A program made the position numbers and the translations under genes. Positions 1 to 64,000 of a DNA stretch of 64,000 nt are shown here, in pieces. Source of the DNA: Pelagihabitans pacificus. Its GTDB lineage: Bacteria > Bacteroidota > Bacteroidia > Flavobacteriales > Flavobacteriaceae. Location of the stretch: the NCBI RefSeq assembly GCF_009371985.2, contig NZ_VIKU02000002.1, positions 186,001 through 250,000 of the forward strand, read 5' to 3'. Below the pieces are notes generated by a model. It did no database searches. It was given only the letters and a program-made list of their open reading frames with translations, and was not told the DNA's origin. Positions within the stretch are counted from its first letter, which is position 1; every line of letters starts with the position of its first letter.

Positions 1-349
1 AGAGCGTGAGTTTTCCTTATTTTCCGCCACCGTCTTTGCATCGGCCGCATTAATGGGAATTCTGTTTGTTCTGCTCAGATCGTACAGAACTCCCATACGA
101 ATGAATCTTCGCAATGCTCTGGGCGGGGTAGCCCTGGGGGTTCCCAATTACTTTTCCATTTACTTTCTATTGCGCGCTTTACAGAACCAAGAACTCAACA
201 GTGCATCGGTCTTCACCATTAACAACGTTGCCATTGTGATGTTTTCCACTCTATTGGGAATTTTGTTGTTCAAGGAACACCTAAGCGTAAAGAATTGGAG
301 TGGCATCGCTTTGGCGATAGTGAGTATTGTCTTAGTCGCTTTGTTTTAA
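1..349 (+). CDS. EamA/DMT family transporter, C-terminal part (5' end outside window)
   Basis: The reading frame is open from the window edge (base 2) to the TAA at 347-349, so only about the last 115 residues are seen. They form very hydrophobic helices ending in a pattern typical of the last helices of EamA drug/metabolite exporters: a stretch around 'NNVAIVMFSTLLGILLFKE' followed by 'SVKNWSGIALAIVSIVLV'. The family consists of ten-helix inner-membrane permeases with varied substrates, and the substrate here cannot be told. The stop overlaps the next start (TAATG), so it is probably co-transcribed with the YigZ-type gene. Confidence 0.8.
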   Translation, partial: EREFSLFSATVFASAALMGILFVLLRSYRTPIRMNLRNALGGVALGVPNYFSIYFLLRALQNQELNSASVFTINNVAIVMFSTLLGILLFKEHLSVKNWSGIALAIVSIVLVALF

Positions 350-960
350 TGGAAGGGCTAACGGATACATACAAGACCTTGGACGGACCCTCTCCGGAAG
401 TGCTGTACAAAAATAAAAAAAGCAAATTCTACGGGTATGCCTTCCCTATTACTGATGAGACCGAAGTGAAACCGATTATCACCTCCTTAAGAAGGAAGCA
501 TCCAGCTGCGAACCATGTTTGTTACGCATGGCGATTAGGGGTCGCCAACAGCAGCTATCGGGCGAACGATGATGGCGAGCCAAAAAATTCCGCAGGGATT
601 CCCATCTACGGACAACTACAGTCTTTCGGGGTAACCAATTTAATAGTAGCCGTCGCCAGGGTTTTTGGGGGCACTAAGTTGGGTGTTAACGGACTTATTA
701 CTTCTTATCGCGCTGCGGCGCAAATGGCCTTGGAGGCCTCCCACTTGGTAGAAAAGGTGCTTCAAACCACATTTGTGCTCGCTTTTGACTATCCTCTGAT
801 GGATGTGGTCATGCGACTTATCAAACAGCATCACCTTGAGGTTGTTTCACAACGTTTGGAGCTGGGCTGCGAATTGGTGGTTGCCGTGAGAAAAGACCAT
901 AGCCAAAAAATCATGGGGAAATTCAAGATGATTTATGGGGTTCGGATAAAGGAGTTTTGA
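349..960 (+). CDS. YigZ/IMPACT family protein
   Basis: This 203-residue protein has the two-domain layout of the YigZ/IMPACT family. The N-terminal domain has 'KKSKFYGYA', 'HVCYAWRLG' and 'NDDGEPKNSAG', followed by the glycine-rich 'VARVFGGTKLG' block. The C-terminal third resembles an EF-G domain V-like fold. Human and yeast homologues act in translational control through GCN1, but the bacterial role is not settled. I start it at ATG 349, which overlaps the preceding stop by one base, rather than at the in-frame ATG at 295 inside the transporter gene. The length matches the family (about 200). Confidence 0.88.
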   Translation: MEGLTDTYKTLDGPSPEVLYKNKKSKFYGYAFPITDETEVKPIITSLRRKHPAANHVCYAWRLGVANSSYRANDDGEPKNSAGIPIYGQLQSFGVTNLIVAVARVFGGTKLGVNGLITSYRAAAQMALEASHLVEKVLQTTFVLAFDYPLMDVVMRLIKQHHLEVVSQRLELGCELVVAVRKDHSQKIMGKFKMIYGVRIKEF

Positions 961-992
961 GTTTCCCATACCTCTGGTACCTTTCAAGATCT

Positions 993-1394
993 TTACCCGG
1001 TACGAATTTTTTCCATCAAGTAATCGGGACATCTAATGGGGCGGTTGGTCTGTCGATCAATAAATGCCAAAACGGTGCGCGCCTCGACCAGAAGTTCGTT
1101 TTTTTCGTTATAGATTTCAAATTCAAATTCGATTTTTACAGTAGGTATTTTTATCAAACGGGTACGAACTCGAAGCAAGTCGTCGTACACCGCGGATTTT
1201 CTAAAATCGACATGTAAGGATATTACCGGAAGCATCACCCCCCTTTCCTCCATGCTCTTGTAAGAAATGCCAAACTGCCTTAACCACTCTACCCTGCCCA
1301 TCTCTAGATATTGCGCATAATTCCCATGGTATACCACTCCCATCTGGTCGGTTTCGGAATAGCGTACCCGAAAAGAAATTTCGTTAAAATCCAT
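993..1394 (-). CDS. acyl-CoA thioesterase, YbgC/4-hydroxybenzoyl-CoA thioesterase family
   Basis: This is a 133-residue single hotdog domain. The N-terminal signature 'RYSETDQMGVVYHGNY' carries the likely catalytic Asp16 and a histidine at 23. It is followed by the long helix 'YLEMGRVEWLRQFG'. Members hydrolyse acyl-CoA thioesters, and YbgC relatives often work beside the Tol-Pal envelope system, although no tol genes are visible here. It points away from dnaA across a 204-bp divergent gap. The exact acyl substrate cannot be inferred. Confidence 0.9.
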   Translation of the reverse strand: MDFNEISFRVRYSETDQMGVVYHGNYAQYLEMGRVEWLRQFGISYKSMEERGVMLPVISLHVDFRKSAVYDDLLRVRTRLIKIPTVKIEFEFEIYNEKNELLVEARTVLAFIDRQTNRPIRCPDYLMEKIRTG

Positions 1395-1598
1395 ATTTTT
1401 TGGCTTAAAAAGTATATATTTAGAAATGTCCGAAGTGGCTCCGGAACATGGGAAAAAAAAAGCGTAAATTCAATAGCTTTTGATTTTTTTTTTAGATTTT
1501 TTGTTCACATATTTGTCCCACTTTGAAACCGAGGTTTGCTCCGACCTCTTTTCGACCTACTGATTAGAAACTAACCAACAAAATAAGAAAAGTTCAGA

Positions 1599-3023
1599 AT
1601 GAGTGTTACTGCAAATTCCGTATGGAACAATTGTTTGGCCTTTATCCAAGATAATATCCAACCGCAGGCATTCAAAACATGGTTTGAACCCATTAAACCA
1701 ATAAAACTTTCCGACAATGCTTTGAGCATTCAAGTTCCGAGTAAATTTTTTTACGAATGGCTCGAAGAGCACTACGTAAAATTGCTAAAGGTAGCCCTTA
1801 CCAAAGAATTGGGCGATACCGCCAAATTGGTGTACATTATCAAGATGGAAAATACATACGGGAACCGGGAGCCCTTTACCGAAAAAATACCAAGTTCGAA
1901 CAGGGGAAATATGACCGCTCAGGAAATGGATGTTCCGATTAAATCAAAAAATCCCGAGTTAAAGAATCCATTTGTGATTCCGGGAATCCGAAACATCAAA
2001 ATAGAATCACAACTCAATCCAAATTATAATTTCGACAACTTTCTCGAGGGTGACTCGAATCGTTTGGCGAGGTCTGCAGGTATGGCGGTTGCCAATAAGC
2101 CTGGCGGAACCTCTTTCAATCCCTTATTGGTGTTCGGTGGTGTCGGACTTGGAAAAACCCATTTGGCCCACGCCATTGGGGTCGAAATCAAGGATAAATA
2201 TCCAGAACGAACCGTACTTTACATTTCGGCAGAGAAATTTACCCAACAATACATCGAATCGGTCAAAAAGAATACCAGAAATGATTTCATCCATTTCTAC
2301 CAACTCATCGATGTCTTGATTATTGATGATGTCCAATTCTTTTCCGGAAAATCAGGTACCCAGGATGTCTTCTTTCACATTTTTAACCATTTACACCAAA
2401 ACGGGAAGCAGGTCATCCTAACCTCGGACAAAGCGCCCGTTGACATGCAGGATATCGAGCAGCGGCTTTTGTCGAGGTTCAAATGGGGGCTTTCCGCGGA
2501 GCTGCAGAATCCTGATTATGAAACACGGATTTCGATTCTTAAGAATAAATTATACCGCGATGGGGTAGAGATGCCCGATGATATTGTTGAATATGTCGCC
2601 AAACATATCAAAACAAATATAAGGGAACTGGAAGGTGCCATTATTTCCCTCATTGCGCAGTCCTCGTTCAATAAGAAGGAAGTAACGTTGGAACTGGCGC
2701 AGCAGGTGGTTGAAAAATTTGTCAAGAATACCAAACGGGAGGTCTCGATAGACTATATTCAAAAAGTGGTTTCCGACTATTTCGAGATGGACGTGGCCAC
2801 TTTACAATCCAAAACGCGAAAGAGACACATCGTACAAGCAAGACAGTTGGCCATGTTCTTCGCGAAAAAGTTCACCAAAGCCTCCTTGGCGAGCATAGGT
2901 TCACAAATAGGCAAACGAGATCACGCAACGGTGCTGCACGCCTGCAAAACGGTGGATAACTTGGCCGAGACCGATAAACAGTTCAGAAAGTATATCGAAG
3001 ACCTTACCAAGAAATTTTCCTAA
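1599..3023 (+). CDS. dnaA: chromosomal replication initiator protein DnaA
   Basis: DnaA is the AAA+ protein that binds DnaA boxes at oriC and melts the origin. The 474-residue product shows domain I (about 1-80, 'VWNNCLAFIQ'), a variable linker, Walker A 'GGVGLGKT' at 180-187, Walker B 'IIDDVQ' near 241-246, and a C-terminal DNA-binding domain with the family signature 'GKRDHATVLHACKTV' near 437-451. Six bases separate it from the phosphatase gene downstream, so the two probably share a transcript. I saw no cluster of TTATCCACA boxes in the 204 bp upstream, so oriC is not evident next to the gene. Confidence 0.98.
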   Translation: MSVTANSVWNNCLAFIQDNIQPQAFKTWFEPIKPIKLSDNALSIQVPSKFFYEWLEEHYVKLLKVALTKELGDTAKLVYIIKMENTYGNREPFTEKIPSSNRGNMTAQEMDVPIKSKNPELKNPFVIPGIRNIKIESQLNPNYNFDNFLEGDSNRLARSAGMAVANKPGGTSFNPLLVFGGVGLGKTHLAHAIGVEIKDKYPERTVLYISAEKFTQQYIESVKKNTRNDFIHFYQLIDVLIIDDVQFFSGKSGTQDVFFHIFNHLHQNGKQVILTSDKAPVDMQDIEQRLLSRFKWGLSAELQNPDYETRISILKNKLYRDGVEMPDDIVEYVAKHIKTNIRELEGAIISLIAQSSFNKKEVTLELAQQVVEKFVKNTKREVSIDYIQKVVSDYFEMDVATLQSKTRKRHIVQARQLAMFFAKKFTKASLASIGSQIGKRDHATVLHACKTVDNLAETDKQFRKYIEDLTKKFS

Positions 3024-3029
3024 AACTTA

Positions 3030-3491
3030 ATGGCCACGAAAGTCTTAATGGTATGCCTTGGAAACATCTGTAGGTCGCCATTGGCCGAAGGGTTGCTCCA
3101 AAGCAAAGTAGACCCGGAGCTCGTTTCGGTCGACTCGGCGGGTACTGGTGGATATCATATCGGGGAAAGGCCCGATGAACGTAGTATTGCCGTTGCGGCG
3201 AAATACGGATTGGATATCAGCAGGCAGCGATGTAGAAAATTAACCCGAAGAGATCTTGACATATTTGACCTGATCTTTGCAATGGATCGGAGTAACTTCC
3301 AAAATATCTTGGAATTGGCCGAGACGAAAGCCCAGGTAGCAAAAGTTCGATTGCTTTTGGAATCGGTAGATTTAGGAACCAACGAAGTACCAGACCCTTA
3401 CTACGGAGGCAAGGACGGATTTGAGCATGTATATATGCTCATTGATGTTGCCTGCGACCATATTGCCAAACAACTAGAAAACAAAAATTAG
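3030..3491 (+). CDS. low molecular weight protein-tyrosine phosphatase
   Basis: The P-loop 'CLGNICRS' at residues 9-16 gives the Cys nucleophile (Cys9) and Arg15. The general acid Asp122 lies in 'VPDPYYGG'. The length (153) is normal for LMW-PTPs. In bacteria these cytoplasmic enzymes dephosphorylate tyrosine kinases of polysaccharide export or arginine-phosphorylated proteins. No kinase or capsule gene is nearby, so the target is unknown. It lies between dnaA and the methylase gene with 6 and 0 intervening bases, which indicates an operon. Confidence 0.95.
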   Translation: MATKVLMVCLGNICRSPLAEGLLQSKVDPELVSVDSAGTGGYHIGERPDERSIAVAAKYGLDISRQRCRKLTRRDLDIFDLIFAMDRSNFQNILELAETKAQVAKVRLLLESVDLGTNEVPDPYYGGKDGFEHVYMLIDVACDHIAKQLENKN

Positions 3492-4214
3492 ATGGCCCAG
3501 GACCCAACCGCTCGGGGCAAATTATACCTGATTCCCACTACGTTGGGGGATACAGAGCCCCTAGAAGTATTACCCATCTCAATTAAGCGAGCTATTGAAC
3601 AAGTTGACCATTATATCGTCGAAAATGAGAAATCTGCTAGACGATTCATCAAAAAAATAAGTCCCAGAAAATCGCAGCCCGGGTTGCATCTCGAAGTGCT
3701 GAATAAATATACCGAGGAGGAAGTGATCCCGAGTTTTCTTAAACCATGTTTCGACGGCTATGACGTTGGTATACTATCGGAAGCCGGTTCACCAGGAATA
3801 GCGGACCCCGGTGCGGCGGTAGTTAAAATTGCCCATGAAAAGGGCATCCAGGTCGTGCCTTTGGTCGGACCCTCCTCCATTATACTAGCCTTAATGGCCA
3901 GCGGTATGAACGGTCAAAACTTCGCATTCAACGGATACTTGCCCATCGAGGCCAACGAACGAAAAAGTGCTATTAAACTTTTGGAGAAACGGTCTAGAGA
4001 GCTTCAACAAAGCCAAATATTTATTGAGACCCCATATAGAAACGACAAATTGTTCGCCGAACTTTGTAAAACCCTTTCTACCGGCACCCTATTGTGCATC
4101 GCCTGTGATATAACGCTATCGACCGAATATATTGCCACTAAACCCATGGGGAAATGGCGTACCGAAACGCCAAACTTTCATAAGAGACCCGCTATTTTTA
4201 TTATCCAGGGATAA
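3492..4214 (+). CDS. SAM-dependent methyltransferase, RsmI-like (tetrapyrrole methylase fold)
   Basis: This 240-residue protein belongs to the tetrapyrrole-methylase superfamily. It has 'LSEAGSPGIADPGAAVV' and 'VVPLVGPSSIILALMASG', the substrate and SAM-binding motifs shared with RsmI. RsmI 2'-O-methylates C1402 of 16S rRNA. Flavobacteria often have a second shorter RsmI-like protein, and this N-terminal half ('GKLYLIPTTLGDTEPLEVLP') looks like that divergent version, so the substrate is uncertain. The ATG directly follows the TAG of the phosphatase gene. Confidence 0.88.
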   Translation: MAQDPTARGKLYLIPTTLGDTEPLEVLPISIKRAIEQVDHYIVENEKSARRFIKKISPRKSQPGLHLEVLNKYTEEEVIPSFLKPCFDGYDVGILSEAGSPGIADPGAAVVKIAHEKGIQVVPLVGPSSIILALMASGMNGQNFAFNGYLPIEANERKSAIKLLEKRSRELQQSQIFIETPYRNDKLFAELCKTLSTGTLLCIACDITLSTEYIATKPMGKWRTETPNFHKRPAIFIIQG

Positions 4215-4240
4215 CTAGTTGAAGGTGGTTGTACCGCCAT

Positions 4241-4272
4241 AAAAAACAAACCCCGACATTGTCATGTCAGGG
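4241..4272 (-). terminator. intrinsic terminator of the lysozyme-like gene
   Basis: A 9-bp stem (4251-4259 with 4264-4272, one C/A mismatch) has a four-base loop. On the minus strand it is followed by a T-rich tail (4241-4250). It lies 70 bases beyond the minus-strand gene that ends at 4343. Confidence 0.7.
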
Positions 4273-4342
4273 AACGTTCCATTTTCATATTTGGGCTCCA
4301 CTCAAAGAGGGAACATTCGTTGAAAAAGTCAAATGGTCATAA

Positions 4343-4975
4343 TTACACCTTTGGATTACGCCTAGGAGCAACATAGGATAGATCGTAGCCAGAAAATTTT
4401 CGAATGTAATGGGCAATGGTCGTACCGTAACTATCCGCTACATCGACCCGCCCCCAGGAACGAAGGTATTTTTTGACGTTACCGGGCCCCGCAAGGTGAG
4501 CTGCTGCCAACATACCCGATTCGGTAATTTCCACACCTCTGATTCGCTTTCCGACAAATCTGTCTATATCCCTTCTAAGTATCCATTTGTTTCTGGCCAT
4601 GTTGGTATAAAAAGCCTTTTCCTGAAGTACTGGATCGTTCAAAAAGCGCGTTGCACTATACACCCCCATTAGCTGTAAGGTGCCGATACCAAACTGGTAT
4701 TTTCCCAAATAACCCAATGTATTGGTCGTAAAATAATTGCCTTGAGACTCTTTAAAGGCCAGCGCTTCCTTAAACCCGATGTAGGAACTTCCTAAAAATG
4801 GTGGAGTCACCATGGTAGCGTTAAAAACCGTTTTCTTCTTAGGATAAATAACTTCGGACGGGCAAGTAACCTTCAGATTGTCAGGCACTTCTACCTTTTT
4901 AGATGAAACTAGATTAAAACTCATCAAAAACAATAGTACCAAAAGCGCGCAAAAAGAAATTACACATCTTCCCAT
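4343..4975 (-). CDS. secreted lysozyme/transglycosylase-like protein
   Basis: The 210-residue product starts with an export signal (hydrophobic residues about 5-24). The mature part looks like a lysozyme-superfamily domain. 'ALAFKESQGNY' (Glu76) followed by 'GYLGKYQFG' matches the catalytic-Glu and following strand pattern of lytic transglycosylases. 'LAAAHLAGPGNVKKYL' resembles the conserved C-terminal helix. A role in peptidoglycan cleavage outside the inner membrane is inferred. It sits downstream of mltG on the same strand but has its own -7 box (5038-5045). Similar short proteins are common in flavobacteria, usually without a characterised function. Confidence 0.75.
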   Translation of the reverse strand: MGRCVISFCALLVLLFLMSFNLVSSKKVEVPDNLKVTCPSEVIYPKKKTVFNATMVTPPFLGSSYIGFKEALAFKESQGNYFTTNTLGYLGKYQFGIGTLQLMGVYSATRFLNDPVLQEKAFYTNMARNKWILRRDIDRFVGKRIRGVEITESGMLAAAHLAGPGNVKKYLRSWGRVDVADSYGTTIAHYIRKFSGYDLSYVAPRRNPKV

Positions 4976-5000
4976 ATTCTCGTTTTAATAAGACTAACGA

Positions 5001-5014
5001 CTCCTGCGAAGGAG
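5001..5014 (-). promoter_or_regulatory. short hairpin in the leader of the lysozyme-like gene
   Basis: CTCCT and AGGAG flank a four-base loop inside the roughly 55-nt 5' leader between the -7 box and the ATG at 4975. It could affect mRNA stability or ribosome access. There is no further evidence. Confidence 0.3.
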
Positions 5015-5037
5015 ACTGCTTACATTTTTTCACTTTA

Positions 5038-5045
5038 CAAAGATA
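5038..5045 (-). promoter_or_regulatory. Bacteroidota -7 box for the lysozyme-like gene
   Basis: TATCTTTG on the minus strand matches TAnnTTTG exactly. It lies 62 bases before the ATG at 4975. No clear -33 TTG is seen at the usual distance. Confidence 0.6.
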
Positions 5046-5100
5046 CGTTTGGATAGGGGCTATGGTCGGTAAGAATTCGTTAAAAAAAGCCAAATTTAGT

Positions 5101-5131
5101 TAACAGGCCCCAAAAGTTGGATGACCTGTTA
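5101..5131 (-). terminator. possible weak terminator hairpin of mltG
   Basis: TAACAGG and CCTGTTA form a 7-bp perfect inverted repeat that includes the mltG stop codon. The nearest T-run on the minus strand is about 15 bases beyond the stem, so this is not a canonical terminator. Confidence 0.3.
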
Positions 5132-6172
5132 TCGATTGATCTGTTGGGAATTTATCCATCGGATGTACTGCTCTTTATTTCGGTTATGCTGCGCCAATGT
5201 CTTGGCAAACTTGTGGTAGCCGAAATTTTCCACATTGGCCACCATGTACAAATACTCGTGTTCCTCGGGATCAAGGACCGCTTCAATAGCTGAAATATCG
5301 GGCATGGTTATCGGTCCGGGAGGCAGACCGGCGTATTTGTAGGTGTTATAGGGCGAATCTATTTCGAGGTCTTTATAAAGCACCCTCTTAATAACCAAGT
5401 CGAAATCGTTTTGGTGTTTTTTCAATGCGTAGATGACAGTCGGGTCTGCTTGGAGGGCATTGTTCTTTTTCAACCGGTTCAAATATAAACCGGCCACGCG
5501 TGGTCGCTCGTCTATCTTTGAAGTTTCTTTATGTACAATCGACGCCAAAGTAATAGCCTCATTGGGGGTGAGCCCCTGTTCTTTAGCCTTTTCCACGCGT
5601 TCAGGAGTCCAGAAGCGCTGGTATTCCTTTAGCATTCGATCTCTGAATTTCTCGGCAGAGGTGTTCCAAAAGAACTCATAACTGTTGGGAAGATAAATGG
5701 CCAATTGGGTAGGCTCGGTCAAATCATTGGCCGCCAAAAAATCAGGGTCTTTCATCGCCTTGACCAAGGAAACGCTATCGGCCTCTATCTGGGCCGCGAT
5801 CCGGCCCGCTAAATTCTCTACTCTCTCCTGATTATTAAATGAAACCCTCACTGGAATGTTATTGCTGCGGAGTGAATTGATGATCTGGTTGTTATTCATA
5901 CCTTTGGCAATGACATACTTTCCTGCCTTTATGTTTGCCGCGTAGCCTTTCCTGGTTGCAAGTTGCTCGAACGATATCATATCGGTTAGCAAGGGCCTCA
6001 ATGAATCCCTTACTTGGTCGAAGTCCGCATCGGAAGGTATAAAGACAACTTGCTCAGGCGCTTCAAAACGGGTGTTGGGCGAAAAAATAGCGGTATACAC
6101 CTTGTACGCAAACATTCCTCCGCCAATAACCCCTAAGCCCACTATGACCAATAAAATCTTCTTGATATACAT
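5129..6172 (-). CDS. mltG: endolytic peptidoglycan transglycosylase MltG (YceG-like)
   Basis: MltG is an inner-membrane-anchored lytic transglycosylase that cuts nascent glycan strands and sets their length. The 347-residue product has one N-terminal membrane anchor (residues 5-23), then a LysM-like region. The catalytic domain has the conserved 'LPNSYEFFW' segment and the catalytic Glu216 in 'SIVHKETS', followed by 'VAGLYLNRL' and 'LQADPTVIYA'. The length is typical. Its start abuts the stop of the acetyltransferase gene, so dapF, the acetyltransferase and mltG form one minus-strand operon that joins precursor supply to wall processing. Confidence 0.96.
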   Translation of the reverse strand: MYIKKILLVIVGLGVIGGGMFAYKVYTAIFSPNTRFEAPEQVVFIPSDADFDQVRDSLRPLLTDMISFEQLATRKGYAANIKAGKYVIAKGMNNNQIINSLRSNNIPVRVSFNNQERVENLAGRIAAQIEADSVSLVKAMKDPDFLAANDLTEPTQLAIYLPNSYEFFWNTSAEKFRDRMLKEYQRFWTPERVEKAKEQGLTPNEAITLASIVHKETSKIDERPRVAGLYLNRLKKNNALQADPTVIYALKKHQNDFDLVIKRVLYKDLEIDSPYNTYKYAGLPPGPITMPDISAIEAVLDPEEHEYLYMVANVENFGYHKFAKTLAQHNRNKEQYIRWINSQQINR

Positions 6173-6697
6173 TTAACTATTTATTTTTTGAAATAAAATT
6201 TCATCTTTATAGACTCCGTTCTCAAAAATCCAATCTTTTTTCACGCCTACTTGGGAAAATCCCAGCTTTTTGAAAAGGTGCAGACTAACCTCGTTGTCGG
6301 CCCCAACGTTGGCAAATAGTTGCCTTAGGTCCAAGGTGGCAAAGGCATAATCGATCAACAACGAAATGGCCTCGCCCCCTACCCCCTTATTTCTATTTGC
6401 GGTTTCCTTCACTACGATGCCAACACCTGCCCGACGGTTTTGCGGATCGAAATCAAAGAGGTCTATTAATCCTAAAACCTCATCCTTCAGGGAACAAATT
6501 GCCAATCGCAGCTGTTTCACATCGTAGATATCCCGATGAGCATTTTCCAGATACTGGCGCAATACATGTTTTGAATAGGGTGTTATCGTACCGCTAACTT
6601 CCCAAATTGTAGGGTCGTTTTCCAGCTGATACAAGAATTCCAGATCGGTAGGCTCCAATGCCCTCAGATAAATATGTCGTCCTTTCAGTCGCTGCAT
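6173..6697 (-). CDS. GNAT N-acetyltransferase, RimJ/RimL-like
   Basis: This is a 174-residue acetyltransferase with the RimJ/RimL layout. 'GRHIYLRALEPTDLEFLYQLENDP' opens the fold. 'RRAGVGIVV' and 'NKGVGGEAISLLIDYAF' form the acetyl-CoA pyrophosphate loop, and 'VGADNEVSLHLFKKLGF' is the classic closing helix. Substrates are usually protein N-termini, amino acids or spermidine, and none can be assigned here. It overlaps the 3' end of dapF by 13 bases and directly precedes mltG, so it is translationally coupled within that operon. Confidence 0.92.
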   Translation of the reverse strand: MQRLKGRHIYLRALEPTDLEFLYQLENDPTIWEVSGTITPYSKHVLRQYLENAHRDIYDVKQLRLAICSLKDEVLGLIDLFDFDPQNRRAGVGIVVKETANRNKGVGGEAISLLIDYAFATLDLRQLFANVGADNEVSLHLFKKLGFSQVGVKKDWIFENGVYKDEILFQKINS

Positions 6698-7470
6698 ATG
6701 ATTTCCCCCTTAAAAACCAATTGTGCAGGTCCGGTAAGGTGCACGTTTTTATATCCCTCTCCATCTTTTTCGAATGTAACCTCCAAATCCCCGCCAAGCG
6801 TATGTAATATAATATTGGTGGCGTCTGTAACTTTCGAATGGTGCATTGCCAATGCTGCCGCAGTTACACCGGTACCACACGATAGCGTCTCATTTTCAAC
6901 ACCTCTTTCATAAGTACGGATCGAAAAACCTTCGCCAGGGTCGGGCTCCACGAAATTTATGTTGCTTCCTTTTTGGCCGTACAACCCAAAACGCAGTTTG
7001 GCACCCTCTTTTCTAACGTTGAATTCCTGCAATTGTTCCACCAACTGAACATGGTGCGGTGAACCCGTATCCAAAAATGTGTAATTGGGTTTTTGTCTAA
7101 CATGGGGTACGTCCTGCATTTGAAGACACACCCTATTGGCACTATCAACGGTAGCCGTATGCAAACCGTCGGTAGCGCTGAAAGATGCCTTATCCTCAAT
7201 AATACCTAAAAGTTTCGCAAAGGCAACCAAACATCGCCCACCATTTCCGCACATACTACTCGGGTTGCCATCGGAGTTATAGTAGATCATTTTAAAATCC
7301 GCTTCGGAATCATTCTCCAAAAGAATTAGGCCGTCTGCCCCGATACCAAAATGTCGGTCGCACAGAGAAGAAACCAGTTTGGTATTGTTCTTGGGAAAGA
7401 AATCCGTGCGATTATCGATCAAGACAAAATCGTTCCCCGTTCCTTGGTATTTATAAAACTGAAGTAGCAT
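6685..7470 (-). CDS. dapF: diaminopimelate epimerase
   Basis: DapF interconverts LL- and meso-diaminopimelate for lysine and peptidoglycan synthesis. The 261-residue product has both catalytic cysteines in their motifs: Cys74 in 'MCGNGGRC' and Cys198 in 'LSCGTGVTAAAL'. The opening 'KYQGTGNDFVLIDN' is also typical. It is the first gene of the minus-strand dapF-acetyltransferase-mltG operon, with a TATCTTTG box at 7487-7494. Confidence 0.98.
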   Translation of the reverse strand: MLLQFYKYQGTGNDFVLIDNRTDFFPKNNTKLVSSLCDRHFGIGADGLILLENDSEADFKMIYYNSDGNPSSMCGNGGRCLVAFAKLLGIIEDKASFSATDGLHTATVDSANRVCLQMQDVPHVRQKPNYTFLDTGSPHHVQLVEQLQEFNVRKEGAKLRFGLYGQKGSNINFVEPDPGEGFSIRTYERGVENETLSCGTGVTAAALAMHHSKVTDATNIILHTLGGDLEVTFEKDGEGYKNVHLTGPAQLVFKGEIICSD

Positions 7471-7486
7471 GTTGAATTTTGAACGA

Positions 7487-7494
7487 CAAAGATA
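7487..7494 (-). promoter_or_regulatory. Bacteroidota -7 box for dapF
   Basis: TATCTTTG on the minus strand lies 16 bases before the dapF ATG, so the leader would be about ten bases. No convincing -33 TTG. Confidence 0.6.
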
Positions 7495-7604
7495 GGACTT
7501 TATTTAACGAAACCTTAGCCGTTAAAAAGTCGTTAAACCCCTCATAAAACATACGGAAATCTGTTAATTTTACCTTTAAAATCCCAAGTAAACAGTCTTG
7601 AATT

Positions 7605-8996
7605 ATGAAAAAAATAAGCAGCTTATTGTTGGTTTCCATATTTGCTGGGGCAATCACCCTTGGAGCCTATAAACTTTTCATTGAAAAGCCAAATTATGCC
7701 CTTGTTACGGAAGCCAATCAGCCGACCACCTTTAATACAAGTTATACTCCCACTTCTGCCAAGGGAGCTGGCATCAATGAGGTCGACTTCACGATTGCAG
7801 CCGAAAAGACAGTAAATGCGGTCGTACATGTGAAGAATGTTGCCGTAAGTTCAGGGCCAACCTCCTTGATGGATTTTTTCTATGGTTCAGGAGGAAGTCA
7901 ACGGGCCCAGGTAGGCACGGGTTCCGGGGTAATCATTACTCCTGACGGCTATATCGTCACCAATAATCACGTGGTTGCCAAGGCAAGTCAGTTACAAATA
8001 ACCTTGAATAATAACAAAACGTACGAAGCGGAACTCGTTGGTGCCGATCCCACAACCGATGTAGCGCTCTTGAAAATCGATGCAGAGGAGTCGTTACCCT
8101 ATTTGGCTTTTGGTGACTCTGACAATACCAAGATCGGCGAGTGGGTGTTGGCCGTGGGGAATCCGTTTAATTTAACTTCGACCGTTACCGCTGGAATTGT
8201 GAGTGCCAAGGCACGTAACTTAGGACGAAACCAATCCTTTATACAGACCGATGCCGCAGTAAATCCAGGCAACAGTGGTGGGGCCTTGGTGAATACAAAT
8301 GGGGATTTGGTAGGCATTAATACCGCAATCAGTTCCCAAACGGGCTCCTACGTGGGCTATTCTTTCGCCATACCAAGCAACATAGCCAAAAAGATCGTTG
8401 AGGATATCATGGAGTACGGAAATGTTAGAAAAGGGGTACTTGGTATCAGCTCGGTTCAACCGAATAGCAGTTATGCCCTCGAAAACGGATTAAGTGAGGT
8501 AGATGGGGTATATGTCAATAAGATTGAGGAAGATTCGGGGGCCGATGACGCCGACTTAAAGGAGGGGGATGTAATCAAGATGGTTGACAATATCAGGGTC
8601 CGCAAGTTCCCTGATTTAACGGGATATATTTCCTCTAAAAGACCTGGCGACAAAATACAGGTAAAAGTAGACAGAGGCGGCGAGGAAATAATCGCATACG
8701 TGACCTTAAAGGAGGTGCAGACCATTCAATTACCTATGATTGGGTTAACGGTGAAAGACGTGTCGAAAGAGGATCAAAAGAAATTCAAGATCAAAGAAGG
8801 TGTCAAAATCACCGATGTTCCGGAGCGGCTCAAAGGGTATGGCCTAGAAGGAAAGATTTTAATAGGGCTCGACGACGAAAAAATTGAAGATAAAGAAGAT
8901 GCGAAAAATTTGTTTAGTCAAATTTCCAGATATGGGACTACCAGTCTTACGATTCTCAATGAAGACGGGGAACGTGAACGCATTATTTTTCAATAA
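7605..8996 (+). CDS. HtrA/DegP-like periplasmic serine protease
   Basis: This is a 463-residue trypsin-fold protease with PDZ domains, acting in the periplasm in envelope protein quality control. Residues 1-22 form a signal/anchor. The catalytic triad is visible: His122 in 'TNNHVV', Asp152 in 'TTDVALLKID' and Ser224 in 'NPGNSGGALVN'. One PDZ domain runs from about 270 to 365 ('GVYVNKIEEDSGADDADLKEGD'). A second, shorter and more degenerate one follows to the C-terminus, so the protein is more DegP-like than DegS-like. It stands alone between the divergent dapF operon and a terminator at 9011-9039. Confidence 0.95.
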   Translation: MKKISSLLLVSIFAGAITLGAYKLFIEKPNYALVTEANQPTTFNTSYTPTSAKGAGINEVDFTIAAEKTVNAVVHVKNVAVSSGPTSLMDFFYGSGGSQRAQVGTGSGVIITPDGYIVTNNHVVAKASQLQITLNNNKTYEAELVGADPTTDVALLKIDAEESLPYLAFGDSDNTKIGEWVLAVGNPFNLTSTVTAGIVSAKARNLGRNQSFIQTDAAVNPGNSGGALVNTNGDLVGINTAISSQTGSYVGYSFAIPSNIAKKIVEDIMEYGNVRKGVLGISSVQPNSSYALENGLSEVDGVYVNKIEEDSGADDADLKEGDVIKMVDNIRVRKFPDLTGYISSKRPGDKIQVKVDRGGEEIIAYVTLKEVQTIQLPMIGLTVKDVSKEDQKKFKIKEGVKITDVPERLKGYGLEGKILIGLDDEKIEDKEDAKNLFSQISRYGTTSLTILNEDGERERIIFQ

Positions 8997-9010
8997 AGAA
9001 TAGTCGCTCG

Positions 9011-9039
9011 AAAAAACGCTCCATACAGGGGCGTTTTTT
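9011..9039 (+). terminator. intrinsic terminator after htrA
   Basis: AAAAAACGCTCC pairs with GGGGCGTTTTTT around a five-base loop (9023-9027). The stem ends in a T-run 15 bases after the htrA stop. Confidence 0.85.
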
Positions 9040-9074
9040 ATTTTAAAATGCTATACGAAAACGTTTGAAAAAGT

Positions 9075-9082
9075 TAGTTTTG
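9075..9082 (+). promoter_or_regulatory. Bacteroidota -7 box for GAPDH
   Basis: TAGTTTTG matches TAnnTTTG and lies 34 bases before the ATG at 9117. A TTTG occurs at 9064-9067 but is too close to be the -33 element. Confidence 0.5.
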
Positions 9083-9116
9083 CAGCCACAATCTTAACCG
9101 ATAAATTACTGTATTA

Positions 9117-10565
9117 ATGGAACAGATAAGTTCTTATGAAAAAGAATTGGCCTTTCAGGCGGATAGAAGAAAAGCGACCACCGAATTCATAAAATTGACC
9201 AGTGACCTCTGGTATGATAAATCGATAGAAGTTGTCTTATTTAAAAACCAGGTGATCGATAAGAATGTCAGCGATATTATCAACTTACATGAATATGCGG
9301 GGGAATTTGTGCAAAAGCCGATCTCTATTTTCGATTCCGTAGAAATACTAAGGGCAATCAACGACCTACCCCTACCCCCTTCCAAATTGGATATTGGAAA
9401 ATTAACCTATGAATACCATTCCGATGACAATGGTTATGAAGAGGTAAAGGGTTTCGTAATCGATAAACTCAAGGGGGCCAGCAAGGTCGATGAGTTACAG
9501 GCGAAGGATGTCGTTCTGTACGGTTTCGGAAGAATTGGGCGTTTAGTAGCCCGCGAACTAATGGCAAAAACCGGAAAGGGCAATCAGCTCCGCTTGCGTG
9601 CGATTGTCATTCGTGGACCGATTACGGAGGAAGTACTCGAGAAAAGAGCCAATTTACTACGTGCCGATTCAATTCACGGTCAATTTATGGGAACCGTGAA
9701 TATCGATGCAAAAAAAGGGGCATTGATCATTAATGGTACCACTGTATACGTATTAAGTGCCAATACACCGGAAGACCTTGATTATACCAAGTATGGCATT
9801 ACCGATGCGCTGGTCATAGACAACACGGGAGTATTTCGAGACAGGGACCAGCTGTCAAGACACCTTAAATCGAAAGGGGTCTCGAAAGTATTACTCACAG
9901 CACCCGGCAAATCGGTGCCCAATATCGTTCACGGAATCAACCACCTTAAATACGATCCGGATGGAACCGACATTTTTTCGGCGGCTTCCTGCACTACCAA
10001 TGCCATTACGCCCATTTTAAAAGTGATTGACGATTCCCTTGGAATTTCAAAAGGGCATTTGGAGACCATACACGCCTATACGAACGATCAAAACCTGATG
10101 GACAATATGCACGGAAAATATCGCAGAGGTCGCGCAGCGGCATTAAATATGGTCATTACCGAAACCGGTGCCGGAAAGGCAGTTACCGAGGCCTTACCGG
10201 CTTTGAAGGGCAAACTGACCTCTAATGCAATCCGAGTTCCGGTACCCAATGGCTCTTTGGCCGTACTTAATCTTGAGATAAAAAGCAAGACTTCCGTTGA
10301 GAGCATCAATACCATTTTGAAAAAATATGCCCTTGAGGGCGATCTGGTCGAGCAAATCAAGTATTCTTTGAGCAAAGAGGTAGTTTCATCCGATATCATA
10401 GGTACCTCCGCACCGGCTATCTATGATAGTACCGCTACGATTGTCTCGCCAAACGGAAAAAATATCGTACTCTATATCTGGTACGACAATGAATACGGTT
10501 ATTCCCATCAGGTGATTCGATTGGCAAAATATATCGCGAAGGTAAGACGATTTACCTATTACTAA
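9117..10565 (+). CDS. glyceraldehyde-3-phosphate dehydrogenase, long form
   Basis: This enzyme oxidises and phosphorylates glyceraldehyde 3-phosphate in glycolysis. The 482-residue product is about 145 longer than classical GAPDH, because a N-terminal extension (about residues 1-128) precedes the NAD-binding 'GFGRIG' (136-141). The active-site Cys292 lies in 'SAASCTTNAITP' and the C-terminal 'WYDNEYGYSHQV' is conserved. Long GAPDH forms occur in several Bacteroidota and proteobacteria, often as a second isozyme, so a gluconeogenic or NADP role is possible but not shown. It is monocistronic with its own -7 box. Confidence 0.93.
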   Translation: MEQISSYEKELAFQADRRKATTEFIKLTSDLWYDKSIEVVLFKNQVIDKNVSDIINLHEYAGEFVQKPISIFDSVEILRAINDLPLPPSKLDIGKLTYEYHSDDNGYEEVKGFVIDKLKGASKVDELQAKDVVLYGFGRIGRLVARELMAKTGKGNQLRLRAIVIRGPITEEVLEKRANLLRADSIHGQFMGTVNIDAKKGALIINGTTVYVLSANTPEDLDYTKYGITDALVIDNTGVFRDRDQLSRHLKSKGVSKVLLTAPGKSVPNIVHGINHLKYDPDGTDIFSAASCTTNAITPILKVIDDSLGISKGHLETIHAYTNDQNLMDNMHGKYRRGRAAALNMVITETGAGKAVTEALPALKGKLTSNAIRVPVPNGSLAVLNLEIKSKTSVESINTILKKYALEGDLVEQIKYSLSKEVVSSDIIGTSAPAIYDSTATIVSPNGKNIVLYIWYDNEYGYSHQVIRLAKYIAKVRRFTYY

Positions 10566-10773
10566 ATATTGACTTAAGTGGATTTTTCGTCTTGATCAAC
10601 ATCTTTTTTAAGGCTATTTCCGTACATATAGAATTTAAGGGATTAAATGGTCGCGCTTTTGGTTTTTTGTCTTAAACATAGCTTGTGGTCAAATTTTTTT
10701 CTTAATTGATATTATTGGATTACTTTAGTCCCCTCTAAATCATATTTATTAATACTTAGCAACCGCACTAGAC

Positions 10774-11391
10774 ATGAAGGGTTTAAGAATACTATTTATT
10801 TTTACCGCCTTGTTGACAGTTAACCTACAATTTGCCCAGGAAGCCGACGCACCGGAATTATCGCTTGACAAAGGACCTATCAGCAGCCAGTTTGACTATA
10901 TTGCCAAAAAATCCGGTAATTATCGGGCCGAAGGTGTCCGATATGAGGTAGTCAAGGAAGCCAATCTCTTTAAAATAAGGAAGAACGTTCTCGACACCAT
11001 AAACGCGATCAACAAGAAAACAATTGAGTTGAAATCGACCATTTCTGAAAATGAAGAGACGATCGAGGAACTCAATAAAAAATTGGAGGAAACTACGGGT
11101 AACCTTGCCGCGGTGACCGAGGAAAAAGACAGTATGTCATTTTTAGGTATCCAAGTTTCGAAAGGTACTTATAATTTCATTCTTTGGACAATGATTGCCG
11201 CTTTGTTGTTGACGCTGCTATTTTTTATTTATAAGTTCCGTAAAAGCAACATCCTTACCCAAGAGGCCCGCACCAATCTCGCCGAACTCGAGGTAGAATA
11301 CGAAGATCATCGCCGAAGAGCATTGGAACGGGAACAAAAAATTAGCCGGCAACTTCAGGATGAAATCAACAAATACAAAAAACAAAAATAA
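10774..11391 (+). CDS. secreted or membrane coiled-coil protein of unknown function
   Basis: This 205-residue protein has a signal peptide (residues about 4-21, cleaved after 'NLQFAQ') and a short extracytoplasmic domain with 'ANLFKIRKNVLDTINAINKK'. A coiled coil covers about 75-115, a transmembrane helix about 130-150 ('FILWTMIAALLLTLLFFIYKF') and a second highly charged coiled coil runs to the end. I recognise it as a flavobacterial conserved protein found near trmD. It is sometimes annotated as a tRNA methyltransferase because of that neighbour, but nothing in the sequence supports a methyltransferase. Function unknown. A strong terminator follows it. Confidence 0.75.
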   Translation: MKGLRILFIFTALLTVNLQFAQEADAPELSLDKGPISSQFDYIAKKSGNYRAEGVRYEVVKEANLFKIRKNVLDTINAINKKTIELKSTISENEETIEELNKKLEETTGNLAAVTEEKDSMSFLGIQVSKGTYNFILWTMIAALLLTLLFFIYKFRKSNILTQEARTNLAELEVEYEDHRRRALEREQKISRQLQDEINKYKKQK

Positions 11392-11395
11392 AACG

Positions 11396-11421
11396 AAAAG
11401 CTCCGAAAGGAGTTTTTTTTT
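11396..11421 (+). terminator. intrinsic terminator with GAAA tetraloop
   Basis: CTCC-GAAA-GGAG, extended by A/T pairs, is followed by nine T. It ends only about 10 bases before the next start codon (11431). The acetyltransferase and trmD are therefore transcribed either by read-through or from a promoter inside or upstream of the hairpin. Confidence 0.85.
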
Positions 11422-11430
11422 GCTCTCGAG

Positions 11431-11871
11431 ATGATTACCATTATCCCAGCCACAAAAGACCATATCGAACAGGTCGCCCCCCTTTTCGATCGCTACAGGA
11501 TATTCTATGGGCAAGATTCTAATCTTTCGGCCGCTACTCGTTTTTTGGAGCAACGAATGTCTAGAAACGAATCGGTGATTTTCCTTGCCCTCGATGAGCA
11601 AGAGGCCGTCGGTTTCACACAGCTCTATACTACTTTCTCATCCGTATCCATGGAGCGTGTTTTTATTCTTAATGATCTTTTTGTCTTGAATTCACATCGA
11701 AAAAAAGGAATCGGGGAAGCCCTTCTCAACAGGGCAAAGACCCATTGCAAAGAGAGAGGCTATAAGGGGTTGGCCCTGGAGACGGCCACGAATAATCCGG
11801 CACAACAGTTATACGAGCGGTTAGGATGGAAAAAAGATGCGCACTGTTTTCACTATTTTTGGACCGCCTAA
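11431..11871 (+). CDS. GNAT family N-acetyltransferase
   Basis: This is a 146-residue single GNAT domain. '[23 protein letters not shown]' carries the acetyl-CoA binding loop (R/K-x-x-G-I-G), and '[20 protein letters not shown]' is the typical C-terminal motif. The acceptor is unknown. The gene starts right after the terminator at 11396-11421 and its stop is 22 bases before the trmD ATG, so expression is probably linked with trmD. Confidence 0.9.
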
Positions 11872-11893
11872 ATACCAGGAAAATACATCTCTA

Positions 11894-12568
11894 ATGCGAA
11901 TAGACATCATCACTGTTTTGCCCGAACTCCTACGAAGCCCATTCGAGGCTTCCATTCTTAAAAGAGCAATAGAAAAGGGCCTAGTGGAAGTTCACCTGCA
12001 CAATCTACGGGATTATACCGATAAAAGCTATAAGCAGGTCGACGACTATCAATTTGGAGGGGGAGCCGGTATGGTCCTCATGATAGAACCCATTGACAAA
12101 TGCATTACCGAGCTCAAATCAGAGCGGCAGTATGATGAGGTTATATATATGACTCCCGATGGGCAGACCTTGAACCAGCAAATGGCCAATAGCCTGTCGC
12201 TTTGTGGAAATATTATCATCCTATGTGGGCACTACAAAGGTGTGGATCAGCGGGTGAGGGACACTTTTATAACCAAGGAGATTTCCTTGGGTGATTATGT
12301 ACTGTCCGGTGGGGAACTCGGGGCAGCGGTTCTTTGCGATACGATTATTCGACTAATTCCAGGAGTGCTGAACGATGAGACCTCGGCTCTTACGGATAGT
12401 TTTCAAGATGGACTTTTAGCTCCACCTGTGTATACCCGGCCTGCCGACTATAAAGGAATGAAGGTTCCAGAAGTATTATTGAGCGGAAACTTTCCTAAAA
12501 TCGAGGAATGGCGGGAACAACAAGCCTTGAAGCGAACCGAACGGCTTCGTCCTGATCTATTGAAATAG
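11894..12568 (+). CDS. trmD: tRNA (guanine-N1-)-methyltransferase TrmD
   Basis: TrmD makes m1G37 in tRNAs that read CNN and related codons and so prevents +1 frameshifting. The protein shows the SPOUT trefoil-knot motifs '[12 protein letters not shown]' and '[13 protein letters not shown]', and the opening '[13 protein letters not shown]'. I place the start at ATG 11894 (224 residues, the usual length) rather than at the in-frame ATG 11837 inside the acetyltransferase gene. rplS follows, as in many bacteria, but here rplS has its own promoter 12612-12641. Confidence 0.97.
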
Positions 12569-12611
12569 CCTTCTATCATAGAGCCTACGGCAAAAAATTG
12601 AACAAAAACAC

Positions 12612-12641
12612 TTGTCGGTTATCAATTATAGCGTATTTTTG
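12612..12641 (+). promoter_or_regulatory. rplS promoter
   Basis: TTG (12612-12614), a 19-bp spacer and TATTTTTG (12634-12641) match the Bacteroidota consensus. Initiation is expected near 12647, giving a leader of about 63 nt. Confidence 0.75.
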
Positions 12642-12645
12642 CATC

Positions 12646-12709
12646 CGGTAAAATCAACCGCTGACGAAAATCGTGAATGTTGCTCTTTACATAACAGTAA
12701 ATTTGAATC
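12646..12709 (+). promoter_or_regulatory. structured leader of rplS (possible L19 autoregulatory element)
   Basis: CAAC (12655-12658) can pair with GTTG (12679-12682), enclosing ACG (12664-12666) paired with CGT (12672-12674). CGGT/ACCG upstream (about 12646-12660) is an alternative pairing. I recall that an L19 leader motif has been proposed in flavobacteria, but I cannot verify that this is an instance. Confidence 0.4.
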
Positions 12710-13060
12710 ATGGAATCATTAATCAATTTTGTGGAAAACGAATTTGTAGCCAAAAAGGAATTCCCAAATTTCTCTGCCGGTGATACAATTACGGTTTATT
12801 ACGAAATTAAGGAGGGTGAAAAAACACGTACCCAGTTCTTTAAGGGAGTGGTCATCCAAAGAAGGGGTAGCGGCGCAACAGAGACTTTTACCATTCGTAA
12901 GATGTCGGGAACTGTTGGGGTAGAGCGTATATTCCCTATCAACATGCCAGCACTGCAAAAAATCGAAGTGAACAAAAAAGGGAAAGTACGTAGGGCACGT
13001 ATCTTCTACTTTAGAGGACTTACTGGTAAGAAAGCGCGCATCAAAGAAGTTCGCTCTTAG
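12710..13060 (+). CDS. rplS: 50S ribosomal protein L19
   Basis: L19 sits at the interface of the ribosomal subunits. The 116-residue product has the family core 'FSAGDTITVYYEIKEGEK', 'FKGVVIQRRGSGATETFTIRK', 'GVERIFPINMPALQKIEV' and the basic 'RRARIFYFRGLTGKKARIKE'. Length is normal. It is preceded by its own promoter and followed by a strong terminator. Confidence 0.98.
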   Translation: MESLINFVENEFVAKKEFPNFSAGDTITVYYEIKEGEKTRTQFFKGVVIQRRGSGATETFTIRKMSGTVGVERIFPINMPALQKIEVNKKGKVRRARIFYFRGLTGKKARIKEVRS

Positions 13061-13081
13061 TTCGCCTCAGAAACAACTTGA

Positions 13082-13112
13082 ATGCGCCCTAAAGAATCAG
13101 GGCGCATTTTTT
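13082..13112 (+). terminator. intrinsic terminator of rplS
   Basis: ATGCGCCCT (13082-13090) and AGGGCGCAT (13099-13107) pair perfectly around an eight-base loop and are followed by a T-run. Confidence 0.92.
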
Positions 13113-13561
13113 ATGAACAATTGTTAATATCCTACGTTCATATATTGTTGATTTTAAATCTGTTAAATATTTTGGCGCTCTCGTGTTTTAAAGTACATTT
13201 ACCCTGTAATCAAAAGAAAGCCGTCAAAAGCGAAGTAAGTTGATTATTATAAAGTTCACGTAATTTATACTGTTGATTTAGTTTTTTCAGGATTCGGTGG
13301 AAACACAGAGAATAGAAAAAACGAGCAAAAAGGTAAAGACATCGGTTTTTACGTTACTTTTTGTGAATGACACTGTATCTTTTTTGAAACTTCGGTTTCA
13401 GGTTGGATAAAAAGACATGAAGTCAATGGGAATAGATATCGATTACGACTTGGTTGAAAAATTAAGTGTAAAGATATCTTAAACGTGGAGATAGTGAAGT
13501 GGATGCAATCAATGGTTGCAGTTTTGCCTTAGGGCGGAACAAAAAGTTCACTAGCTATTTC
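13113..13561 (+). ncRNA. gene-free stretch; possible structured small RNA or decayed gene
   Basis: This stretch has no convincing protein gene. Between the rplS terminator and a second strong terminator (13562-13608) lies AT-rich sequence with a perfect 6-bp hairpin closed by a TTCG tetraloop (TGAAAC-TTCG-GTTTCA, 13385-13400). There is also a possible GTAAA/TTTAC hairpin just upstream of that. Only short ORFs occur: a GTG-started 38-codon frame ending just after the TTCG hairpin and a 21-codon ATG frame after it. No tmRNA, RNase P or SRP RNA core motif is present. Something is probably transcribed towards the second terminator; its boundaries are unknown. Confidence 0.35.
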
Positions 13562-13608
13562 AAAAAAGCCATGTCAGTGTACTTGTACCATGACATGGCT
13601 TTTATTTT
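13562..13608. terminator. strong, possibly bidirectional terminator
   Basis: AAAAGCCATGTCA (13564-13576) and TGACATGGCTTTT (13591-13603) form a perfect 13-bp stem around 14 bases. T-rich sequence follows on the plus strand and the A-run before it gives T on the minus strand. It is about 500 bases past the rplS terminator, so it must end another transcript. Confidence 0.85.
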
Positions 13609-13723
13609 TACTGCCCTCGGCTGATGTTCAAAGCCACCGCTTTTTAGCTCGTATACCCTTTTAAGTTGGGTTTTCTGCCATTTTTTTAGCCCATTAAATG
13701 TATATTTGCTGCGCTTTAAATAA

Positions 13724-15958
<2,235 letters not shown>

Positions 15959-15982
15959 AAATTAATCACCGTTATTCTGGTC

Positions 15983-16014
15983 GGCCCCTTCCCTGATGTA
16001 GGGGCCTTGTCTTT
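15983..16014 (+). terminator. intrinsic terminator of isocitrate dehydrogenase
   Basis: GGCCCCT (15983-15989) pairs with AGGGGCC (16000-16006), followed by a T-rich but interrupted tail. Confidence 0.8.
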
Positions 16015-16033
16015 CCTAAATTAATGTTAAGCC

Positions 16034-16065
16034 TTGCTTTCTACTCCTACTCATACCTATTTTTA
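16034..16065 (+). promoter_or_regulatory. probable promoter of the TonB receptor / DUF4249 operon
   Basis: TTG (16034-16036), a 21-bp spacer and TATTTTTA (16058-16065; seven of eight to TAnnTTTG). The box overlaps a short A/T palindrome just before the ATG at 16082. Confidence 0.45.
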
Positions 16066-16081
16066 TAAAAAATAGAACCGA

Positions 16082-18481
16082 ATGACTGCACCGACCAAGT
16101 TCCTCTTTTTTTTATTCCTAAATTTCACGCTTCTTTCCTTTTCCCAACAAAAATTTACGCTTAGCGGTACCGTATCGGAAGCCTCGAGTAACGAAACCCT
16201 GATCGGGGTAACGGTGGCCGTTCCGGAATTAAGAACGGGTGTTACCACCAATGAATATGGATTTTATTCCATTACCCTGCCGGAGGGAACATACAAAGTA
16301 TTGGTGAGTTATTTAGGATTTAAGGATATCGTTCGGGAAATCGCCCTTACCCAAAATCTAAAAATCAATTTCCAGATGATCGAGGAAGCAGAACAACTGG
16401 AAGAAGTGGTGGTCACCGAAGATGTGGAAAAGATGGACATTCGCACCCCACAAATGAGTGTGAACACACTATCAGTGGAAACCATTAAAAGTATTCCGGT
16501 TATACTGGGTGAGGCAGACGTAGTGAAATCCATCCTTCTCCTTCCGGGCGTGACCAACGCGGGTGAAGGCGCCTCTGGTTTTAATGTTCGTGGAGGGGCC
16601 GTGGATCAAAATCTTATTTTATTGGACGAGGCGATTATTTTCAATTCTTCCCACCTATTCGGTTTTTTTTCGGTTTTTAATCCAGATGCCATCAAGGACA
16701 TTAAACTGTACAAGGGAGGAATTCCGGCGCGATATGGTGGGCGTTTATCCTCGGTACTGGATATTTTTCAAAAGGAGGGTAACAGTAAGGAATTACACGC
16801 AAATGGCGGTATCGGGGCGGTTGCGAGCCGTTTGCTCATCGAGGGGCCCTTAAAAAAAGACAAAGCGGCATTTTTAGTGGGTGGCAGAGGGTCCTATGCC
16901 CACTTGTTCCTTCCGCTGTTTGATCAAGACAACACCGCTTACTTTTTTGATTTGAACACCAAGCTCAACTACAATATCAACGAACGTAATAGTATCTACT
17001 TATCCGGCTATTTTGGAAGGGATGTATTCGGTATAAGTGAAAGCTTTGTCAATACGTACGGCAATGCCGTGGGGAACTTTCGATGGAACCATCTTTTTTC
17101 GGATAAGCTGTTTTCGAATCTTTCCTTGATATATTCGGACTATTATTACGGTTTAAAGCTCGATTTTATAGGTTTCGACTGGAATTCCGGTATCCGGAAC
17201 TTTAACATAAAATACGATTTAAAACACTATCTAAGCAATAAGCTGCAGATCAATTATGGCCTAAACAATATTTATTATTCCTTCAATCCCGGAAAGATCG
17301 AACCCAGCAGCCCCGAATCCGGAATCATCGAGGAACAGCTGACCCAAAAATATGCGAATGAATCGGCAGCGTACATCGACATTGAGCACGACATTACCGA
17401 CAACTTTAGCGTACAGTACGGTTTACGGTTCAGCCATTTTATCCGATTCGGGCAAGATGAACTTTTTACGTACGCCAACGACAACCCCGTCGAATTCGAC
17501 CCTTTGGCGCTCGTTTACCGAGAAGCCGAACCAACGGGGGTACTCAGTTCGAGCAGATCGGAAACCTTGGCCTCTTTTTCCAATTTTGAGCCACGCCTGT
17601 CGTTATCATATACCTTCGGTCCCAGTAGCTCGGTAAAAGCCAGTTATACGCGGTTGGCCCAGTATCTACATTTATTATCGAACACCAGTTCCCCTACGCC
17701 ATTGGATGTATGGACCCCTAGCGGGCCCTTTGTTGAGCCCCAATTACTTGACCAATATGCAATCGGATATTTTCAAAATATTAAGAAAGGCGAATATAGC
17801 CTGGAAACGGAAGCTTTCTATAAGGATATTCAAAATCGCATCGATTACATTGACGGGGCAAACCTAATCGCGAACGATGCAATCGAACAAGTAATTCTGA
17901 ACGGGGAGGCACGTGCCTACGGCCTTGAACTTCTACTGCGTAAAAACGAAGGGCGTTTTCAAGGGTGGTTGGCATATACGCTCTCCCGTTCTGAACAACG
18001 TACTCCGGGTAGAACCCCCACTGTTGATAACGGCCGGTCGAATTTGGAAACAGGAATCAATTTTGGCAATTGGTACAATACCCCTTTTGATAAAACCCAT
18101 GATATTTCATTTTATGGCAATTATGATTTGAACAAAAAGTGGAACTTCAACACCAATTTCGTCTATCAAACAGGACAACCTACCAATTACCCAATCGGAC
18201 AATTTGAATTTCAGGGACTTACGGTACCATATTTCGGATTACGAAATAAAGAACGTCTTCCCGATTATCACAGAATCGATGTAGCTGCCACCCTAACACC
18301 AAAGAAAAACGAAGGGAGAAAATGGAAGACGGAATGGGTATTCAGCATTTATAACGTATACAATAGAAGAAATGCCGCCTCTATTAATTTTAGGCGCAAT
18401 CAAGATACGGGTGTCAATGAAGCAATTCGAACTTCTATTTTTGGAATCGTCCCTGCTGTAACCTATAATTTTAAATTTTAA
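16082..18481 (+). CDS. TonB-dependent outer-membrane receptor with carboxypeptidase-like regulatory domain
   Basis: This is a 799-residue outer-membrane importer. A signal peptide (1-21) is followed by a carboxypeptidase-D-like regulatory domain (about 25-105, 'LSGTVSEASSNETLIGVTV'), a plug domain (about 120-235, 'GFNVRGGAVDQNLILLDEA') and a 22-strand barrel ending in 'VPAVTYNFKF' with the C-terminal Phe needed for BAM insertion. There is no SusD gene beside it. Two DUF4249 lipoproteins follow at 6 and 33 bp, a pairing I know from many Bacteroidota loci. The substrate is unknown. Confidence 0.92.
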   Translation: MTAPTKFLFFLFLNFTLLSFSQQKFTLSGTVSEASSNETLIGVTVAVPELRTGVTTNEYGFYSITLPEGTYKVLVSYLGFKDIVREIALTQNLKINFQMIEEAEQLEEVVVTEDVEKMDIRTPQMSVNTLSVETIKSIPVILGEADVVKSILLLPGVTNAGEGASGFNVRGGAVDQNLILLDEAIIFNSSHLFGFFSVFNPDAIKDIKLYKGGIPARYGGRLSSVLDIFQKEGNSKELHANGGIGAVASRLLIEGPLKKDKAAFLVGGRGSYAHLFLPLFDQDNTAYFFDLNTKLNYNINERNSIYLSGYFGRDVFGISESFVNTYGNAVGNFRWNHLFSDKLFSNLSLIYSDYYYGLKLDFIGFDWNSGIRNFNIKYDLKHYLSNKLQINYGLNNIYYSFNPGKIEPSSPESGIIEEQLTQKYANESAAYIDIEHDITDNFSVQYGLRFSHFIRFGQDELFTYANDNPVEFDPLALVYREAEPTGVLSSSRSETLASFSNFEPRLSLSYTFGPSSSVKASYTRLAQYLHLLSNTSSPTPLDVWTPSGPFVEPQLLDQYAIGYFQNIKKGEYSLETEAFYKDIQNRIDYIDGANLIANDAIEQVILNGEARAYGLELLLRKNEGRFQGWLAYTLSRSEQRTPGRTPTVDNGRSNLETGINFGNWYNTPFDKTHDISFYGNYDLNKKWNFNTNFVYQTGQPTNYPIGQFEFQGLTVPYFGLRNKERLPDYHRIDVAATLTPKKNEGRKWKTEWVFSIYNVYNRRNAASINFRRNQDTGVNEAIRTSIFGIVPAVTYNFKF

Positions 18482-18486
18482 ACTAC

Positions 18487-19350
18487 ATGAAACTGTTCTC
18501 CGTACTTTTGGGTTTGTTGTTGGTAATCACATCCTGTGAAGACGTTATAGAAGTCGATACCCCAAGTGAACCGCCCAGATTGGCGATAGATGGTCTTATA
18601 AGAATCTCGGACACAACGGCCACAGCCCAGACCGTTCGCATAAAAGCGGAACTCACGAGTTCCTTTTTCGGGGAAGTATCCCCCGCCAATTTGGAATCCA
18701 TTTCTATCACGAATCTCGATTATGTACCCAGCGGCCCTCTTGATTCCAATGTTAGGCAACTGACTGAGGTCGTGCCAGGTGTTTACGAAAGTAACATCAA
18801 CACACGTTTTCTTGTTGAGGGGGAATTAAATCTAAGTATCACCCACGAGGGTCAACGGTATCTGGCCATAACCGAATTTGCCCCTTCCTCGCCCATTGAT
18901 GAAGTAAGTCAAGGCGACGGTACCCTTTTTGGTGGCGAGGAGACAGAGGTCATTATCTCCTTTACCGACGATGCGGAACGAAATGACTATTACCTTTTTG
19001 ACTTTGATTTTGATGAGTACTTGGTAACCGAGGACGAATTTTATAATGGGCAGACTTTTGAATTTTCGTATTTCTACGATGACGATGTTATACCGGGGAT
19101 GGAGGTGGAAATCAGTATCCTTGGAATCGATGAATCATTTTACAACTATATGAACCAATTGATCGTGCAGGCCGATAGCGGTTCCCAAGGGCCGTTCCAA
19201 ACCCCTTCCGCTACCGTAAGAGGTAATATCATTAACGTTACGAACATCGACAACATCGATACATTCGACAATGTGGAAGACAGTAATAATTTTGCCCTAG
19301 GCTATTTTGCCGTGAGCCAGACCTTTAGCCAAAGCCTAACGATAGAATAA
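18487..19350 (+). CDS. DUF4249 lipoprotein (first of two)
   Basis: This 287-residue protein has a lipoprotein signal with the lipobox Cys17 ('LLVITSC', then EDVIE). The mature protein is beta-rich, with 'GPFQTPSATVRGNIINVTN' and a C-terminal 'GYFAVSQ', matching DUF4249. These proteins are encoded directly after TonB receptors and may be surface partners that pass substrate to the receptor, in the way SusD-like proteins do. That is an inference from context. It starts six bases after the receptor stop. Confidence 0.85.
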   Translation: MKLFSVLLGLLLVITSCEDVIEVDTPSEPPRLAIDGLIRISDTTATAQTVRIKAELTSSFFGEVSPANLESISITNLDYVPSGPLDSNVRQLTEVVPGVYESNINTRFLVEGELNLSITHEGQRYLAITEFAPSSPIDEVSQGDGTLFGGEETEVIISFTDDAERNDYYLFDFDFDEYLVTEDEFYNGQTFEFSYFYDDDVIPGMEVEISILGIDESFYNYMNQLIVQADSGSQGPFQTPSATVRGNIINVTNIDNIDTFDNVEDSNNFALGYFAVSQTFSQSLTIE

Positions 19351-19383
19351 GCTTTATGGTACAAAATTTGATTGTTGGATATC

Positions 19384-20217
19384 ATGAGGTATTTTATACT
19401 TATACTGTGTCTATTATTTTGTTTCTATGGTTGTGAAGACGTCATAGAGCCTGAGCTTTCAGAAACCTTAAGAAACATTGTAATAGACGGTCAAATCCAT
19501 ACATTTTATGGAGATGAATCGGGAATAACTAGAGTTTTTGTTCAAATTCAATATTCCAATCCTTATTTTGTAGAGAACATTGATTATGTTAATGATGCCG
19601 ATATAATACTTGTCAACCTTAATACAAATGATACATTATTATTCGATTCAAAAAATGTTTCCAACGGTTTGTACCGATTAAAGCAACCGCTGGCAGATTT
19701 CGATAAAATGGCGTCCTACGAACTTACAGTTCTTCATAAAAACCAAATATTCAGGGCTACTAATCACTGGCAACGAACGGTATCTATTGATACAATCGTG
19801 AACTTGGGACCAATAGCACTGGACGAATTTGATAGGGCCGAACTAAAGGTTTATTTTACGGATTTATCCGACAGGAAAGACTATTATTTGGCAACTGTGA
19901 CGTCCTACGAAGAACCTTTACTTTTCGATGATCGTTTCTTTAATGGAAATCAGTTCAGTTTTTCAATCTATCCTGTAAGGAAGAACTCTTCAAAAGATAC
20001 GCTTAGCGGTGCTGTTATTCTCCAAGGAGTAGACCCCTCCTACTTTACCTACTGGGACATATTACTGGAACTAGGCAATCCTGCAATATCCGGACCTTTT
20101 GCCACCCCTCGCCCGAATAGTTATGGTAATTTTATAAATGTTTCAGATAAGACGAATCCCCCTTTTGGATATTTTGCTATTTCAGAAATAGACCGGTATA
20201 CCTTTAACTTTCAATAG
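19384..20217 (+). CDS. DUF4249 lipoprotein (second of two, divergent copy)
   Basis: This 277-residue lipoprotein has its lipobox Cys at 17, again followed by EDVIE, and the same closing pattern 'GPFATPRPNSYGNFINV' and 'FGYFAISE'. It is therefore a diverged relative of the preceding protein. I start it at ATG 19384 rather than the in-frame ATG 19372, because the signal peptide begins there. The gene looks visibly more AT-rich than its neighbours (many AAT, ATT and TTA codons), which suggests a different origin or relaxed constraint. It probably belongs to the same transport unit. Confidence 0.8.
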   Translation: MRYFILILCLLFCFYGCEDVIEPELSETLRNIVIDGQIHTFYGDESGITRVFVQIQYSNPYFVENIDYVNDADIILVNLNTNDTLLFDSKNVSNGLYRLKQPLADFDKMASYELTVLHKNQIFRATNHWQRTVSIDTIVNLGPIALDEFDRAELKVYFTDLSDRKDYYLATVTSYEEPLLFDDRFFNGNQFSFSIYPVRKNSSKDTLSGAVILQGVDPSYFTYWDILLELGNPAISGPFATPRPNSYGNFINVSDKTNPPFGYFAISEIDRYTFNFQ

Positions 20218-20360
20218 TATTTCTACTTTTCATTTCATCAACTTGTATGCACCTATGAAGTACTATGCCTTATCATTGTGTATTCTGAAACATCACGATC
20301 ACGGTTTAGCATTTTTCAATCCCATGTTTAAAATTCGACCTAAAAGTTGAATCCAAACTC

Positions 20361-20391
20361 TTGATGATATTAAGGGCATTCGCTACTTTTG
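20361..20391 (+). promoter_or_regulatory. promoter of the DUF6095 gene
   Basis: TTG (20361-20363), a 20-bp spacer and TACTTTTG (20384-20391) match the Bacteroidota consensus. The leader to the ATG at 20412 would be about 15 bases. Confidence 0.65.
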
Positions 20392-20411
20392 AAAAATTTC
20401 TGAGGAACTTT

Positions 20412-20636
20412 ATGAAGACCAACAGGGAACTGCTTTTAAAAGGAATTAAATTTTTAGGCTATACCGTAGCCTTGATGTTTACTGCCCCTTTCACTATTTA
20501 CCAAGCCTTCAAAAATGACGGACATCCGCTTTATTTGCCAGTACTGATCTTGGGTTTTATCCTTGCCGTCGGAGCCATATTTATGGGATTCCGAAGCATA
20601 AAAACGATTATGGACGCGTTTTTTGGCAAAAAATAA
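20412..20636 (+). CDS. small membrane protein, DUF6095 family
   Basis: This 74-residue protein has two predicted transmembrane helices (about 12-32, 'GYTVALMFTAPFTIYQAF', and about 40-60, 'LPVLILGFILAVGAIFMGF') and a basic C-terminus. It matches the small flavobacterial DUF6095 family, whose function is unknown. I place the start at ATG 20412, just after the promoter. The in-frame ATG at 20361 lies inside the -33 region and would add a non-hydrophobic, non-conserved stretch. Confidence 0.8.
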   Translation: MKTNRELLLKGIKFLGYTVALMFTAPFTIYQAFKNDGHPLYLPVLILGFILAVGAIFMGFRSIKTIMDAFFGKK

Positions 20637-20649
20637 GAACTACAGTAAC

Positions 20650-20663
20650 AGGGCATCGGCCCT
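20650..20663. terminator. small hairpin between convergent genes
   Basis: AGGGC-ATCG-GCCCT lies between the DUF6095 gene and the convergent DUF4294 gene. It lacks a T-run on either side, so it is weak at best. Confidence 0.3.
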
Positions 20664-20689
20664 ATACGAATGCCATCTTTCCTTTTTCT

Positions 20690-21382
20690 TTACTTATCGG
20701 TATTTTTTTTGACTTTGGTACCCCATTTGTCCGTAAGGGTGGCGTAATCATAATCCAAGACCGACTCCTGTCGTTGGAGGCGATTGGCTGCGAAAGCGCG
20801 TTGCAGGATGTCTTCGATGAGATAGTCTTCCTGTACCTGGTCTGGATGAAATTCTTCCTTGATGCTGATGCTGAACATTTTGGCGGTCGTATTGTACCAA
20901 AACGCCCTCCATCCACTTCTGAGCTCCTTTACCAAATCAAAGGCCGTACTCCCGGTCTGGCGGTGAATGAGTTTCACTAGAATCTGTCCCTCGGTCCTAG
21001 TCAGTTTTTTCAATTCCGCGGAAAACTCCTCTTCGATGTATTTTTGGACTTTTTTAGTATATCTTTTTCGATGGCGTCTCTTTTTGATCTTATCGATACT
21101 ATCATTCAATTCTACCAACCGCTCCGCGGCCATTTTTGCATACGGATACACCTTGATCGTTTTTCGACGAAGAATGTAATACCGAAGTTTGGACTGGTAA
21201 TCATCGAATTTAAGTTTTCCGAAAACATATACTTCCGGCAAATCAATGGCGCTTCTTAGGATAGAGTCACCTTCAATGATTATCATTTTTTCGGCTATCG
21301 AATCGATCGGTTCTTCCTTCACTTGGGACCAACCCATTAGGCCGAACAATACGAATACTATAAATATCGGTTGTTTTGTCAT
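20690..21382 (-). CDS. DUF4294 domain protein, exported
   Basis: This 230-residue product has a short signal peptide (residues about 4-19) and a charged helical domain. The core 'YYILRRKTIKVYPYAKMAAERLVELND' is typical of DUF4294, which I know only from Bacteroidota and without a known role. 'LIHRQTGSTAFDLVKELRSGWRAFWYN' is also conserved. I choose ATG 21382 over the in-frame codon at 21430, because the signal peptide starts there and a -7 box lies at 21409-21416. It is divergent from the M42 peptidase gene. Confidence 0.82.
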   Translation of the reverse strand: MTKQPIFIVFVLFGLMGWSQVKEEPIDSIAEKMIIIEGDSILRSAIDLPEVYVFGKLKFDDYQSKLRYYILRRKTIKVYPYAKMAAERLVELNDSIDKIKKRRHRKRYTKKVQKYIEEEFSAELKKLTRTEGQILVKLIHRQTGSTAFDLVKELRSGWRAFWYNTTAKMFSISIKEEFHPDQVQEDYLIEDILQRAFAANRLQRQESVLDYDYATLTDKWGTKVKKNTDK

Positions 21383-21408
21383 CTTATCGCTGAAAGCAAA
21401 AGCCTTGC

Positions 21409-21416
21409 CAAAATTA
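21409..21416 (-). promoter_or_regulatory. Bacteroidota -7 box for the DUF4294 gene
   Basis: TAATTTTG on the minus strand lies 27 bases before the ATG at 21382. This supports the shorter start. Confidence 0.5.
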
Positions 21417-21460
21417 ACGATTAATAACAAGGCTTATTATTAAAGATTAGTGAATATTGC

Positions 21461-21468
21461 TAAGTTTG
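21461..21468 (+). promoter_or_regulatory. Bacteroidota -7 box for the M42 peptidase gene
   Basis: TAAGTTTG matches TAnnTTTG and lies 18 bases before the ATG at 21487. No clear -33 TTG. Confidence 0.5.
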
Positions 21469-21486
21469 TAGCTAAAATTTGAATAA

Positions 21487-22575
21487 ATGGCCGACAAGAA
21501 GATTCTTACCAAAAAATCACTTGATTTCTTTGAAAAATATTTGAACAACGCCTCCCCGACCGGATATGAGTGGGAAGGGCAGAAACTGTGGATGAACTAC
21601 CTCAAGCCCTACGTGGATACCTTTATCACGGACACCTATGGTACAGCGGTAGGGGTCATTAATCCAGACGCGGCATACAAGGTGGTCATAGAAGGGCATT
21701 CGGATGAAATTTCATGGTATGTGAACTATATCACCGATAACGGACTGCTTTATGTCATTCGAAACGGTGGAAGCGATCATCAAATCGCACCTTCAAAGTG
21801 GGTGAATATCCATACCAAAAAGGGATTGGTAAAAGGAGTGTTCGGCTGGCCGGCGATACATACCCGAAAAAATGATAAAGAGGAGCCGCCGAAACTAAAT
21901 AATATCTTTATCGATATAGGGGCCAAGGACAAAGAAGAGGTAGAAAAAATGGGGGTGCATGTCGGTTGTGTAATTACCTACCCGGATGAATTTCAGATCC
22001 TAAACGAAGACAAGTTTGTATGCCGTGCCATCGACAATCGCGCTGGGGGTTTCATGGTCGCTCAAGTAGCCAGATTGCTGCATGAGAACAAAAAGAAACT
22101 TCCTTTCGGATTGTACGTCACCAACTCCGTCCAGGAAGAAATCGGACTCCGGGGCGCCGAAATGATCACCCAGACTATCAAACCTAACGTAGCCATAATC
22201 ACCGATGTGTGCCATGACACCACCACCCCGATGATAGAGAAAAAAGTGCAAGGGCACACCGAAATTGGTGCCGGTCCCGTAATTTCCTATGCGCCTGCGG
22301 TGCAGAACAAACTTCGCGAACGCATTTTGGAGACCGCCGAGACAAAGAAAATCCCGTTTCAACGCATGGCAGCCTCCAGGTCCACAGGTACGGATACGGA
22401 TGCATTTGCATACAGCAACGGTGGGGTAGCATCGGCCCTGATTTCTCTGCCATTGCGGTATATGCATACCACGGTAGAAATAGTTCATAGGGATGACGTG
22501 GAGAACGTGATCCGATTGATTTATGAGACCTTGCTGACCATACAATCCGGGGAGACGTTCAGCTATTTCGACTAA
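21487..22575 (+). CDS. M42 family metallo-aminopeptidase
   Basis: This is a 362-residue cytoplasmic zinc/cobalt aminopeptidase of the M42 (TET/FrvX/PepA-like) group. The metal ligands and catalytic residues lie in 'VIEGHSDEISWYV' (His, Asp), 'CRAIDNRAGGFMVAQV' (bridging Asp), 'NSVQEEIGLRGAE' (catalytic Glu pair), 'IITDVCHDTT' (Asp) and 'RYMHTTVEIVHRDD' (final His). Such enzymes assemble into dodecameric tetrahedra that finish peptide degradation. The length is as expected. Confidence 0.93.
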   Translation: MADKKILTKKSLDFFEKYLNNASPTGYEWEGQKLWMNYLKPYVDTFITDTYGTAVGVINPDAAYKVVIEGHSDEISWYVNYITDNGLLYVIRNGGSDHQIAPSKWVNIHTKKGLVKGVFGWPAIHTRKNDKEEPPKLNNIFIDIGAKDKEEVEKMGVHVGCVITYPDEFQILNEDKFVCRAIDNRAGGFMVAQVARLLHENKKKLPFGLYVTNSVQEEIGLRGAEMITQTIKPNVAIITDVCHDTTTPMIEKKVQGHTEIGAGPVISYAPAVQNKLRERILETAETKKIPFQRMAASRSTGTDTDAFAYSNGGVASALISLPLRYMHTTVEIVHRDDVENVIRLIYETLLTIQSGETFSYFD

Positions 22576-22623
22576 AGTCGATTCAGGGCCCTCCCCAAAC
22601 AGGATGGTTTTTCTTTTTAAGCT

Positions 22624-23172
22624 ATGGATGAGCTGATTGATATTTTGGATTCCGAAGGCAACCCAACCGGGGAAACCACTATGAAGTCCGTCGCACACCG
22701 AGAGGGACTTTACCACCCTACCGTGCATGTATGGTTCTATACTAAAAATGGAAAAGTGCTGCTGCAACAACGGGGGAAAAACAAGGAAACCCATCCACTG
22801 CTTTGGGATGTTTCGGTAGCGGGGCATGTTGGGGCGGGAGAGGAAATCGAAGAATCCGCGATACGTGAAGTCGCCGAAGAAATTGGGCTTTCCATACACA
22901 GGAACGATCTAGAAAAAATAGGGGTTTTCAAATCGGTTCACCGACATAGTGAACAAATGATCGACCGTGAATTTCATCACACCTTTTTATGCGAACTCAG
23001 CGTACCCTTGTCCACCTTAAAAAAGCAAGACAGTGAGGTGGAAACTTTGGAGCTGTTTTCCTTGTTACAATTCTCGGAGGAAACCTGGGGCTTGGCCAAT
23101 GTACAACGCTATGTTCCACACGGAAAGCCCTATTACAGTACGGTAATACAAGAAATCAAGAAACGCTTATGA
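22624..23172 (+). CDS. Nudix hydrolase (isopentenyl-diphosphate isomerase-like)
   Basis: This is a 182-residue Nudix protein. The Nudix box runs through about residues 70-92 and contains the essential REVAEEIG. The N-terminal half ('VAHREGLYHPTVHVWFYTKNG') is the pattern of IPP-isomerase-like and YfcD-like Nudix proteins, so the true substrate is open. The gene begins 48 bases after the peptidase stop and is likely co-transcribed. Its last six bases overlap the convergent hisS stop. Confidence 0.88.
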   Translation: MDELIDILDSEGNPTGETTMKSVAHREGLYHPTVHVWFYTKNGKVLLQQRGKNKETHPLLWDVSVAGHVGAGEEIEESAIREVAEEIGLSIHRNDLEKIGVFKSVHRHSEQMIDREFHHTFLCELSVPLSTLKKQDSEVETLELFSLLQFSEETWGLANVQRYVPHGKPYYSTVIQEIKKRL

Positions 23173-24543
23173 TTTAATTGACAAATTGCCCACCTCTTTT
23201 TGCGGTTTGATTTCCTGTTGCCCCGTTCGCATGTCTTTGAGGACAAAAGTACCCTCTTCCATTTCTTTCTCCCCGAGCAAAATTACATAGGGTACCTGTC
23301 GTTTATCCGCATATTTCAATTGCTTTTGGATTTTCGCAGCTTCAGGATATACTTCGCACAACACACCTGATTTCCGAAGTTTGGTAGCCATTTTGAATGC
23401 TGTCAATGCTTCTTTCTCACCAAAATTTAAGAAAAGAAGCTCTAGTGAGCGGTCTATCCCGGAAGGAAACAGCCCCAGTTCTTCCATCACCAAATAAATA
23501 CGATCTAATCCAAAAGAGATGCCAACCCCACTGACATTCTGAAGCCCAAAGATTCCGGTAAGGTCGTCATAACGGCCACCACCGCCGATAGAACCCATTT
23601 GTACGTGTTCCGGGGCCGCTACCTCGAAGATGGCTCCAGTGTAATAATCGAGTCCGCGGGCCAGTGTTACATCGATGGCCAACTGGGCCGATTGTAAACC
23701 GATTTCTTCAAGTGTATTTAAAATGAACCCCAATTCATCCACTCCTTTACTGCCCGCTTCCGTAACCGAAAGCATATTTCGCAAAACTTCCAGTTGTTCC
23801 GAGTTACTCCCCGAAAGCGAAAATAACGGATTGGCCTTTTCGATCGCTGCTTCGGGAATACCCTTTGACAACATTTCGTTTTTAACGCCTCCCTCCCCTA
23901 TTTTATCCAGCTTATCCAAGGCTACCGTAAAGGGCACCAAGTGATTCCCCGCTCCGATAACCTCGGCGATGCCGGCCAGTATCTTTCGGTTGTTAAGTTT
24001 TATCGTTATTCCGTGCAAACCCAAACTTGTAAATACGGCATCGTACAACTGTACCAATTCGACTTCCTGTAACAAGGAATTGGAGCCCACCACATCGGCA
24101 TCACATTGGTAAAACTCCCTGAAACGCCCTCTTTGAGGGCGGTCTGCACGCCATACCGGTTGAATCTGATACCGTTTAAAAGGGAAATCAATCTCATTCT
24201 GGTGCATGACCACGTATCGGGCAAAGGGTACGGTCAAGTCGTAACGGAGTGCCTTCTCCGAAATTTTAGGGGCTATCGACGCGGAATTCTTGGAGCTATA
24301 GGTAACATCATCAACTTTGTCAATAAAATCCCCCGAGTTCAATATTCTAAAAATCAAACGATCTCCTTCGTCCCCATATTTGCCCAACAGCGTTTCCGAG
24401 TTTTCGAAAGCCGGCGTTTCGATAGGTTGAAAACCAAACGTTCGAAAGTGCTTCCTTACGATATCGAAAATATAGTTTCGCTTGCTGACTTCGGAAGGGG
24501 AAAAATCCCTGGTGCCTTTGGGAATACTCGGTTTTCGTGCCAT
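23167..24543 (-). CDS. hisS: histidyl-tRNA synthetase
   Basis: This class II aminoacyl-tRNA synthetase charges tRNA-His. The 458-residue protein has motif 1 near the N-terminus ('KGTRDFSPSE'), motif 2 ('RYQIQPVWRADRPQRGRF', 'FYQCDADVVG'), the histidine-binding 'LARGLDYYTGAIFE' and motif 3 ('GVGISFGLDRI'), then the C-terminal anticodon-binding domain ('YVILLGEKEMEEG'). The length matches the bacterial form. It converges on and overlaps the Nudix gene by six bases, with no terminator between them. Confidence 0.98.
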   Translation of the reverse strand: MARKPSIPKGTRDFSPSEVSKRNYIFDIVRKHFRTFGFQPIETPAFENSETLLGKYGDEGDRLIFRILNSGDFIDKVDDVTYSSKNSASIAPKISEKALRYDLTVPFARYVVMHQNEIDFPFKRYQIQPVWRADRPQRGRFREFYQCDADVVGSNSLLQEVELVQLYDAVFTSLGLHGITIKLNNRKILAGIAEVIGAGNHLVPFTVALDKLDKIGEGGVKNEMLSKGIPEAAIEKANPLFSLSGSNSEQLEVLRNMLSVTEAGSKGVDELGFILNTLEEIGLQSAQLAIDVTLARGLDYYTGAIFEVAAPEHVQMGSIGGGGRYDDLTGIFGLQNVSGVGISFGLDRIYLVMEELGLFPSGIDRSLELLFLNFGEKEALTAFKMATKLRKSGVLCEVYPEAAKIQKQLKYADKRQVPYVILLGEKEMEEGTFVLKDMRTGQQEIKPQKEVGNLSIKS

Positions 24544-24648
24544 TATTGGTTTACTTCTGATGAACGTCCCTATAAATTCCTTCAGGTTGAAATTTAGGGG
24601 TTGTTTTAAGCTTTAGGTAGTGTTGCCTGCAAATATCGACTTATCCGA

Positions 24649-25110
24649 TCACTTTTTCAAACCACTGGTATAAATCACCCTTGGTGATGACCGCTCCCTG
24701 TTGTATAAGCCCGAATTTATCGAGGTTTTTATCTTCGGAGTAGGCTTTGGAGGCAACAAGGTATTCCACAAAATCGGATTGCCAGTTTTTTTAAACCAGC
24801 CAAAACCTGTTTTGGTGGTCAGATCGATATCGGGGTTCATGACCTTTACCGAAATGAGCTTCATTTCCTTTTCGGCACAGTCAAAGAGGTGCATGTGCCG
24901 GGCCGAAATATTTTCCAAATAGATAACCTTTGAAAGTACCCCTTCCCAAATCAGGTCGCTAAATACATCCAGTTCCTGTTCGGCGACTTCGGGCTTTGTC
25001 TCCTTAATTTCCCGCCATTCGCTGGCGGTAATCGATTGTGTTGCCAAAAAGTTGATGAACTCCGGGTGCAGTTCCTCCAACTGTTGTTTGGTAAGCCTTG
25101 AGTATTTCAT
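24649..25110 (-). CDS. DUF6495 family protein
   Basis: This 153-residue soluble protein opens with 'MKYSRLTKQQLEELHPEFI' and 'ATQSITASEWREIKE'. I recognise it as the flavobacterial DUF6495 family, with no known function. I choose ATG 25110, because the alternative upstream codon at 25143 lies inside the terminator hairpin of the preceding gene. The -7 box at 25115-25122 leaves almost no leader. Confidence 0.8.
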   Translation of the reverse strand: MKYSRLTKQQLEELHPEFINFLATQSITASEWREIKETKPEVAEQELDVFSDLIWEGVLSKVIYLENISARHMHLFDCAEKEMKLISVKVMNPDIDLTTKTGFGWFKKTGNPILWNTLLPPKPTPKIKTSINSGLYNRERSSPRVIYTSGLKK

Positions 25111-25149
25111 TTTGCAAAAATAAAAAGGCCGTGCGACATGCACGGCCTT
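25111..25149 (-). terminator. terminator of the 1058-residue TonB receptor gene
   Basis: AAGGCCGTGC (25125-25134) and GCACGGCCTT (25140-25149) form a perfect 10-bp stem with a five-base loop. On the minus strand TTTTTATTTTTG follows, so the T-tail merges with the next gene's -7 box. Confidence 0.9.
25115..25122 (-). promoter_or_regulatory. -7 box for the DUF6495 gene, inside the terminator tail
   Basis: TATTTTTG (minus strand) ends four bases before the ATG at 25110. Initiation a few bases further on would give a leaderless mRNA. Confidence 0.55.
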
Positions 25150-25173
25150 AAAAATGTTTTAAACCATGAATTT

Positions 25174-28100
25174 CTAGTTAAAAATGTAACGCACCCCTAT
25201 CTGGGCCCTCCATCTGGAAAGTGCACCAGTGTTAAAGGCGAACGTTTCCCTTCGGTTCGGGTCGAACGAATAGGTGGGTATGTTGTTCTCATCGACGGTG
25301 ACTCCCAGCACTTGATCGAAGGCCGGTTCTTGTACCAAGCCCCATTTGGAAGTGATCAGGTTGCCTGCATTCAAAATGTCCAAGCTTAATTGAAACTTGT
25401 TTTTATCGTTGATCTTTATGTCCTGAAGGATTTTTACGTCCCATCTTCCACGCCATGGTGCCAATGCACCGTAGCGCTCCGCATACTCTCCCCTTCGATC
25501 ATTTAGGTAATCGTCTTGCTGTATAAAGGCCTCAAAAGCCTCTGCCTGTCCGGGACCTTCAAAATTCATTTGCGATACCTCGCTTTGGGTCGGTATGTAT
25601 AACAAATCATTAATGCTAGAACCATCGTTGTTGATGTCACCACCATAAATGTAGTTATATCGTCCACTCTTGGCATATTCAAAGAAAGTAGAGATGGTAG
25701 TACCAGTTTTCTTGAATTCCTTGGAAAGCACCCCGATAAATCGATGTGTATCCCCATATCTGGAGAAAGAAAGCACGTCTGTGTTCGCATTGCCAACTAT
25801 GGCGTTTCCCGCAAAGGCATCCCCAGTGATCTCAGCATCTACAGAGTTCACTTCCTTGGCGTTGAGGAAACTATAGGCCAGTTGCGCATAAAGACCATTT
25901 TCCCAAGTTTTTTGTGCTTTCAGGGAAGCGTTGATAATTCGACCTTGATCCGAATTCGTGAAAACGTAGGCATTGGTGGGACCCCCAAAGATCTGTGCCT
26001 TATCCTCATTGGTATATACCGCCCTATTGTCGACTCCGTTCAATGTGGCAGACGGATTGTTCAAACCCCAGTTTTGTACGTGGGCTGCGTTGATATCCTT
26101 GGTATATGCTACATCTGCCGTGAGGATAACTCCGTTATCGAACCGTTTGTCCAAGCCCAGGTTGGTGCGCCATACCTGTGGCCATTGAAAATCGGGATCG
26201 ACCAATTGGTAAAAGAAGAAATCGACACCTTGTACCTGATTGCCCAACCATACAAAAGGAAAGCGTCCCGTAAAAAGTCCGGATCCACCTCTTATCTGGA
26301 GGGTCTTGTCTCCATTCATATCCCAATTGAAACCAACCCTCGGGGAAATCAACCAGTCGGTACTCGGTAATTGCTCTGAATCTAAAAAGATGCCTTCACC
26401 GGTATCCGGGTCAAAATACTCAATGGAAGGAATATACGTTCCGTTCGCCCCTCCCTTACGTTCAATATTCTCCCTGATTTTCTCAGCGGTATCGAAATAT
26501 AGGGGACGATCAAAGCGCACTCCATACGTTAGCTTAAAGTTCTCCGTGGCGTCCCACTGATCTTGTAGGTAAAACGACAATTGCCCTACATTGGTTTCCG
26601 CCAAGGCCCATCCTCCTGGGTTTCCGGTTCCGTTCGCCTCAAAGGAACGATTGGCCGCAATCGCCGTATCAAAGGCCTCCTGTAACTGACCCGAAGCGGC
26701 GAATTCCGGAAAATCGGTAATCGTCGTAGTCGGGAAGAAAACACCTTGGGCGCCGTAGGCCCCTAGATTAAAAGAGTTGTCGAATTGAAATTTCTCGAAT
26801 GAGAACCCTATCGTGTAGGTATGGTTCCCTTTGAAAATATTAAAATTGTCGGTAATCTGAAATACCTTTTGGTCCAAGCGGTTGTTGATCGAAAACGGTT
26901 CGTGTCCTGCAATGATGTAGCTCGACGAACCCGTAGCATCAAGGATTTGGATACTGGGGGCAGGGGTCGAGAAAGGATTTCTGAAATCGTCGAAATGGGT
27001 ATAGCCCACTTGCAGTTTGTTGGTCGCTTCGTCAGAAACCGTTGAGTTCAATTCCACTTGAACAGATTGGATATTGTTATTGATTTCATATCCAGCGTTT
27101 TCAAACTGTAAAGTCTGCGTATTCGGACCCCGGAAGGCGATTGCATTTCGATTGGCCGGCTTTCCCTTAGAAGCGTTCAAGAAGTTATAGATCAATGCCA
27201 AACGGTTTTTATCATTGATATTCCAATCGAGCTTGATAATTCCCTTGGTCGATTCTTGATCAAAATTAAAACCCTCAAATCTTCCCGGATTGTAGAAAAT
27301 GTCGTTTCCTTGCGCATTTTGACCGATAACTACCTGACGAAGCAGATTGTCTACCAATTCAAAGTCGGAGGCCAAAACCCGTGATTCATTAATGGCTCCG
27401 GTACCACGATTGGGTACAAACCCATCGGTACCCAGTTCGGTGAGCTCGTCCCTTTCAAAGTTCATGAAGAAAAAGAGCTTGTTCTTAACGATAGGGCCGC
27501 CGACACTAAACCCGTACTGTTTTTGTTCCAAACCGGTTTTAAAAACGTCGTCGCCATCGATTTTTCCGCCCGTAAGATCATCGTTTCTAAAAAACCCGTA
27601 GACGGTTCCATAGAATTCATTGGTACCGCTCTTGGTGACAGCATTGACCGAAGCACCCGTAAAACCGGCTTGGGTCACATCATAAGGAGCCGTGGTCACT
27701 TGAATCTGGTCGATAGCGTCGAGCGATATAGGCTGCGCGTTGGTCTGTCCCCCGGGTGTCGCGGCATCCAAGCCGAAAGGATTATTGAAAATAGCACCAT
27801 CCAAGGAGAAATTGTTGTACTGATCGTTTCGGCCTCCAAAAGAAAGGCCCGACGCTCCCGAAGATGCGGAGGGATCTAATCGGATAAAGTCGCTCGCCGA
27901 ACGTGATATGGTAGGTAAACGGGTAAGTTCCCTTCTTCCGACACTGGTCTCGGCTCCGGTGCGGTCGCTCCCAAAAGTACCCCCTTGGTCGGAAACCACC
28001 ACTACTTCGTCCAACACCTGACTTTCAGATACCAATTGCACATCTACATTAAACGTCTTTCCCAGTGTCAGGAAAACATCGTCCCGTGTTTGATTCCTGA

Positions 28101-28350
28101 AACCGACATAGGAAATAGTAATTTCGTAGGGACCGCCCACCCGAAGGTTCAATAAATTAAATCGGCCATCTTCGTTGGATATGGCTCCATATTTGGTTCC
28201 AGTCGGTGTATGCACAGCAACAATATTGGCACCGAACAGCGGTTCTCCCTGGTCATCGGAGACAGTTCCTTTAACATTAGCGGTAGTAGTCTGCGCATAG
28301 GATGCCAGACACATAAATGAGAAGACAATGAGGGGTAGAATTTTTTTCAT
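25174..28350 (-). CDS. large TonB-dependent receptor (OmpA-like/'Oar' type)
   Basis: This 1058-residue outer-membrane protein has a signal peptide (1-19, 'VFSFMCLASYAQ'), a carboxypeptidase-like regulatory domain (about 22-110, 'VKGTVSDDQGEPLFGANIV'), a plug domain ('FGSDRTGAETSVGRRELTRL', 'ITTAPYDVTQAGFTGASVN'-like) and a long barrel ending in 'RWRAQIGVRYIFN'. The size and the 'FGGRNDQYNNFSLDGA' segment fit the Oar-type receptors of Bacteroidota and myxobacteria, which may import peptides or proteins. I start at ATG 28350, because the in-frame start at 28395 lies in the terminator of the ribosomal operon. Confidence 0.92.
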   Translation of the reverse strand: MKKILPLIVFSFMCLASYAQTTTANVKGTVSDDQGEPLFGANIVAVHTPTGTKYGAISNEDGRFNLLNLRVGGPYEITISYVGFRNQTRDDVFLTLGKTFNVDVQLVSESQVLDEVVVVSDQGGTFGSDRTGAETSVGRRELTRLPTISRSASDFIRLDPSASSGASGLSFGGRNDQYNNFSLDGAIFNNPFGLDAATPGGQTNAQPISLDAIDQIQVTTAPYDVTQAGFTGASVNAVTKSGTNEFYGTVYGFFRNDDLTGGKIDGDDVFKTGLEQKQYGFSVGGPIVKNKLFFFMNFERDELTELGTDGFVPNRGTGAINESRVLASDFELVDNLLRQVVIGQNAQGNDIFYNPGRFEGFNFDQESTKGIIKLDWNINDKNRLALIYNFLNASKGKPANRNAIAFRGPNTQTLQFENAGYEINNNIQSVQVELNSTVSDEATNKLQVGYTHFDDFRNPFSTPAPSIQILDATGSSSYIIAGHEPFSINNRLDQKVFQITDNFNIFKGNHTYTIGFSFEKFQFDNSFNLGAYGAQGVFFPTTTITDFPEFAASGQLQEAFDTAIAANRSFEANGTGNPGGWALAETNVGQLSFYLQDQWDATENFKLTYGVRFDRPLYFDTAEKIRENIERKGGANGTYIPSIEYFDPDTGEGIFLDSEQLPSTDWLISPRVGFNWDMNGDKTLQIRGGSGLFTGRFPFVWLGNQVQGVDFFFYQLVDPDFQWPQVWRTNLGLDKRFDNGVILTADVAYTKDINAAHVQNWGLNNPSATLNGVDNRAVYTNEDKAQIFGGPTNAYVFTNSDQGRIINASLKAQKTWENGLYAQLAYSFLNAKEVNSVDAEITGDAFAGNAIVGNANTDVLSFSRYGDTHRFIGVLSKEFKKTGTTISTFFEYAKSGRYNYIYGGDINNDGSSINDLLYIPTQSEVSQMNFEGPGQAEAFEAFIQQDDYLNDRRGEYAERYGALAPWRGRWDVKILQDIKINDKNKFQLSLDILNAGNLITSKWGLVQEPAFDQVLGVTVDENNIPTYSFDPNRRETFAFNTGALSRWRAQIGVRYIFN

Positions 28351-28395
28351 ATGTTTCTTTTTGATCAGATGAATAACTAAGTGCAATGTAGCCAT

Positions 28396-28424
28396 AAAAA
28401 AAGAGCTATGCGCGCATAGCTCTT
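28396..28424 (-). terminator. terminator of the rpsF-rpsR-rplI operon
   Basis: AAGAGCTATG-CGCG-CATAGCTCTT is a perfect 10-bp stem (28401-28410 with 28415-28424), followed on the minus strand by a run of seven T. Confidence 0.93.
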
Positions 28425-28450
28425 AACAATTTATTCACAATCGTAATTGC

Positions 28451-28900
28451 CTATTTCTCAGCGATTACTTCGAATTCAAAATCGACCACTACGTCTCTAT
28501 GGAGTCTGATTTTGGCGTTGTACGGGCCTAGTCGTTTTACGCTGCCTCCTTGAATACTGATAAACTTCTTGTCAATCTCGTGACCTTCCTTCTCCAGTGC
28601 AGCTGCCAGGTCGATATTCGTAACCGAACCGAACAATTTGTCTCCTGCACCGGCCTTGGAGGCAATCTTGATTTCCAAGTTTTTGATGGCCTCGGCCGTT
28701 TTGTTTGCAGAGTCGACAATCTCCTTCTCCTTGTGTGCACGTTGTCTCAGGTTTTCTTCCAAAACTTTCTTCGCAGAAGGTGTTGCCATAGTAGCCATTC
28801 CCCTGGGAATCAAATAGTTTCTTCCGTAACCGTTCTTTACCTTTACGACGTCGTCTTTAAACCCTAAATGCTCTACGTCTTGTTTTAGTATAAGTTCCAT
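28451..28900 (-). CDS. rplI: 50S ribosomal protein L9
   Basis: L9 is a two-domain 23S rRNA-binding protein of the L1 stalk base. The 149-residue product has the N-terminal 'MELILKQDVEHLGFKDDVV' and 'VKNGYGRNYLIPRG', a long linker helix, and a C-terminal domain with 'IASKAGAGDKLFGSVT'. It is third in the rpsF-rpsR-rplI operon, 13 bases after rpsR, and ends at the operon terminator. Confidence 0.98.
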   Translation of the reverse strand: MELILKQDVEHLGFKDDVVKVKNGYGRNYLIPRGMATMATPSAKKVLEENLRQRAHKEKEIVDSANKTAEAIKNLEIKIASKAGAGDKLFGSVTNIDLAAALEKEGHEIDKKFISIQGGSVKRLGPYNAKIRLHRDVVVDFEFEVIAEK

Positions 28901-28913
28901 CGGATTTCCTTCT

Positions 28914-29210
28914 TTATTTTAATAAATCCCCAACATAGGGCATTAACGCGATATGACGGGCTCTTTTTACCGCCTGTGCCACCTTTCTTTGATATTTCAA
29001 AGAGGTTCCGGTAAGTCTCCTAGGAAGTAATTTGCCTTGCTCGTTTACCAGTTTCATCAAAAAATCAGGGTCTTTGTAGTCGATATATTTAATGCCCGAT
29101 TTCTTAAAACGACAATATTTCTTTTTGGTACTTGTCTCAATATTCAATGGGGTCAAATACCTGATTTCCCCATCTTTTTTTCCTTTTGCTTGTTGCTGTA
29201 ATGTTGCCAT
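28914..29210 (-). CDS. rpsR: 30S ribosomal protein S18
   Basis: S18 binds with S6 to the 16S rRNA platform. The 98-residue product has the conserved '[20 protein letters not shown]', '[17 protein letters not shown]' and '[13 protein letters not shown]'. The N-terminal extension (about 25 residues) is usual in Bacteroidota. It lies four bases after rpsF. Confidence 0.98.
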
Positions 29211-29214
29211 ACCC

Positions 29215-29553
29215 TTATGCCTTTGATTTTAACCTTGTTCTTCTTTTTTCTGCCCACTCGATGGCGTGCTTATCCAATTTGACCGTTAAAAAACGCATTA
29301 CACGCTCGTCCCTTCTAAATTCTTGCTCATAAGGACCAACAATTTCGCCAGGGCCGGCAAACTCGAACAAGTGGTAAAAACCACTTTTTTTGTGCTGAAT
29401 AGGATATGCCAATTTCTTTAGGCCCCAATTCTCTTTGGAGACCATTTTGGCTCCATTCTTAATTAAGAAATCCTCAAATTTCTTAACTGTTTCCTCTATC
29501 TGGACATCGGATAGAACGGGATTCAAAATGAAAACAGTTTCGTAATGGTTCAT
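29215..29553 (-). CDS. rpsF: 30S ribosomal protein S6
   Basis: S6 forms the platform heterodimer with S18. The 112-residue product has the canonical '[15 protein letters not shown]', '[20 protein letters not shown]' and '[16 protein letters not shown]'. It is the first gene of the three-gene ribosomal operon, with a clear promoter at 29577-29607 and a leader too short for a large regulatory RNA. Confidence 0.98.
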
Positions 29554-29576
29554 ATTATATGTTATTTTTAGGAGTG

Positions 29577-29607
29577 CAAAAATAGGAATATTTGCCAGTA
29601 TTCACAA
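29577..29607 (-). promoter_or_regulatory. promoter of the rpsF-rpsR-rplI operon
   Basis: On the minus strand TTG (29605-29607), a 20-bp spacer and TATTTTTG (29577-29584) match the Bacteroidota consensus, 23 bases before the rpsF ATG. Confidence 0.75.
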
Positions 29608-29787
29608 GAAAACGAAATTTTCTTCGTTATAGGTTCAATAGAATCACAAAATCGAACTTAACCAAATCTTAACCTATGGTCATTGGTATTGACATAAAAT
29701 GGAATGCATTGTTAACACTTTTTGTTGCAGTTCATCGCATTTTTTAAGTACTTTACCGATGATTTAACCCCACAAATCAACCCTTTT

Positions 29788-30480
29788 ATGAAATTAAGAA
29801 GTATTATCGTAGACGATTCGTCCATGCAACGGATGGCTGTCGCGAAGCTGGTGAACAACCACCCGAACCTTGCTATGGTAGCGGAATACAGCAATGCGAT
29901 CGAAGCCAAAAATGGCATTAGAAACAATGAAATCGACTTAATCTTTCTTGATGTAGAAATGCCGATCATCAGCGGATTCGACCTACTCGAATCGCTGGAG
30001 AACAGTCCACAGGTCATTTTGATTACCGGAAAGCCCGATTACGCCCTTAAAGCTTTCGATTATGACGTAACCGATTACTTGCACAAACCAATTACCATGG
30101 CCCGGTTTGATGCCTCGGTTAAACGCGCCGTAGCGAAATATGAGCAAATGAACAAGGTGAACGAAGACGAGGAGCACATCTTTGTCAAAAGCAACCTTAA
30201 GAAAAGAAAAGTTATATTGAACGATATCAAGTGGATAGAAGCACTTGGCGATTACATCAAATTGGTTACGGATGAGGCCAATATTGTCATCTTATCGACC
30301 ATGAAATCGTTTGAAAAGCAACTCCCGGAAGAGAAGTTTTTAAGAATCCATAAATCGTATATCGTGAATTTGGAGAAGATCGAAAAGTTCAACAGCAAAA
30401 ACGTTGAGGTCAGCGGACGATCCATTCCCTTGAGTAGAAACAAAAAGACCGAACTGGCCGAGGCATTGAGCAACGTCTAA
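29788..30480 (+). CDS. LytTR-type response regulator
   Basis: This is a 230-residue two-domain regulator. The receiver domain (about 1-120) has the acidic pair Asp9/Asp10 in 'IIVDDSS', the phospho-acceptor Asp55 in 'LIFLDVEMP' and Lys in 'DYLHKPI'. The C-terminal LytTR DNA-binding domain (about 135-230) has 'VKSNLKKRKVILNDIKWIEAL' and 'FLRIHKSYIVNLEKI'. No histidine kinase is adjacent, so it is an orphan here. I start at ATG 29788 (the receiver start), not at the in-frame ATG 29722. A terminator follows. Confidence 0.93.
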   Translation: MKLRSIIVDDSSMQRMAVAKLVNNHPNLAMVAEYSNAIEAKNGIRNNEIDLIFLDVEMPIISGFDLLESLENSPQVILITGKPDYALKAFDYDVTDYLHKPITMARFDASVKRAVAKYEQMNKVNEDEEHIFVKSNLKKRKVILNDIKWIEALGDYIKLVTDEANIVILSTMKSFEKQLPEEKFLRIHKSYIVNLEKIEKFNSKNVEVSGRSIPLSRNKKTELAEALSNV

Positions 30481-30502
30481 ACATCAGGTCTGCCACCGCA
30501 AT

Positions 30503-30539
30503 AAACCGCTATTTTGTTTAAGATGTAGCGGTTTTTTTA
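30503..30539 (+). terminator. intrinsic terminator of the LytTR regulator gene
   Basis: AAACCGCTA (30503-30511) pairs with TAGCGGTTT (30526-30534), followed by T residues. Confidence 0.88.
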
Positions 30540-30622
30540 TGCCACTAAGGTTGTGTAGATCCGCAGTATGCTTTGCTATGGGATAAGTTTCACGGGGCAG
30601 AACGTCATGAACCGGTGCTTTA

Positions 30623-33079
30623 TCAGATATGATCGACATTGTATATGACCCGGATACTTCTGTATTGGGAAATGGCTTTAAAGGATTTTTCGATTCGTTT
30701 GATGCTGGCTTTTGTCTTTGACAGCGATCGGCGGGGAGGTATCTTGACCATTACGTGCTTCAGGTATTGATTACGAATACGGGCCACAGGTGGAAATTCA
30801 GGCCCTAAGATGCTTCCCTCTAGAATATTTCGTAAGGCTTTGGCAAACCATTCAGAAGCCTCGTTGACTCGATTGTATTCCTTGTGCTTAAAGGTGATTT
30901 TTATAATCCTGTTGTTAGGTGGATAACGATACTGCTGTCTTTCATACAATTGATCTTTGAACATGCCTTCATAATCGTTCGTAGAGACCTGTTTTAATAT
31001 CTCATGGTACGGATTGTATGTCTGCACAATCACTTTTCCCCTTTTTTTAGTACGTCCTGCCCTACCCGATACCTGTGTCAATAGTTGAAAACAGCGCTCG
31101 TGGGCTCGGTAATCCGGAAAGTTCAAAAGAGAATCGGCATTCATGACACCCACTAGCCCTACATTTCTAAAATCCAACCCTTTTGTAAGCATTTGGGTTC
31201 CTACCAGAATATCCATCTCTCGTTGCTCAAAAGCGGTGATAATTTTTTCATAGGCATACTTTCCCCTAGTGGTATCGAAGTCCATACGCCCCACTTTGAC
31301 CTCCGCAAACAGCTTGGACAGTTCTTGTTCAACCTGTTCCGTACCGAAGCCTTTAGTGTCCAAGGTCGGGTTACCACACGCCTCACAGCCTTCCGGTAAA
31401 GCGATATGATGTCCACAATAATGACAGCGTAGTTCCTTTCGGTACTGATGGTAGGTAAGGCTCACATCACAGTTGGGACATTGTGGGGAGTGTCCGCATG
31501 TGGTACACTCCACTATGGGTGCATAGCCGCGACGATTTTGAAAAAGAATAATCTGTTCCCCCAACTGCAAGGCATCCTGTATTTCCGTTAACAAACGTTC
31601 CGAAAAATGGCCTTTCATTCTTTTTTTTCGGGTCTGCTCCTTGATATCGACCAATTCGATATCCGGCATCAACACATTCCCAAAACGACGGTCGATACTG
31701 GCATAGCCATACTTGCCTATCCGGGTATTGTAAAACGTTTCCACGCTAGGTGTCGCAGAGCCTAGCAAGATTTTCGCCCCATGCATATTACCCAATACAA
31801 TAGCTGCATCACGGGCATGATATCGGGGCGCAGGGTCAAATTGTTTGTAGGAGTCCTCATGCTCCTCATCCACGATGATCAATCCCAAATCGGAAAATGG
31901 CAAAAACAATGAAGATCTTGCGCCGATTACAATTTGGGCTTTGGACTTTTTTGTAAGTACGTTGTTCCAAACTTCTACCCGTTCCTGGATGCTGTACTTG
32001 GAATGATACACGGATATCTTTTCACCAAAGTAATGCCGTAGACGAGCAATGAGTTGGGTTGTAAGGGCAATTTCGGGCAGTAGGTACAATGCCTGCCTAC
32101 CTACCGCAAGACAGTCTTCGATCAATTTTACATAGACCTCGGTTTTGCCCGAGGATGTCACCCCGTGTAGCAAGGTCACCTTATTGGCATCGAAATGCCG
32201 CTGTATATCTTCAATGGCAAGTTGCTGGTGTTCGGTCAACGCCTTGATTTCCTCCTTACCCTCAGTACCTTCGTAGCCGATGCGATCGGTACGGATATGA
32301 TATTCCCGTAAAATTCCCTTGTCAATGAGGGACTTAATTACTGCTTTGGATGCACCACCAGCTTTTTCCAAATCGGAGACCTTTATTGGTTTTTTAGTCT
32401 CCGCTTGCAGTTGAAACAGCGCTAAAACCACCTGGCTCTGTTTTGGTGCCCTGGTGAGCGAATGTAGTAATGCCTCCAATTTTTCTTCAGAACGATACGT
32501 CTCGCCCAATGCTACATAACGTACCAATTTCGGCCTATACTGCTCATGGAGCTCCTCTTTTAAAAGGATTATCTTCTTTTCCAGCAACCGGTTCAGAACC
32601 GGTAAGATATTTTTTCTATCGACAATGGTACTCACTTCATGTACTTTCAACGCCGATTGATGTTGTAGCGCCTCGAACACCAAGAACTCATCATCCTTTA
32701 AATCACCCTCATCTACAGCTGTATAATTATTTTTTAGAATCAAGGTTTCACTCTCCAACAAGAAAGCACTGGGCAGCGCACTGCGGACCACCTCCCCGAT
32801 AGTGCACATATAGTAATCGGCAATCCATTGCCAATGTTTTAACTGCGTCTCATTGACAATTACCTGCCCATCAAGGATGCGGTCAATTTCCTTGGCCTCA
32901 TAGGCTGTCGGTGGATTGTGATGTATTTCGGAAACCAAGGCTGTATAAATTTTGGATTTGCCGAAGGGAACGGCCACGCGCATACCGGGGAGCAGCAAGT
33001 CGGCCTCGGCCTCGGAAACAGCATAGGTAAACAACTTCTCCAAAGGAATGGGTAGAATAACATTGATAAATTGTTGCAT
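30623..33079 (-). CDS. priA: primosomal protein N' (replication restart helicase PriA)
   Basis: PriA reloads the replisome at collapsed forks. The 818-residue protein has the N-terminal 3'-end binding domain ('INVILPIPLEKLFTYAV'), Walker A 'GVTSSGKT', the DEEH box in 'LIIVDEEHEDSYKQF', zinc-binding cysteines ('CTTCGHSPQCPNC', 'CHYCG', 'CEACG') and helicase motifs V and VI ('GTQMLTKGLDF', 'QVSGRAGRTKKRG'). I choose ATG 33079. The open frame extends to a TTG at 33088 that is not needed. DUF2147 lies upstream on the same strand, 15 bases away. Confidence 0.97.
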   Translation of the reverse strand: MQQFINVILPIPLEKLFTYAVSEAEADLLLPGMRVAVPFGKSKIYTALVSEIHHNPPTAYEAKEIDRILDGQVIVNETQLKHWQWIADYYMCTIGEVVRSALPSAFLLESETLILKNNYTAVDEGDLKDDEFLVFEALQHQSALKVHEVSTIVDRKNILPVLNRLLEKKIILLKEELHEQYRPKLVRYVALGETYRSEEKLEALLHSLTRAPKQSQVVLALFQLQAETKKPIKVSDLEKAGGASKAVIKSLIDKGILREYHIRTDRIGYEGTEGKEEIKALTEHQQLAIEDIQRHFDANKVTLLHGVTSSGKTEVYVKLIEDCLAVGRQALYLLPEIALTTQLIARLRHYFGEKISVYHSKYSIQERVEVWNNVLTKKSKAQIVIGARSSLFLPFSDLGLIIVDEEHEDSYKQFDPAPRYHARDAAIVLGNMHGAKILLGSATPSVETFYNTRIGKYGYASIDRRFGNVLMPDIELVDIKEQTRKKRMKGHFSERLLTEIQDALQLGEQIILFQNRRGYAPIVECTTCGHSPQCPNCDVSLTYHQYRKELRCHYCGHHIALPEGCEACGNPTLDTKGFGTEQVEQELSKLFAEVKVGRMDFDTTRGKYAYEKIITAFEQREMDILVGTQMLTKGLDFRNVGLVGVMNADSLLNFPDYRAHERCFQLLTQVSGRAGRTKKRGKVIVQTYNPYHEILKQVSTNDYEGMFKDQLYERQQYRYPPNNRIIKITFKHKEYNRVNEASEWFAKALRNILEGSILGPEFPPVARIRNQYLKHVMVKIPPRRSLSKTKASIKRIEKSFKAISQYRSIRVIYNVDHI

Positions 33080-33094
33080 ACCTAACAATTACTG

Positions 33095-33526
33095 TCAATC
33101 GACTCGAAGCCAAGTCTGGGTACGATACAGAAAGGCAAGATAGCCCCGTACTTTTAATTCATCGGAGTTATCCGGATTTAACCAAATCTTACAGCGAAAA
33201 GTCATGGCTTGCTCCGGATCGAAGAGGGTATCGCCTTTATACACACCTTCTGATTTTTCCTCTGCAGCTTCGATAATCGTCATGCCTACGACGGGCTTGT
33301 TCTTACGGTCACCATCACACTTGGTGCAAAGAGAGTCTTCCTTCCCTTTCTCCAAAATCTCAAGCACGTGACCGTACATTAGCCCGTCTTTTTCATAAAT
33401 ATCGATAACTGCTTTGGGTTTACCCGTACGATCGTCGATTGTCTTCCATTTACCGAATATCCCTTGGCCGTAAGAAGTTGAAATGGAAAAAATCGTTAAT
33501 AGCACTAATTTAATCAGGGTCCGCAT
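33095..33526 (-). CDS. DUF2147 exported protein
   Basis: This 143-residue protein has a signal peptide (1-20) and a single DUF2147 domain, recognisable from 'GIFGKWKTIDDRTGKPKAVI', the CxxC pair 'CTKCDG' and the C-terminal 'LRVRGYLAFLYRTQTWLRV'-like end. DUF2147 is a periplasmic lipocalin-like family of unknown function. The gene overlaps the 3' end of the BrkB-type gene by 17 bases and precedes priA, so nadC, brkB, DUF2147 and priA may form one transcript. Confidence 0.88.
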   Translation of the reverse strand: MRTLIKLVLLTIFSISTSYGQGIFGKWKTIDDRTGKPKAVIDIYEKDGLMYGHVLEILEKGKEDSLCTKCDGDRKNKPVVGMTIIEAAEEKSEGVYKGDTLFDPEQAMTFRCKIWLNPDNSDELKVRGYLAFLYRTQTWLRVD

Positions 33527-34490
33527 CTTTATTATAGTTTTTTCGTAGCCAGTTCAATGAAGCGTTCAACTCAAAGCCAAGCAAGAGTATATTCGAATTT
33601 AACCAGATATAAATCATTAATATCATTAATCCGCCCAAGGCACCGTACAATTCGTTGTAGCGTGCGAATTTTTCAACATACACCCCAAATAAGTAAGAGG
33701 TCAATATAAACAAAATCGTGGTCATTAAGGCACCTGCGGAAAAGAATCGCGCCTGCTTGCCCTCAAGGGTGCCAAAATAGTACAGGGTAGCAGTAGTCAA
33801 ATACGATAGGATAATGAAAAACAAGAATTTGGCGATCTGTACACCGATGACTTCATCTTCCCCTAATACACTGCCACTGGTTCGCTCGGCAAACTCCTTT
33901 AAGTAGCCCAGAACATATACTTCGAAATAAACAAAGGCTACGAAACCGACTATAATCAAAATTGAAAGTATGAGCCCAACCATCAACGCGTAGAGATACT
34001 GTCTGAAAAAATTCCGGGTCAGGTTCACATGGTATGAATTTTCAAACCCCCCAAATATGGCATTGACGCCGTTGGCCATCAAAAATATCGATATCAGGAA
34101 AGAAGAGGAAAGTAGCCCCCCCCTTTTCTGATCTTTGATCTGTTGATAAATATCACCGAAATACTCCCCGGTGGCGGTTGGTAGGAACGATTCCAAAAAA
34201 GACAAAAATTCGGCATCGAAATTGGCATTTTCCAAACTGATGTACGACACCAAAAAAGGCACCAAGGTCACCATAAAAATCAACAACGGAAATATGGCAA
34301 TGAAAAGGCTAAAGGCGATTGAACTTGCCCTGGTTGACAAGGCCCCCTGTACGATACCACGAATATACATTTCGGAAAGATCGTAGATGGACAATCCCTC
34401 AAACCCGGGAAGCTTTATGGTTTTCAGTAGCTTAACAATCCAGTTGACTACCGGAATCCTTTCGAGCTTCTTTTCGATTTCGACCGACAT
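33510..34490 (-). CDS. YihY/BrkB-family membrane protein
   Basis: This is a 326-residue polytopic inner-membrane protein of the YihY/virulence-factor-BrkB family. About six hydrophobic helices follow a cytosolic N-terminus. The signatures 'RASSIAFSLFIAIFPLLIF' and 'ELYGALGGLMILMIYIWLNSNILLLGFELNA' are diagnostic. It was once mislabelled RNase BN; its actual function is unknown. The start follows directly after the nadC stop. Confidence 0.92.
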   Translation of the reverse strand: MSVEIEKKLERIPVVNWIVKLLKTIKLPGFEGLSIYDLSEMYIRGIVQGALSTRASSIAFSLFIAIFPLLIFMVTLVPFLVSYISLENANFDAEFLSFLESFLPTATGEYFGDIYQQIKDQKRGGLLSSSFLISIFLMANGVNAIFGGFENSYHVNLTRNFFRQYLYALMVGLILSILIIVGFVAFVYFEVYVLGYLKEFAERTSGSVLGEDEVIGVQIAKFLFFIILSYLTTATLYYFGTLEGKQARFFSAGALMTTILFILTSYLFGVYVEKFARYNELYGALGGLMILMIYIWLNSNILLLGFELNASLNWLRKNYNKDADPD

Positions 34491-35348
34491 CTAGACTGCT
34501 TTAAGGCTCAGATCCATATTATAAACCGAATGGGTCAACGCCCCGGAGGAAATGTAATCGACCCCACAATCCGCGTATTTTCTCAGCGTATTTTCATTAA
34601 TGTTTCCCGATGATTCGGTAAGACATTGGCTGCCGATCATCTCCACTGCCCTTAGAGTGTCCCGGTAGTTAAAGTTATCCAATAGGATACGATATACACC
34701 CTGTGATTTCAGAATCTCCGCGACCTCTTCCAAATTTCTGGCTTCAACGATAATCTTTAAGTCCCTTCCCGTGTCGGTAAGATACTGTTTGGTCTTTGCA
34801 ATGGCTTTTGTAATGCCTCCTGCGAAATCGATATGATTGTCTTTGAGCATGATCATGTCATACAGGGCAAATCGGTGGTTCTCCCCTCCCCCGATTTTTA
34901 CCGCCCATTTCTCCAAGGCCCGAAGCCCTGGAGTTGTTTTGCGTGTATCCAATATTTTGGTATCGGTTCCCTGTAACAGCTTCACATACGAACTGGTTTT
35001 AGTGGCAATGGCGCTCATTCGTTGCATCGCATTCAATACCAAACGTTCCGCTTTTAAGATACTTTGTGAACTCCCTTCCACATAGAAAGCAATATCACCA
35101 TATTTTACCGAAGACCCGTCGGGAATTAAAATATCGATGGTCATCGAATCATCCACATACTCAAAAACCTGTTTTGCAAAGTCGATTCCGGCAATAATAC
35201 CGTCATCCTTCACCAAAAGTTTTGCCTTTCCCGTAGCGGTCTCGGGAATACAGGCCAGCGAGCTATGGTCGCCATCACCCACATCTTCACGAATGGCATT
35301 GGCAATAATCAAATCTATTTCTTTCCGGAATTGCTCTTTTGAAATCAT
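34491..35348 (-). CDS. nadC: nicotinate-nucleotide pyrophosphorylase (carboxylating)
   Basis: NadC converts quinolinate and PRPP to nicotinate mononucleotide, the last step that makes the NAD pyridine ring. The 285-residue protein has 'AIREDVGDGDHSS', the PRPP-binding 'DTRKTTPGLRALEKWAVKIGGG', 'DMIMLKDNHI' and 'IIVEARNLEEV', and the C-terminal 'DYISSGALTHSV'. I start at ATG 35348, because the in-frame extension to 35411 lacks similarity to the family. nadA and nadB are not in this window. Confidence 0.97.
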   Translation of the reverse strand: MISKEQFRKEIDLIIANAIREDVGDGDHSSLACIPETATGKAKLLVKDDGIIAGIDFAKQVFEYVDDSMTIDILIPDGSSVKYGDIAFYVEGSSQSILKAERLVLNAMQRMSAIATKTSSYVKLLQGTDTKILDTRKTTPGLRALEKWAVKIGGGENHRFALYDMIMLKDNHIDFAGGITKAIAKTKQYLTDTGRDLKIIVEARNLEEVAEILKSQGVYRILLDNFNYRDTLRAVEMIGSQCLTESSGNINENTLRKYADCGVDYISSGALTHSVYNMDLSLKAV

Positions 35349-35453
35349 CTGGCTTTTTTTGGCACGCGCTAAATTACTAAATTGTTCGGGCTTCCCGCTT
35401 TGAAAAACCAAGAACCAAATTTCAATTCTGTAGGCAATTTAAAATTTGCCACT

Positions 35454-35461
35454 TACATTTG
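35454..35461 (+). promoter_or_regulatory. -7 box of rlmH
   Basis: TACATTTG matches TAnnTTTG and ends four bases before the rlmH ATG (35466), which predicts a leaderless or nearly leaderless transcript. Confidence 0.6.
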
Positions 35462-35465
35462 CGCC

Positions 35466-35939
35466 ATGACCATTAAACTCATCGCCATAGGCAAGACCGA
35501 TAGCAAACCACTGCAGCAGCTTATTTTGGAATATGAAAGTAGGTTGGGGCACTATGTCAAGTTTGAGTTGGAGACCATACCCGATATTAAAAACGCAAAA
35601 AACCTTTCTGAAGTACAACAAAAAGAGAAAGAAGGGGAACTGATTCTCAAAAGACTCCGCCCAACAGACCATTTGGTGTTGTTGGACGAAAATGGAAAAC
35701 AGTATCATTCGGTTGATTTTTCCGCCTATTTACAAAAGAAGATGAATGCGGGTCTCAAACGAATGGTTTTAGTGATCGGTGGACCCTATGGTTTTAGTGA
35801 TGCAGTCTATAAAAAATCCCACGAACTATTAAGCCTCTCCAAAATGACTTTCTCCCATCAAATGGTACGCCTTTTTGCGATAGAACAATTGTACCGGGCA
35901 TTTACCATTCTAAGAAATGAGCCGTATCATCATAGATAG
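35466..35939 (+). CDS. rlmH: 23S rRNA (pseudouridine1915-N3)-methyltransferase RlmH
   Basis: RlmH is a SPOUT methyltransferase that modifies helix 69 of 23S rRNA in assembled ribosomes. The 157-residue product has 'LLDENGKQYHSVDFSAYLQK', the knot motif 'VLVIGGPYGFSDAVY' and the C-terminal 'SLSKMTFSHQMVRLFAIEQLYRA'-type helix ending 'YHHR'. I choose ATG 35466, since the open frame to 35382 lies within the divergent nadC region and is not conserved. Convergent with serBA. Confidence 0.96.
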   Translation: MTIKLIAIGKTDSKPLQQLILEYESRLGHYVKFELETIPDIKNAKNLSEVQQKEKEGELILKRLRPTDHLVLLDENGKQYHSVDFSAYLQKKMNAGLKRMVLVIGGPYGFSDAVYKKSHELLSLSKMTFSHQMVRLFAIEQLYRAFTILRNEPYHHR

Positions 35940-35991
35940 GAATTTTTCAGTCAGTGATGAATATCGAACACCACCAGGAACTACACCGGAC

Positions 35992-37887
35992 CTAGTAGAG
36001 GACCCGAAACTTGATGGTATGCTCAATTTTTTTCAATGCTTTGACGACCTCTTTGTTGTACTCCTTGTCCATATCACTGATGACATACCCCACCTCACTG
36101 TCTGTAGAAAGATACTGACCGGTAATATTCATCTCATATTTGGCAAGGACTTCGTTGATTTTCGCCATGACTCCGGGAACGTTATCATGAATGTGCAAGA
36201 AGCGATGTGCGTTAGACTGTTTGGGTAAACGAATATTGGGGAAGTTTACCGCATCGACCGTATCCCCGGAGTTGATATAGCCCATTATCTTATTGGGAAC
36301 AAAGTCGGCAATATTGCGTTGCGCCTCTTCTGTGCTACCTCCTATGTGCGGCGTCAATATTACATTGGTCAATCCCTGTAATCGCGTATGGAATTCCCCA
36401 TTGGCCATAGGTTCTTCGGGATATACATCCACAGCCGCGCCAGCCAGTTTTCCGGTTTTTAAAGCTTCGGCAAGGGCATCGATATCTACGACAAAACCAC
36501 GGGAAAGATTTACCAATAGGGCACCCTCTTTCATTAGGTTGATTTCGCGTTCCCCGATAAAGTTTTTGTTGGCCTTATTATCATCGATGTGAAGGGTAAC
36601 CACATCGGAAACTTTCAATAATTCTTCCAAGGTATTACATTTGGTAGCATTCCCAAGAGCCAACTTGTCATTGACATCGTAGTAATACACCATCATCCCG
36701 ACAGACTCTGCCAATACCGAAAGTTGCTTTCCAATATTGCCATAACCTACAATTCCCAAGTTCTTACCGCGCACTTCCCGTGAACCTATCGCGGTTTTGT
36801 TCCACTGGCCATTGTGGATCTCCGTACTTCTAGGAAATACACTTCGCATGAGCATTATAATCTCACCGATTGCCAATTCGACTACAGAACGTGTATTGCT
36901 GTAAGGGGCATTGAAAACGACCACGCCTTTCTTCTTGCAATACTCCAAGTCGATTTGGGTCGTACCGATACAAAAGGCCCCGATAACCAAAAGCTTGTTC
37001 GCGGCATCCAATACCTTTTTGGTAACCTGCGTCTTCGAACGTATTCCGAGCACGTGAACACCCCTTACTTTTTCGATGAGTTCTTCCTCAGATAGACTGT
37101 GCTTGACCAATTCAACCGAAAAACCATCCTCGGACAGGTTATCAAAGGCAGCTGGATGCACATTCTCCAACAACAGAATTTTGATTCGGTTCTTTGGATA
37201 AGAGATACTCCTTGGCAAATCGTTTACGAATAAAAACTCGTCCAAGCTTGGGGCTACATGGTCGGCATTACTGGCTGCTTTCTCCCGATGCACATTCTCC
37301 GTGTAGGCGAAAAATTTATCGGCTATACCGGCTTCGCGCATTACATAGTCGCTATACCCGTCACCGATGACCTGTACCTCACCCTCCAAGTCCAAAGCCT
37401 TTAAACATTCGATTTTACCATTGTGGGAAGCTAAGGGATTGTCTTCATCAAAACCAATAATATTTCCCTCTTCATCGAACTCAAAAGTATTGGCGTACAC
37501 CCTTTCCGACGGGATATTGTATTCTTCCACGATGGGATCGATAAACTCTTTAAAACCGCACGAGATTACATAAATATCATCGGAGTACTTTTCAAAAAAT
37601 TCCTTGTTCGATTCAATAGACTTCGAGATTTTCTGACGAAGTTCGCTCACCAACCCTTCTAGGTCGGATTTATGGGCCTTCAATAATTTAATACGTCTCT
37701 CCAAGGATTCGGTGAATGAAATATCCCCATCAATCCCAAGATTAGTGATACGCTGAATCTCGTTCACCACCTCATCTTTGTTCGATTTACCTTCTAAGGT
37801 CATTTCTGCCAATACATCCAAGGCTTCGACCCGGGTTAGGGTACTATCAAAATCGAAAACATATTTTCGTGCCACTTCGGTAATCAT
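35992..37887 (-). CDS. bifunctional phosphoserine phosphatase / D-3-phosphoglycerate dehydrogenase
   Basis: This 631-residue protein is a fusion of two serine-synthesis enzymes. Residues about 8-220 form a SerB-like HAD phosphatase with all four motifs: 'FDFDST' (Asp12, Asp14), Ser in 'VISCGFKEF', Lys in 'HNGKIECLK', and 'IGDGYSD'. Residues about 230-545 are phosphoglycerate dehydrogenase with the NAD loop 'VGYGNIGKQLS', 'LVNLSRG' and the catalytic His in 'TPHIGGSTEEAQ'. The last 75 residues look like an ACT regulatory domain ('DNVPGVMAKINEVLAKYEM'). It would do the first and third steps of the pathway. The serC step must be elsewhere. Confidence 0.93.
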   Translation of the reverse strand: MITEVARKYVFDFDSTLTRVEALDVLAEMTLEGKSNKDEVVNEIQRITNLGIDGDISFTESLERRIKLLKAHKSDLEGLVSELRQKISKSIESNKEFFEKYSDDIYVISCGFKEFIDPIVEEYNIPSERVYANTFEFDEEGNIIGFDEDNPLASHNGKIECLKALDLEGEVQVIGDGYSDYVMREAGIADKFFAYTENVHREKAASNADHVAPSLDEFLFVNDLPRSISYPKNRIKILLLENVHPAAFDNLSEDGFSVELVKHSLSEEELIEKVRGVHVLGIRSKTQVTKKVLDAANKLLVIGAFCIGTTQIDLEYCKKKGVVVFNAPYSNTRSVVELAIGEIIMLMRSVFPRSTEIHNGQWNKTAIGSREVRGKNLGIVGYGNIGKQLSVLAESVGMMVYYYDVNDKLALGNATKCNTLEELLKVSDVVTLHIDDNKANKNFIGEREINLMKEGALLVNLSRGFVVDIDALAEALKTGKLAGAAVDVYPEEPMANGEFHTRLQGLTNVILTPHIGGSTEEAQRNIADFVPNKIMGYINSGDTVDAVNFPNIRLPKQSNAHRFLHIHDNVPGVMAKINEVLAKYEMNITGQYLSTDSEVGYVISDMDKEYNKEVVKALKKIEHTIKFRVLY

Positions 37888-38194
37888 TTTTATACTATTT
37901 CCTTATTCAATGCAATATCAACAAGGGATAAAAGTAAAAATTAAATCCCACGGATTTGGCGGAATGTTATTAAAAGTTATCCAATGGAACCATCCATACC
38001 CTTATAATGGGAATTTCATTTTTTAATAGGGTAAAAAATGATAAATCCATAATGGAAAGAATGGGGAAAATTTCATTGACTAGTCTACAAAAGAATGAAT
38101 TGACCTTAAAACAACATTTGTGCCCGTGGATGGAAGTATGCTCTGGAACCTGATATTTATTGTCCGACTTCCTAAACACCCCTAGGTAGCTATG
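37888..38194. other. 307-bp gap, no gene seen
   Basis: This is AT-rich sequence between the glycosidase stop and the serB-serA start, both on the minus strand. It holds a weak TACCCT/AGGGTA inverted repeat without a T-run and a poor -7 match (TACTTTTA, 37929-37936 minus) for the fusion gene. Nothing else is supported. Confidence 0.5.
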
Positions 38195-39352
38195 TTACTC
38201 TTTTGATCGGGTCAGCTCCTTGATAACCGTAATCTCTTCCGCCGAAAAAGGAGTACCATCCTGTCTGAGGATATCATGGTGCCAAATAGCAGGCTCCTCG
38301 GTAAAGGTAGAGTCCCAACTTTTCCATGGATAAATGGTGTTGGTCTTTCCCGAAACAAAACCCCAGTTGATAGCAGCGATTTTATGGGCTTTTAAAATCG
38401 GCATCACTTTTTCAAAGGTATTACCCGTACCCCGGGCCAAGTATTCCGTGCAAAACAAAGGTCTACCATAGGTTTGCAAGGCAGCGATTTTCTTTTGCAC
38501 ATCTTCAAGACTCCCATCATAGGCATGAAAAGAAATGACATCGGAATTTTCGAGCATATAACGGTCTAAAGACGGAAGACTGTCAAGATTTCCCCAATGG
38601 TCGATATTACCGCGCCAAATACCAGTGGTCAAAGGGTGGGAGGGATTTACTTCCCTTGACCAGCGGAACACTTTACGCAACAGTGCTAGCGAATAAATGT
38701 GCTTGTCCTGCACCTCCAACTCTTTTCTGCCCGGTTGTCCCGCCACGTTATCGGGTTCGTTGTAGAGGTCCCAAACCAACACGCGTTCATCGTCGAAGAA
38801 TCTCCGAAGCACCCCTTTGATATAGCCTTCCAATTCTTTGTGCCGTGTGGTATCGCCAAGAATTTCCGCTCCCGGCGCCTGTACCCACCCTGAATTGTGT
38901 ACGTGTGGCGTAGGCTCTGATTGTTTTCCCAGTTTTGGAACGGGATGCCAAACATCGTCTAACAGTACGAACATGGTTTTGATGCCGTAACCATCGGCGA
39001 TTTCCAGATAGCGGTCCAATCGATTCAGGAAACCGACGGAATCTTGCTCCCACAACAGATTATGTAAGTACACGCGGTGCAGGTTCATTCCCAAATCCGC
39101 CGACCATTTCAATTCCCTTTCTATGGTAGCCGTGTCGAAAGTAGCCTTTTGCCAAAATTCCAGTTGATTGATCGAGGTGCTGGGGTTAAAATTAGTGCCT
39201 ACGAACCACGGCTGCCTATCGTACCACTCCCATGCCTTTTCCTTTGACCAACGCTCGGATAAGGGGCTTTGAGCCTCGGGAACGCGTTCTTTCGTTTTGG
39301 TGGAGCATGCTAGCAATACAACTCCAAAAATCACGAGTAAAGTTGCTTTCAT
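38195..39352 (-). CDS. glycoside hydrolase lipoprotein, GH5-like TIM barrel
   Basis: This 385-residue lipoprotein (lipobox Cys16 in 'VVLLACS') has a TIM-barrel glycosidase domain of clan-A type. The probable acid/base Glu199 lies in 'VWDLYNEPDN', the nucleophile Glu303 in 'PLFCTEYLARG', and 'ISFHAYDG' supplies the conserved His/Tyr. Homologues are labelled cellulase or 1,4-beta-xylanase. The actual substrate is unknown, and no other polysaccharide genes flank it. It starts three bases after the DUF3307 stop, so it is the third gene of the satD operon. Confidence 0.85.
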   Translation of the reverse strand: MKATLLVIFGVVLLACSTKTKERVPEAQSPLSERWSKEKAWEWYDRQPWFVGTNFNPSTSINQLEFWQKATFDTATIERELKWSADLGMNLHRVYLHNLLWEQDSVGFLNRLDRYLEIADGYGIKTMFVLLDDVWHPVPKLGKQSEPTPHVHNSGWVQAPGAEILGDTTRHKELEGYIKGVLRRFFDDERVLVWDLYNEPDNVAGQPGRKELEVQDKHIYSLALLRKVFRWSREVNPSHPLTTGIWRGNIDHWGNLDSLPSLDRYMLENSDVISFHAYDGSLEDVQKKIAALQTYGRPLFCTEYLARGTGNTFEKVMPILKAHKIAAINWGFVSGKTNTIYPWKSWDSTFTEEPAIWHHDILRQDGTPFSAEEITVIKELTRSKE

Positions 39353-39355
39353 AAT

Positions 39356-40054
39356 TTAGAGATATACGTAAATAAGCCCGGTGACGATGGCGATGCCGAA
39401 ACTCAAAAGGGTCCCGATAAGGATATACTCCGTTAGTTTTCTATTGTTCTTTTCCTTTAAATCATTAAAGCGGAAAACCGACTTCGCGGTAATCAATAGT
39501 CCGATGGCTTCCCACTTGCCAAGTATGATGAACAACAACACAAAAAGCCGTTCGATGATACCGATATACTTTCCGGCATTCGGTAGCGATTCATGGTCTA
39601 GTTCAATTTGGTCGGACATCCTTTCAAGTAGCTTCCCCATGATGATCGCGGCGGGAAAGCTTACAAAAACCACACCGGCGACCAATGGCCAGGCGATACG
39701 TTCCGATAGCGATAGGGTGTGCTCCCAAAGGTCACCGTAATAGGCACATGCATACAGTACAAGTACGTGCAACAATTGGTCGATAAAAAAAGGAATGTTT
39801 TTATAGCTGAAATACTTGGTGGTATAAAGCTTGGCCAAGTCGATTATATAGTGGGAAGTAATGATAATCAAAGCTATGGGCCAATAGGACAGGTCCCACA
39901 ACAATACCATGGTCACGACTAAGTGAAGTACTATGTGCAGATATAGGTACTTCGATTTGATTTTATGGGATTCCTTATGAAGTACCCAGGAATTAGGCTG
40001 AAGCACAAAATCACCGATAAGATGGGCCAAAAGCAGTTTTATAAATAAGGTCAT
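39356..40054 (-). CDS. DUF3307 multi-pass membrane protein
   Basis: This 232-residue protein has about six hydrophobic helices. The N-terminal half carries an ordered series of polar residues inside helices: His11 and Asp15 ('LLLAHLIGDFVLQP'), His40 and His44 ('LHIVLHLV'), His68 and Asp72 ('TSHYIIDLAK'), and Asp92 and His96 ('FFIDQLLH'). That spacing suggests a metal site within the membrane, as in membrane-bound hydrolases, but no activity is known for DUF3307. The ATG overlaps the satD stop (ATGA), so the two are translationally coupled. The SatD-DUF3307 pairing is one I know from several phyla. Confidence 0.82.
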   Translation of the reverse strand: MTLFIKLLLAHLIGDFVLQPNSWVLHKESHKIKSKYLYLHIVLHLVVTMVLLWDLSYWPIALIIITSHYIIDLAKLYTTKYFSYKNIPFFIDQLLHVLVLYACAYYGDLWEHTLSLSERIAWPLVAGVVFVSFPAAIIMGKLLERMSDQIELDHESLPNAGKYIGIIERLFVLLFIILGKWEAIGLLITAKSVFRFNDLKEKNNRKLTEYILIGTLLSFGIAIVTGLIYVYL

Positions 40055-40665
40055 TGTGGAACTTTTTTAAGAATTGTTCGGTAGTAGGCCAGCAGTTCGA
40101 GTACCAGATCCAAACGCGCTCGTTTTTGCCGTTGACTAACGGCAGACTGTTGAATACCTAGTTGTTTGGCTATTTCTTGTTGTGAGGCCATTGGATTTTC
40201 CAAGACCAAGGCCACGATTTCAGCAGAAACAATGCTCCAATCATCCATGAAATCAAGGGCAAGTTTTATCAAGAGGTTCAATGTATGGTCGTAAAAATCA
40301 TCCCCGGTGGCAATGGTTAAGTTTATTTTATCTTCTTTCAATGTTTCAAAAGTTCTCCCTGAACGCTGATAGGCAGGCCCGTTCGATTCGCTCACCCCCG
40401 CCCCTACAAAAGTTTCTTGACCTATTCCGATACCCATTCGTACATCGAGACCCTTGATGGTCTTTATCAAAGCCTTGATGCTAACGGCTACCTCTAAGGC
40501 TTGGGCCTTGGGCACTCTTAATTGAAATTCATCCCCACGATAGATTTCCCAATCCCTTGGGGAATCACCTAAGGTCGCGAAGTATTTTTTAAGAATTCCC
40601 AACCACTCCGAAGCAGAATAGTTTTCAGAATTGATGATATCGCCGGTTATTACTGCTACTGTCAT
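40051..40665 (-). CDS. SatD family protein: palm-like domain plus helix-turn-helix
   Basis: This is a 204-residue protein. The N-terminal part reads as a beta-alpha-beta-beta-alpha-beta unit with Asp9 in 'AVITGDIINS', the hairpin 'YRGDEFQL' (GDEF at 44-47) and 'VRMGIGIG' (75-82), closely resembling the motif order of GGDEF and nucleotide-cyclase palm domains. The C-terminal part holds a helix-turn-helix ('QQEIAKQLGIQQSAVSQRQKRA', about 162-183). SatD is named after the streptococcal sat (secretion and acid tolerance) locus; its activity is unknown. I use ATG 40665, because the open frame reaches a TTG at 40677 that lies inside the operator-like repeats. Confidence 0.82.
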   Translation of the reverse strand: MTVAVITGDIINSENYSASEWLGILKKYFATLGDSPRDWEIYRGDEFQLRVPKAQALEVAVSIKALIKTIKGLDVRMGIGIGQETFVGAGVSESNGPAYQRSGRTFETLKEDKINLTIATGDDFYDHTLNLLIKLALDFMDDWSIVSAEIVALVLENPMASQQEIAKQLGIQQSAVSQRQKRARLDLVLELLAYYRTILKKVPQ

Positions 40666-40666
40666 T

Positions 40667-40750
40667 TTATAAGCCAAAGCGCTAATATATAATATTATAA
40701 GCTAATATGCTAATATTTATGATTATAAGTTAAAAAGCTAATAAATTTCG
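40667..40750 (-). repeat. three tandem 28-bp repeats in front of satD (probable operator)
   Basis: Units 40667-40694, 40695-40722 and 40723-40750 each read TTATAAGC/T-N6-GCTAATA followed by seven variable bases. The two boxes recur at an exact 28-bp period (40667/40695/40723 and 40681/40709/40737). TTATAAGC and GCTAATAA are near inverted copies, so each unit is also a dyad. The array starts one base upstream of the satD ATG. SatD itself has a helix-turn-helix, so autoregulation is likely. Confidence 0.8.
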
Positions 40751-40751
40751 G

Positions 40752-40759
40752 AAAAGATA
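40752..40759 (-). promoter_or_regulatory. candidate -7 box for the satD operon
   Basis: TATCTTTT on the minus strand (seven of eight to TAnnTTTG) lies just upstream of the 28-bp repeats. Transcription from it would start within the array. Confidence 0.35.
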
Positions 40760-40772
40760 AACAGGCCATTGT

Positions 40773-41225
40773 TTAAAACCAACGCCTGACTTTAACACAA
40801 TACTGTACGTATTCCCTCCCGAACAGTTTGGTCAATGCCTCCTCTTCAGGTATGATCTGATATCTATTCATATACCCCACAAATCCCGCTGCAACCAAGG
40901 TATTAAATGCATTTCCCAACCAAATACCCCATGCCAACAAAACAAGTAACAAGGCCAGGTACATCGGATTTCTTGAAAATCGATAAAGACCCGTGGTAAC
41001 CAAATTGGACGCCTTGGATGGAAGCATCGGGTCGATAGTCGTCTTCGAACCGAAAAAATGGAACAGCGCACCAACACCAAAAACAACGCTTAAGACAAGC
41101 AATGCTATAATGAGATACTTTCGTCCGAAAAAATCAAAATAGCCCACCGGCAAAAACTCGGCTAGCAAGTACATTAGGACACCAAAAAAGAGGAAAACAA
41201 GTGCAGGCGGTATTTTTAGCTTCAT
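40773..41225 (-). CDS. ICMT/PEMT-type membrane methyltransferase
   Basis: This 150-residue membrane protein has four hydrophobic helices. The 'GLYRFSRNPMYLALLLVLLAW' motif and the 'EEEALTKLFGREYVQYCVKVRRWF' C-terminus are diagnostic of the isoprenylcysteine carboxyl methyltransferase / phospholipid methyltransferase superfamily. Bacterial members have varied or unknown lipid or small-molecule substrates. Its start is only 26 bases from the divergent rdgB start, so the two promoters overlap. Confidence 0.88.
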   Translation of the reverse strand: MKLKIPPALVFLFFGVLMYLLAEFLPVGYFDFFGRKYLIIALLVLSVVFGVGALFHFFGSKTTIDPMLPSKASNLVTTGLYRFSRNPMYLALLLVLLAWGIWLGNAFNTLVAAGFVGYMNRYQIIPEEEALTKLFGREYVQYCVKVRRWF

Positions 41226-41238
41226 TTTATAAAATTAG

Positions 41239-41246
41239 TATTTTTG
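41239..41246 (+). promoter_or_regulatory. -7 box of rdgB
   Basis: TATTTTTG ends five bases before the rdgB ATG at 41252, so a leaderless mRNA is expected. Confidence 0.6.
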
Positions 41247-41251
41247 GCCTT

Positions 41252-41830
41252 ATGGAACTCATTTTTGCTACCCATAACCAACATAAACTCGAAGAAGTAA
41301 AAAAACTATTTCCTTCCGATATCATCTTGAAATCGTTAAATGATATAGGCTGCGCAGAAGAAATTCCCGAAACCGGTAAGACCTTTGAGGAAAACGCACG
41401 CATCAAGGCAGATTATGTGACCAGCCATTACGCCCTGCCCTGTTTTGCGGATGACAGCGGACTCCTCGTAGATGCCCTTGACGGGGCGCCGGGAGTATAC
41501 TCTGCCCGCTATGCAGGGCCACAAAAAAACCCCGACGACAATATGAGAAAGTTATTGGAAGCCATGAACGACGCCACCGATCGCTCGGCGCGGTTCCATT
41601 CGGTTATCGCATTGAACATGAACAACGCCCATCGGGTTTTTAAGGGAACGGTGGAAGGTGACATCACTACCGAAAAAAGAGGTACGGATGGATTCGGATA
41701 TGACCCCATATTTCGACCAAAAGGCTACGAGCGCACCTTTGCCGAACTTTCAACACAAACAAAAAATAGTATTAGCCATCGTGGGAAGGCCATGAGACAA
41801 CTGATTACCTACCTAAAACAACAACTGTAA
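41252..41830 (+). CDS. rdgB: non-canonical purine NTP diphosphatase (RdgB/HAM1 family)
   Basis: This enzyme hydrolyses dITP, ITP and XTP to their monophosphates so that they are not incorporated into DNA. The 192-residue product has the canonical 'FATHNQHKLEEVKKLF', 'TFEENARIKADY', 'CFADDSGLLVDALDGAPGVYSARYAG', 'TDGFGYDPIFRPKGY' and 'SHRGKAMRQL' motifs (quoted in parts). I choose ATG 41252, because the frame upstream is not conserved and overlaps the divergent gene. The stop overlaps the next ATG (TAATG). Confidence 0.96.
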   Translation: MELIFATHNQHKLEEVKKLFPSDIILKSLNDIGCAEEIPETGKTFEENARIKADYVTSHYALPCFADDSGLLVDALDGAPGVYSARYAGPQKNPDDNMRKLLEAMNDATDRSARFHSVIALNMNNAHRVFKGTVEGDITTEKRGTDGFGYDPIFRPKGYERTFAELSTQTKNSISHRGKAMRQLITYLKQQL

Positions 41831-42474
41831 TGCTTCAAGACAAGGATAAAAATGAAATGGTCGAGGTTTCCGTTGCCTCGGAACGGGCCGAGGCCATTGG
41901 CGGCGTGTTGATAGCTATTTTTGCCGCTTTGATGGCCATTTCCCAGCTAGTAAACGGGGAATTGGAGGAAGAAATGATGATCGCCCATAATAAAGTTGTG
42001 AACTATTCGAGCTGGTACCAGTCAAAAAGTATTAAGGAAAGTCTTAAGGAAAGTGAACTCGACTACCTCCAAACTTTGATAAGTACCGATATCGTTCCCG
42101 AGGAAAAACAAGCCGAGGTGGCAAAGAAAATAGAGGCTACCAAAGAGAAAATACAAAAGTATGAGGCGGAAAAGACCGAAATATTGGTGGGGTCGGCCAA
42201 TATTTCCGAGGAACAATGGGCACAGGACTTGGATGGTGAAATGGGGCAAATTGTTGGTGTAAAGGAATGGGAACAACTTGCTGATGAATACGACAACGCC
42301 ACCAAGAAGTTCGATTTGGGATTATTATTCTTTCAAATAAGCATCGTATTGGGCGCGGTCTGCATAATCATCTATGACAATCCCTTTTTGCAGAAAACCT
42401 TCATAGTGCTAATGATCGTGTTCGGAATCATAGGGGTATCACTCTCCAGCTATGGCTACTATATCGCCCCCTAA
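41830..42474 (+). CDS. DUF4337-like membrane protein
   Basis: This is a 214-residue protein. Transmembrane helix 1 is near residues 22-42 ('AIGGVLIAIFAALMAISQLV'), followed by a long charged, probably coiled-coil extracytoplasmic region (about 45-155). Two C-terminal helices ('FFQISIVLGAVCIIIYD', 'IVLMIVFGIIGVSLSSYGYY') complete it. The layout is that of DUF4337, of unknown function. It overlaps rdgB by one base and is probably co-transcribed with it. Confidence 0.8.
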   Translation: MLQDKDKNEMVEVSVASERAEAIGGVLIAIFAALMAISQLVNGELEEEMMIAHNKVVNYSSWYQSKSIKESLKESELDYLQTLISTDIVPEEKQAEVAKKIEATKEKIQKYEAEKTEILVGSANISEEQWAQDLDGEMGQIVGVKEWEQLADEYDNATKKFDLGLLFFQISIVLGAVCIIIYDNPFLQKTFIVLMIVFGIIGVSLSSYGYYIAP

Positions 42475-42517
42475 GACCAAAAATTTATCTTTCAAACGAA
42501 ATGTAAATAATTAGCAG

Positions 42518-42525
42518 TACCTTTG
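42518..42525 (+). promoter_or_regulatory. -7 box of the DEAD-box helicase gene
   Basis: TACCTTTG matches TAnnTTTG. Initiation near 42531 gives a leader of about 105 nt, unusually long for this window. Confidence 0.6.
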
Positions 42526-42537
42526 CAGCCTAAAATT

Positions 42538-42567
42538 ATGCCGCCGGTATGGCAGGTGTTGCGCTGA
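42538..42567 (+). CDS. possible 9-residue leader peptide (MPPVWQVLR)
   Basis: An ATG about seven bases after the expected transcription start opens a nine-codon frame ending in TGA at 42565-42567. Its last codons overlap one arm of the leader hairpin (42554-42562). There is no independent proof of translation. Confidence 0.25.
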   Translation: MPPVWQVLR

Positions 42568-42621
42568 GTCCAATGGGTTATATACGATAATCGCTCTATG
42601 CAACACACCTATTAGCGATTA
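42554..42621 (+). promoter_or_regulatory. structured leader with two competing or nested stems upstream of the DEAD-box helicase
   Basis: Stem A is AGGTGTTGC (42554-42562) with GCAACACACCT (42600-42610; two-base bulge). Stem B is TAATCGCT (42588-42595) with AGCGATTA (42614-42621), a perfect 8-bp repeat. One arm of each lies inside the other's loop, so they form either a pseudoknot or alternative folds. Long folded leaders are known for cold-shock DEAD-box helicases, but no family match can be claimed. Confidence 0.5.
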
Positions 42622-42636
42622 ACGTAAAAACACATT

Positions 42637-44397
42637 ATGACAAAGTTTGAAGCATTGGGGCTTCAGCAATCCCTATTGGATGCTGTTGCCGACATGGGGT
42701 TCGAAACCCCATCCGAAGTACAGGAAAAAGCTATTCCCCTTTTATTGGAAGACGAAATCGATTTGGTAGCGCTTGCCCAAACAGGAACGGGCAAAACCGC
42801 CGCTTTCGGTTTTCCGCTTATCCAAAAAATAGATACGGCCAGTAGAACTACCCAAGGACTGATCCTTTCCCCTACAAGAGAACTCTGCTTGCAGATTACC
42901 AATGAGCTACAACTCTATGCGAAATACGAAAAGAGTGTCAACGTAGTTGCCATCTATGGGGGTGCAAGCATTACGGAACAGGCAAGGCAGATAAAAAGGG
43001 GTGCCCAAATCGTGGTCGCCACACCAGGTCGGATGAAAGATATGATTGGCCGTGGGCTGGTTGATATCTCCAAAATTGACTATTGTATTTTGGATGAGGC
43101 CGATGAGATGCTGAATATGGGCTTCTATGAGGACATAAAGGATATTCTATCGAACACCCCAAAGGAAAAATCCACTTGGCTGTTCTCGGCAACGATGCCT
43201 AAGGAGGTGTCGATAATCGCCAAGAAATTTATGCATAGCCCCCATGAAATCACAGTGGGAACCAAAAACTCAGGGGCTACTACCGTTCAGCACGAGTACT
43301 ACGTAGTCGGCGGCAGGGATCGTTACCCGGCGCTCAAAAGGCTAGCCGATGCCCATCCTGATATTTTTTCCGTAGTTTTTTGTCGAACTAAAAGGGATAC
43401 ACAGAAGGTTGCGGAAAACCTAATCGAGGATGGGTACAATGCAGGTGCCCTTCATGGCGATCTTAGCCAGAACCAGCGCGATCTTGTTATGAACGCTTTT
43501 CGCAAAAAACAGATACAAATGTTGGTCGCTACCGATGTTGCGGCACGTGGAATAGATGTCGACGATATCACCCATGTCATCAACTACCAACTTCCCGACG
43601 AGATAGAGACTTATACACACCGAAGTGGACGAACCGGAAGGGCAGGGAAATCCGGTATTTCGATGGTAATAATTACCCGTAGTGAAATGCGGAAGATACA
43701 CGCGATCGAGAAAAAAGTCAAACAGCAATTCATCGCGAAGAAAATCCCAACGGGACCCGAAATCTGCGAAATACAGTTGTACCATTTGGTCAATAAAATC
43801 AAAGACACGGAAATTAATGAAGATGTGGAAAGCTATCTACCGGCCATCAACGATGTACTACAAGGAATCGACAGGGATGAGCTCATCAAAAAAATCGTGT
43901 CGGTGGAATTTACCCGTTTTTCGAATTACTACAGCAAGGCCAAAGATCTGAATACCGATTCGAAGGATCGCAAGGGGGATCGAAGTAACCGTGATGGAAT
44001 TCCAAGCAGGGGATCTGTGCGCTATTTCATCAATGTTGGTGAGAAAGATGGATATGATTGGATGTCGTTAAAAGATTTCATCCGGGATACCGCCAGACTG
44101 GGAAGAGAAGATATCTTCAAGGTCGACGTAAAAGACAGTTTTTCGTTTTTCAATTCCGAAGTCGATGTCACCGAGCAAATATTGGGCACTTTTACTGATT
44201 TTAAGGTCGACGGTCGGTTCGTAAATGTCGAGGTTTCCAAAAGTCCGGGTGGCGGAAGACGCAGTGGGGGAAGGGACAGAGGTCGCCGAAAAGAAAAGGC
44301 AGGTTACGGGAAAAAACGTGGCGACCGACGAGGTACCCGTGGCCAGGCCACCAATTCCGGGAAACGAAGAAGTACGAGAAGAAGCGATTTTTTTTAA
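42637..44397 (+). CDS. DEAD-box ATP-dependent RNA helicase (DeaD/CsdA-like)
   Basis: This 586-residue RNA helicase has the Q-motif region ('VQEKAIPLLL'), Walker A 'AQTGTGKT' (47-54), 'PTRELCLQI', DEAD at 153-156, 'SAT' at 184-186, 'VATDVAARGIDV' and 'HRSGRTGRAG'. After the core there is a DbpA-like RNA-binding domain (about 470-545, 'YFINVGEKDGYDWMSLKDFI') and a Gly/Arg/Lys-rich tail. This layout is that of DeaD/CsdA, which acts in ribosome assembly and mRNA unwinding at low temperature. The structured leader fits cold-responsive control. Confidence 0.95.
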   Translation: MTKFEALGLQQSLLDAVADMGFETPSEVQEKAIPLLLEDEIDLVALAQTGTGKTAAFGFPLIQKIDTASRTTQGLILSPTRELCLQITNELQLYAKYEKSVNVVAIYGGASITEQARQIKRGAQIVVATPGRMKDMIGRGLVDISKIDYCILDEADEMLNMGFYEDIKDILSNTPKEKSTWLFSATMPKEVSIIAKKFMHSPHEITVGTKNSGATTVQHEYYVVGGRDRYPALKRLADAHPDIFSVVFCRTKRDTQKVAENLIEDGYNAGALHGDLSQNQRDLVMNAFRKKQIQMLVATDVAARGIDVDDITHVINYQLPDEIETYTHRSGRTGRAGKSGISMVIITRSEMRKIHAIEKKVKQQFIAKKIPTGPEICEIQLYHLVNKIKDTEINEDVESYLPAINDVLQGIDRDELIKKIVSVEFTRFSNYYSKAKDLNTDSKDRKGDRSNRDGIPSRGSVRYFINVGEKDGYDWMSLKDFIRDTARLGREDIFKVDVKDSFSFFNSEVDVTEQILGTFTDFKVDGRFVNVEVSKSPGGGRRSGGRDRGRRKEKAGYGKKRGDRRGTRGQATNSGKRRSTRRSDFF

Positions 44398-44428
44398 AAC
44401 CGTTACAATGTTAATTCTTCACTAAAAT

Positions 44429-44449
44429 ATACGCTCCGGCGTATTTTTT
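44429..44449 (+). terminator. intrinsic terminator of the DEAD-box helicase gene
   Basis: ATACGC-TCCG-GCGTAT followed by T-rich sequence, 32 bases after the stop. Confidence 0.75.
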
Positions 44450-44486
44450 GGTTTTGTTTAGTATTTTTATGGGCCATATTGTAAGA

Positions 44487-45266
44487 ATGACAAAGCACAT
44501 CAAATGGTTTCTATTTTTTCTAACCCTTACCGCGTATTGCCAAGAAGCGACCGAAAAGGTAGATACCAAGCAAATTGAGGCCCTCGTGCTCAACGCACAG
44601 ACCGATGAGCCTTTGGAAAGTGTTCACGTAATCAACCTCAATCAGGTAATCGGTACCATCACCAACGAAGACGGTAAGTTTTCTATTTCGGCAGCCGTCA
44701 ACGACACCTTGTATTTCTCCTATCTAGGATTCAAACCACAGAAAGTAAGGGTCACTAACGATATGTTCAAGTTTAAGGATACCAAGATATCCCTTACCGA
44801 GTTGGCCTATGCGCTGGAGGAAGTCATCGTTACGCCTTACCAGCTCACGGGATATTTGGAAATCGATGTAAAAAATCTACCCATGAACGATTCCTATCAA
44901 TACAGTATATCCGGACTTTCGGTAGGTTACGAGGCAGGCAATAAAAGTCCAAGTGCCGTAACCAAGGTATTAGGGGCCATTTTAAATCCTGCCGATTTGC
45001 TCCGAAACTTGTTCGGAAAACAGCCGAACCAGATGAAAAAATTACGAAAAATAAAGGAGGAGGATGAGATACGGGACCTTTTGGCTACTAAGTTCGACCG
45101 GGTTGTCCTAATGGAACTTCTTCAGATAGAAAAGGTCGATATCGAAGATATTCTCAATAACTGCAACTATTCCAAGTCGTTCATCACGACCGCCAACGAC
45201 CTTCAGATATTGGACGCCATCAGTAGTTGTTACGAAGAGTTCAAGGTACTGAACCGGGAAAAATAA
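44487..45266 (+). CDS. exported protein with carboxypeptidase-like regulatory domain
   Basis: This 259-residue product starts with a signal peptide (1-18, 'IKWFLFFLTLTAYCQ'). A beta-sandwich regulatory domain of the carboxypeptidase-D type follows (about 30-110, 'EALVLNAQTDEPLESVHVIN' and 'DTLYFSYLGFKPQKVRV'). The rest is alpha-helical without a recognisable domain. There is no TonB barrel. Similar stand-alone proteins are common in flavobacteria and their role is unknown. I start at ATG 44487 because the signal peptide begins there. Confidence 0.75.
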   Translation: MTKHIKWFLFFLTLTAYCQEATEKVDTKQIEALVLNAQTDEPLESVHVINLNQVIGTITNEDGKFSISAAVNDTLYFSYLGFKPQKVRVTNDMFKFKDTKISLTELAYALEEVIVTPYQLTGYLEIDVKNLPMNDSYQYSISGLSVGYEAGNKSPSAVTKVLGAILNPADLLRNLFGKQPNQMKKLRKIKEEDEIRDLLATKFDRVVLMELLQIEKVDIEDILNNCNYSKSFITTANDLQILDAISSCYEEFKVLNREK

Positions 45267-45361
45267 ATTTTCTATTTCCCTACGCATTTTATAGCTTTAG
45301 GCAAAATTATCGAATGTGCTCTCGGCACGTTTCCCCTTTACCAGAACAAAGCCTGTATTCC

Positions 45362-47056
45362 ATGACGAAAACCTTCATTGCCATTTCCCTCTTTTTTCTA
45401 TTTTTTGCCTGTAAGGAAGAAAATAAGGAATCAACAAAACAACCATTGACGGTCGCCGATACGATTCCTACGACACCAAAAAAAGAGGTGCCTTTCGTTT
45501 GGGATGGGGCAAATATTTACTTTTTATTGACGGACCGCTTCAATAATGGAAATCCCGATAATGATGTAAACTTTGAACGTACGGATTCTACTGGAGTCTT
45601 GCGCGGGTTTATGGGGGGCGATATCGCAGGAATTACGCAGAAAGTAAATGAGGGTTATTTCACCGATCTTGGTGTCAATGCTATCTGGTTCACCCCAGTG
45701 GTAGAGCAAATACACGGCGCTACCGATGAAAGCACCGGAAATACCTACGGCTATCACGGCTATTGGGCAAAGGATTGGACAGCTCTTGATCCCAATTTTG
45801 GCACCAAAAAGGAGTTGGAAACCTTGGTTAAAACAGCTCATGCACAAGGAATACGGGTTTTGATGGACGTTGTTCTGAACCATACGGGGCCCGTCACCGA
45901 TAGCGATCCGGTTTGGCCTTCGGAATGGGTAAGGACCAATCCTACCTGTCAGTTTACCACCTACGAAAACACCACGGCCTGTACGTTGGTAGACAATCTG
46001 CCCGACATCCTCACGGAATCCGATGCACCGGTCGAACTTCCGGATGCCCTATTGGCAAAATGGAAGGAAGAAGGTCGATTAAGCAACGAGCTGGATGAGC
46101 TACAATTATTTTTTGAGCGTACCGGATATCCTAGGGCCCCGAGATTTTACATCATTAAATGGCTCGCCGATTATGTAAACGATTTTGGCATTGATGGGTT
46201 TAGGGTCGATACGGTCAAGCATGCCGACGAAAAGGCTTGGGCAGAATTATACAAAGAAGCCTCCCATGCCTTTGAAACCTGGAAAAAAAGAAACCCGGAC
46301 AGCGTACTCGACGACAATGTCTTCTTCATGGTTGGCGAGGTATACAACTATGGTATTTCAGGGGGAAGGGAATTTGACTTTGGCGATAAGAAGGTGGACT
46401 TCTTCGATTATGGGTTTCATAGTCTTATCAATTTCGAACTGAAACAGGATGCCCAGAAACCATACGATGAGATTTTTGCCAAATACAATACCCTTCTGCA
46501 TACGAAGTTAAAAGATAAAAGTGTGTTGAATTACCTCACTTCCCATGATGATGGTGCCCCTTTTGACAAAGAAAGGAAAGACCCTATCAGAGCCGCTAAT
46601 GTATTGTTACTCACCCCAGGGGCCTCTCAAATATACTATGGTGACGAAACAGCGCGAAGCTTGACAATCGAAGGTACACAAGGTGATGCTACCCTGAGAT
46701 CTTTCATGAATTGGGATGAACTCGACAGTGTACCTGAACTCAAAAAAGTGCATGAACATTGGAAGAAACTGGGAAAATTTAGGAGCGACCACCCTGCTGT
46801 CGGTGCCGGAAGGCACAAGCGTTTGGCCAAAAAGCCCTATGTGTTTAGCCGCACGTATGTCGATGGCGATTTTAAAGACAAGGTGGTGGTCGGTTTGGAG
46901 CTTCCTAAAGGAAAAAAATCCCTCTGGGTCAAAGGTTTCTTCGGGGATGGCACCAAATTATTCGACACGTATTCGCAGACCCCGGTAGTAGTTCAAAATG
47001 GCAAAGTGGTGCTTGATAATGAGTACGATATTACCCTATTGGAATTAGCCCAATAA
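45362..47056 (+). CDS. GH13 alpha-amylase family lipoprotein
   Basis: This is a 564-residue surface or periplasmic amylase-family enzyme. The lipobox Cys17 ('LFFLFFAC') precedes a (beta/alpha)8 catalytic domain with 'DVVLNHTG', the nucleophile Asp283 in 'DGFRVDTVKH', the acid/base Glu326 in 'FFMVGEVYNYG' and His395-Asp396 in 'LTSHDDGAP', then a C-terminal beta domain. It likely cleaves alpha-glucans such as starch or maltodextrin. No SusC/SusD pair is adjacent. I start at ATG 45362, since the upstream in-frame extension overlaps the previous gene. Confidence 0.92.
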   Translation: MTKTFIAISLFFLFFACKEENKESTKQPLTVADTIPTTPKKEVPFVWDGANIYFLLTDRFNNGNPDNDVNFERTDSTGVLRGFMGGDIAGITQKVNEGYFTDLGVNAIWFTPVVEQIHGATDESTGNTYGYHGYWAKDWTALDPNFGTKKELETLVKTAHAQGIRVLMDVVLNHTGPVTDSDPVWPSEWVRTNPTCQFTTYENTTACTLVDNLPDILTESDAPVELPDALLAKWKEEGRLSNELDELQLFFERTGYPRAPRFYIIKWLADYVNDFGIDGFRVDTVKHADEKAWAELYKEASHAFETWKKRNPDSVLDDNVFFMVGEVYNYGISGGREFDFGDKKVDFFDYGFHSLINFELKQDAQKPYDEIFAKYNTLLHTKLKDKSVLNYLTSHDDGAPFDKERKDPIRAANVLLLTPGASQIYYGDETARSLTIEGTQGDATLRSFMNWDELDSVPELKKVHEHWKKLGKFRSDHPAVGAGRHKRLAKKPYVFSRTYVDGDFKDKVVVGLELPKGKKSLWVKGFFGDGTKLFDTYSQTPVVVQNGKVVLDNEYDITLLELAQ

Positions 47057-47061
47057 AAAGT

Positions 47062-47442
47062 TTATTGGTTTGAGTGCAGCGCAATTCGGTTGCCCTCACT
47101 ATCCTTCATCAGGGCCATAAACCCATGACCGTCCCCTATTTGCGTCTTTCCCTGCATGATGGTACCTCCGGCGGCCTCTACCCTACCCAACTCATTCGCC
47201 ACATCAAGACAGGAAAAATAGATAACCACCCCATGGGTAGCGCTTGGGATGTAAGAATCATGTTGCACCAAAGAGCCGGTAGCGCCTATTTTATCCGGAT
47301 GCATCGGAAACCACCCCATTTTAAATTCACCCAAGTCATGAAGGGAAATAGAAATATCAAAAACTTCCTCATAGAACTTTTTTGCCCGATTCATATCGGT
47401 AACTGGTATTTCAAACCAACCTACCACGTTGTTACGTTCCAT
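47062..47442 (-). CDS. VOC (glyoxalase/bleomycin-resistance) family protein
   Basis: This 126-residue protein has the paired beta-alpha-beta-beta-beta layout of the vicinal oxygen chelate fold ('GWFEIPVTDMNRAKKFYEEVF' in the first half, 'GVVIYFSCLDVANELGRVEAAGG' in the second) and ends in 'DSEGNRIALHS'. These are metal-dependent isomerases, dioxygenases or binding proteins, and the substrate is unknown. It converges on the GH13 gene with five bases between the stops. Confidence 0.88.
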   Translation of the reverse strand: MERNNVVGWFEIPVTDMNRAKKFYEEVFDISISLHDLGEFKMGWFPMHPDKIGATGSLVQHDSYIPSATHGVVIYFSCLDVANELGRVEAAGGTIMQGKTQIGDGHGFMALMKDSEGNRIALHSNQ

Positions 47443-47583
47443 ATCGTTGTCTTTTAAAAGGTGTAAAGAAGAATGCCAATAAATGAAAATTTTAAAAGCG
47501 ATTGATTCAATTTCAAAGAGGGAGGGCTATAGGTGGATGTCAAGTCTTTTTCATCAATGCCTCCTCGCCGCCACTTATTACAG

Positions 47584-48111
47584 TCATTTCTCCATTACCG
47601 TTTTCAAATTGACCAAACCCTCTTCAAAATCCTTTCCAACCATTTTATCCATACTTACAAAAAGGCCAAATATGCTCATAGGAAATTTATTCTTTCCAGC
47701 GAATCCCCAAGTAACCCTGGTTTTTCCGTCTCCGGCATCAGCTACGTCGATGTAACAATCAGAGGTGGATTTCCATGGTTTTAAAAATCGGAGTTCCGAC
47801 TCGATTCTTTCTCCGTCGACAATCTTAGTGATTTCCTGTTCTCCCTCACCCACATCTTTATTACCGTTCCAATAGCTTATAGCACCAACTTCCCCATCGG
47901 TCCCGGTGAATTTCTTTTCCATGTTCGGATCTTTTTTAGCCCAAGGTGACCATTCATCCATTTTTTTCAACGATTTTAAATACTCAAAAACCTCGGGTTG
48001 TGGTCTTGATATTTCCGCCGATCTAAATACGTGATAGCTTTTTGGGGCGATGAGGGCCAATAACACGATTAACCCGATTATCCCCACAAGAATGTAGAGT
48101 AATGTAGTCAT
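47584..48111 (-). CDS. SRPBCC family protein with N-terminal membrane anchor
   Basis: This 175-residue product has one N-terminal transmembrane helix (about 3-22, 'ILVGIIGLIVLLALI') and a START/Bet v1-like SRPBCC domain ('RSAEISRPQPEVFEYLKSLK', 'WSPWAKKDPNMEKKFTG', 'VTWGFAGKNKFPMSIF'). It is annotated elsewhere as a polyketide cyclase or transcriptional activator-like protein. It probably binds a hydrophobic ligand. The 140 bp downstream show no gene. Confidence 0.87.
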   Translation of the reverse strand: MTTLLYILVGIIGLIVLLALIAPKSYHVFRSAEISRPQPEVFEYLKSLKKMDEWSPWAKKDPNMEKKFTGTDGEVGAISYWNGNKDVGEGEQEITKIVDGERIESELRFLKPWKSTSDCYIDVADAGDGKTRVTWGFAGKNKFPMSIFGLFVSMDKMVGKDFEEGLVNLKTVMEK

Positions 48112-48155
48112 TTGTTTATCAATTAGTTAGTTGTTACTACAAGATAACCAAAAAA

Positions 48156-48812
48156 TCAATCCGTACCGTTAAATCGGCCCAAAATATCGTCGATACTTTT
48201 AATTGATTTCTTGGTCCAATCCAGTTGCTTTTCCAATTTCTCAGTCAGCGATAAACGCCAGGGCAGCTCTGTAATCCGGAGCTTTGCCGTAATATCATGA
48301 AGAATAATGGCCGCGGAGACCGAAATATTGAGGCTTTCGGTAAAGCCCGCCATGGGTATTTTAAGGTATCCATCCGCCTCCTCAAGCACTTCTTGGCTCA
48401 ACCCTTCCTTTTCGGTTCCAAAAAACAGGGCTGTCTTATCAATGATTTCGAAATCGTGCAATAGGCAAGAATCATTGTGAGGGGTAGTCGCGATAATACG
48501 ATAGCCCTGTTTCCTCAACGTTTGGATGCACTCTTTCGAACTTTCGTAGCGATGCACATCTACCCATTGTTGCGCTCCCATAGCGATGTTCTTATCCAAT
48601 CGTTTTCCAAAACGCCCCTCGATGACATGGGCTTCCTGAAGACCAAAGACCTCGCAACTACGTATCACTGCACTGGTATTGTGCATTTGAAAGACATCTT
48701 CGATGGCAACGGTTACAAATTTGGTACGCCTCTCCAAGACCTCTTCAAAACGGCGTTTGCGTTTCGGAGTTATAAAACGCTCCAAATAGGACAAAAGTTC
48801 TTGGTCTGTCAT
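48156..48812 (-). CDS. SpoU/TrmH family RNA 2'-O-methyltransferase
   Basis: This is a 218-residue SPOUT methyltransferase. 'VAIEDVFQMHNTSAVIRSCEVFGL' is motif 1, 'KTALFFGTEKEGLSQEVLEEAD' motif 2 and 'IPMAGFTESLNISVSAAIIL' motif 3 with the knot. The order and length match TrmH, which makes Gm18 in tRNA. TrmL or another RNA target cannot be excluded. It is divergent from the sirtuin gene, with 49 bp between starts. Confidence 0.92.
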   Translation of the reverse strand: MTDQELLSYLERFITPKRKRRFEEVLERRTKFVTVAIEDVFQMHNTSAVIRSCEVFGLQEAHVIEGRFGKRLDKNIAMGAQQWVDVHRYESSKECIQTLRKQGYRIIATTPHNDSCLLHDFEIIDKTALFFGTEKEGLSQEVLEEADGYLKIPMAGFTESLNISVSAAIILHDITAKLRITELPWRLSLTEKLEKQLDWTKKSIKSIDDILGRFNGTD

Positions 48813-48861
48813 GAATCTAAAGTAATAAAAAGTCTATTTTTAAGGGTATTATGTGCAAAAG

Positions 48862-49554
48862 ATGAAAAGAATAGTTGTTTTAACAGGAGCTGGTGTAAGT
48901 GCCGAAAGCGGTATTAAAACCTTTAGGGATGCCGGAGGATTATGGGAAGGACATGATGTAATGGAAGTAGCCTCTCCCCAAGGATTCGCCAGAAATCCGG
49001 AATTGGTACTCGAGTTTTACAATCAAAGAAGAAAACAATTACTGACCGTTGAACCAAACCCCGCGCACAAGGCATTGGTTCGACTGGAGGCATCCTATGA
49101 TACCCAGATCATCACCCAAAATATCGATGACCTACACGAACGTGCAGGAAGTAGCCAAGTACTTCATTTACATGGTGAACTGTTTAAAGTGAGAAGCACG
49201 CGAAACGAACACACCGTTATGGATTGGAAAAAGGACCTTCACCTGGGGGACCTTTGTCCGGAAGGGTATCAGTTGCGACCTCATATTGTCTGGTTCGGTG
49301 AAATGGTTCCACTTTTGGAAACAGCTGCACAGCAGGTTCAGTGCGCCGACATCATCCTTATTATCGGAACCTCGATGCAAGTCTACCCAGCGGCCGGCCT
49401 TATCGATTATGCACCTAGGCATGCCGCTATTTATTTCATAGACCCAAAACCGAGCGTATCCCAACAAGCATATGCCAACCTGACCGTAATTCCCGAGACT
49501 GCGGCAAGGGGAGTACCTACGGTAGTTGAAAACTTACTTCACGAGGTCTACTAG
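48862..49554 (+). CDS. cobB: NAD-dependent protein deacylase, class III sirtuin (CobB-like)
   Basis: This 230-residue sirtuin has 'TGAGVSAESGIKTFRD' (NAD loop), 'TQNIDDLHERAG', the catalytic His104 in 'LHLHGEL' and Tyr53/Arg56, the residues that bind negatively charged acyl groups in desuccinylases. The zinc-ribbon region ('KVRSTRN', 'GDLCPEGYQLRP') keeps only one obvious cysteine, Cys132, where CobB has more, so zinc may be lost. I choose ATG 48862 over the GTG at 48853. Confidence 0.93.
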   Translation: MKRIVVLTGAGVSAESGIKTFRDAGGLWEGHDVMEVASPQGFARNPELVLEFYNQRRKQLLTVEPNPAHKALVRLEASYDTQIITQNIDDLHERAGSSQVLHLHGELFKVRSTRNEHTVMDWKKDLHLGDLCPEGYQLRPHIVWFGEMVPLLETAAQQVQCADIILIIGTSMQVYPAAGLIDYAPRHAAIYFIDPKPSVSQQAYANLTVIPETAARGVPTVVENLLHEVY

Positions 49555-49839
49555 TGTCTTCGGGCGATTCGCTGTATTCCCGCGTGACGGGCATTAACCA
49601 TTGGTTTTCACTAGCATCCTCTTCCCTCTTCGAGACTATGATTGGCCATTCCCATATGATATCCCATGCTTTCGGGCCACCGTTTTGTAGCTGGCAACGT
49701 TCGCCATCCCCGACGACCATTCCCGAAACCTTATTTTTCAAATGCCCCGGTGTTATCCTCGCCCCGAGGCCATCTGGTGCATCGAATCATTTTTAGTACT
49801 TTCATGCTCTGATTTTAACCTAAAAATAAAGCACGATTT
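49555..49839. other. 285-bp gap; no supported gene
   Basis: The gap between the sirtuin and the helical-repeat gene is GC-richer than other gaps in the window. A minus-strand frame of about 90 codons without a good start or ribosome site crosses it and runs into the sirtuin gene. A plus-strand frame of 80 codons lies opposite. Neither resembles a family I know, and I leave both out. Confidence 0.4.
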
Positions 49840-50400
49840 GTGGACAAAAGCGAGTTATACCATTCTCTAAATTACGTCGACCATTCTAGACGAAAAAGGA
49901 TGGAAATGGCCCAGCTGGTCGTTCAAGATCCCGAGCTGGTAGACCCGTTGCTGGAAATTGCTTTTGAAGTTGATGACCCTATATCTAGCCGAGCATGCTG
50001 GGTGCTTGAGTTCACCGCGAAGGAACATCTTTTCTACATTTTTCCCTACTTGGATTCGTTTGTGCGGAAACTGGGGCTGGTACACCTAGACTCCTCTGTG
50101 AGGCCCATTGCCAAGATATGTGAGTATTTGGTGAAATCTTATTTCTCAAAAACAGATAACGGTATCCGGTCGGCACTTAAGGAACATCATCTGGAACATA
50201 TAGCCACTGCCTGTTTTGATTGGTTGATAAGCGAACAAAAAGTGGCCGCGCAGGCGTATTCAATGACCTGCCTGTTGTTGCTGGGTCGAAAATTTGATTG
50301 GATCCATCCCGAGTTGAAAATGATTTTGCTGCAAAACTATGCTTCCGGAAGTGCAGCCTACCAGGCCCGTGCACGATTGACGTTGAAAAAACTGAAGTGA
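49840..50400 (+). CDS. alpha-helical repeat protein next to purB, function unknown
   Basis: This 186-residue protein is nearly all helical, with paired amphipathic helices ('PLLEIAFEVDDPISSRACWVLEF', 'SSVRPIAKICEYLVKSYF', 'AAQAYSMTCLLLLG') resembling HEAT/ARM repeats. I recognise it as a flavobacterial protein conserved directly upstream of purB. Databases sometimes call it adenylosuccinate lyase for that reason, but it has no lyase motif. The frame starts at GTG 49840; an ATG at codon 21 is the alternative. Function unknown. Confidence 0.75.
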   Translation: MDKSELYHSLNYVDHSRRKRMEMAQLVVQDPELVDPLLEIAFEVDDPISSRACWVLEFTAKEHLFYIFPYLDSFVRKLGLVHLDSSVRPIAKICEYLVKSYFSKTDNGIRSALKEHHLEHIATACFDWLISEQKVAAQAYSMTCLLLLGRKFDWIHPELKMILLQNYASGSAAYQARARLTLKKLK

Positions 50401-50530
50401 CCAGGGGACTTTCGGATGATGATGGTCAGGGTTTTAAAATGTCAATCCCATAAACCATGCGTATTGAACCATCGATATAATAGCGTAAAACAATCCGCCC
50501 ATCAAACTTTTAAACTCTACTTGTAATAAG

Positions 50531-50538
50531 TATCTTTG
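50531..50538 (+). promoter_or_regulatory. -7 box of purB
   Basis: TATCTTTG lies 31 bases before the purB ATG and gives purB its own promoter, separate from the helical-repeat gene. Confidence 0.6.
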
Positions 50539-50569
50539 GGCCGTTCAAAAACAACCAAATTTTAGATAC

Positions 50570-51913
50570 ATGTCCCTGACTCCATTAAACGCCATCTCGC
50601 CCATCGACGGGAGGTATCGCAATAAAACCGTCGGTTTGGCTCCTTATTTCTCCGAAGAGGCGTTGATAAAGTATCGGGTAAGGGTTGAAATAGACTATTT
50701 TATCGCGCTCTGCGAAATTCCATTGCCGCAATTAGCAACATTTGATTCCTCAAAATTCGATGCACTTCGTACCATATATAACTCCTTCAAACCTGAAGAC
50801 GCACATGCTATAAAGGAAATAGAAAAAACGACCAACCACGATGTAAAGGCAGTAGAGTATTTTATCAAAAAACAATTCGATTCGCTAGGGTTGCAAGCGT
50901 ATAAGGAATTCATCCATTTTGGCCTAACCTCCCAGGATATCAACAATACGGCCATCCCATTATCATTAAAGGAGGCAATGAACGAGGTCTACGTTCCGCA
51001 TTACTTCGAATTGTTGGATACATTAAAGCAACTGGCAGCGGATTGGGCAGCCATACCAATGTTGGCGCGGACCCATGGGCAGCCCGCCTCCCCTACACGA
51101 TTAGGTAAGGAAATCGATGTTTTCGTAGAACGATTCAAGGAACAGTTCAATCTATTGAACGATATTCCCAGTGCCGCAAAATTTGGTGGCGCTACCGGAA
51201 ACTACAATGCCCACAAAGTTGCCTATCCCGATATCGACTGGAAAGCGTTCGGACAACAATTCGTACAGGAAAAACTCGGCCTGCACCACTCGTTCCCCAC
51301 CACCCAAATAGAACACTACGACCATATGGCCGCCCTTTTCGATACCTTAAAACGTATCAATACTATTCTACTGGATTTGAATAGGGATTTCTGGACCTAT
51401 GTTTCTATGGATTATTTTAAACAAAAAATCAAAAGGGGCGAAGTAGGATCCTCGGCCATGCCCCATAAGGTCAATCCCATAGATTTTGAGAATTCTGAGG
51501 GAAACCTCGGCATTGCCAACGCAATTTTTGAACACCTATCGGGTAAGCTACCGGTGTCAAGGCTACAGCGAGATTTAACCGACAGTACCGTTTTAAGAAA
51601 TGTGGGGGTACCTTTTGCACATACCCTTATTGCATTTCAGTCTACCTTAAAGGGACTCAACAAACTATTGCTCAACAAAGAGAAGTTTGAACAAGATCTG
51701 GAAAACAATTGGGCGGTGGTCGCCGAAGCCATACAGACCATCCTAAGACGCGAAGGATACCCGAATCCGTATGAGGCCTTAAAGGGACTCACCCGCACCA
51801 ACAAGGTAATCGACCAAGCTTCGATTGCCAATTTTATAGACACCTTGACAGTATCGGAAGCAATTAAAGACGAGTTGAAGAAAATTTCACCGGATAATTA
51901 TACCGGAATCTAA
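50570..51913 (+). CDS. purB: adenylosuccinate lyase
   Basis: PurB catalyses two steps of purine synthesis, removing fumarate from SAICAR and from adenylosuccinate. The 447-residue protein of the fumarase/aspartase superfamily has 'SPIDGRYRNKT' at the N-terminus, 'HFGLTSQDINNTA', 'MLARTHGQPASPTRLGKEI' and the mobile signature loop 'GSSAMPHKVNPIDFENSEG' with the catalytic serine. The length is typical of the Bacteroidota/proteobacterial form. A terminator follows. Confidence 0.97.
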   Translation: MSLTPLNAISPIDGRYRNKTVGLAPYFSEEALIKYRVRVEIDYFIALCEIPLPQLATFDSSKFDALRTIYNSFKPEDAHAIKEIEKTTNHDVKAVEYFIKKQFDSLGLQAYKEFIHFGLTSQDINNTAIPLSLKEAMNEVYVPHYFELLDTLKQLAADWAAIPMLARTHGQPASPTRLGKEIDVFVERFKEQFNLLNDIPSAAKFGGATGNYNAHKVAYPDIDWKAFGQQFVQEKLGLHHSFPTTQIEHYDHMAALFDTLKRINTILLDLNRDFWTYVSMDYFKQKIKRGEVGSSAMPHKVNPIDFENSEGNLGIANAIFEHLSGKLPVSRLQRDLTDSTVLRNVGVPFAHTLIAFQSTLKGLNKLLLNKEKFEQDLENNWAVVAEAIQTILRREGYPNPYEALKGLTRTNKVIDQASIANFIDTLTVSEAIKDELKKISPDNYTGI

Positions 51914-51932
51914 GGGAAGTCTGTGGAACGAT

Positions 51933-51965
51933 AAAAAAAAGACCTTTTTCCAAAGGTCTTTTTTT
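51933..51965. terminator. bidirectional terminator between purB and mscS
   Basis: AAAGACCTTT-TTCC-AAAGGTCTTT, extended by A-run and T-run on either side, sits between the convergent stops of purB and mscS and can serve both. Confidence 0.9.
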
Positions 51966-51978
51966 ACTGCAAGTTTGA

Positions 51979-52794
51979 TTAACCTTTTTTCTGAATTTCC
52001 ACTTGATGTGGGTACGGAATTTCAATACCCGCTTTATCCAGCGCCAGTTTGCAACCTTCCAAGGTTCCAAAGTAGACATCCCAATAATCTTCCGGTTTGC
52101 AAAACGGACGCACGGCAAAATTTACGGAGCTATCCGCTAACTCGGATACGTTCACCGAAGGGGCGGGATCGTTCAGTACCTTGGGGTTCGAAGTAAGCAC
52201 CTCGAGCAGTACCTCCTTGGCCTTTTTAATGTCTTCCCCGTACCCGATGCCTATCGTCGTATCGACACGCATTTTGCCCTCGGCCGTATAATTGATAATA
52301 TTACCGTTTGCCATGGCGCCATTCGGTATGATGGCTAATTTGTTTTGAGGAGTGGTGAGTTTAGTGGTAAAAATCTCAATTTCCTTTACCACACCCAGAA
52401 CGCCTTGGGCTTCTATCAAATCACCAATCTTATAAGGCTTAAAGATAATGATGAGAACACCTCCTGCAAAGTTAGACAGGGAGCCTTGCAGCGCCAATCC
52501 AATGGCCAAACCTGCCGCAGCGATAACAGCCGCAAGACTTGTTGTCTCCACTCCCAAAGTGGAAATCACCATGATTATCAGGAAAATCCGTAAGGTCCAT
52601 GAAAAGAGGTTAAGCAGAAACTTTTGAAGGGATTCGTCGTAGTGTCTTGCGAGCATTACCTTTTTTAAAACCCCCACAATCTTTTTAATGACCCATGAGC
52701 CAATGAGGTAAATGAGAATGGCCCCTAAAATCTTTGGGCCATATTCGGTGATGAAATCAATACCTTTGTTCATCCAAATTTGAGCGTCTTCCAT
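51979..52794 (-). CDS. small-conductance mechanosensitive channel, MscS family
   Basis: This is a 271-residue inner-membrane channel with three N-terminal helices. The third, pore-lining one has the typical small-residue pattern ('LAAVIAAAGLAIGLALQGSLSN'), followed by 'FAGGVLIIIFKPYKIGD', the beta domain ('IPNGAMANGNIINYT') and a C-terminal alpha-beta domain ending 'EIPYPHQVEI'. It opens on hypo-osmotic shock. The size is that of E. coli MscS (286). Confidence 0.95.
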   Translation of the reverse strand: MEDAQIWMNKGIDFITEYGPKILGAILIYLIGSWVIKKIVGVLKKVMLARHYDESLQKFLLNLFSWTLRIFLIIMVISTLGVETTSLAAVIAAAGLAIGLALQGSLSNFAGGVLIIIFKPYKIGDLIEAQGVLGVVKEIEIFTTKLTTPQNKLAIIPNGAMANGNIINYTAEGKMRVDTTIGIGYGEDIKKAKEVLLEVLTSNPKVLNDPAPSVNVSELADSSVNFAVRPFCKPEDYWDVYFGTLEGCKLALDKAGIEIPYPHQVEIQKKG

Positions 52795-52907
52795 GTCAGT
52801 ATTTTTTAGGTTAGTACCTTGTTTATAGTATTCTAGCGAATATATGAATTCGTTCCTGAAACAAAAAAACTATAGTTCGGTTTGCGATGCTGCTGCTCTA
52901 TCTAACC

Positions 52908-52947
52908 AAAAAAACTCCCGTACCTTAAAACAAGTACGGGAGTTTTT
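52908..52947 (-). terminator. terminator of the sigma factor / DUF4252 operon
   Basis: AAAAACTCCCGTAC (52910-52923) and GTACGGGAGTTTTT (52934-52947) are perfectly paired around a ten-base loop, with a T-run on the minus strand. Confidence 0.92.
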
Positions 52948-52965
52948 ATAATGATTCTTTTTTGT

Positions 52966-53505
52966 TTACCCACGGATAAACTCACCAAGTTCCCCAAGGC
53001 CTTCGCCTTTGTAATCGGATTTTTGAACTGCCTTTATAAACTGCGCCAAATGGGCAGGATTCATATCGTTTCCCAAAACCCTTACCAATAAAAATCCTTT
53101 ATCATCACTATCGCCATAGATGACGACCTCATCGACTGCATCGTCATCGCCAAGATACTTTATCGTAGCTCTCCCATATTGGGTATTCATGCGCATTAGT
53201 TCATTGAACTTTTCGTCTTTCAGAATGGCCTTTACCTTCGTTTTCTCAGCCTTGTATTCGGCATCGTTGGAACCGTTCTTCTTGAAGGCCAACACGTTAA
53301 GCTTTCTCAAAGATTCCAAAGCTGCCCTTTCCTCCGTTGTTAGATCGGCTTCTTCCAAATTAAGCAAGCTTACAGGAAGATCCAACGATAAAAAGTTGGG
53401 ATTTTCCGTACTATCCACATAGTACTCTTGCAGACTTTGGGTCGAAGAACAAGCTCCGAACAACACTAGAAACGCGAGGCTCAAAATTGATACTACTGTT
53501 CTCAT
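52966..53505 (-). CDS. DUF4252 lipoprotein (third DUF4252 of the operon)
   Basis: This 179-residue lipoprotein has a signal peptide with the lipobox 'LVLFGACSS'. The domain follows the DUF4252 pattern ('EELMRMNTQYG' region, 'VDEVVIYGDSDDKGFLLVRVLGN'). It differs most from the other two copies and is the only one with a lipobox. Function unknown. I use ATG 53505, because the frame extends only to a TTG at 53514. It is the last gene before the operon terminator. Confidence 0.82.
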   Translation of the reverse strand: MRTVVSILSLAFLVLFGACSSTQSLQEYYVDSTENPNFLSLDLPVSLLNLEEADLTTEERAALESLRKLNVLAFKKNGSNDAEYKAEKTKVKAILKDEKFNELMRMNTQYGRATIKYLGDDDAVDEVVIYGDSDDKGFLLVRVLGNDMNPAHLAQFIKAVQKSDYKGEGLGELGEFIRG

Positions 53506-53573
53506 ATTTCGCAATTTAACCGGATAATTTTGTCCAAACCATCCGTTTATTTATTATTAGTTATTGTTTCAGC

Positions 53574-54116
53574 CTACTCTCCTTTTTCAGCTTTGTTCAG
53601 CTCTTTTGGAAGATTCATTTTCTCGGTCAATGAGCCAATTTTTCTCAAATCGATATCTCCGGTCAGGGTAACCAAAACCGTTTCCAATTTTCTCCCGTTG
53701 ATGTCCAGGTCGGTATTTTTAATTCCTGACACAAACATGAGAAGCTCGGTCACATGATTGTCATCTTTCCCGTTTTTTACATAAAACTTTACGTTGACAT
53801 CCTTATCTTTTACCCGCATCAGTTCTTCCAGGTCGGCTGATTTAAGGTATTTTTTAACAGTTGCCCGCATATCCGCGGAAACCCCTTTATCCTCGGTAAT
53901 AAATACCTTTATGCCGTTAAGGCCCTTAGCCAATTCGATGAACTCTTCCGTTTCTTGGTCGCCTTCCACTTCAACGGAGCTAACAAGATTTATAAGACCT
54001 TTGTTGATAGTAACGGCCGCTACATGATCCATTTCGCCGTACTTGTCAAAAACTGATTGGGAAAATCCTGCGAGGGGAAAAATGGCTATTAAAAATACTA
54101 CAAATATTTTTTTCAT
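53574..54116 (-). CDS. DUF4252 exported protein (second)
   Basis: This 180-residue protein has an N-terminal signal peptide (1-19, ending 'LAGFSQ') and a DUF4252 domain: 'ADLEELMRVKDKDVNVKFYV' and 'ITELLMFVSGIKNTDLDINGRKLETVLVTLTGDI'-type sequence (in parts). It is clearly paralogous to the next upstream gene. DUF4252 proteins are typically encoded with ECF sigma and anti-sigma genes in flavobacteria, which suggests an envelope stress or surface-signalling role, still undefined. Confidence 0.85.
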   Translation of the reverse strand: MKKIFVVFLIAIFPLAGFSQSVFDKYGEMDHVAAVTINKGLINLVSSVEVEGDQETEEFIELAKGLNGIKVFITEDKGVSADMRATVKKYLKSADLEELMRVKDKDVNVKFYVKNGKDDNHVTELLMFVSGIKNTDLDINGRKLETVLVTLTGDIDLRKIGSLTEKMNLPKELNKAEKGE

Positions 54117-54267
54117 GACTGTTGTTTTTTGTTTGAAACCCCCTAGTTATCCTTTATGGAGGTCCGAAGATTAATTTCTAGATTGATTGATGATGGTTTC
54201 TTTGTCAATTTCGGTTACCAAGTGCTTCATAGAACTTGGCAACCGCCAATCGACCTTTGATTACTAA

Positions 54268-54825
54268 TTATCCTTTATTTTTTTCTCCTGCCTTACCCAA
54301 TTGCTCGCCTCCGGGCAAATCCATTTTTTGGGTCAATTTTGAAATATTCCGAAGGTTGATGTCACCGGTAAGGGACAATAAAACCGTTTCCAACTTTCTA
54401 CCATTGACCTCGATATTCTGATCCTTCATGCCGGTCACGAACATCAAAAGTTCCTTTACGTGATCATCATCCTTTCCTTCCTTCACATAGAACTTTACGT
54501 TCGAATCACCATCGCGTACCCGCATCAATTCCTCAAAAGAAGAACTTTTCAAACGGGTAGTCACCCAACTACTTACATCTTTTGAAATAGCAGCATCCTC
54601 GGTAGTGATTACCTTAAAACTTGTTATCGAATTCACGAGGTCAAAAAACTCCTTTGCTTCCGGGTCATCCGAACTTACGCTCATTTTACCAAGCATTTGG
54701 AACATTTTGGGCTGCATCGCCACAAAGGTGACCTTGTCGTTATCCTCATACTTGTCAAAAATATCCTGACCGTAGGAGAGGATCGGGGAAACGGCCAAAA
54801 GGATGACTAAAATTATTTTTTTCAT
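54268..54825 (-). CDS. DUF4252 exported protein (first)
   Basis: This 185-residue protein has a signal peptide (1-19) and a DUF4252 domain. 'SFEELMRVRDGDSNVKFYVKE' and 'LLMFVTGMKDQNIEVNGRKL' align with the second copy, and both end in a conserved 'GDI-LR-I--LT-KM-LP' pattern. It lies seven bases downstream of the anti-sigma gene, so it is the first accessory gene of the sigma operon. Confidence 0.86.
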   Translation of the reverse strand: MKKIILVILLAVSPILSYGQDIFDKYEDNDKVTFVAMQPKMFQMLGKMSVSSDDPEAKEFFDLVNSITSFKVITTEDAAISKDVSSWVTTRLKSSSFEELMRVRDGDSNVKFYVKEGKDDDHVKELLMFVTGMKDQNIEVNGRKLETVLLSLTGDINLRNISKLTQKMDLPGGEQLGKAGEKNKG

Positions 54826-54832
54826 GATTTTT

Positions 54833-55273
54833 TTATTCTTTAGTTAAAAATTTGTTTGTGGTTTTCTCGAATTCTTCCAAGTGGGACAGCTGTGCGGTGC
54901 CCTTTTGGAAATTCACTCCGAGCATGGCCAGGGCCTCCTGGGCAGACTCGATTTCCGCTTGGGTGTACACCTCTGCCAAATCGGTGGGATCCGAAGATTT
55001 TGAGGGTTGGCCAAAATAAAGACCTATTAAAAGAACCCCTACAGCAGCTACAGAAACCCATTTGATATAGTTTCTTCTAGGTTTTAATGGGACCTGTTTG
55101 GTGAAGCGTTCTTCCTTGGCATTGGAAAAATATTGAAACATGGGGGCATACTGCTCTAGATGTGTTGGCACACTTTCCTGGGAGAAATATGTTCGTAAGG
55201 TTTCCTCTTCGGCGACCGTGGTGGCGGCCTCAAAATACTTTTCCAATAATTTTTCGATGTTATCCAATTCCAT
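54833..55273 (-). CDS. putative anti-sigma factor with one membrane helix
   Basis: This 146-residue protein has a cytosolic N-terminal helical region (1-65, 'NIEKLLEKYFEAATTVAEEE'), one transmembrane helix (about 70-87, 'WVSVAAVGVLLIGLYFG') and a short outer segment. The arrangement is that of a minimal membrane anti-sigma factor. There is no zinc motif (HxxxCxxC). The start overlaps the 3' end of the sigma gene by 14 bases, so the two are translationally coupled and probably bind each other. Confidence 0.75.
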   Translation of the reverse strand: MELDNIEKLLEKYFEAATTVAEEETLRTYFSQESVPTHLEQYAPMFQYFSNAKEERFTKQVPLKPRRNYIKWVSVAAVGVLLIGLYFGQPSKSSDPTDLAEVYTQAEIESAQEALAMLGVNFQKGTAQLSHLEEFEKTTNKFLTKE

Positions 55274-55769
55274 AGCGATGTTTTTGTAATAGTTTGTCTC
55301 TTACTAATTTTCTTGCCCTCGACAAGGCCACGCGAACAGCGGTGGGTTTCATATCGAGCATTTCTCCTATCTCGTCATAATCGTACTGCTCCACATCCCT
55401 TAACTGCAATACTAATTTTTGTTGTTCGGGCAGTTCCTCCATAATTTTCTGTACCCAGTCGACACTATCCCTTGCCTCTATTTGTTTTTGCAAGCCCGAG
55501 CTTTCCTCGGCATAGTTACTATGAACCAATTTCAAGTTGCCGGCTTGTTTTGACTTTAGTCGGTCCAAACAAAAATTTTTGGTCATCGTCATGGCAAAAG
55601 CTTCAACATTATTATACGACTCCATCATTTTCTTCTTGGACCAAAGTTTCAGCAATATTTCCTGAGTGGCATCCTCAGCTTCTTCAGTAGAGACCAGCAA
55701 ACGCTTTGCCAATCTGTAGAGCTTATCCTTAAAAGGCATGACCACATTTAAAAATTCTGACTGCTGCAT
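55260..55769 (-). CDS. ECF-type RNA polymerase sigma factor
   Basis: This is a 169-residue group IV sigma factor. Region 2 is about 10-75 ('FKDKLYRLAKRLLVSTEEAEDATQEILLKLW', in parts), with the polymerase- and -10-binding helix, and region 4 is about 115-165 ('LPEQQKLVLQLRDVEQYDYDEIGEML', in parts, and 'TAVRVALSRARKLV'). It heads the minus-strand operon with the anti-sigma gene and three DUF4252 genes, and has an ECF-type sequence (55818-55843) before it. Confidence 0.95.
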   Translation of the reverse strand: MQQSEFLNVVMPFKDKLYRLAKRLLVSTEEAEDATQEILLKLWSKKKMMESYNNVEAFAMTMTKNFCLDRLKSKQAGNLKLVHSNYAEESSGLQKQIEARDSVDWVQKIMEELPEQQKLVLQLRDVEQYDYDEIGEMLDMKPTAVRVALSRARKLVRDKLLQKHRYGIG

Positions 55770-55817
55770 TCTGGTTGGGTTGTTTTCAAAACCATTATTA
55801 GCGGTTTACACAATCAA

Positions 55818-55843
55818 GACGACCGATAACTAATTTTGTTACA
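55818..55843 (-). promoter_or_regulatory. ECF-type promoter before the sigma factor operon
   Basis: On the minus strand TGTAAC (55838-55843), a 16-bp spacer and CGTC (55818-55821) fit the general AAC-N16/17-CGTC pattern of ECF sigma promoters. The distance to the ATG (55769) is 48 bases. This suggests that the sigma factor transcribes its own operon. Confidence 0.5.
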
Positions 55844-56032
55844 AAAAATTTTTTATTCCTATTTATGTAAGTAATTTAGGCCTTTGTTTACTAATTTTTC
55901 GGCTTTTCGACGGATACTATGATAACTTCCTTTCCCCGTTTATCAAAAATGGTAGGGTTTTTGTTCGATGGGTTGTTATTCAAAGAAAATCAAATAGTCC
56001 GTTTGGCTGAAAAATTCGTATGTAAATTCTAG

Positions 56033-56058
56033 TGGGAATCACTTAGACACGATTCCCA
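56033..56058 (+). repeat. inverted repeat upstream of the S41 protease gene
   Basis: TGGGAATC (56033-56040) and GATTCCCA (56051-56058) are a perfect 8-bp inverted repeat with a ten-base spacer, 88 bases before the ATG at 56146. It may be an operator or an mRNA hairpin. No T-run follows. The rest of the 376-bp divergent gap shows nothing further apart from the ECF-type promoter. Confidence 0.5.
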
Positions 56059-56145
56059 AGAAATGAGACGGAAATGACCCTTTTGCAAAACCTATCCGTT
56101 ATAAAAGGCGAATTACATGAACCCCCTAAAATTAAATTAAGACGC

Positions 56146-57651
56146 ATGAAAAAGTTTTTAGTATTGTTCTTGGCCTCCGGCCTTTTGTTTACCAGTTGTA
56201 ATAAGGATGATGATGGCGATATCCCAAATCCCACAAATCCCAATCCGGACCCTGCTGCCGATGTTACCGTTCAGGACTTTATGTGGAGTGCCATGAATAT
56301 CTGGTATTTTTGGCAAGAAAATGTGCCTAATTTGGCAGATGATCGATTTCCCAACACTACCGAAGGGTCCGAAGCCTATACGGAGTTTTTGGCCTCTGAA
56401 CCCGATCCCGCGAAGTTTTTTGATGATAAATTGACCTTTAGTGAAGATCGTTTTAGTTTCTACTCCGACGACTATGAGGAATTGACAAAGGCTTTTGCCG
56501 GGGTTTCCAAAAGCAACGGATTAGAATTTGGTCTGGTACGTTTCTTTGAAAGTGATGATCTTTTCGGCTATGTACGGTATATCGTACCTGGCTCTGATGC
56601 CGCTACAAAAGATATTCAAAGGGGAGACATATTCACTGGTGTAGATGGCCAAACATTGACCATTAATAACTATATCGACCTGCTTTTCGGGGATAATGAT
56701 ACCTACACCCTTAACATGGCCGATATTGCAAACGACCAAATTAGTCCGAATGACCGGGAAGTTACCTTGACAAAACAAGTTGATTTGGCTGAGAATCCCG
56801 TGTTCTTGGATAAAATCTTTGATATCGGGGGGCAAAAAATAGGGTATTTGGTCTACAATAGCTTTACAAACGAATATGACGAAGATTTGAATGCCGCTTT
56901 TGGGCGGTTCGTAGCCGGGGGAGTAACCGACTTAGTACTTGACCTTCGCTATAATGGTGGAGGTTCCGTGAATACCGCACGATTACTATCAAGTATGATT
57001 TACGGTACCAATACCAGCAATCTTTTTCTAAGACAACGTTGGAACCCCAAGATCCAAGCCGCCTTTGGGGATGAAAATTTAGAGGATTACTTTGCTGACC
57101 AGACCAGCGCCGGTACACCGATCAATACCTTGAATCTTAGCAGGGTGTATATATTGGCTACTTTAAGTTCGGCCTCCGCAAGTGAATTGGTAATGAACGG
57201 GTTAGATCCCTATATGGACGTTATACACGTGGGTGAGACTACTAGGGGCAAAAATGAATTCTCTTTGACGTTTGTCGATGATCCGAACAGGGAAGGCGCT
57301 CCCTTCGTATACAGCCCGGAAAGAGAAAGCTCGATCAATCCCGATAACCGATGGGCCATACAGCCGTTGGTCGGCAGAAATGAGAATGCCGATGGCTTTT
57401 TCGACTATACTTCTGGATTTACCCCGGATATCCCATTGGAAGAAGATTTGGCCAACCTTGGCGTTTTAGGGGATGAAAATGAGCCATTGCTCGCTAGGGC
57501 GCTTCAAGAAATCACCGGTGCCTCCGCAAAAATTGATTTTACGGTTGAAATGCCTGCAAAAGCGTTTAACGATTCCAAAATGTTCTCCCCCATGAAAGAC
57601 AGAATGATATTGGACAAGCCCTTGAACATCAACATCGACTTGAAAAAATAG
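56146..57651 (+). CDS. S41 family (C-terminal processing) peptidase lipoprotein
   Basis: This 501-residue lipoprotein (lipobox Cys18 in 'LLFTSC') has an Asp-rich linker, a helical N-terminal region, a PDZ-like domain (about 125-215, 'VPGSDAATKDIQRGDIFTGV') and the S41 catalytic core with 'LDLRYNGGGSVNTARLLSS', the serine in 'SSASASE' (341-347) and the likely Lys369 in 'TTRGKN'. It would cleave peptides or proteins at the periplasmic or outer face. It is divergent from the ECF sigma operon. I start at ATG 56146; the in-frame ATG at 56074 would bury the signal peptide. Confidence 0.92.
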   Translation: MKKFLVLFLASGLLFTSCNKDDDGDIPNPTNPNPDPAADVTVQDFMWSAMNIWYFWQENVPNLADDRFPNTTEGSEAYTEFLASEPDPAKFFDDKLTFSEDRFSFYSDDYEELTKAFAGVSKSNGLEFGLVRFFESDDLFGYVRYIVPGSDAATKDIQRGDIFTGVDGQTLTINNYIDLLFGDNDTYTLNMADIANDQISPNDREVTLTKQVDLAENPVFLDKIFDIGGQKIGYLVYNSFTNEYDEDLNAAFGRFVAGGVTDLVLDLRYNGGGSVNTARLLSSMIYGTNTSNLFLRQRWNPKIQAAFGDENLEDYFADQTSAGTPINTLNLSRVYILATLSSASASELVMNGLDPYMDVIHVGETTRGKNEFSLTFVDDPNREGAPFVYSPERESSINPDNRWAIQPLVGRNENADGFFDYTSGFTPDIPLEEDLANLGVLGDENEPLLARALQEITGASAKIDFTVEMPAKAFNDSKMFSPMKDRMILDKPLNINIDLKK

Positions 57652-57667
57652 TAAAAAAATATATCGG

Positions 57668-57698
57668 AAAAAGGCCTAGGGAAACCCGGGCCTTTTTT
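57668..57698 (+). terminator. intrinsic terminator of the S41 protease gene
   Basis: AAAAAGGCC pairs with GGCCTTTTT, with an inner GGG-AAA-CCC stem, and ends in a T-run. Confidence 0.87.
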
Positions 57699-57721
57699 AT
57701 GTCCCAATTTGCGATTCCAGT

Positions 57722-59593
57722 TTACAAAGAAAGGCTACATCCAACCCTAACATTCCGCCCCCTGGTGGTAAATCCAAGAACCTCCGTATAGGCCTGGTTA
57801 AACAGGTTGTTTACATTTAGAAATAGTTTCAGCTTATCCGCCAACAAAAAATGCCCCAGGTAGACGTCCACCAAGGAAAAAGAATCCAATGGCACATCGA
57901 TTGTCGGAAATGATCTAAAATCGGAATCCGATCGTTCTCCGGTAAGGGTATAGCTTACCAAAGCGTTCGTTCTATCGGATATCCGATAGGCAAGAGAGGT
58001 GTTTATTTTGTGTTTAGGGATTCGGATGGCGTTATCGCCTTTGCGTTCCGTAAAGGTGTAATTCGCCGCAATCGTAAGCGCTTTTAAAGGGTTCCAGTTC
58101 GTTTCGAGCTCAACACCTTGGGCATCAATCGTGTTTTCGGCGTTGATACTTATAAAGTTTTGATCAAAGGTGATGAAGTTTTCTTCCTTACGGCTAAAAT
58201 ACAAGGTACTCACCCTAAGCTTTTTGTCAACGCTATATTCCAGTCCTCCCTCGATGGTTCGATTCTCCTCTGGCTCCAAATCGGGATTTGCACCAAAGGC
58301 ACCATATAGTTGTGTTAGGTTGGGTGTAATATAAGAAGTGGCGTAAGAACCCAATACTTTTACATAGCCATTATCGGTCTTTAATGAAAATGAGGGATTC
58401 ACATTGTACACCAAATGGGTACCGTATTCGGAATGATTGTTGACGCGTATTCCCGCGTTGACATTCAACCCAAAATCGGAAACATAAACCATATTGGCAT
58501 AGGGGTCTACCAAAGTCATTTGCTCCGTCACTTCCAAATCAGCCTTGTCCTGAATAATATTAAGTCCTACAATGGTGTAGAAACGGTCGTTCACATTGTA
58601 TTTGTTGTACAAGTCGAGCACCCAGTTATTTGACTGGAAAGTATCTGGAAAAGCACTACGATTTTCGGCATCATAGTCGCTAAAGGCGGCGTTTATTACA
58701 ACAGTTCCTTTGCTATATGTATAGTTTGATGAAAGCCCCACTCGATGCTGTCGGCTTATAAATTCATAAGGGGCATCTACCAGTCCGAAGGATTCATCGA
58801 AAGCATTGTTCAACTTTGTTTGGTTCCCGTAGAGTCGTATTTGGAACGATTTGGTAATTTGATACCCAAACTGTATATCGGTGCTTACACGGGAAAATGG
58901 ATCTCTTTCATTTCCCGGGGTCACGATGGCGGATAACCCATCGGTATAGGTGTTCGAAAAACCGACCAAGTATGAAAAATCGGTAAGCGTACCACTCATG
59001 CTCACGGCATTGGAAACCCTGGAAATATTGTAATTCTGATTATCAACGGTTTGATCGGTACCAAGACTGGATTCAACGGCCAGAGCGATTTTTCGTTTGG
59101 AGGTCTTCCTTGTCACTATATTGATGACCGCAGTGGCCGCATTAGTTCCATACAACGTACTGGCAGCACCCTTGATGATTTCCACCGACTCCACGTTGGC
59201 ACTCGACAACAATCGCAAATCGTACTCCGACGAAAACGAGGATGGGTCCGAAACCCGTACCCCATCGATAACGATTAAGACTTGGCGACCCCGACCACCT
59301 CTCGCAAAAACTCCGAAAATGGCACCTTCCCTTCCGCGACTTCCGGCAATTTCCAACCCACTTTTGGTATTAATGACCTCAGCAATCGATTTTCCCTGAT
59401 TTTGACGCAGTTCTTGCGATGTGATTTTGATGACCGTTTTTCCGGAGTTCTCCCGTTTCAATCGAAAACGGGAATCACTGACAACCACTTCCTCCAACTC
59501 CTGAACCGACAGGGAATCATTCTGTCGGGTTTGTGCAACAAGCCCAGTGCTTAGCCAGGCGGTAGCACAAAGGCATAGAAACCTTTTATTCAT
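57722..59593 (-). CDS. BtuB-like TonB-dependent receptor (cobalamin)
   Basis: This 623-residue outer-membrane receptor has a signal peptide (1-20), a TonB-box-like region before the plug (about 30-140, 'LEEVVVSDSRFRLKRENSGK', 'GGRGRQVLIVIDGVRVSDP', 'GAASTLYGTNAATAVINI') and a 22-strand barrel ending in 'GCSLSL'. The length and the absence of an N-terminal regulatory domain match BtuB. The cobalamin riboswitch just upstream on the same strand makes vitamin B12 or another corrinoid the expected substrate. Confidence 0.92.
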   Translation of the reverse strand: MNKRFLCLCATAWLSTGLVAQTRQNDSLSVQELEEVVVSDSRFRLKRENSGKTVIKITSQELRQNQGKSIAEVINTKSGLEIAGSRGREGAIFGVFARGGRGRQVLIVIDGVRVSDPSSFSSEYDLRLLSSANVESVEIIKGAASTLYGTNAATAVINIVTRKTSKRKIALAVESSLGTDQTVDNQNYNISRVSNAVSMSGTLTDFSYLVGFSNTYTDGLSAIVTPGNERDPFSRVSTDIQFGYQITKSFQIRLYGNQTKLNNAFDESFGLVDAPYEFISRQHRVGLSSNYTYSKGTVVINAAFSDYDAENRSAFPDTFQSNNWVLDLYNKYNVNDRFYTIVGLNIIQDKADLEVTEQMTLVDPYANMVYVSDFGLNVNAGIRVNNHSEYGTHLVYNVNPSFSLKTDNGYVKVLGSYATSYITPNLTQLYGAFGANPDLEPEENRTIEGGLEYSVDKKLRVSTLYFSRKEENFITFDQNFISINAENTIDAQGVELETNWNPLKALTIAANYTFTERKGDNAIRIPKHKINTSLAYRISDRTNALVSYTLTGERSDSDFRSFPTIDVPLDSFSLVDVYLGHFLLADKLKLFLNVNNLFNQAYTEVLGFTTRGRNVRVGCSLSL

Positions 59594-59664
59594 TTTTAAA
59601 TCTCTAATCGAGCGAATAGTATGTCTTTACCCATACATAAACCTTTATCCCGAAAGTTTAAGAA

Positions 59665-59946
59665 TTGTCGTTTGAATATGGCAGGTCTCCTGGCTTGCGT
59701 CTTATTACCCACCTTCCCGCTCCTATTGGTTTCTCCCAATAGCTACCAAAACCGATTCGGTATGTGCAGTGGTTTGAAGTTTGTAACAAGCATCCTCCCT
59801 TTTGGGGCGAACGTAGCTTACAGTTGCGGGAACAGCTCCAGATTTTTCCAAGGAAGCGATTGAAAGCGGTATTTGCTGAATTCATCCACTCCTTCAAATC
59901 ACTGGATTCCCTTTTAATCCCATTGCTATCATAAACAATGGAAACC
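59665..59946 (-). promoter_or_regulatory. cobalamin (B12) riboswitch
   Basis: On the minus strand the conserved elements occur in order: GGTTTCC near the 5' end (59940-59946), AAAGGGAATC with a following TG element, the core CCGCAACTGTAAG preceded by GGAGCTG, and the 3' B12-box element GCCAGGAGACCTGCC (59680-59694). The spacing of about 280 nt is normal for the class. The element sits 72 bases before the ATG of the BtuB-like gene and should lower its expression when adenosylcobalamin is present. Confidence 0.93.
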
Positions 59947-59957
59947 ATGATTCCCGA

Positions 59958-59965
59958 CGAAAGTA
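59958..59965 (-). promoter_or_regulatory. candidate -7 box for the riboswitch transcript
   Basis: TACTTTCG on the minus strand (seven of eight to TAnnTTTG) lies about 12 bases before the first conserved riboswitch element. Confidence 0.4.
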
Positions 59966-60006
59966 AACATTTTGTTTAATCTTTTAAGCTAAAGATGAAA
60001 TAATCT

Positions 60007-60014
60007 TACTTTTG
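60007..60014 (+). promoter_or_regulatory. -7 box of the BtuF-BtuC-BtuD-like genes
   Basis: TACTTTTG matches TAnnTTTG and lies 21 bases before the TTG start at 60036. The plus-strand operon therefore starts outside the riboswitch. Confidence 0.55.
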
Positions 60015-60035
60015 GACCATCCTTAAACGATTCCC

Positions 60036-61181
60036 TTGAAAAACCCGTTTTTACTTATCTTTATTTTGTTGTTTTTCAGCTGTAGATCCGAGAAAAAAGA
60101 GACCTTCCATTCTTCGGGAGGATCAATACCGCTACAAATTGATTACGCCCAGGGGTTCAGCTTGGAAAAATCCCCATCAGGATTTACGGTGGTCAAGGTA
60201 AGTTCTCCATGGCCCAATTCCGAAACTACGCTCACCTATGCGTTGATACCGAAAGAAAGGATGGCCCGAACGATAGTCGACAAAGATGAATTCGACGCAA
60301 TTGTTGCGGTGCCCGTTGAACGCATTGTTGTCACTTCGACCACCCATATTCCTTCGTTGGAATCTTTGGGAGTAGCCGATCGACTCGTGGGTTTTCCCGA
60401 TACAAAATATATTTCCTCCAAAACCACCCGAAAACGTATCGATAAGGGTTTTGTAAAAGAACTGGGGACCAACGAATTGATCAACACCGAAATGACCTTG
60501 GCCTTGAATCCAGAGGTCTTGGTGGGGTTTGGGATCGACGGTCAAAACAAAGCGTATGAAACCCTTAAAAGTTCGAACATCCCAGTGGTTTACAACGGTG
60601 ACTGGACCGAGGAAACGCCTTTGGGAAAAGCGGAATGGATCAAATTCTTTGCTCCTTTCTTTCAAATGGAACAAAAAGGGGATAGTATTTTCAAGAAAAT
60701 TGAAACGGCTTATGTAGAGGCCAAAGCCTTGGCAGCGAAGGCTGAAAACATCCCGACGGTAATGAGCGGTGCCCTGTACAAAGATGTTTGGTATCTCCCC
60801 GGTGGCAAAAGCTGGGCGGCCCAATTCATCTCGGATGCAAATGCCGAATACCTTTGGAAAGACTCCCAGGAAACAGGAAGCCTTTCATTGAGTTGGGAAA
60901 CGGTGTTGGAGAAAGCTAGGGAAGCCGATTATTGGATATCCCCTTCCCAATTCGCTACCTATGACCAAATGCAACAAGCCAGCCCCCACTATCGGCAATT
61001 CAAGGCGTTCCAAAGAAAAAAGGTATATACGTTCGCCCATACCCTTGGCGACACCGGTGGATTGTTATACTACGAATTGGCTCCCCACAGGCCCGATTTG
61101 GTAATACGGGATTTGATCCATATTTTTCATCCTGGGTTACAGCCCAACCACCAACCTTTCTTTTTTAAGCCCTTACAATAA
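60036..61181 (+). CDS. ABC transporter substrate-binding lipoprotein, BtuF-like
   Basis: This is a 381-residue periplasmic-binding-fold lipoprotein (lipobox Cys16 in 'LLFFSC') of the cobalamin/iron-siderophore class. 'ERIVVTSTTHIPSLESLGVADRL' opens the first lobe, and 'NPEVLVGFG' and 'LYKDVWYLPGGKSWAAQF' belong to the hinge and second lobe. The start must be TTG 60036: an in-frame TAA lies at 60024-60026 and the next ATG is deep in the protein. The gene ends in TAA immediately before the TTG start of the permease gene, in the same reading frame. Confidence 0.9.
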   Translation: MKNPFLLIFILLFFSCRSEKKETFHSSGGSIPLQIDYAQGFSLEKSPSGFTVVKVSSPWPNSETTLTYALIPKERMARTIVDKDEFDAIVAVPVERIVVTSTTHIPSLESLGVADRLVGFPDTKYISSKTTRKRIDKGFVKELGTNELINTEMTLALNPEVLVGFGIDGQNKAYETLKSSNIPVVYNGDWTEETPLGKAEWIKFFAPFFQMEQKGDSIFKKIETAYVEAKALAAKAENIPTVMSGALYKDVWYLPGGKSWAAQFISDANAEYLWKDSQETGSLSLSWETVLEKAREADYWISPSQFATYDQMQQASPHYRQFKAFQRKKVYTFAHTLGDTGGLLYYELAPHRPDLVIRDLIHIFHPGLQPNHQPFFFKPLQ

Positions 61182-62213
61182 TTGGGAAGCCAAAAAACAT
61201 ATCGAATTTCATTCTTACTGCTTCTCATCGTTCTGGTCGCCAGCTTCGTGCTGAATACAAGTTTGGGTTCCGTTTCCATACCAATGTCAGCAACGCTCCA
61301 CACTGTTTTTGGCGGTAGCCTTGACAACGATTCATGGGAATACATTATTTGGAACTACCGAATTCCCAAGGCTTTCACCGCTAGTGTGGTCGGTGGGGCA
61401 CTGGCCTTGAGCGGATTGCTGATGCAGACCTTGTTTAGAAACCCCTTGGCGGGCCCCTTCGTACTGGGTATTAGTTCAGGGGCGAGCTTGGGGGCTGCCT
61501 TACTGATTATGGGGTCCTCCATTTTCTCTGGAATCCTGACCCTGGGCTGGGTGAATGATATTTCACTGGCCATTGCCGCGAGTGCTGGAAGTTTTTTGGT
61601 ACTGCTGGCCGTGATGGTGGTGGCATCAAAGGTAAAGGACACGATGGCCCTTTTAATTATCGGGTTAATGTTTGGAAGTATCACTGCCGCAGTGGTAAGC
61701 GTACTGTCCTATTTCACCAAAGCCGAACAGTTACAACAATTCGTTTATTGGTCCTTTGGCAGCGTAGGGAATCTATCTTGGCCACAATTGTGGCTGCTCC
61801 TGGCAATTATCGGTATCGGTATCGTGTTGAGCATTCTATCTATAAAAGCATTGAATGCGCTGCTTTTGGGAGAAAACTATGCCCGCAGCCTTGGGGTGCC
61901 CCTTAAAAAATCACGTTACACCGTTATTCTGGCTACGGGACTGTTGGCGGGGAGTGTTACCGCTTTTGCCGGGCCCATCGCTTTTGTCGGTCTCGCCGTA
62001 CCCCACCTCACACGTCAGTTATTCGATACTACCGAACATAAGATATTGGTGCCGGCCGTGTTGATGTACGGGGCCATTTTAATGCTTCTTTGCGATACCG
62101 TGGCGCAGTTGCCCGGCTCGGCAAACGTATTGCCGATCAATGCCATCACAAGTATCCTAGGCGCTCCGGTCGTCATTTGGCTGTTGGTACGAAAACGGAA
62201 GATGGTATTTTGA
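61182..62213 (+). CDS. ABC transporter permease, BtuC/FecCD family
   Basis: This 343-residue inner-membrane permease has about ten helices. The diagnostic segments are 'YIIWNYRIPKAFTASVVGGALALSG', 'QTLFRNPLAGPFVLGISSGASLGA', 'GENYARSLGVPLKKSR' (coupling loop to the ATPase) and 'FAGPIAFVGLAVPHLTRQL' (quoted in parts). The start is TTG 61182, directly after the in-frame stop of the binding-protein gene; the first ATG would remove transmembrane helix 1. It should form the cobalamin importer with the flanking gene products. Confidence 0.94.
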   Translation: MGSQKTYRISFLLLLIVLVASFVLNTSLGSVSIPMSATLHTVFGGSLDNDSWEYIIWNYRIPKAFTASVVGGALALSGLLMQTLFRNPLAGPFVLGISSGASLGAALLIMGSSIFSGILTLGWVNDISLAIAASAGSFLVLLAVMVVASKVKDTMALLIIGLMFGSITAAVVSVLSYFTKAEQLQQFVYWSFGSVGNLSWPQLWLLLAIIGIGIVLSILSIKALNALLLGENYARSLGVPLKKSRYTVILATGLLAGSVTAFAGPIAFVGLAVPHLTRQLFDTTEHKILVPAVLMYGAILMLLCDTVAQLPGSANVLPINAITSILGAPVVIWLLVRKRKMVF

Positions 62214-62316
62214 AAAACGAAGTATACAGTACGAACCATGAAAATCAATCAAGAGGATAAATCTTGCCACGGCGTCTTCCCCCGCAGCCAAAGCAAACAA
62301 TTGCTACATTTACATA

Positions 62317-63102
62317 GTGATAGTGCCTAAAACAACATATACCGCCTTAGAAGTAACCGATTTATCCATCGGATATGCATCAAATGAGATCGCTAACGCT
62401 ATCAATTTTAGCCTGTCTGCAGGTGAATTGACCGCCATCGTAGGTGTCAATGGCATTGGGAAATCTACCTTATTGCGAACCATAGGCAATGTACAGCCCA
62501 AATTGTCGGGGAACATCGACTTGGAGGGAACGCCCCTCGAAGCACTTCACTCCAAGGCCTTGGCATCAAAAATCAGCGTTGTATTGACAGAACCCATCGC
62601 TTCAAAAAACATGACTGTCGTGGAACTGGTCGCCCTGGGAAGACAGCCCTATACCAATTGGATAGGTTCCTTATCCCCAAAAGATAAAGCTAAGATTACC
62701 GATTCCCTAAACCGGTTGGAATTACGGCATTTGAAAAACAAGAAGTGTTATGAATTGAGCGACGGACAGCTACAAAGGGTCCTGATCGCTCGCGCCTTGG
62801 CCCAGGACACCACCATTATGTTGTTAGACGAGCCAACCACCCACCTGGACCTCTATCATAAGGTACAGATTTTAAAGCTGTTGAAATCCATTGCACATGA
62901 AACCAATAAAACCATCCTTTTCACAAGTCATGAAATCGAGATGTGCATTCAACTTTGTGATACCATGCTTTTGTTGGACGGAGCCAATAATCCCTTTGGG
63001 CAACCTTGTGAACTGATCGGGAGTGGTGCCTTTGACAAACTGTTTCCCTCCGATACGGTCTCGTTCGATGCTACCTCGGGCTCGTTCCGAATCGAAAAGT
63101 AA
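62317..63102 (+). CDS. ABC transporter ATP-binding protein, BtuD/FhuC-like
   Basis: This is a 261-residue ATPase with Walker A 'GVNGIGKST', Q-loop ('VVLTEPIASKNMTV' region), signature 'LSDGQLQRVLIARAL' (C-motif LSDGQ instead of LSGGQ), Walker B 'IMLLDEPTTHLD' and the switch His in 'LFTSHEIE'. It powers the BtuC-like permease. The frame starts at GTG 62317 or GTG 62323, with no ATG available near the N-terminus. A 103-bp gap separates it from the permease gene, longer than the other junctions of the cluster. Confidence 0.93.
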   Translation: MIVPKTTYTALEVTDLSIGYASNEIANAINFSLSAGELTAIVGVNGIGKSTLLRTIGNVQPKLSGNIDLEGTPLEALHSKALASKISVVLTEPIASKNMTVVELVALGRQPYTNWIGSLSPKDKAKITDSLNRLELRHLKNKKCYELSDGQLQRVLIARALAQDTTIMLLDEPTTHLDLYHKVQILKLLKSIAHETNKTILFTSHEIEMCIQLCDTMLLLDGANNPFGQPCELIGSGAFDKLFPSDTVSFDATSGSFRIEK

Positions 63103-63168
63103 CTTGTGGGTGCACCTTCTGTTTTGTCATCAATCTTGTATCTTTACTTCAAACTTGATAGCTCATCA

Positions 63169-64000
63169 ATGAACGAATATTTGATATACCTTTCGGTCGG
63201 CCTCCTTTGCTTGGGACTTGGCTATTTTTTGGGCGCCTACATTCAAACACTAAAGAGAAAGTCCGATCAAAGTGCTTTGGAAGAACGGGAACAACAGCTT
63301 CGCCAAACGGTCGCTAGCTTAGAGGGACGATTGAGTGATAGCGAGGAACAGAAAAGTCTCTTACAAGCTGAAAAAGAACAGATGGGGAACCGGATTGTCC
63401 GTTACGAAGCCGATATGGAGAACTTACATCTGAAAAACAGGGAACAAAAGGAAGAAGTAGAAAAACTCCAGGAAAAGTTTACCAAGGAATTTGAGAATCT
63501 GGCCAATAAAATACTGGAGGAAAAAAGCCTAAAGTTTACGGAGCGAAATGAAAAGAATATCAAAGACATTCTGACACCGCTCAATGAAAAAATACAGCTG
63601 TTCGAAAAAAAGGTCGAGGAAAGTCAAAAGGAAAACATCAGCATTCACTCCGCCTTAAAAGAACAATTATTGAATCTACAAACTCAAAATCTCAAGATTA
63701 CCCAAGAAGCCGAAAATCTGACCAAGGCCCTAAAAGGGGACAGTAAAATGCAAGGAAACTGGGGCGAATTGGTACTGGAACGGGTACTCGAAAAATCCGG
63801 TTTGGAAAAAGACCGCGAATACACGGTGCAACAAAGTTTTAAATTGGCCGATGGAACAAGGGTACTACCCGATGTGATCATTCACCTTCCAGACGGCAAA
63901 AAAATGGTCGTCGATTCCAAGGTATCCCTTACCGATTACGAACGTTTCGTCAATGCCGAGGAAGAGGATGTACGGGATCGTTTTTTAAAGGAGCATATCA
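63169..64000 (+). CDS. rmuC: DNA recombination protein RmuC, N-terminal part (3' end outside window)
   Basis: The open frame runs from ATG 63169 to the window edge (277 codons, no stop). The protein has an N-terminal membrane helix (about 3-22, 'YLIYLSVGLLCLGLGYFLGA'), a long coiled coil (about 25-175), and the start of the RmuC nuclease-like domain with 'KMQGNWGELVLERVLEKSGL' and 'VVDSKVSLTDYERFV'. RmuC limits inversions at short inverted repeats in E. coli. Its biochemical activity is not established. Confidence 0.93.
   Translation, partial: MNEYLIYLSVGLLCLGLGYFLGAYIQTLKRKSDQSALEEREQQLRQTVASLEGRLSDSEEQKSLLQAEKEQMGNRIVRYEADMENLHLKNREQKEEVEKLQEKFTKEFENLANKILEEKSLKFTERNEKNIKDILTPLNEKIQLFEKKVEESQKENISIHSALKEQLLNLQTQNLKITQEAENLTKALKGDSKMQGNWGELVLERVLEKSGLEKDREYTVQQSFKLADGTRVLPDVIIHLPDGKKMVVDSKVSLTDYERFVNAEEEDVRDRFLKEHI

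What the first reader, a model, noticed from the sequence alone, without database searches (positions are those of the whole stretch)
40667..40750. Three exact-period 28-bp dyad repeats abut the satD start codon
TTATAAGC/T recurs at 40667, 40695 and 40723 and GCTAATA at 40681, 40709 and 40737, so both boxes keep a strict 28-bp period while the bases between them drift. Each unit is a near-dyad (TTATAAGC-N6-GCTAATAA). Conserved boxes in variable filler is the signature of a protein-binding array rather than a slipped repeat. The first gene of the operon encodes a protein with a helix-turn-helix, which makes a self-operator the simplest explanation. I know of no described operator for SatD.
Basis: partly seen in the sequence, partly recalled or inferred. 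Interest (0 to 1): 0.72.

Follow-up and report, generated by a model that had tools for sequence, protein, structure and literature searches.

The report
SatD self-operator array of tandem dyads
Just upstream of a little-studied bacterial gene (satD) sits a row of evenly spaced mirror-image DNA sites that the SatD protein most likely binds to control its own two-gene operon, an arrangement also seen in distant bacteria and in archaea although the DNA letters differ and change together with the protein.

Summary
In detail: three dyads (TATAAGC-N6-GCTAATA type) lie at an exact 28-bp period at 40668-40743, two bases from the satD ATG; none of 3340 shuffles scores as high, and it is the only such array in the 64-kb window. 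Three-dyad arrays lie upstream of satD in 124 of 167 Bacteroidota loci, 123 of them with a 28/29-bp period. Two- or three-dyad arrays also occur at 11 of 13 plasmid satD loci, including Gammaproteobacteria, Alphaproteobacteria and haloarchaea. The boxes change with the SatD recognition helix: residue 178 is mostly Q with TATWAG, R with TATTAC, E/D/G with TATCG, K with ATTCC. In a held-out set this rule was right in 16, wrong in 1 and without a call in 7 of 24 loci. In six of eight genomes with two satD genes, the copies carry different arrays. The inner dyad spacing is nearly fixed, which fits one dimer per dyad. Also: the SatD N-terminus resembles class III cyclase/GGDEF palm domains, and a DUF3307-related gene follows in 157 of 166 loci. 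Binding and repression are inferred, not shown; no structure model could be obtained.

The parts
40668..40687 (.). Dyad 1 (nearest satD), TATAAGC-N6-GCTAATA, axis 40677.5
40696..40715 (.). Dyad 2, TATAAGC-N6-GCTAATA, axis 40705.5
40724..40743 (.). Dyad 3, TATAAGT-N6-GCTAATA, axis 40733.5
40664..40747. Whole 3 x 28-bp repeat as reported by the repeat finder = proposed SatD self-operator; it fills most of the 107-bp intergenic stretch 40666-40772 (its first two bases belong to the ATG)
40051..40665 (-). satD, 204 aa: N-terminal palm-type (class III cyclase/GGDEF-like) domain, residues about 1-135, plus C-terminal HTH, residues about 149-187; proposed specificity residue Q178 in the recognition helix
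   Evidence: Pfam SatD 2.5e-9, Sigma70_r4 3.3e-6; profile comparison; covariation
39356..40054 (-). DUF3307 protein, 232 aa, overlaps the satD stop by 4 bp; second gene of the presumed operon; about 6 hydrophobic segments
   Evidence: Pfam DUF3307 2.2e-27; related gene next to satD in 157 of 166 loci; hydropathy

Best explanation
The array is the self-operator of SatD. A SatD dimer uses its C-terminal helix-turn-helix to bind each inner dyad. Neighbouring dimers sit 28 or 29 bp apart and most likely touch, so that they load cooperatively over or next to the satD promoter and repress the satD-DUF3307 operon. The period is held by protein-protein contact and the box letters by the recognition helix; that is why the geometry is old and the letters drift with the protein. 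Shown: geometry, linkage to satD, covariation of box with recognition helix, different arrays for different satD copies in one genome. Inferred: direct binding, dimers, cooperativity, repression rather than activation, and that the palm-type N-terminal domain senses or makes a nucleotide that sets occupancy.
For: Three-dyad arrays upstream of satD in 124 of 167 loci over the 99th percentile of shuffles; 123 of the 124 have both intervals 28/29 though about 22-35 was allowed, against 229 of 3340 shuffle maxima. Control upstream regions in the same 80 loci: 16 of 374 pass, and all 16 are the satD array seen from the divergent gene. Box class versus residue 178 in 104 T/KGD-type SatD: Q-AG 62, R-TAC 10, E-CG 10, D-CG 3, G-CG 2, K-TCC 2, T-TGC 1, F-CGA 1, E-CTG 3, H-AG 1, no. 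Of the protein columns tested, Q178 has the highest partial association with the box given N-terminal identity (0.53; then E46 0.37, A175 0.35). Partial Mantel r 0.40 over 62 representatives, 0 of 2000 permutations reach it. Held-out DUF3307 loci: 16 right, 1 wrong, 7 without a call of 24 testable. Of eight genomes with two satD genes, six show two clearly different arrays. Inner half-site distance 14 bp in 155 of 162 (TATWAG) and 86 of 86 (TATTAC), 15 in 30 of 33 (TATCG). No second array in the genome by two patterns. Arrays at 11 of 13 plasmid loci.
Against: No binding, footprint or expression data. The specificity changes are deep in the tree: only 1 independent pair (Q versus not Q) and 3 (E versus not E) on well-supported branches, so the phylogenetically controlled test has no power; the permutations do not model the tree, and E46 and L187, outside the recognition helix, also rank high. 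L037 (62% identical SatD, same recognition helix) and L195 show no array in the 150 bp upstream. None at Sphingomonas L173 and Arthrobacter L179 or, by eye, viral contig L181. In group f18, 0 of 10 places pass the three-unit and 4 of 10 the two-unit test. The outer spacing varies for TATWAG (14 in 76, 15 in 42, other in 13 of 131) but hardly for TATTAC (14 in 64 of 67), so the dimer assignment rests mainly on the first. A promoter consensus TAnnTTTG is found in 56 of 149 loci, not in the window (by eye), and lies inside the array span in only 25 of the 56, so repression by occlusion is not proven.
Confidence: 0.86

Rival explanations
1. SatD binds the array but as an activator or a dual activator-repressor, as C proteins of restriction systems do, with distal dyads recruiting polymerase and the proximal one repressing.
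For: In 31 of 56 loci with a TAnnTTTG box the box lies more than 14 bp downstream of the third detected dyad, so SatD need not block polymerase there; in 16 Flavobacterium-type loci the array lies between two divergent genes.
Against: In the window the array ends 2 bases from the ATG, and in 25 of 56 loci the box lies inside the array span, which favours occlusion there.
Confidence: 0.2
2. The array binds a different host regulator (a global factor that differs between clades), not SatD.
For: No binding data exist; box changes follow clades, and a clade-specific host factor would too.
Against: In six genomes two satD genes carry two different arrays; the best-associated protein position is in SatD's own recognition helix; held-out predictions mostly succeed; arrays stay with satD on plasmids of other phyla.
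Confidence: 0.05
3. The array works as RNA: a leader with repeated hairpins.
For: Each dyad could form a short hairpin.
Against: In 31 of 56 loci with a TAnnTTTG box the box lies downstream of the array, so the array would not be transcribed from that promoter. Covariation with a DNA-binding helix has no place in this model.
Confidence: 0.03
4. A slipped A+T-rich tandem repeat without function.
For: A+T-rich intergenic DNA; TRF finds a tandem repeat.
Against: Boxes kept and filler variable within arrays; 28/29-bp period with unrelated letters in distant groups, including G+C-richer haloarchaeal sites.
Confidence: 0.01

Closest known systems
Omega / PaaR repressors of tripartite toxin-antitoxin operons (omega-epsilon-zeta, paaR-paaA-parE)
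   Same: Repressor gene precedes the operon's other genes; cooperative binding (Omega) to repeats in its own promoter, affinity set by number and orientation of repeats; attempts to inactivate paaR in the TA context led to cell death (passages of PMC3874152, and PMC4803016).
   Different: Omega is ribbon-helix-helix on 7-bp heptads; SatD has a helix-turn-helix and 28/29-bp dyad units and a palm-type domain; no toxin has been shown here.
C (controller) proteins of restriction-modification systems
   Same: HTH autoregulators with specific operators and incompatibility by operator specificity (PMC3874152 passages); that their operators are two neighbouring dyads is recalled, not read.
   Different: Different partner genes: no restriction gene is annotated within 2-2.5 kb of satD in the eleven plasmid loci that carry annotation.
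HTH antitoxins such as HipB
   Same: HipB chains are among the top, non-significant sequence hits of the SatD HTH in the PDB (E 0.038-0.061); antitoxins repress their own operons through inverted repeats (PMC3874152 passages).
   Different: The PDB matches cover the HTH only; the DUF3307 partner has several hydrophobic segments.
Panoptes OptS-OptE (mini-CRISPR polymerase plus membrane effector)
   Same: Palm-domain protein with an Asp pair (Asp6 and Asp57 in OptS) next to a membrane-disrupting effector that it restrains (PMC12657218 passages); SatD has invariant D9 and D45.
   Different: No HTH or operator array of OptS appears in the passages read; no nucleotide product or effector role is shown for SatD-DUF3307.

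Membership tests
SatD family (PF16264) | Match to the Pfam model over its cut-off | tested here: met
   37.5 bits against cut-off 29, E 2.5e-9
SatD family (PF16264) | C-terminal DNA-binding HTH (my reading of the family; not taken from the Pfam entry) | tested here: met
   Sigma70_r4 over its cut-off in the window protein; matched by 57 of 57 A1 members at E up to 5
Class III cyclase / GGDEF palm superfamily | Profile-profile similarity | tested here: met
   hhalign probability 92 and 88, scores 45.2 and 40.1; best of 200 column shuffles each 21.4 and 23.8; reversed 9.6 and 11.6; DUF3307 control 15.4. No Pfam hit to either family among those listed
Class III cyclase / GGDEF palm superfamily | Two metal-binding aspartates | tested here: met
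   D9 in 163 of 165 (2 gaps), D45 in 165 of 165; their metal role is recalled from the families
Class III cyclase / GGDEF palm superfamily | Nucleotide cyclase activity | not testable with these tools
   needs biochemistry
Class III cyclase / GGDEF palm superfamily | Palm fold in a structure model | not tested
Autoregulatory operator array | Array upstream of the regulator's own gene, box matched to the recognition helix | tested here: met
Autoregulatory operator array | Array overlaps the promoter | tested here: inconclusive
   TAnnTTTG inside the array span in 25 of 56 loci that have it, of 149; none in the window
Autoregulatory operator array | Physical binding and effect on transcription | not testable with these tools
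   -
Toxin-antitoxin module | Toxic second gene neutralised by the first | not testable with these tools
   only indirect: satD reported essential in S. pyogenes emm1, emm28 and emm49 strains yet present in 178 of 249 genomes (PMC11323703 passages); its neighbour there was not checked

The most novel reading that the evidence does not exclude
SatD plus its partner (DUF3307 or its C-terminal domain) is a widespread two-gene guard or toxin-antitoxin-like module of bacteria and archaea: a palm-fold protein fused to a DNA-binding helix polymerises on a private dyad array at its own promoter, sensing or making a nucleotide, and thereby keeps a membrane effector with an invariant His/Asp/Gln set in check. 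Each copy carries its own operator code, so copies in one cell do not cross-talk.
Probability: 0.2. Interest if true: 0.86.

Novelty: new variant of a known kind. Interest (0 to 1): 0.68.

Why it matters
For SatD and DUF3307 I found no molecular function in print. The array gives SatD a concrete, testable role (autoregulator), a specificity position (178) with a partial recognition code, and natural pairs of repressor and operator that differ between copies in one cell. The palm-type domain would link a family named for acid tolerance in streptococci to nucleotide signalling. An operator whose geometry outlives its letters across phyla is a clean natural example of repressor and operator changing together.

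Tried and rejected
Considered and rejected: slipped repeat (period kept across unrelated letters); RNA leader (array upstream of the promoter box in 31 of 56 loci); regulon-wide operator (pattern TTAG-N6..9-CTTATA: 19 matches in the genome, reversed-pattern control 103, only three in tandem; pattern TWAGY-N6-RMTWATA: 21 matches, 6 of them the two readings of the three dyads, control 44; single sites elsewhere were not examined); evenly spaced half-sites every 14 bp as a meaningful feature (it depends on how the half-site is cut, so I dropped it). Led nowhere: PDB sequence search (22 hits, the best E 0.038, nearly all on the HTH); PADLOC and PHROGs for SatD (HTH hits only, best 0.023 and 0.00054; DUF3307 hits phrog_2470 at 4.8e-12); SatD in phage records (no match with two queries); viral contigs (one locus, no array seen by eye); other phyla through the genome search (not accepted); Streptococcus, the namesake, could not be reached; the 2001 sat operon paper is not held; the last literature search listed no SatD paper. 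The independent-pairs test had too few pairs to decide. A first run of the held-out test used an altered TAC pattern by mistake and was replaced with the patterns. The script read minus-strand places in the wrong orientation and was replaced.

Full report
What is there. The intergenic stretch 40666-40772 before satD (minus strand) holds three dyads TATAAG(C/T)-N6-GCTAATA with axes at 40677.5, 40705.5 and 40733.5, exactly 28 bp apart, the nearest one ending 2 bases from the satD ATG. TRF ranks the repeat first of 22 rows. satD (40051-40665) has a SatD match and a sigma-70-region-4-like HTH at residues 149-185; DUF3307 (39356-40054) overlaps its stop by 4 bp. The gene upstream on the same strand is a PEMT/ICMT-like methyltransferase.

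Is it more than chance. A detector that knows no letters (three dyads, 6-bp arms, inner gap 0-16, first interval 22-35, second within 1 of it) scores the window array 198; none of 3340 dinucleotide shuffles of 167 satD upstream regions reaches that. In a scan of 2554 150-bp windows of the 64 kb, only windows on this array exceed 172, the shuffle 99th percentile; the runner-up scores 170 at intervals 30/31 near 6200. A simpler lag test on the last 120 bp gave 28 as best lag in 59 of 81 and 29 in 12; 42 of 81 had best lag 28 at p up to 0.005.

Relatives. One genome scan found 174 relatives, of which the best 80 were kept. A search of 395 Bacteroidota genomes with PF16264 found matches in 79; all 86 places other than the window's own were taken as loci (30, 56). 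Of 167 upstream regions (window, 80, 86), 124 pass the threshold; 123 of the 124 have both intervals 28 or 29 (the exception 30 and 29), against 229 of 3340 shuffle maxima. By set: 73 of 80 and 50 of 86. Of the 43 that fail, 19 have a two-unit array at p up to 0.02, intervals 29 (14), 28 (3), 27 (2). As a control, 374 upstream regions of other ORFs in the 80 loci gave 16 passes, all of them the satD array read from the divergent gene in Flavobacterium-type loci; that gene was translated in four loci and looks to me like HMG-CoA lyase (by eye, no search). One of the 16, L069, shows that its array exists but lies further from satD. L037 and L195 show none.

Other phyla. Plasmid records with SatD were read (searches, regions). 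Of 13 loci, 11 show a three- or two-unit array at p up to 0.02 with period 28 or 29: Segatella, Vibrio lentus, two Salinivibrio (two-unit only, p 0.015 and 0.02), two Pseudoalteromonas (two-unit only), three haloarchaea, one Sphingomonas, one Agrobacterium; L173 (Sphingomonas) and L179 (Arthrobacter) show none. In the haloarchaea the period of 29 comes from the two-unit fit; the best three-unit fit had intervals 23/24 in L174 and L175 and 30/29 in L176. Two tests were made per locus, with 200 shuffles each, so p is 0.005 at best.

The letters change with the protein. Half-site consensus and HTH are listed side by side. For the 104 SatD of the T/KGD type (array call not required, box class needs three matches), the residue aligned to Q178 and the box class agree closely: Q with TATWAG 62, R with TATTAC 10, E/D/G with TATCG 15, K with ATTCC 2, E with TATCTG 3, T with TATATGC 1, F with ATTCGA 1, H with TATWAG 1 (L150, a long branch), no. 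Over 62 representatives, motif similarity correlates with recognition-helix identity (r 0.76) and, nearly as well, with N-terminal identity (0.72); given N-terminal identity the partial r is 0.40 (0 of 2000 permutations), while the first part of the HTH adds 0.07. Among single columns the best is Q178 (0.53), then E46 (0.37), A175 (0.35) and L187 (0.34). E46 and L187 are not in the recognition helix and may mark clades. Parsimony gives 8 changes of residue and 8 of motif on an N-terminal tree of 50, but independent-pair tests have only 1 and 3 supported pairs and decide nothing.

Held-out test. DUF3307 was found in 95 of the 395 genomes; by my count 50 of these have no PF16264 match, and I fetched 40 of the 50. 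In 38 of 40 an ORF similar to SatD precedes DUF3307, and 25 of these have a three-unit array, all 25 with intervals 28/29. The residue-178 rule learned before, with the same patterns (residue found by regex, not alignment), was right in 16, wrong in 1 and gave no call in 7 of 24 testable loci; permuted predictions averaged 5.2 correct and never reached 16 in 10000. Eight of the 16 are the R-TAC type, probably of one clade, so they are not independent. Of the seven without a call, some have boxes of another kind (L206, L207 by eye).

Two satD genes in one genome. Eight genomes have two. In six (G211, G171, G203, G054, G163, G282) both copies have arrays by the three- or two-unit test, and the boxes differ as the helices do, for example TTTCA with NRDQIWKRR and TATCTG with QSNVSEAL in G054. 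G274 has one array only; the two copies of G229 pass only the two-unit test. G054 and G163 carry near-identical copies. A host regulator common to the clade does not explain this.

Geometry. With fixed patterns, the inner (facing) half-site distance is 14 in 155 of 162 for TATWAG, 14 in 86 of 86 for TATTAC, 15 in 30 of 33 for TATCG. The outer distance is 14 in 76 and 15 in 42 of 131 for TATWAG, 13 in 14 and 14 in 7 of 23 for TATCG, but 14 in 64 of 67 for TATTAC. I take the inner dyad as the dimer site, with about one base pair of slack tolerated between dimers in two of three classes. A kept 28/29-bp spacing with drifting filler points to contact between neighbours; this is inference.

Promoter. 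The Bacteroidota -7 box TAnnTTTG (described in PMC9723704, passages; leaderless mRNAs are 5.5% there) occurs in the last 60 nt in 56 of 149 loci with arrays against 11.8 expected from mononucleotide shuffles; it ends 3-5 nt before the ATG in 34, and lies inside the array span (up to 14 bp past the third axis) in 25 of 56. The window has no perfect box (by eye). Repression by occlusion fits the window and the overlapping loci; elsewhere the array lies further up.

SatD N-terminus. Profile comparison with 25 class III cyclase domains and 22 GGDEF domains (loci) gives hhalign probability 92 and 88 (cyclase against GGDEF in the same set-up 61), scores 45.2 and 40.1; the best of 200 column shuffles are 21.4 and 23.8, and DUF3307 as a control family scores 15.4. 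D9 and D45 align with the Asp of the cyclase 'TD' and 'GD' motifs and are invariant in 165 but for two gaps at D9. That these bind metal in cyclases is recalled. Pfam lists no such hit, and no structure could be predicted.

Partner. A profile grown from the window's DUF3307 protein matches the next gene in 157 of 166 loci; 101 of these overlap satD by 4 bp. By single-sequence search the number is 135. Of the nine misses, several lie near contig ends. For T/KGD-type SatD it is 101 of 103, mostly 220-260 aa. For the other types (56 of 63) the partner is often a short protein of about 105-115 aa, or a long one; in the examples printed these share the C-terminal part, outside the Pfam domain, so the constant partner is probably that C-terminal membrane domain. 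In an alignment of the 60 best of the 157, a set of H, D, Q and K residues is invariant; the window protein has about six hydrophobic segments.

Literature. No paper on a SatD operator or on DUF3307 function appears in the listings (open-licence papers only). In S. pyogenes satD is reported essential in emm1, emm28 and emm49 strains yet present in 178 of 249 genomes (PMC11323703, passages), as might be expected of a repressor or antitoxin of something harmful; the neighbour there was not checked. Closest in working are Omega/PaaR (PMC3874152, PMC4803016, passages); closest in parts is Panoptes OptS-OptE (PMC12657218, passages).

Verdict. Observation confirmed; self-operator reading supported and extended. 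What it works like: a tandem-array autoregulator, most likely a repressor. What appears new: the operator itself, its geometry shared across phyla with drifting letters, the partial recognition code, and the palm-type domain of SatD.

Noticed in passing
window 39356-40054; next genes in L082, L084, L091, L101, L102, L108, L115: In the examples printed, the part of the DUF3307 protein kept with other SatD types is the C-terminal membrane domain, not the N-terminal part covered by Pfam; some SatD have a 105-115-aa partner that looks like that domain alone.
   Followed up: partly
L173 (Sphingomonas insulae plasmid) 2354-3867: satD-DUF3307 lies next to genes annotated as a Pycsar effector family protein and an adenylate/guanylate cyclase, and near a TIR-domain gene: a possible defence neighbourhood.
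   Followed up: no
L053, L055, L056, L059, L063-L067, L069, L072, L073, L075-L078: In these 16 loci the array lies between satD and a divergent gene; the four translated (L053, L065, L067, L069) look like HMG-CoA lyase by eye, so the array may affect both promoters there.
   Followed up: no
L181 (IMG/VR contig): A viral-collection contig carries a SatD-like gene followed by a 256-aa membrane-protein-like ORF that resembles DUF3307 by eye, without a visible array.
   Followed up: partly
G000:C1:276882-276899 and 557897-557914: Two isolated near-perfect dyads of the SatD type elsewhere in the genome; their gene context was not examined.
   Followed up: no
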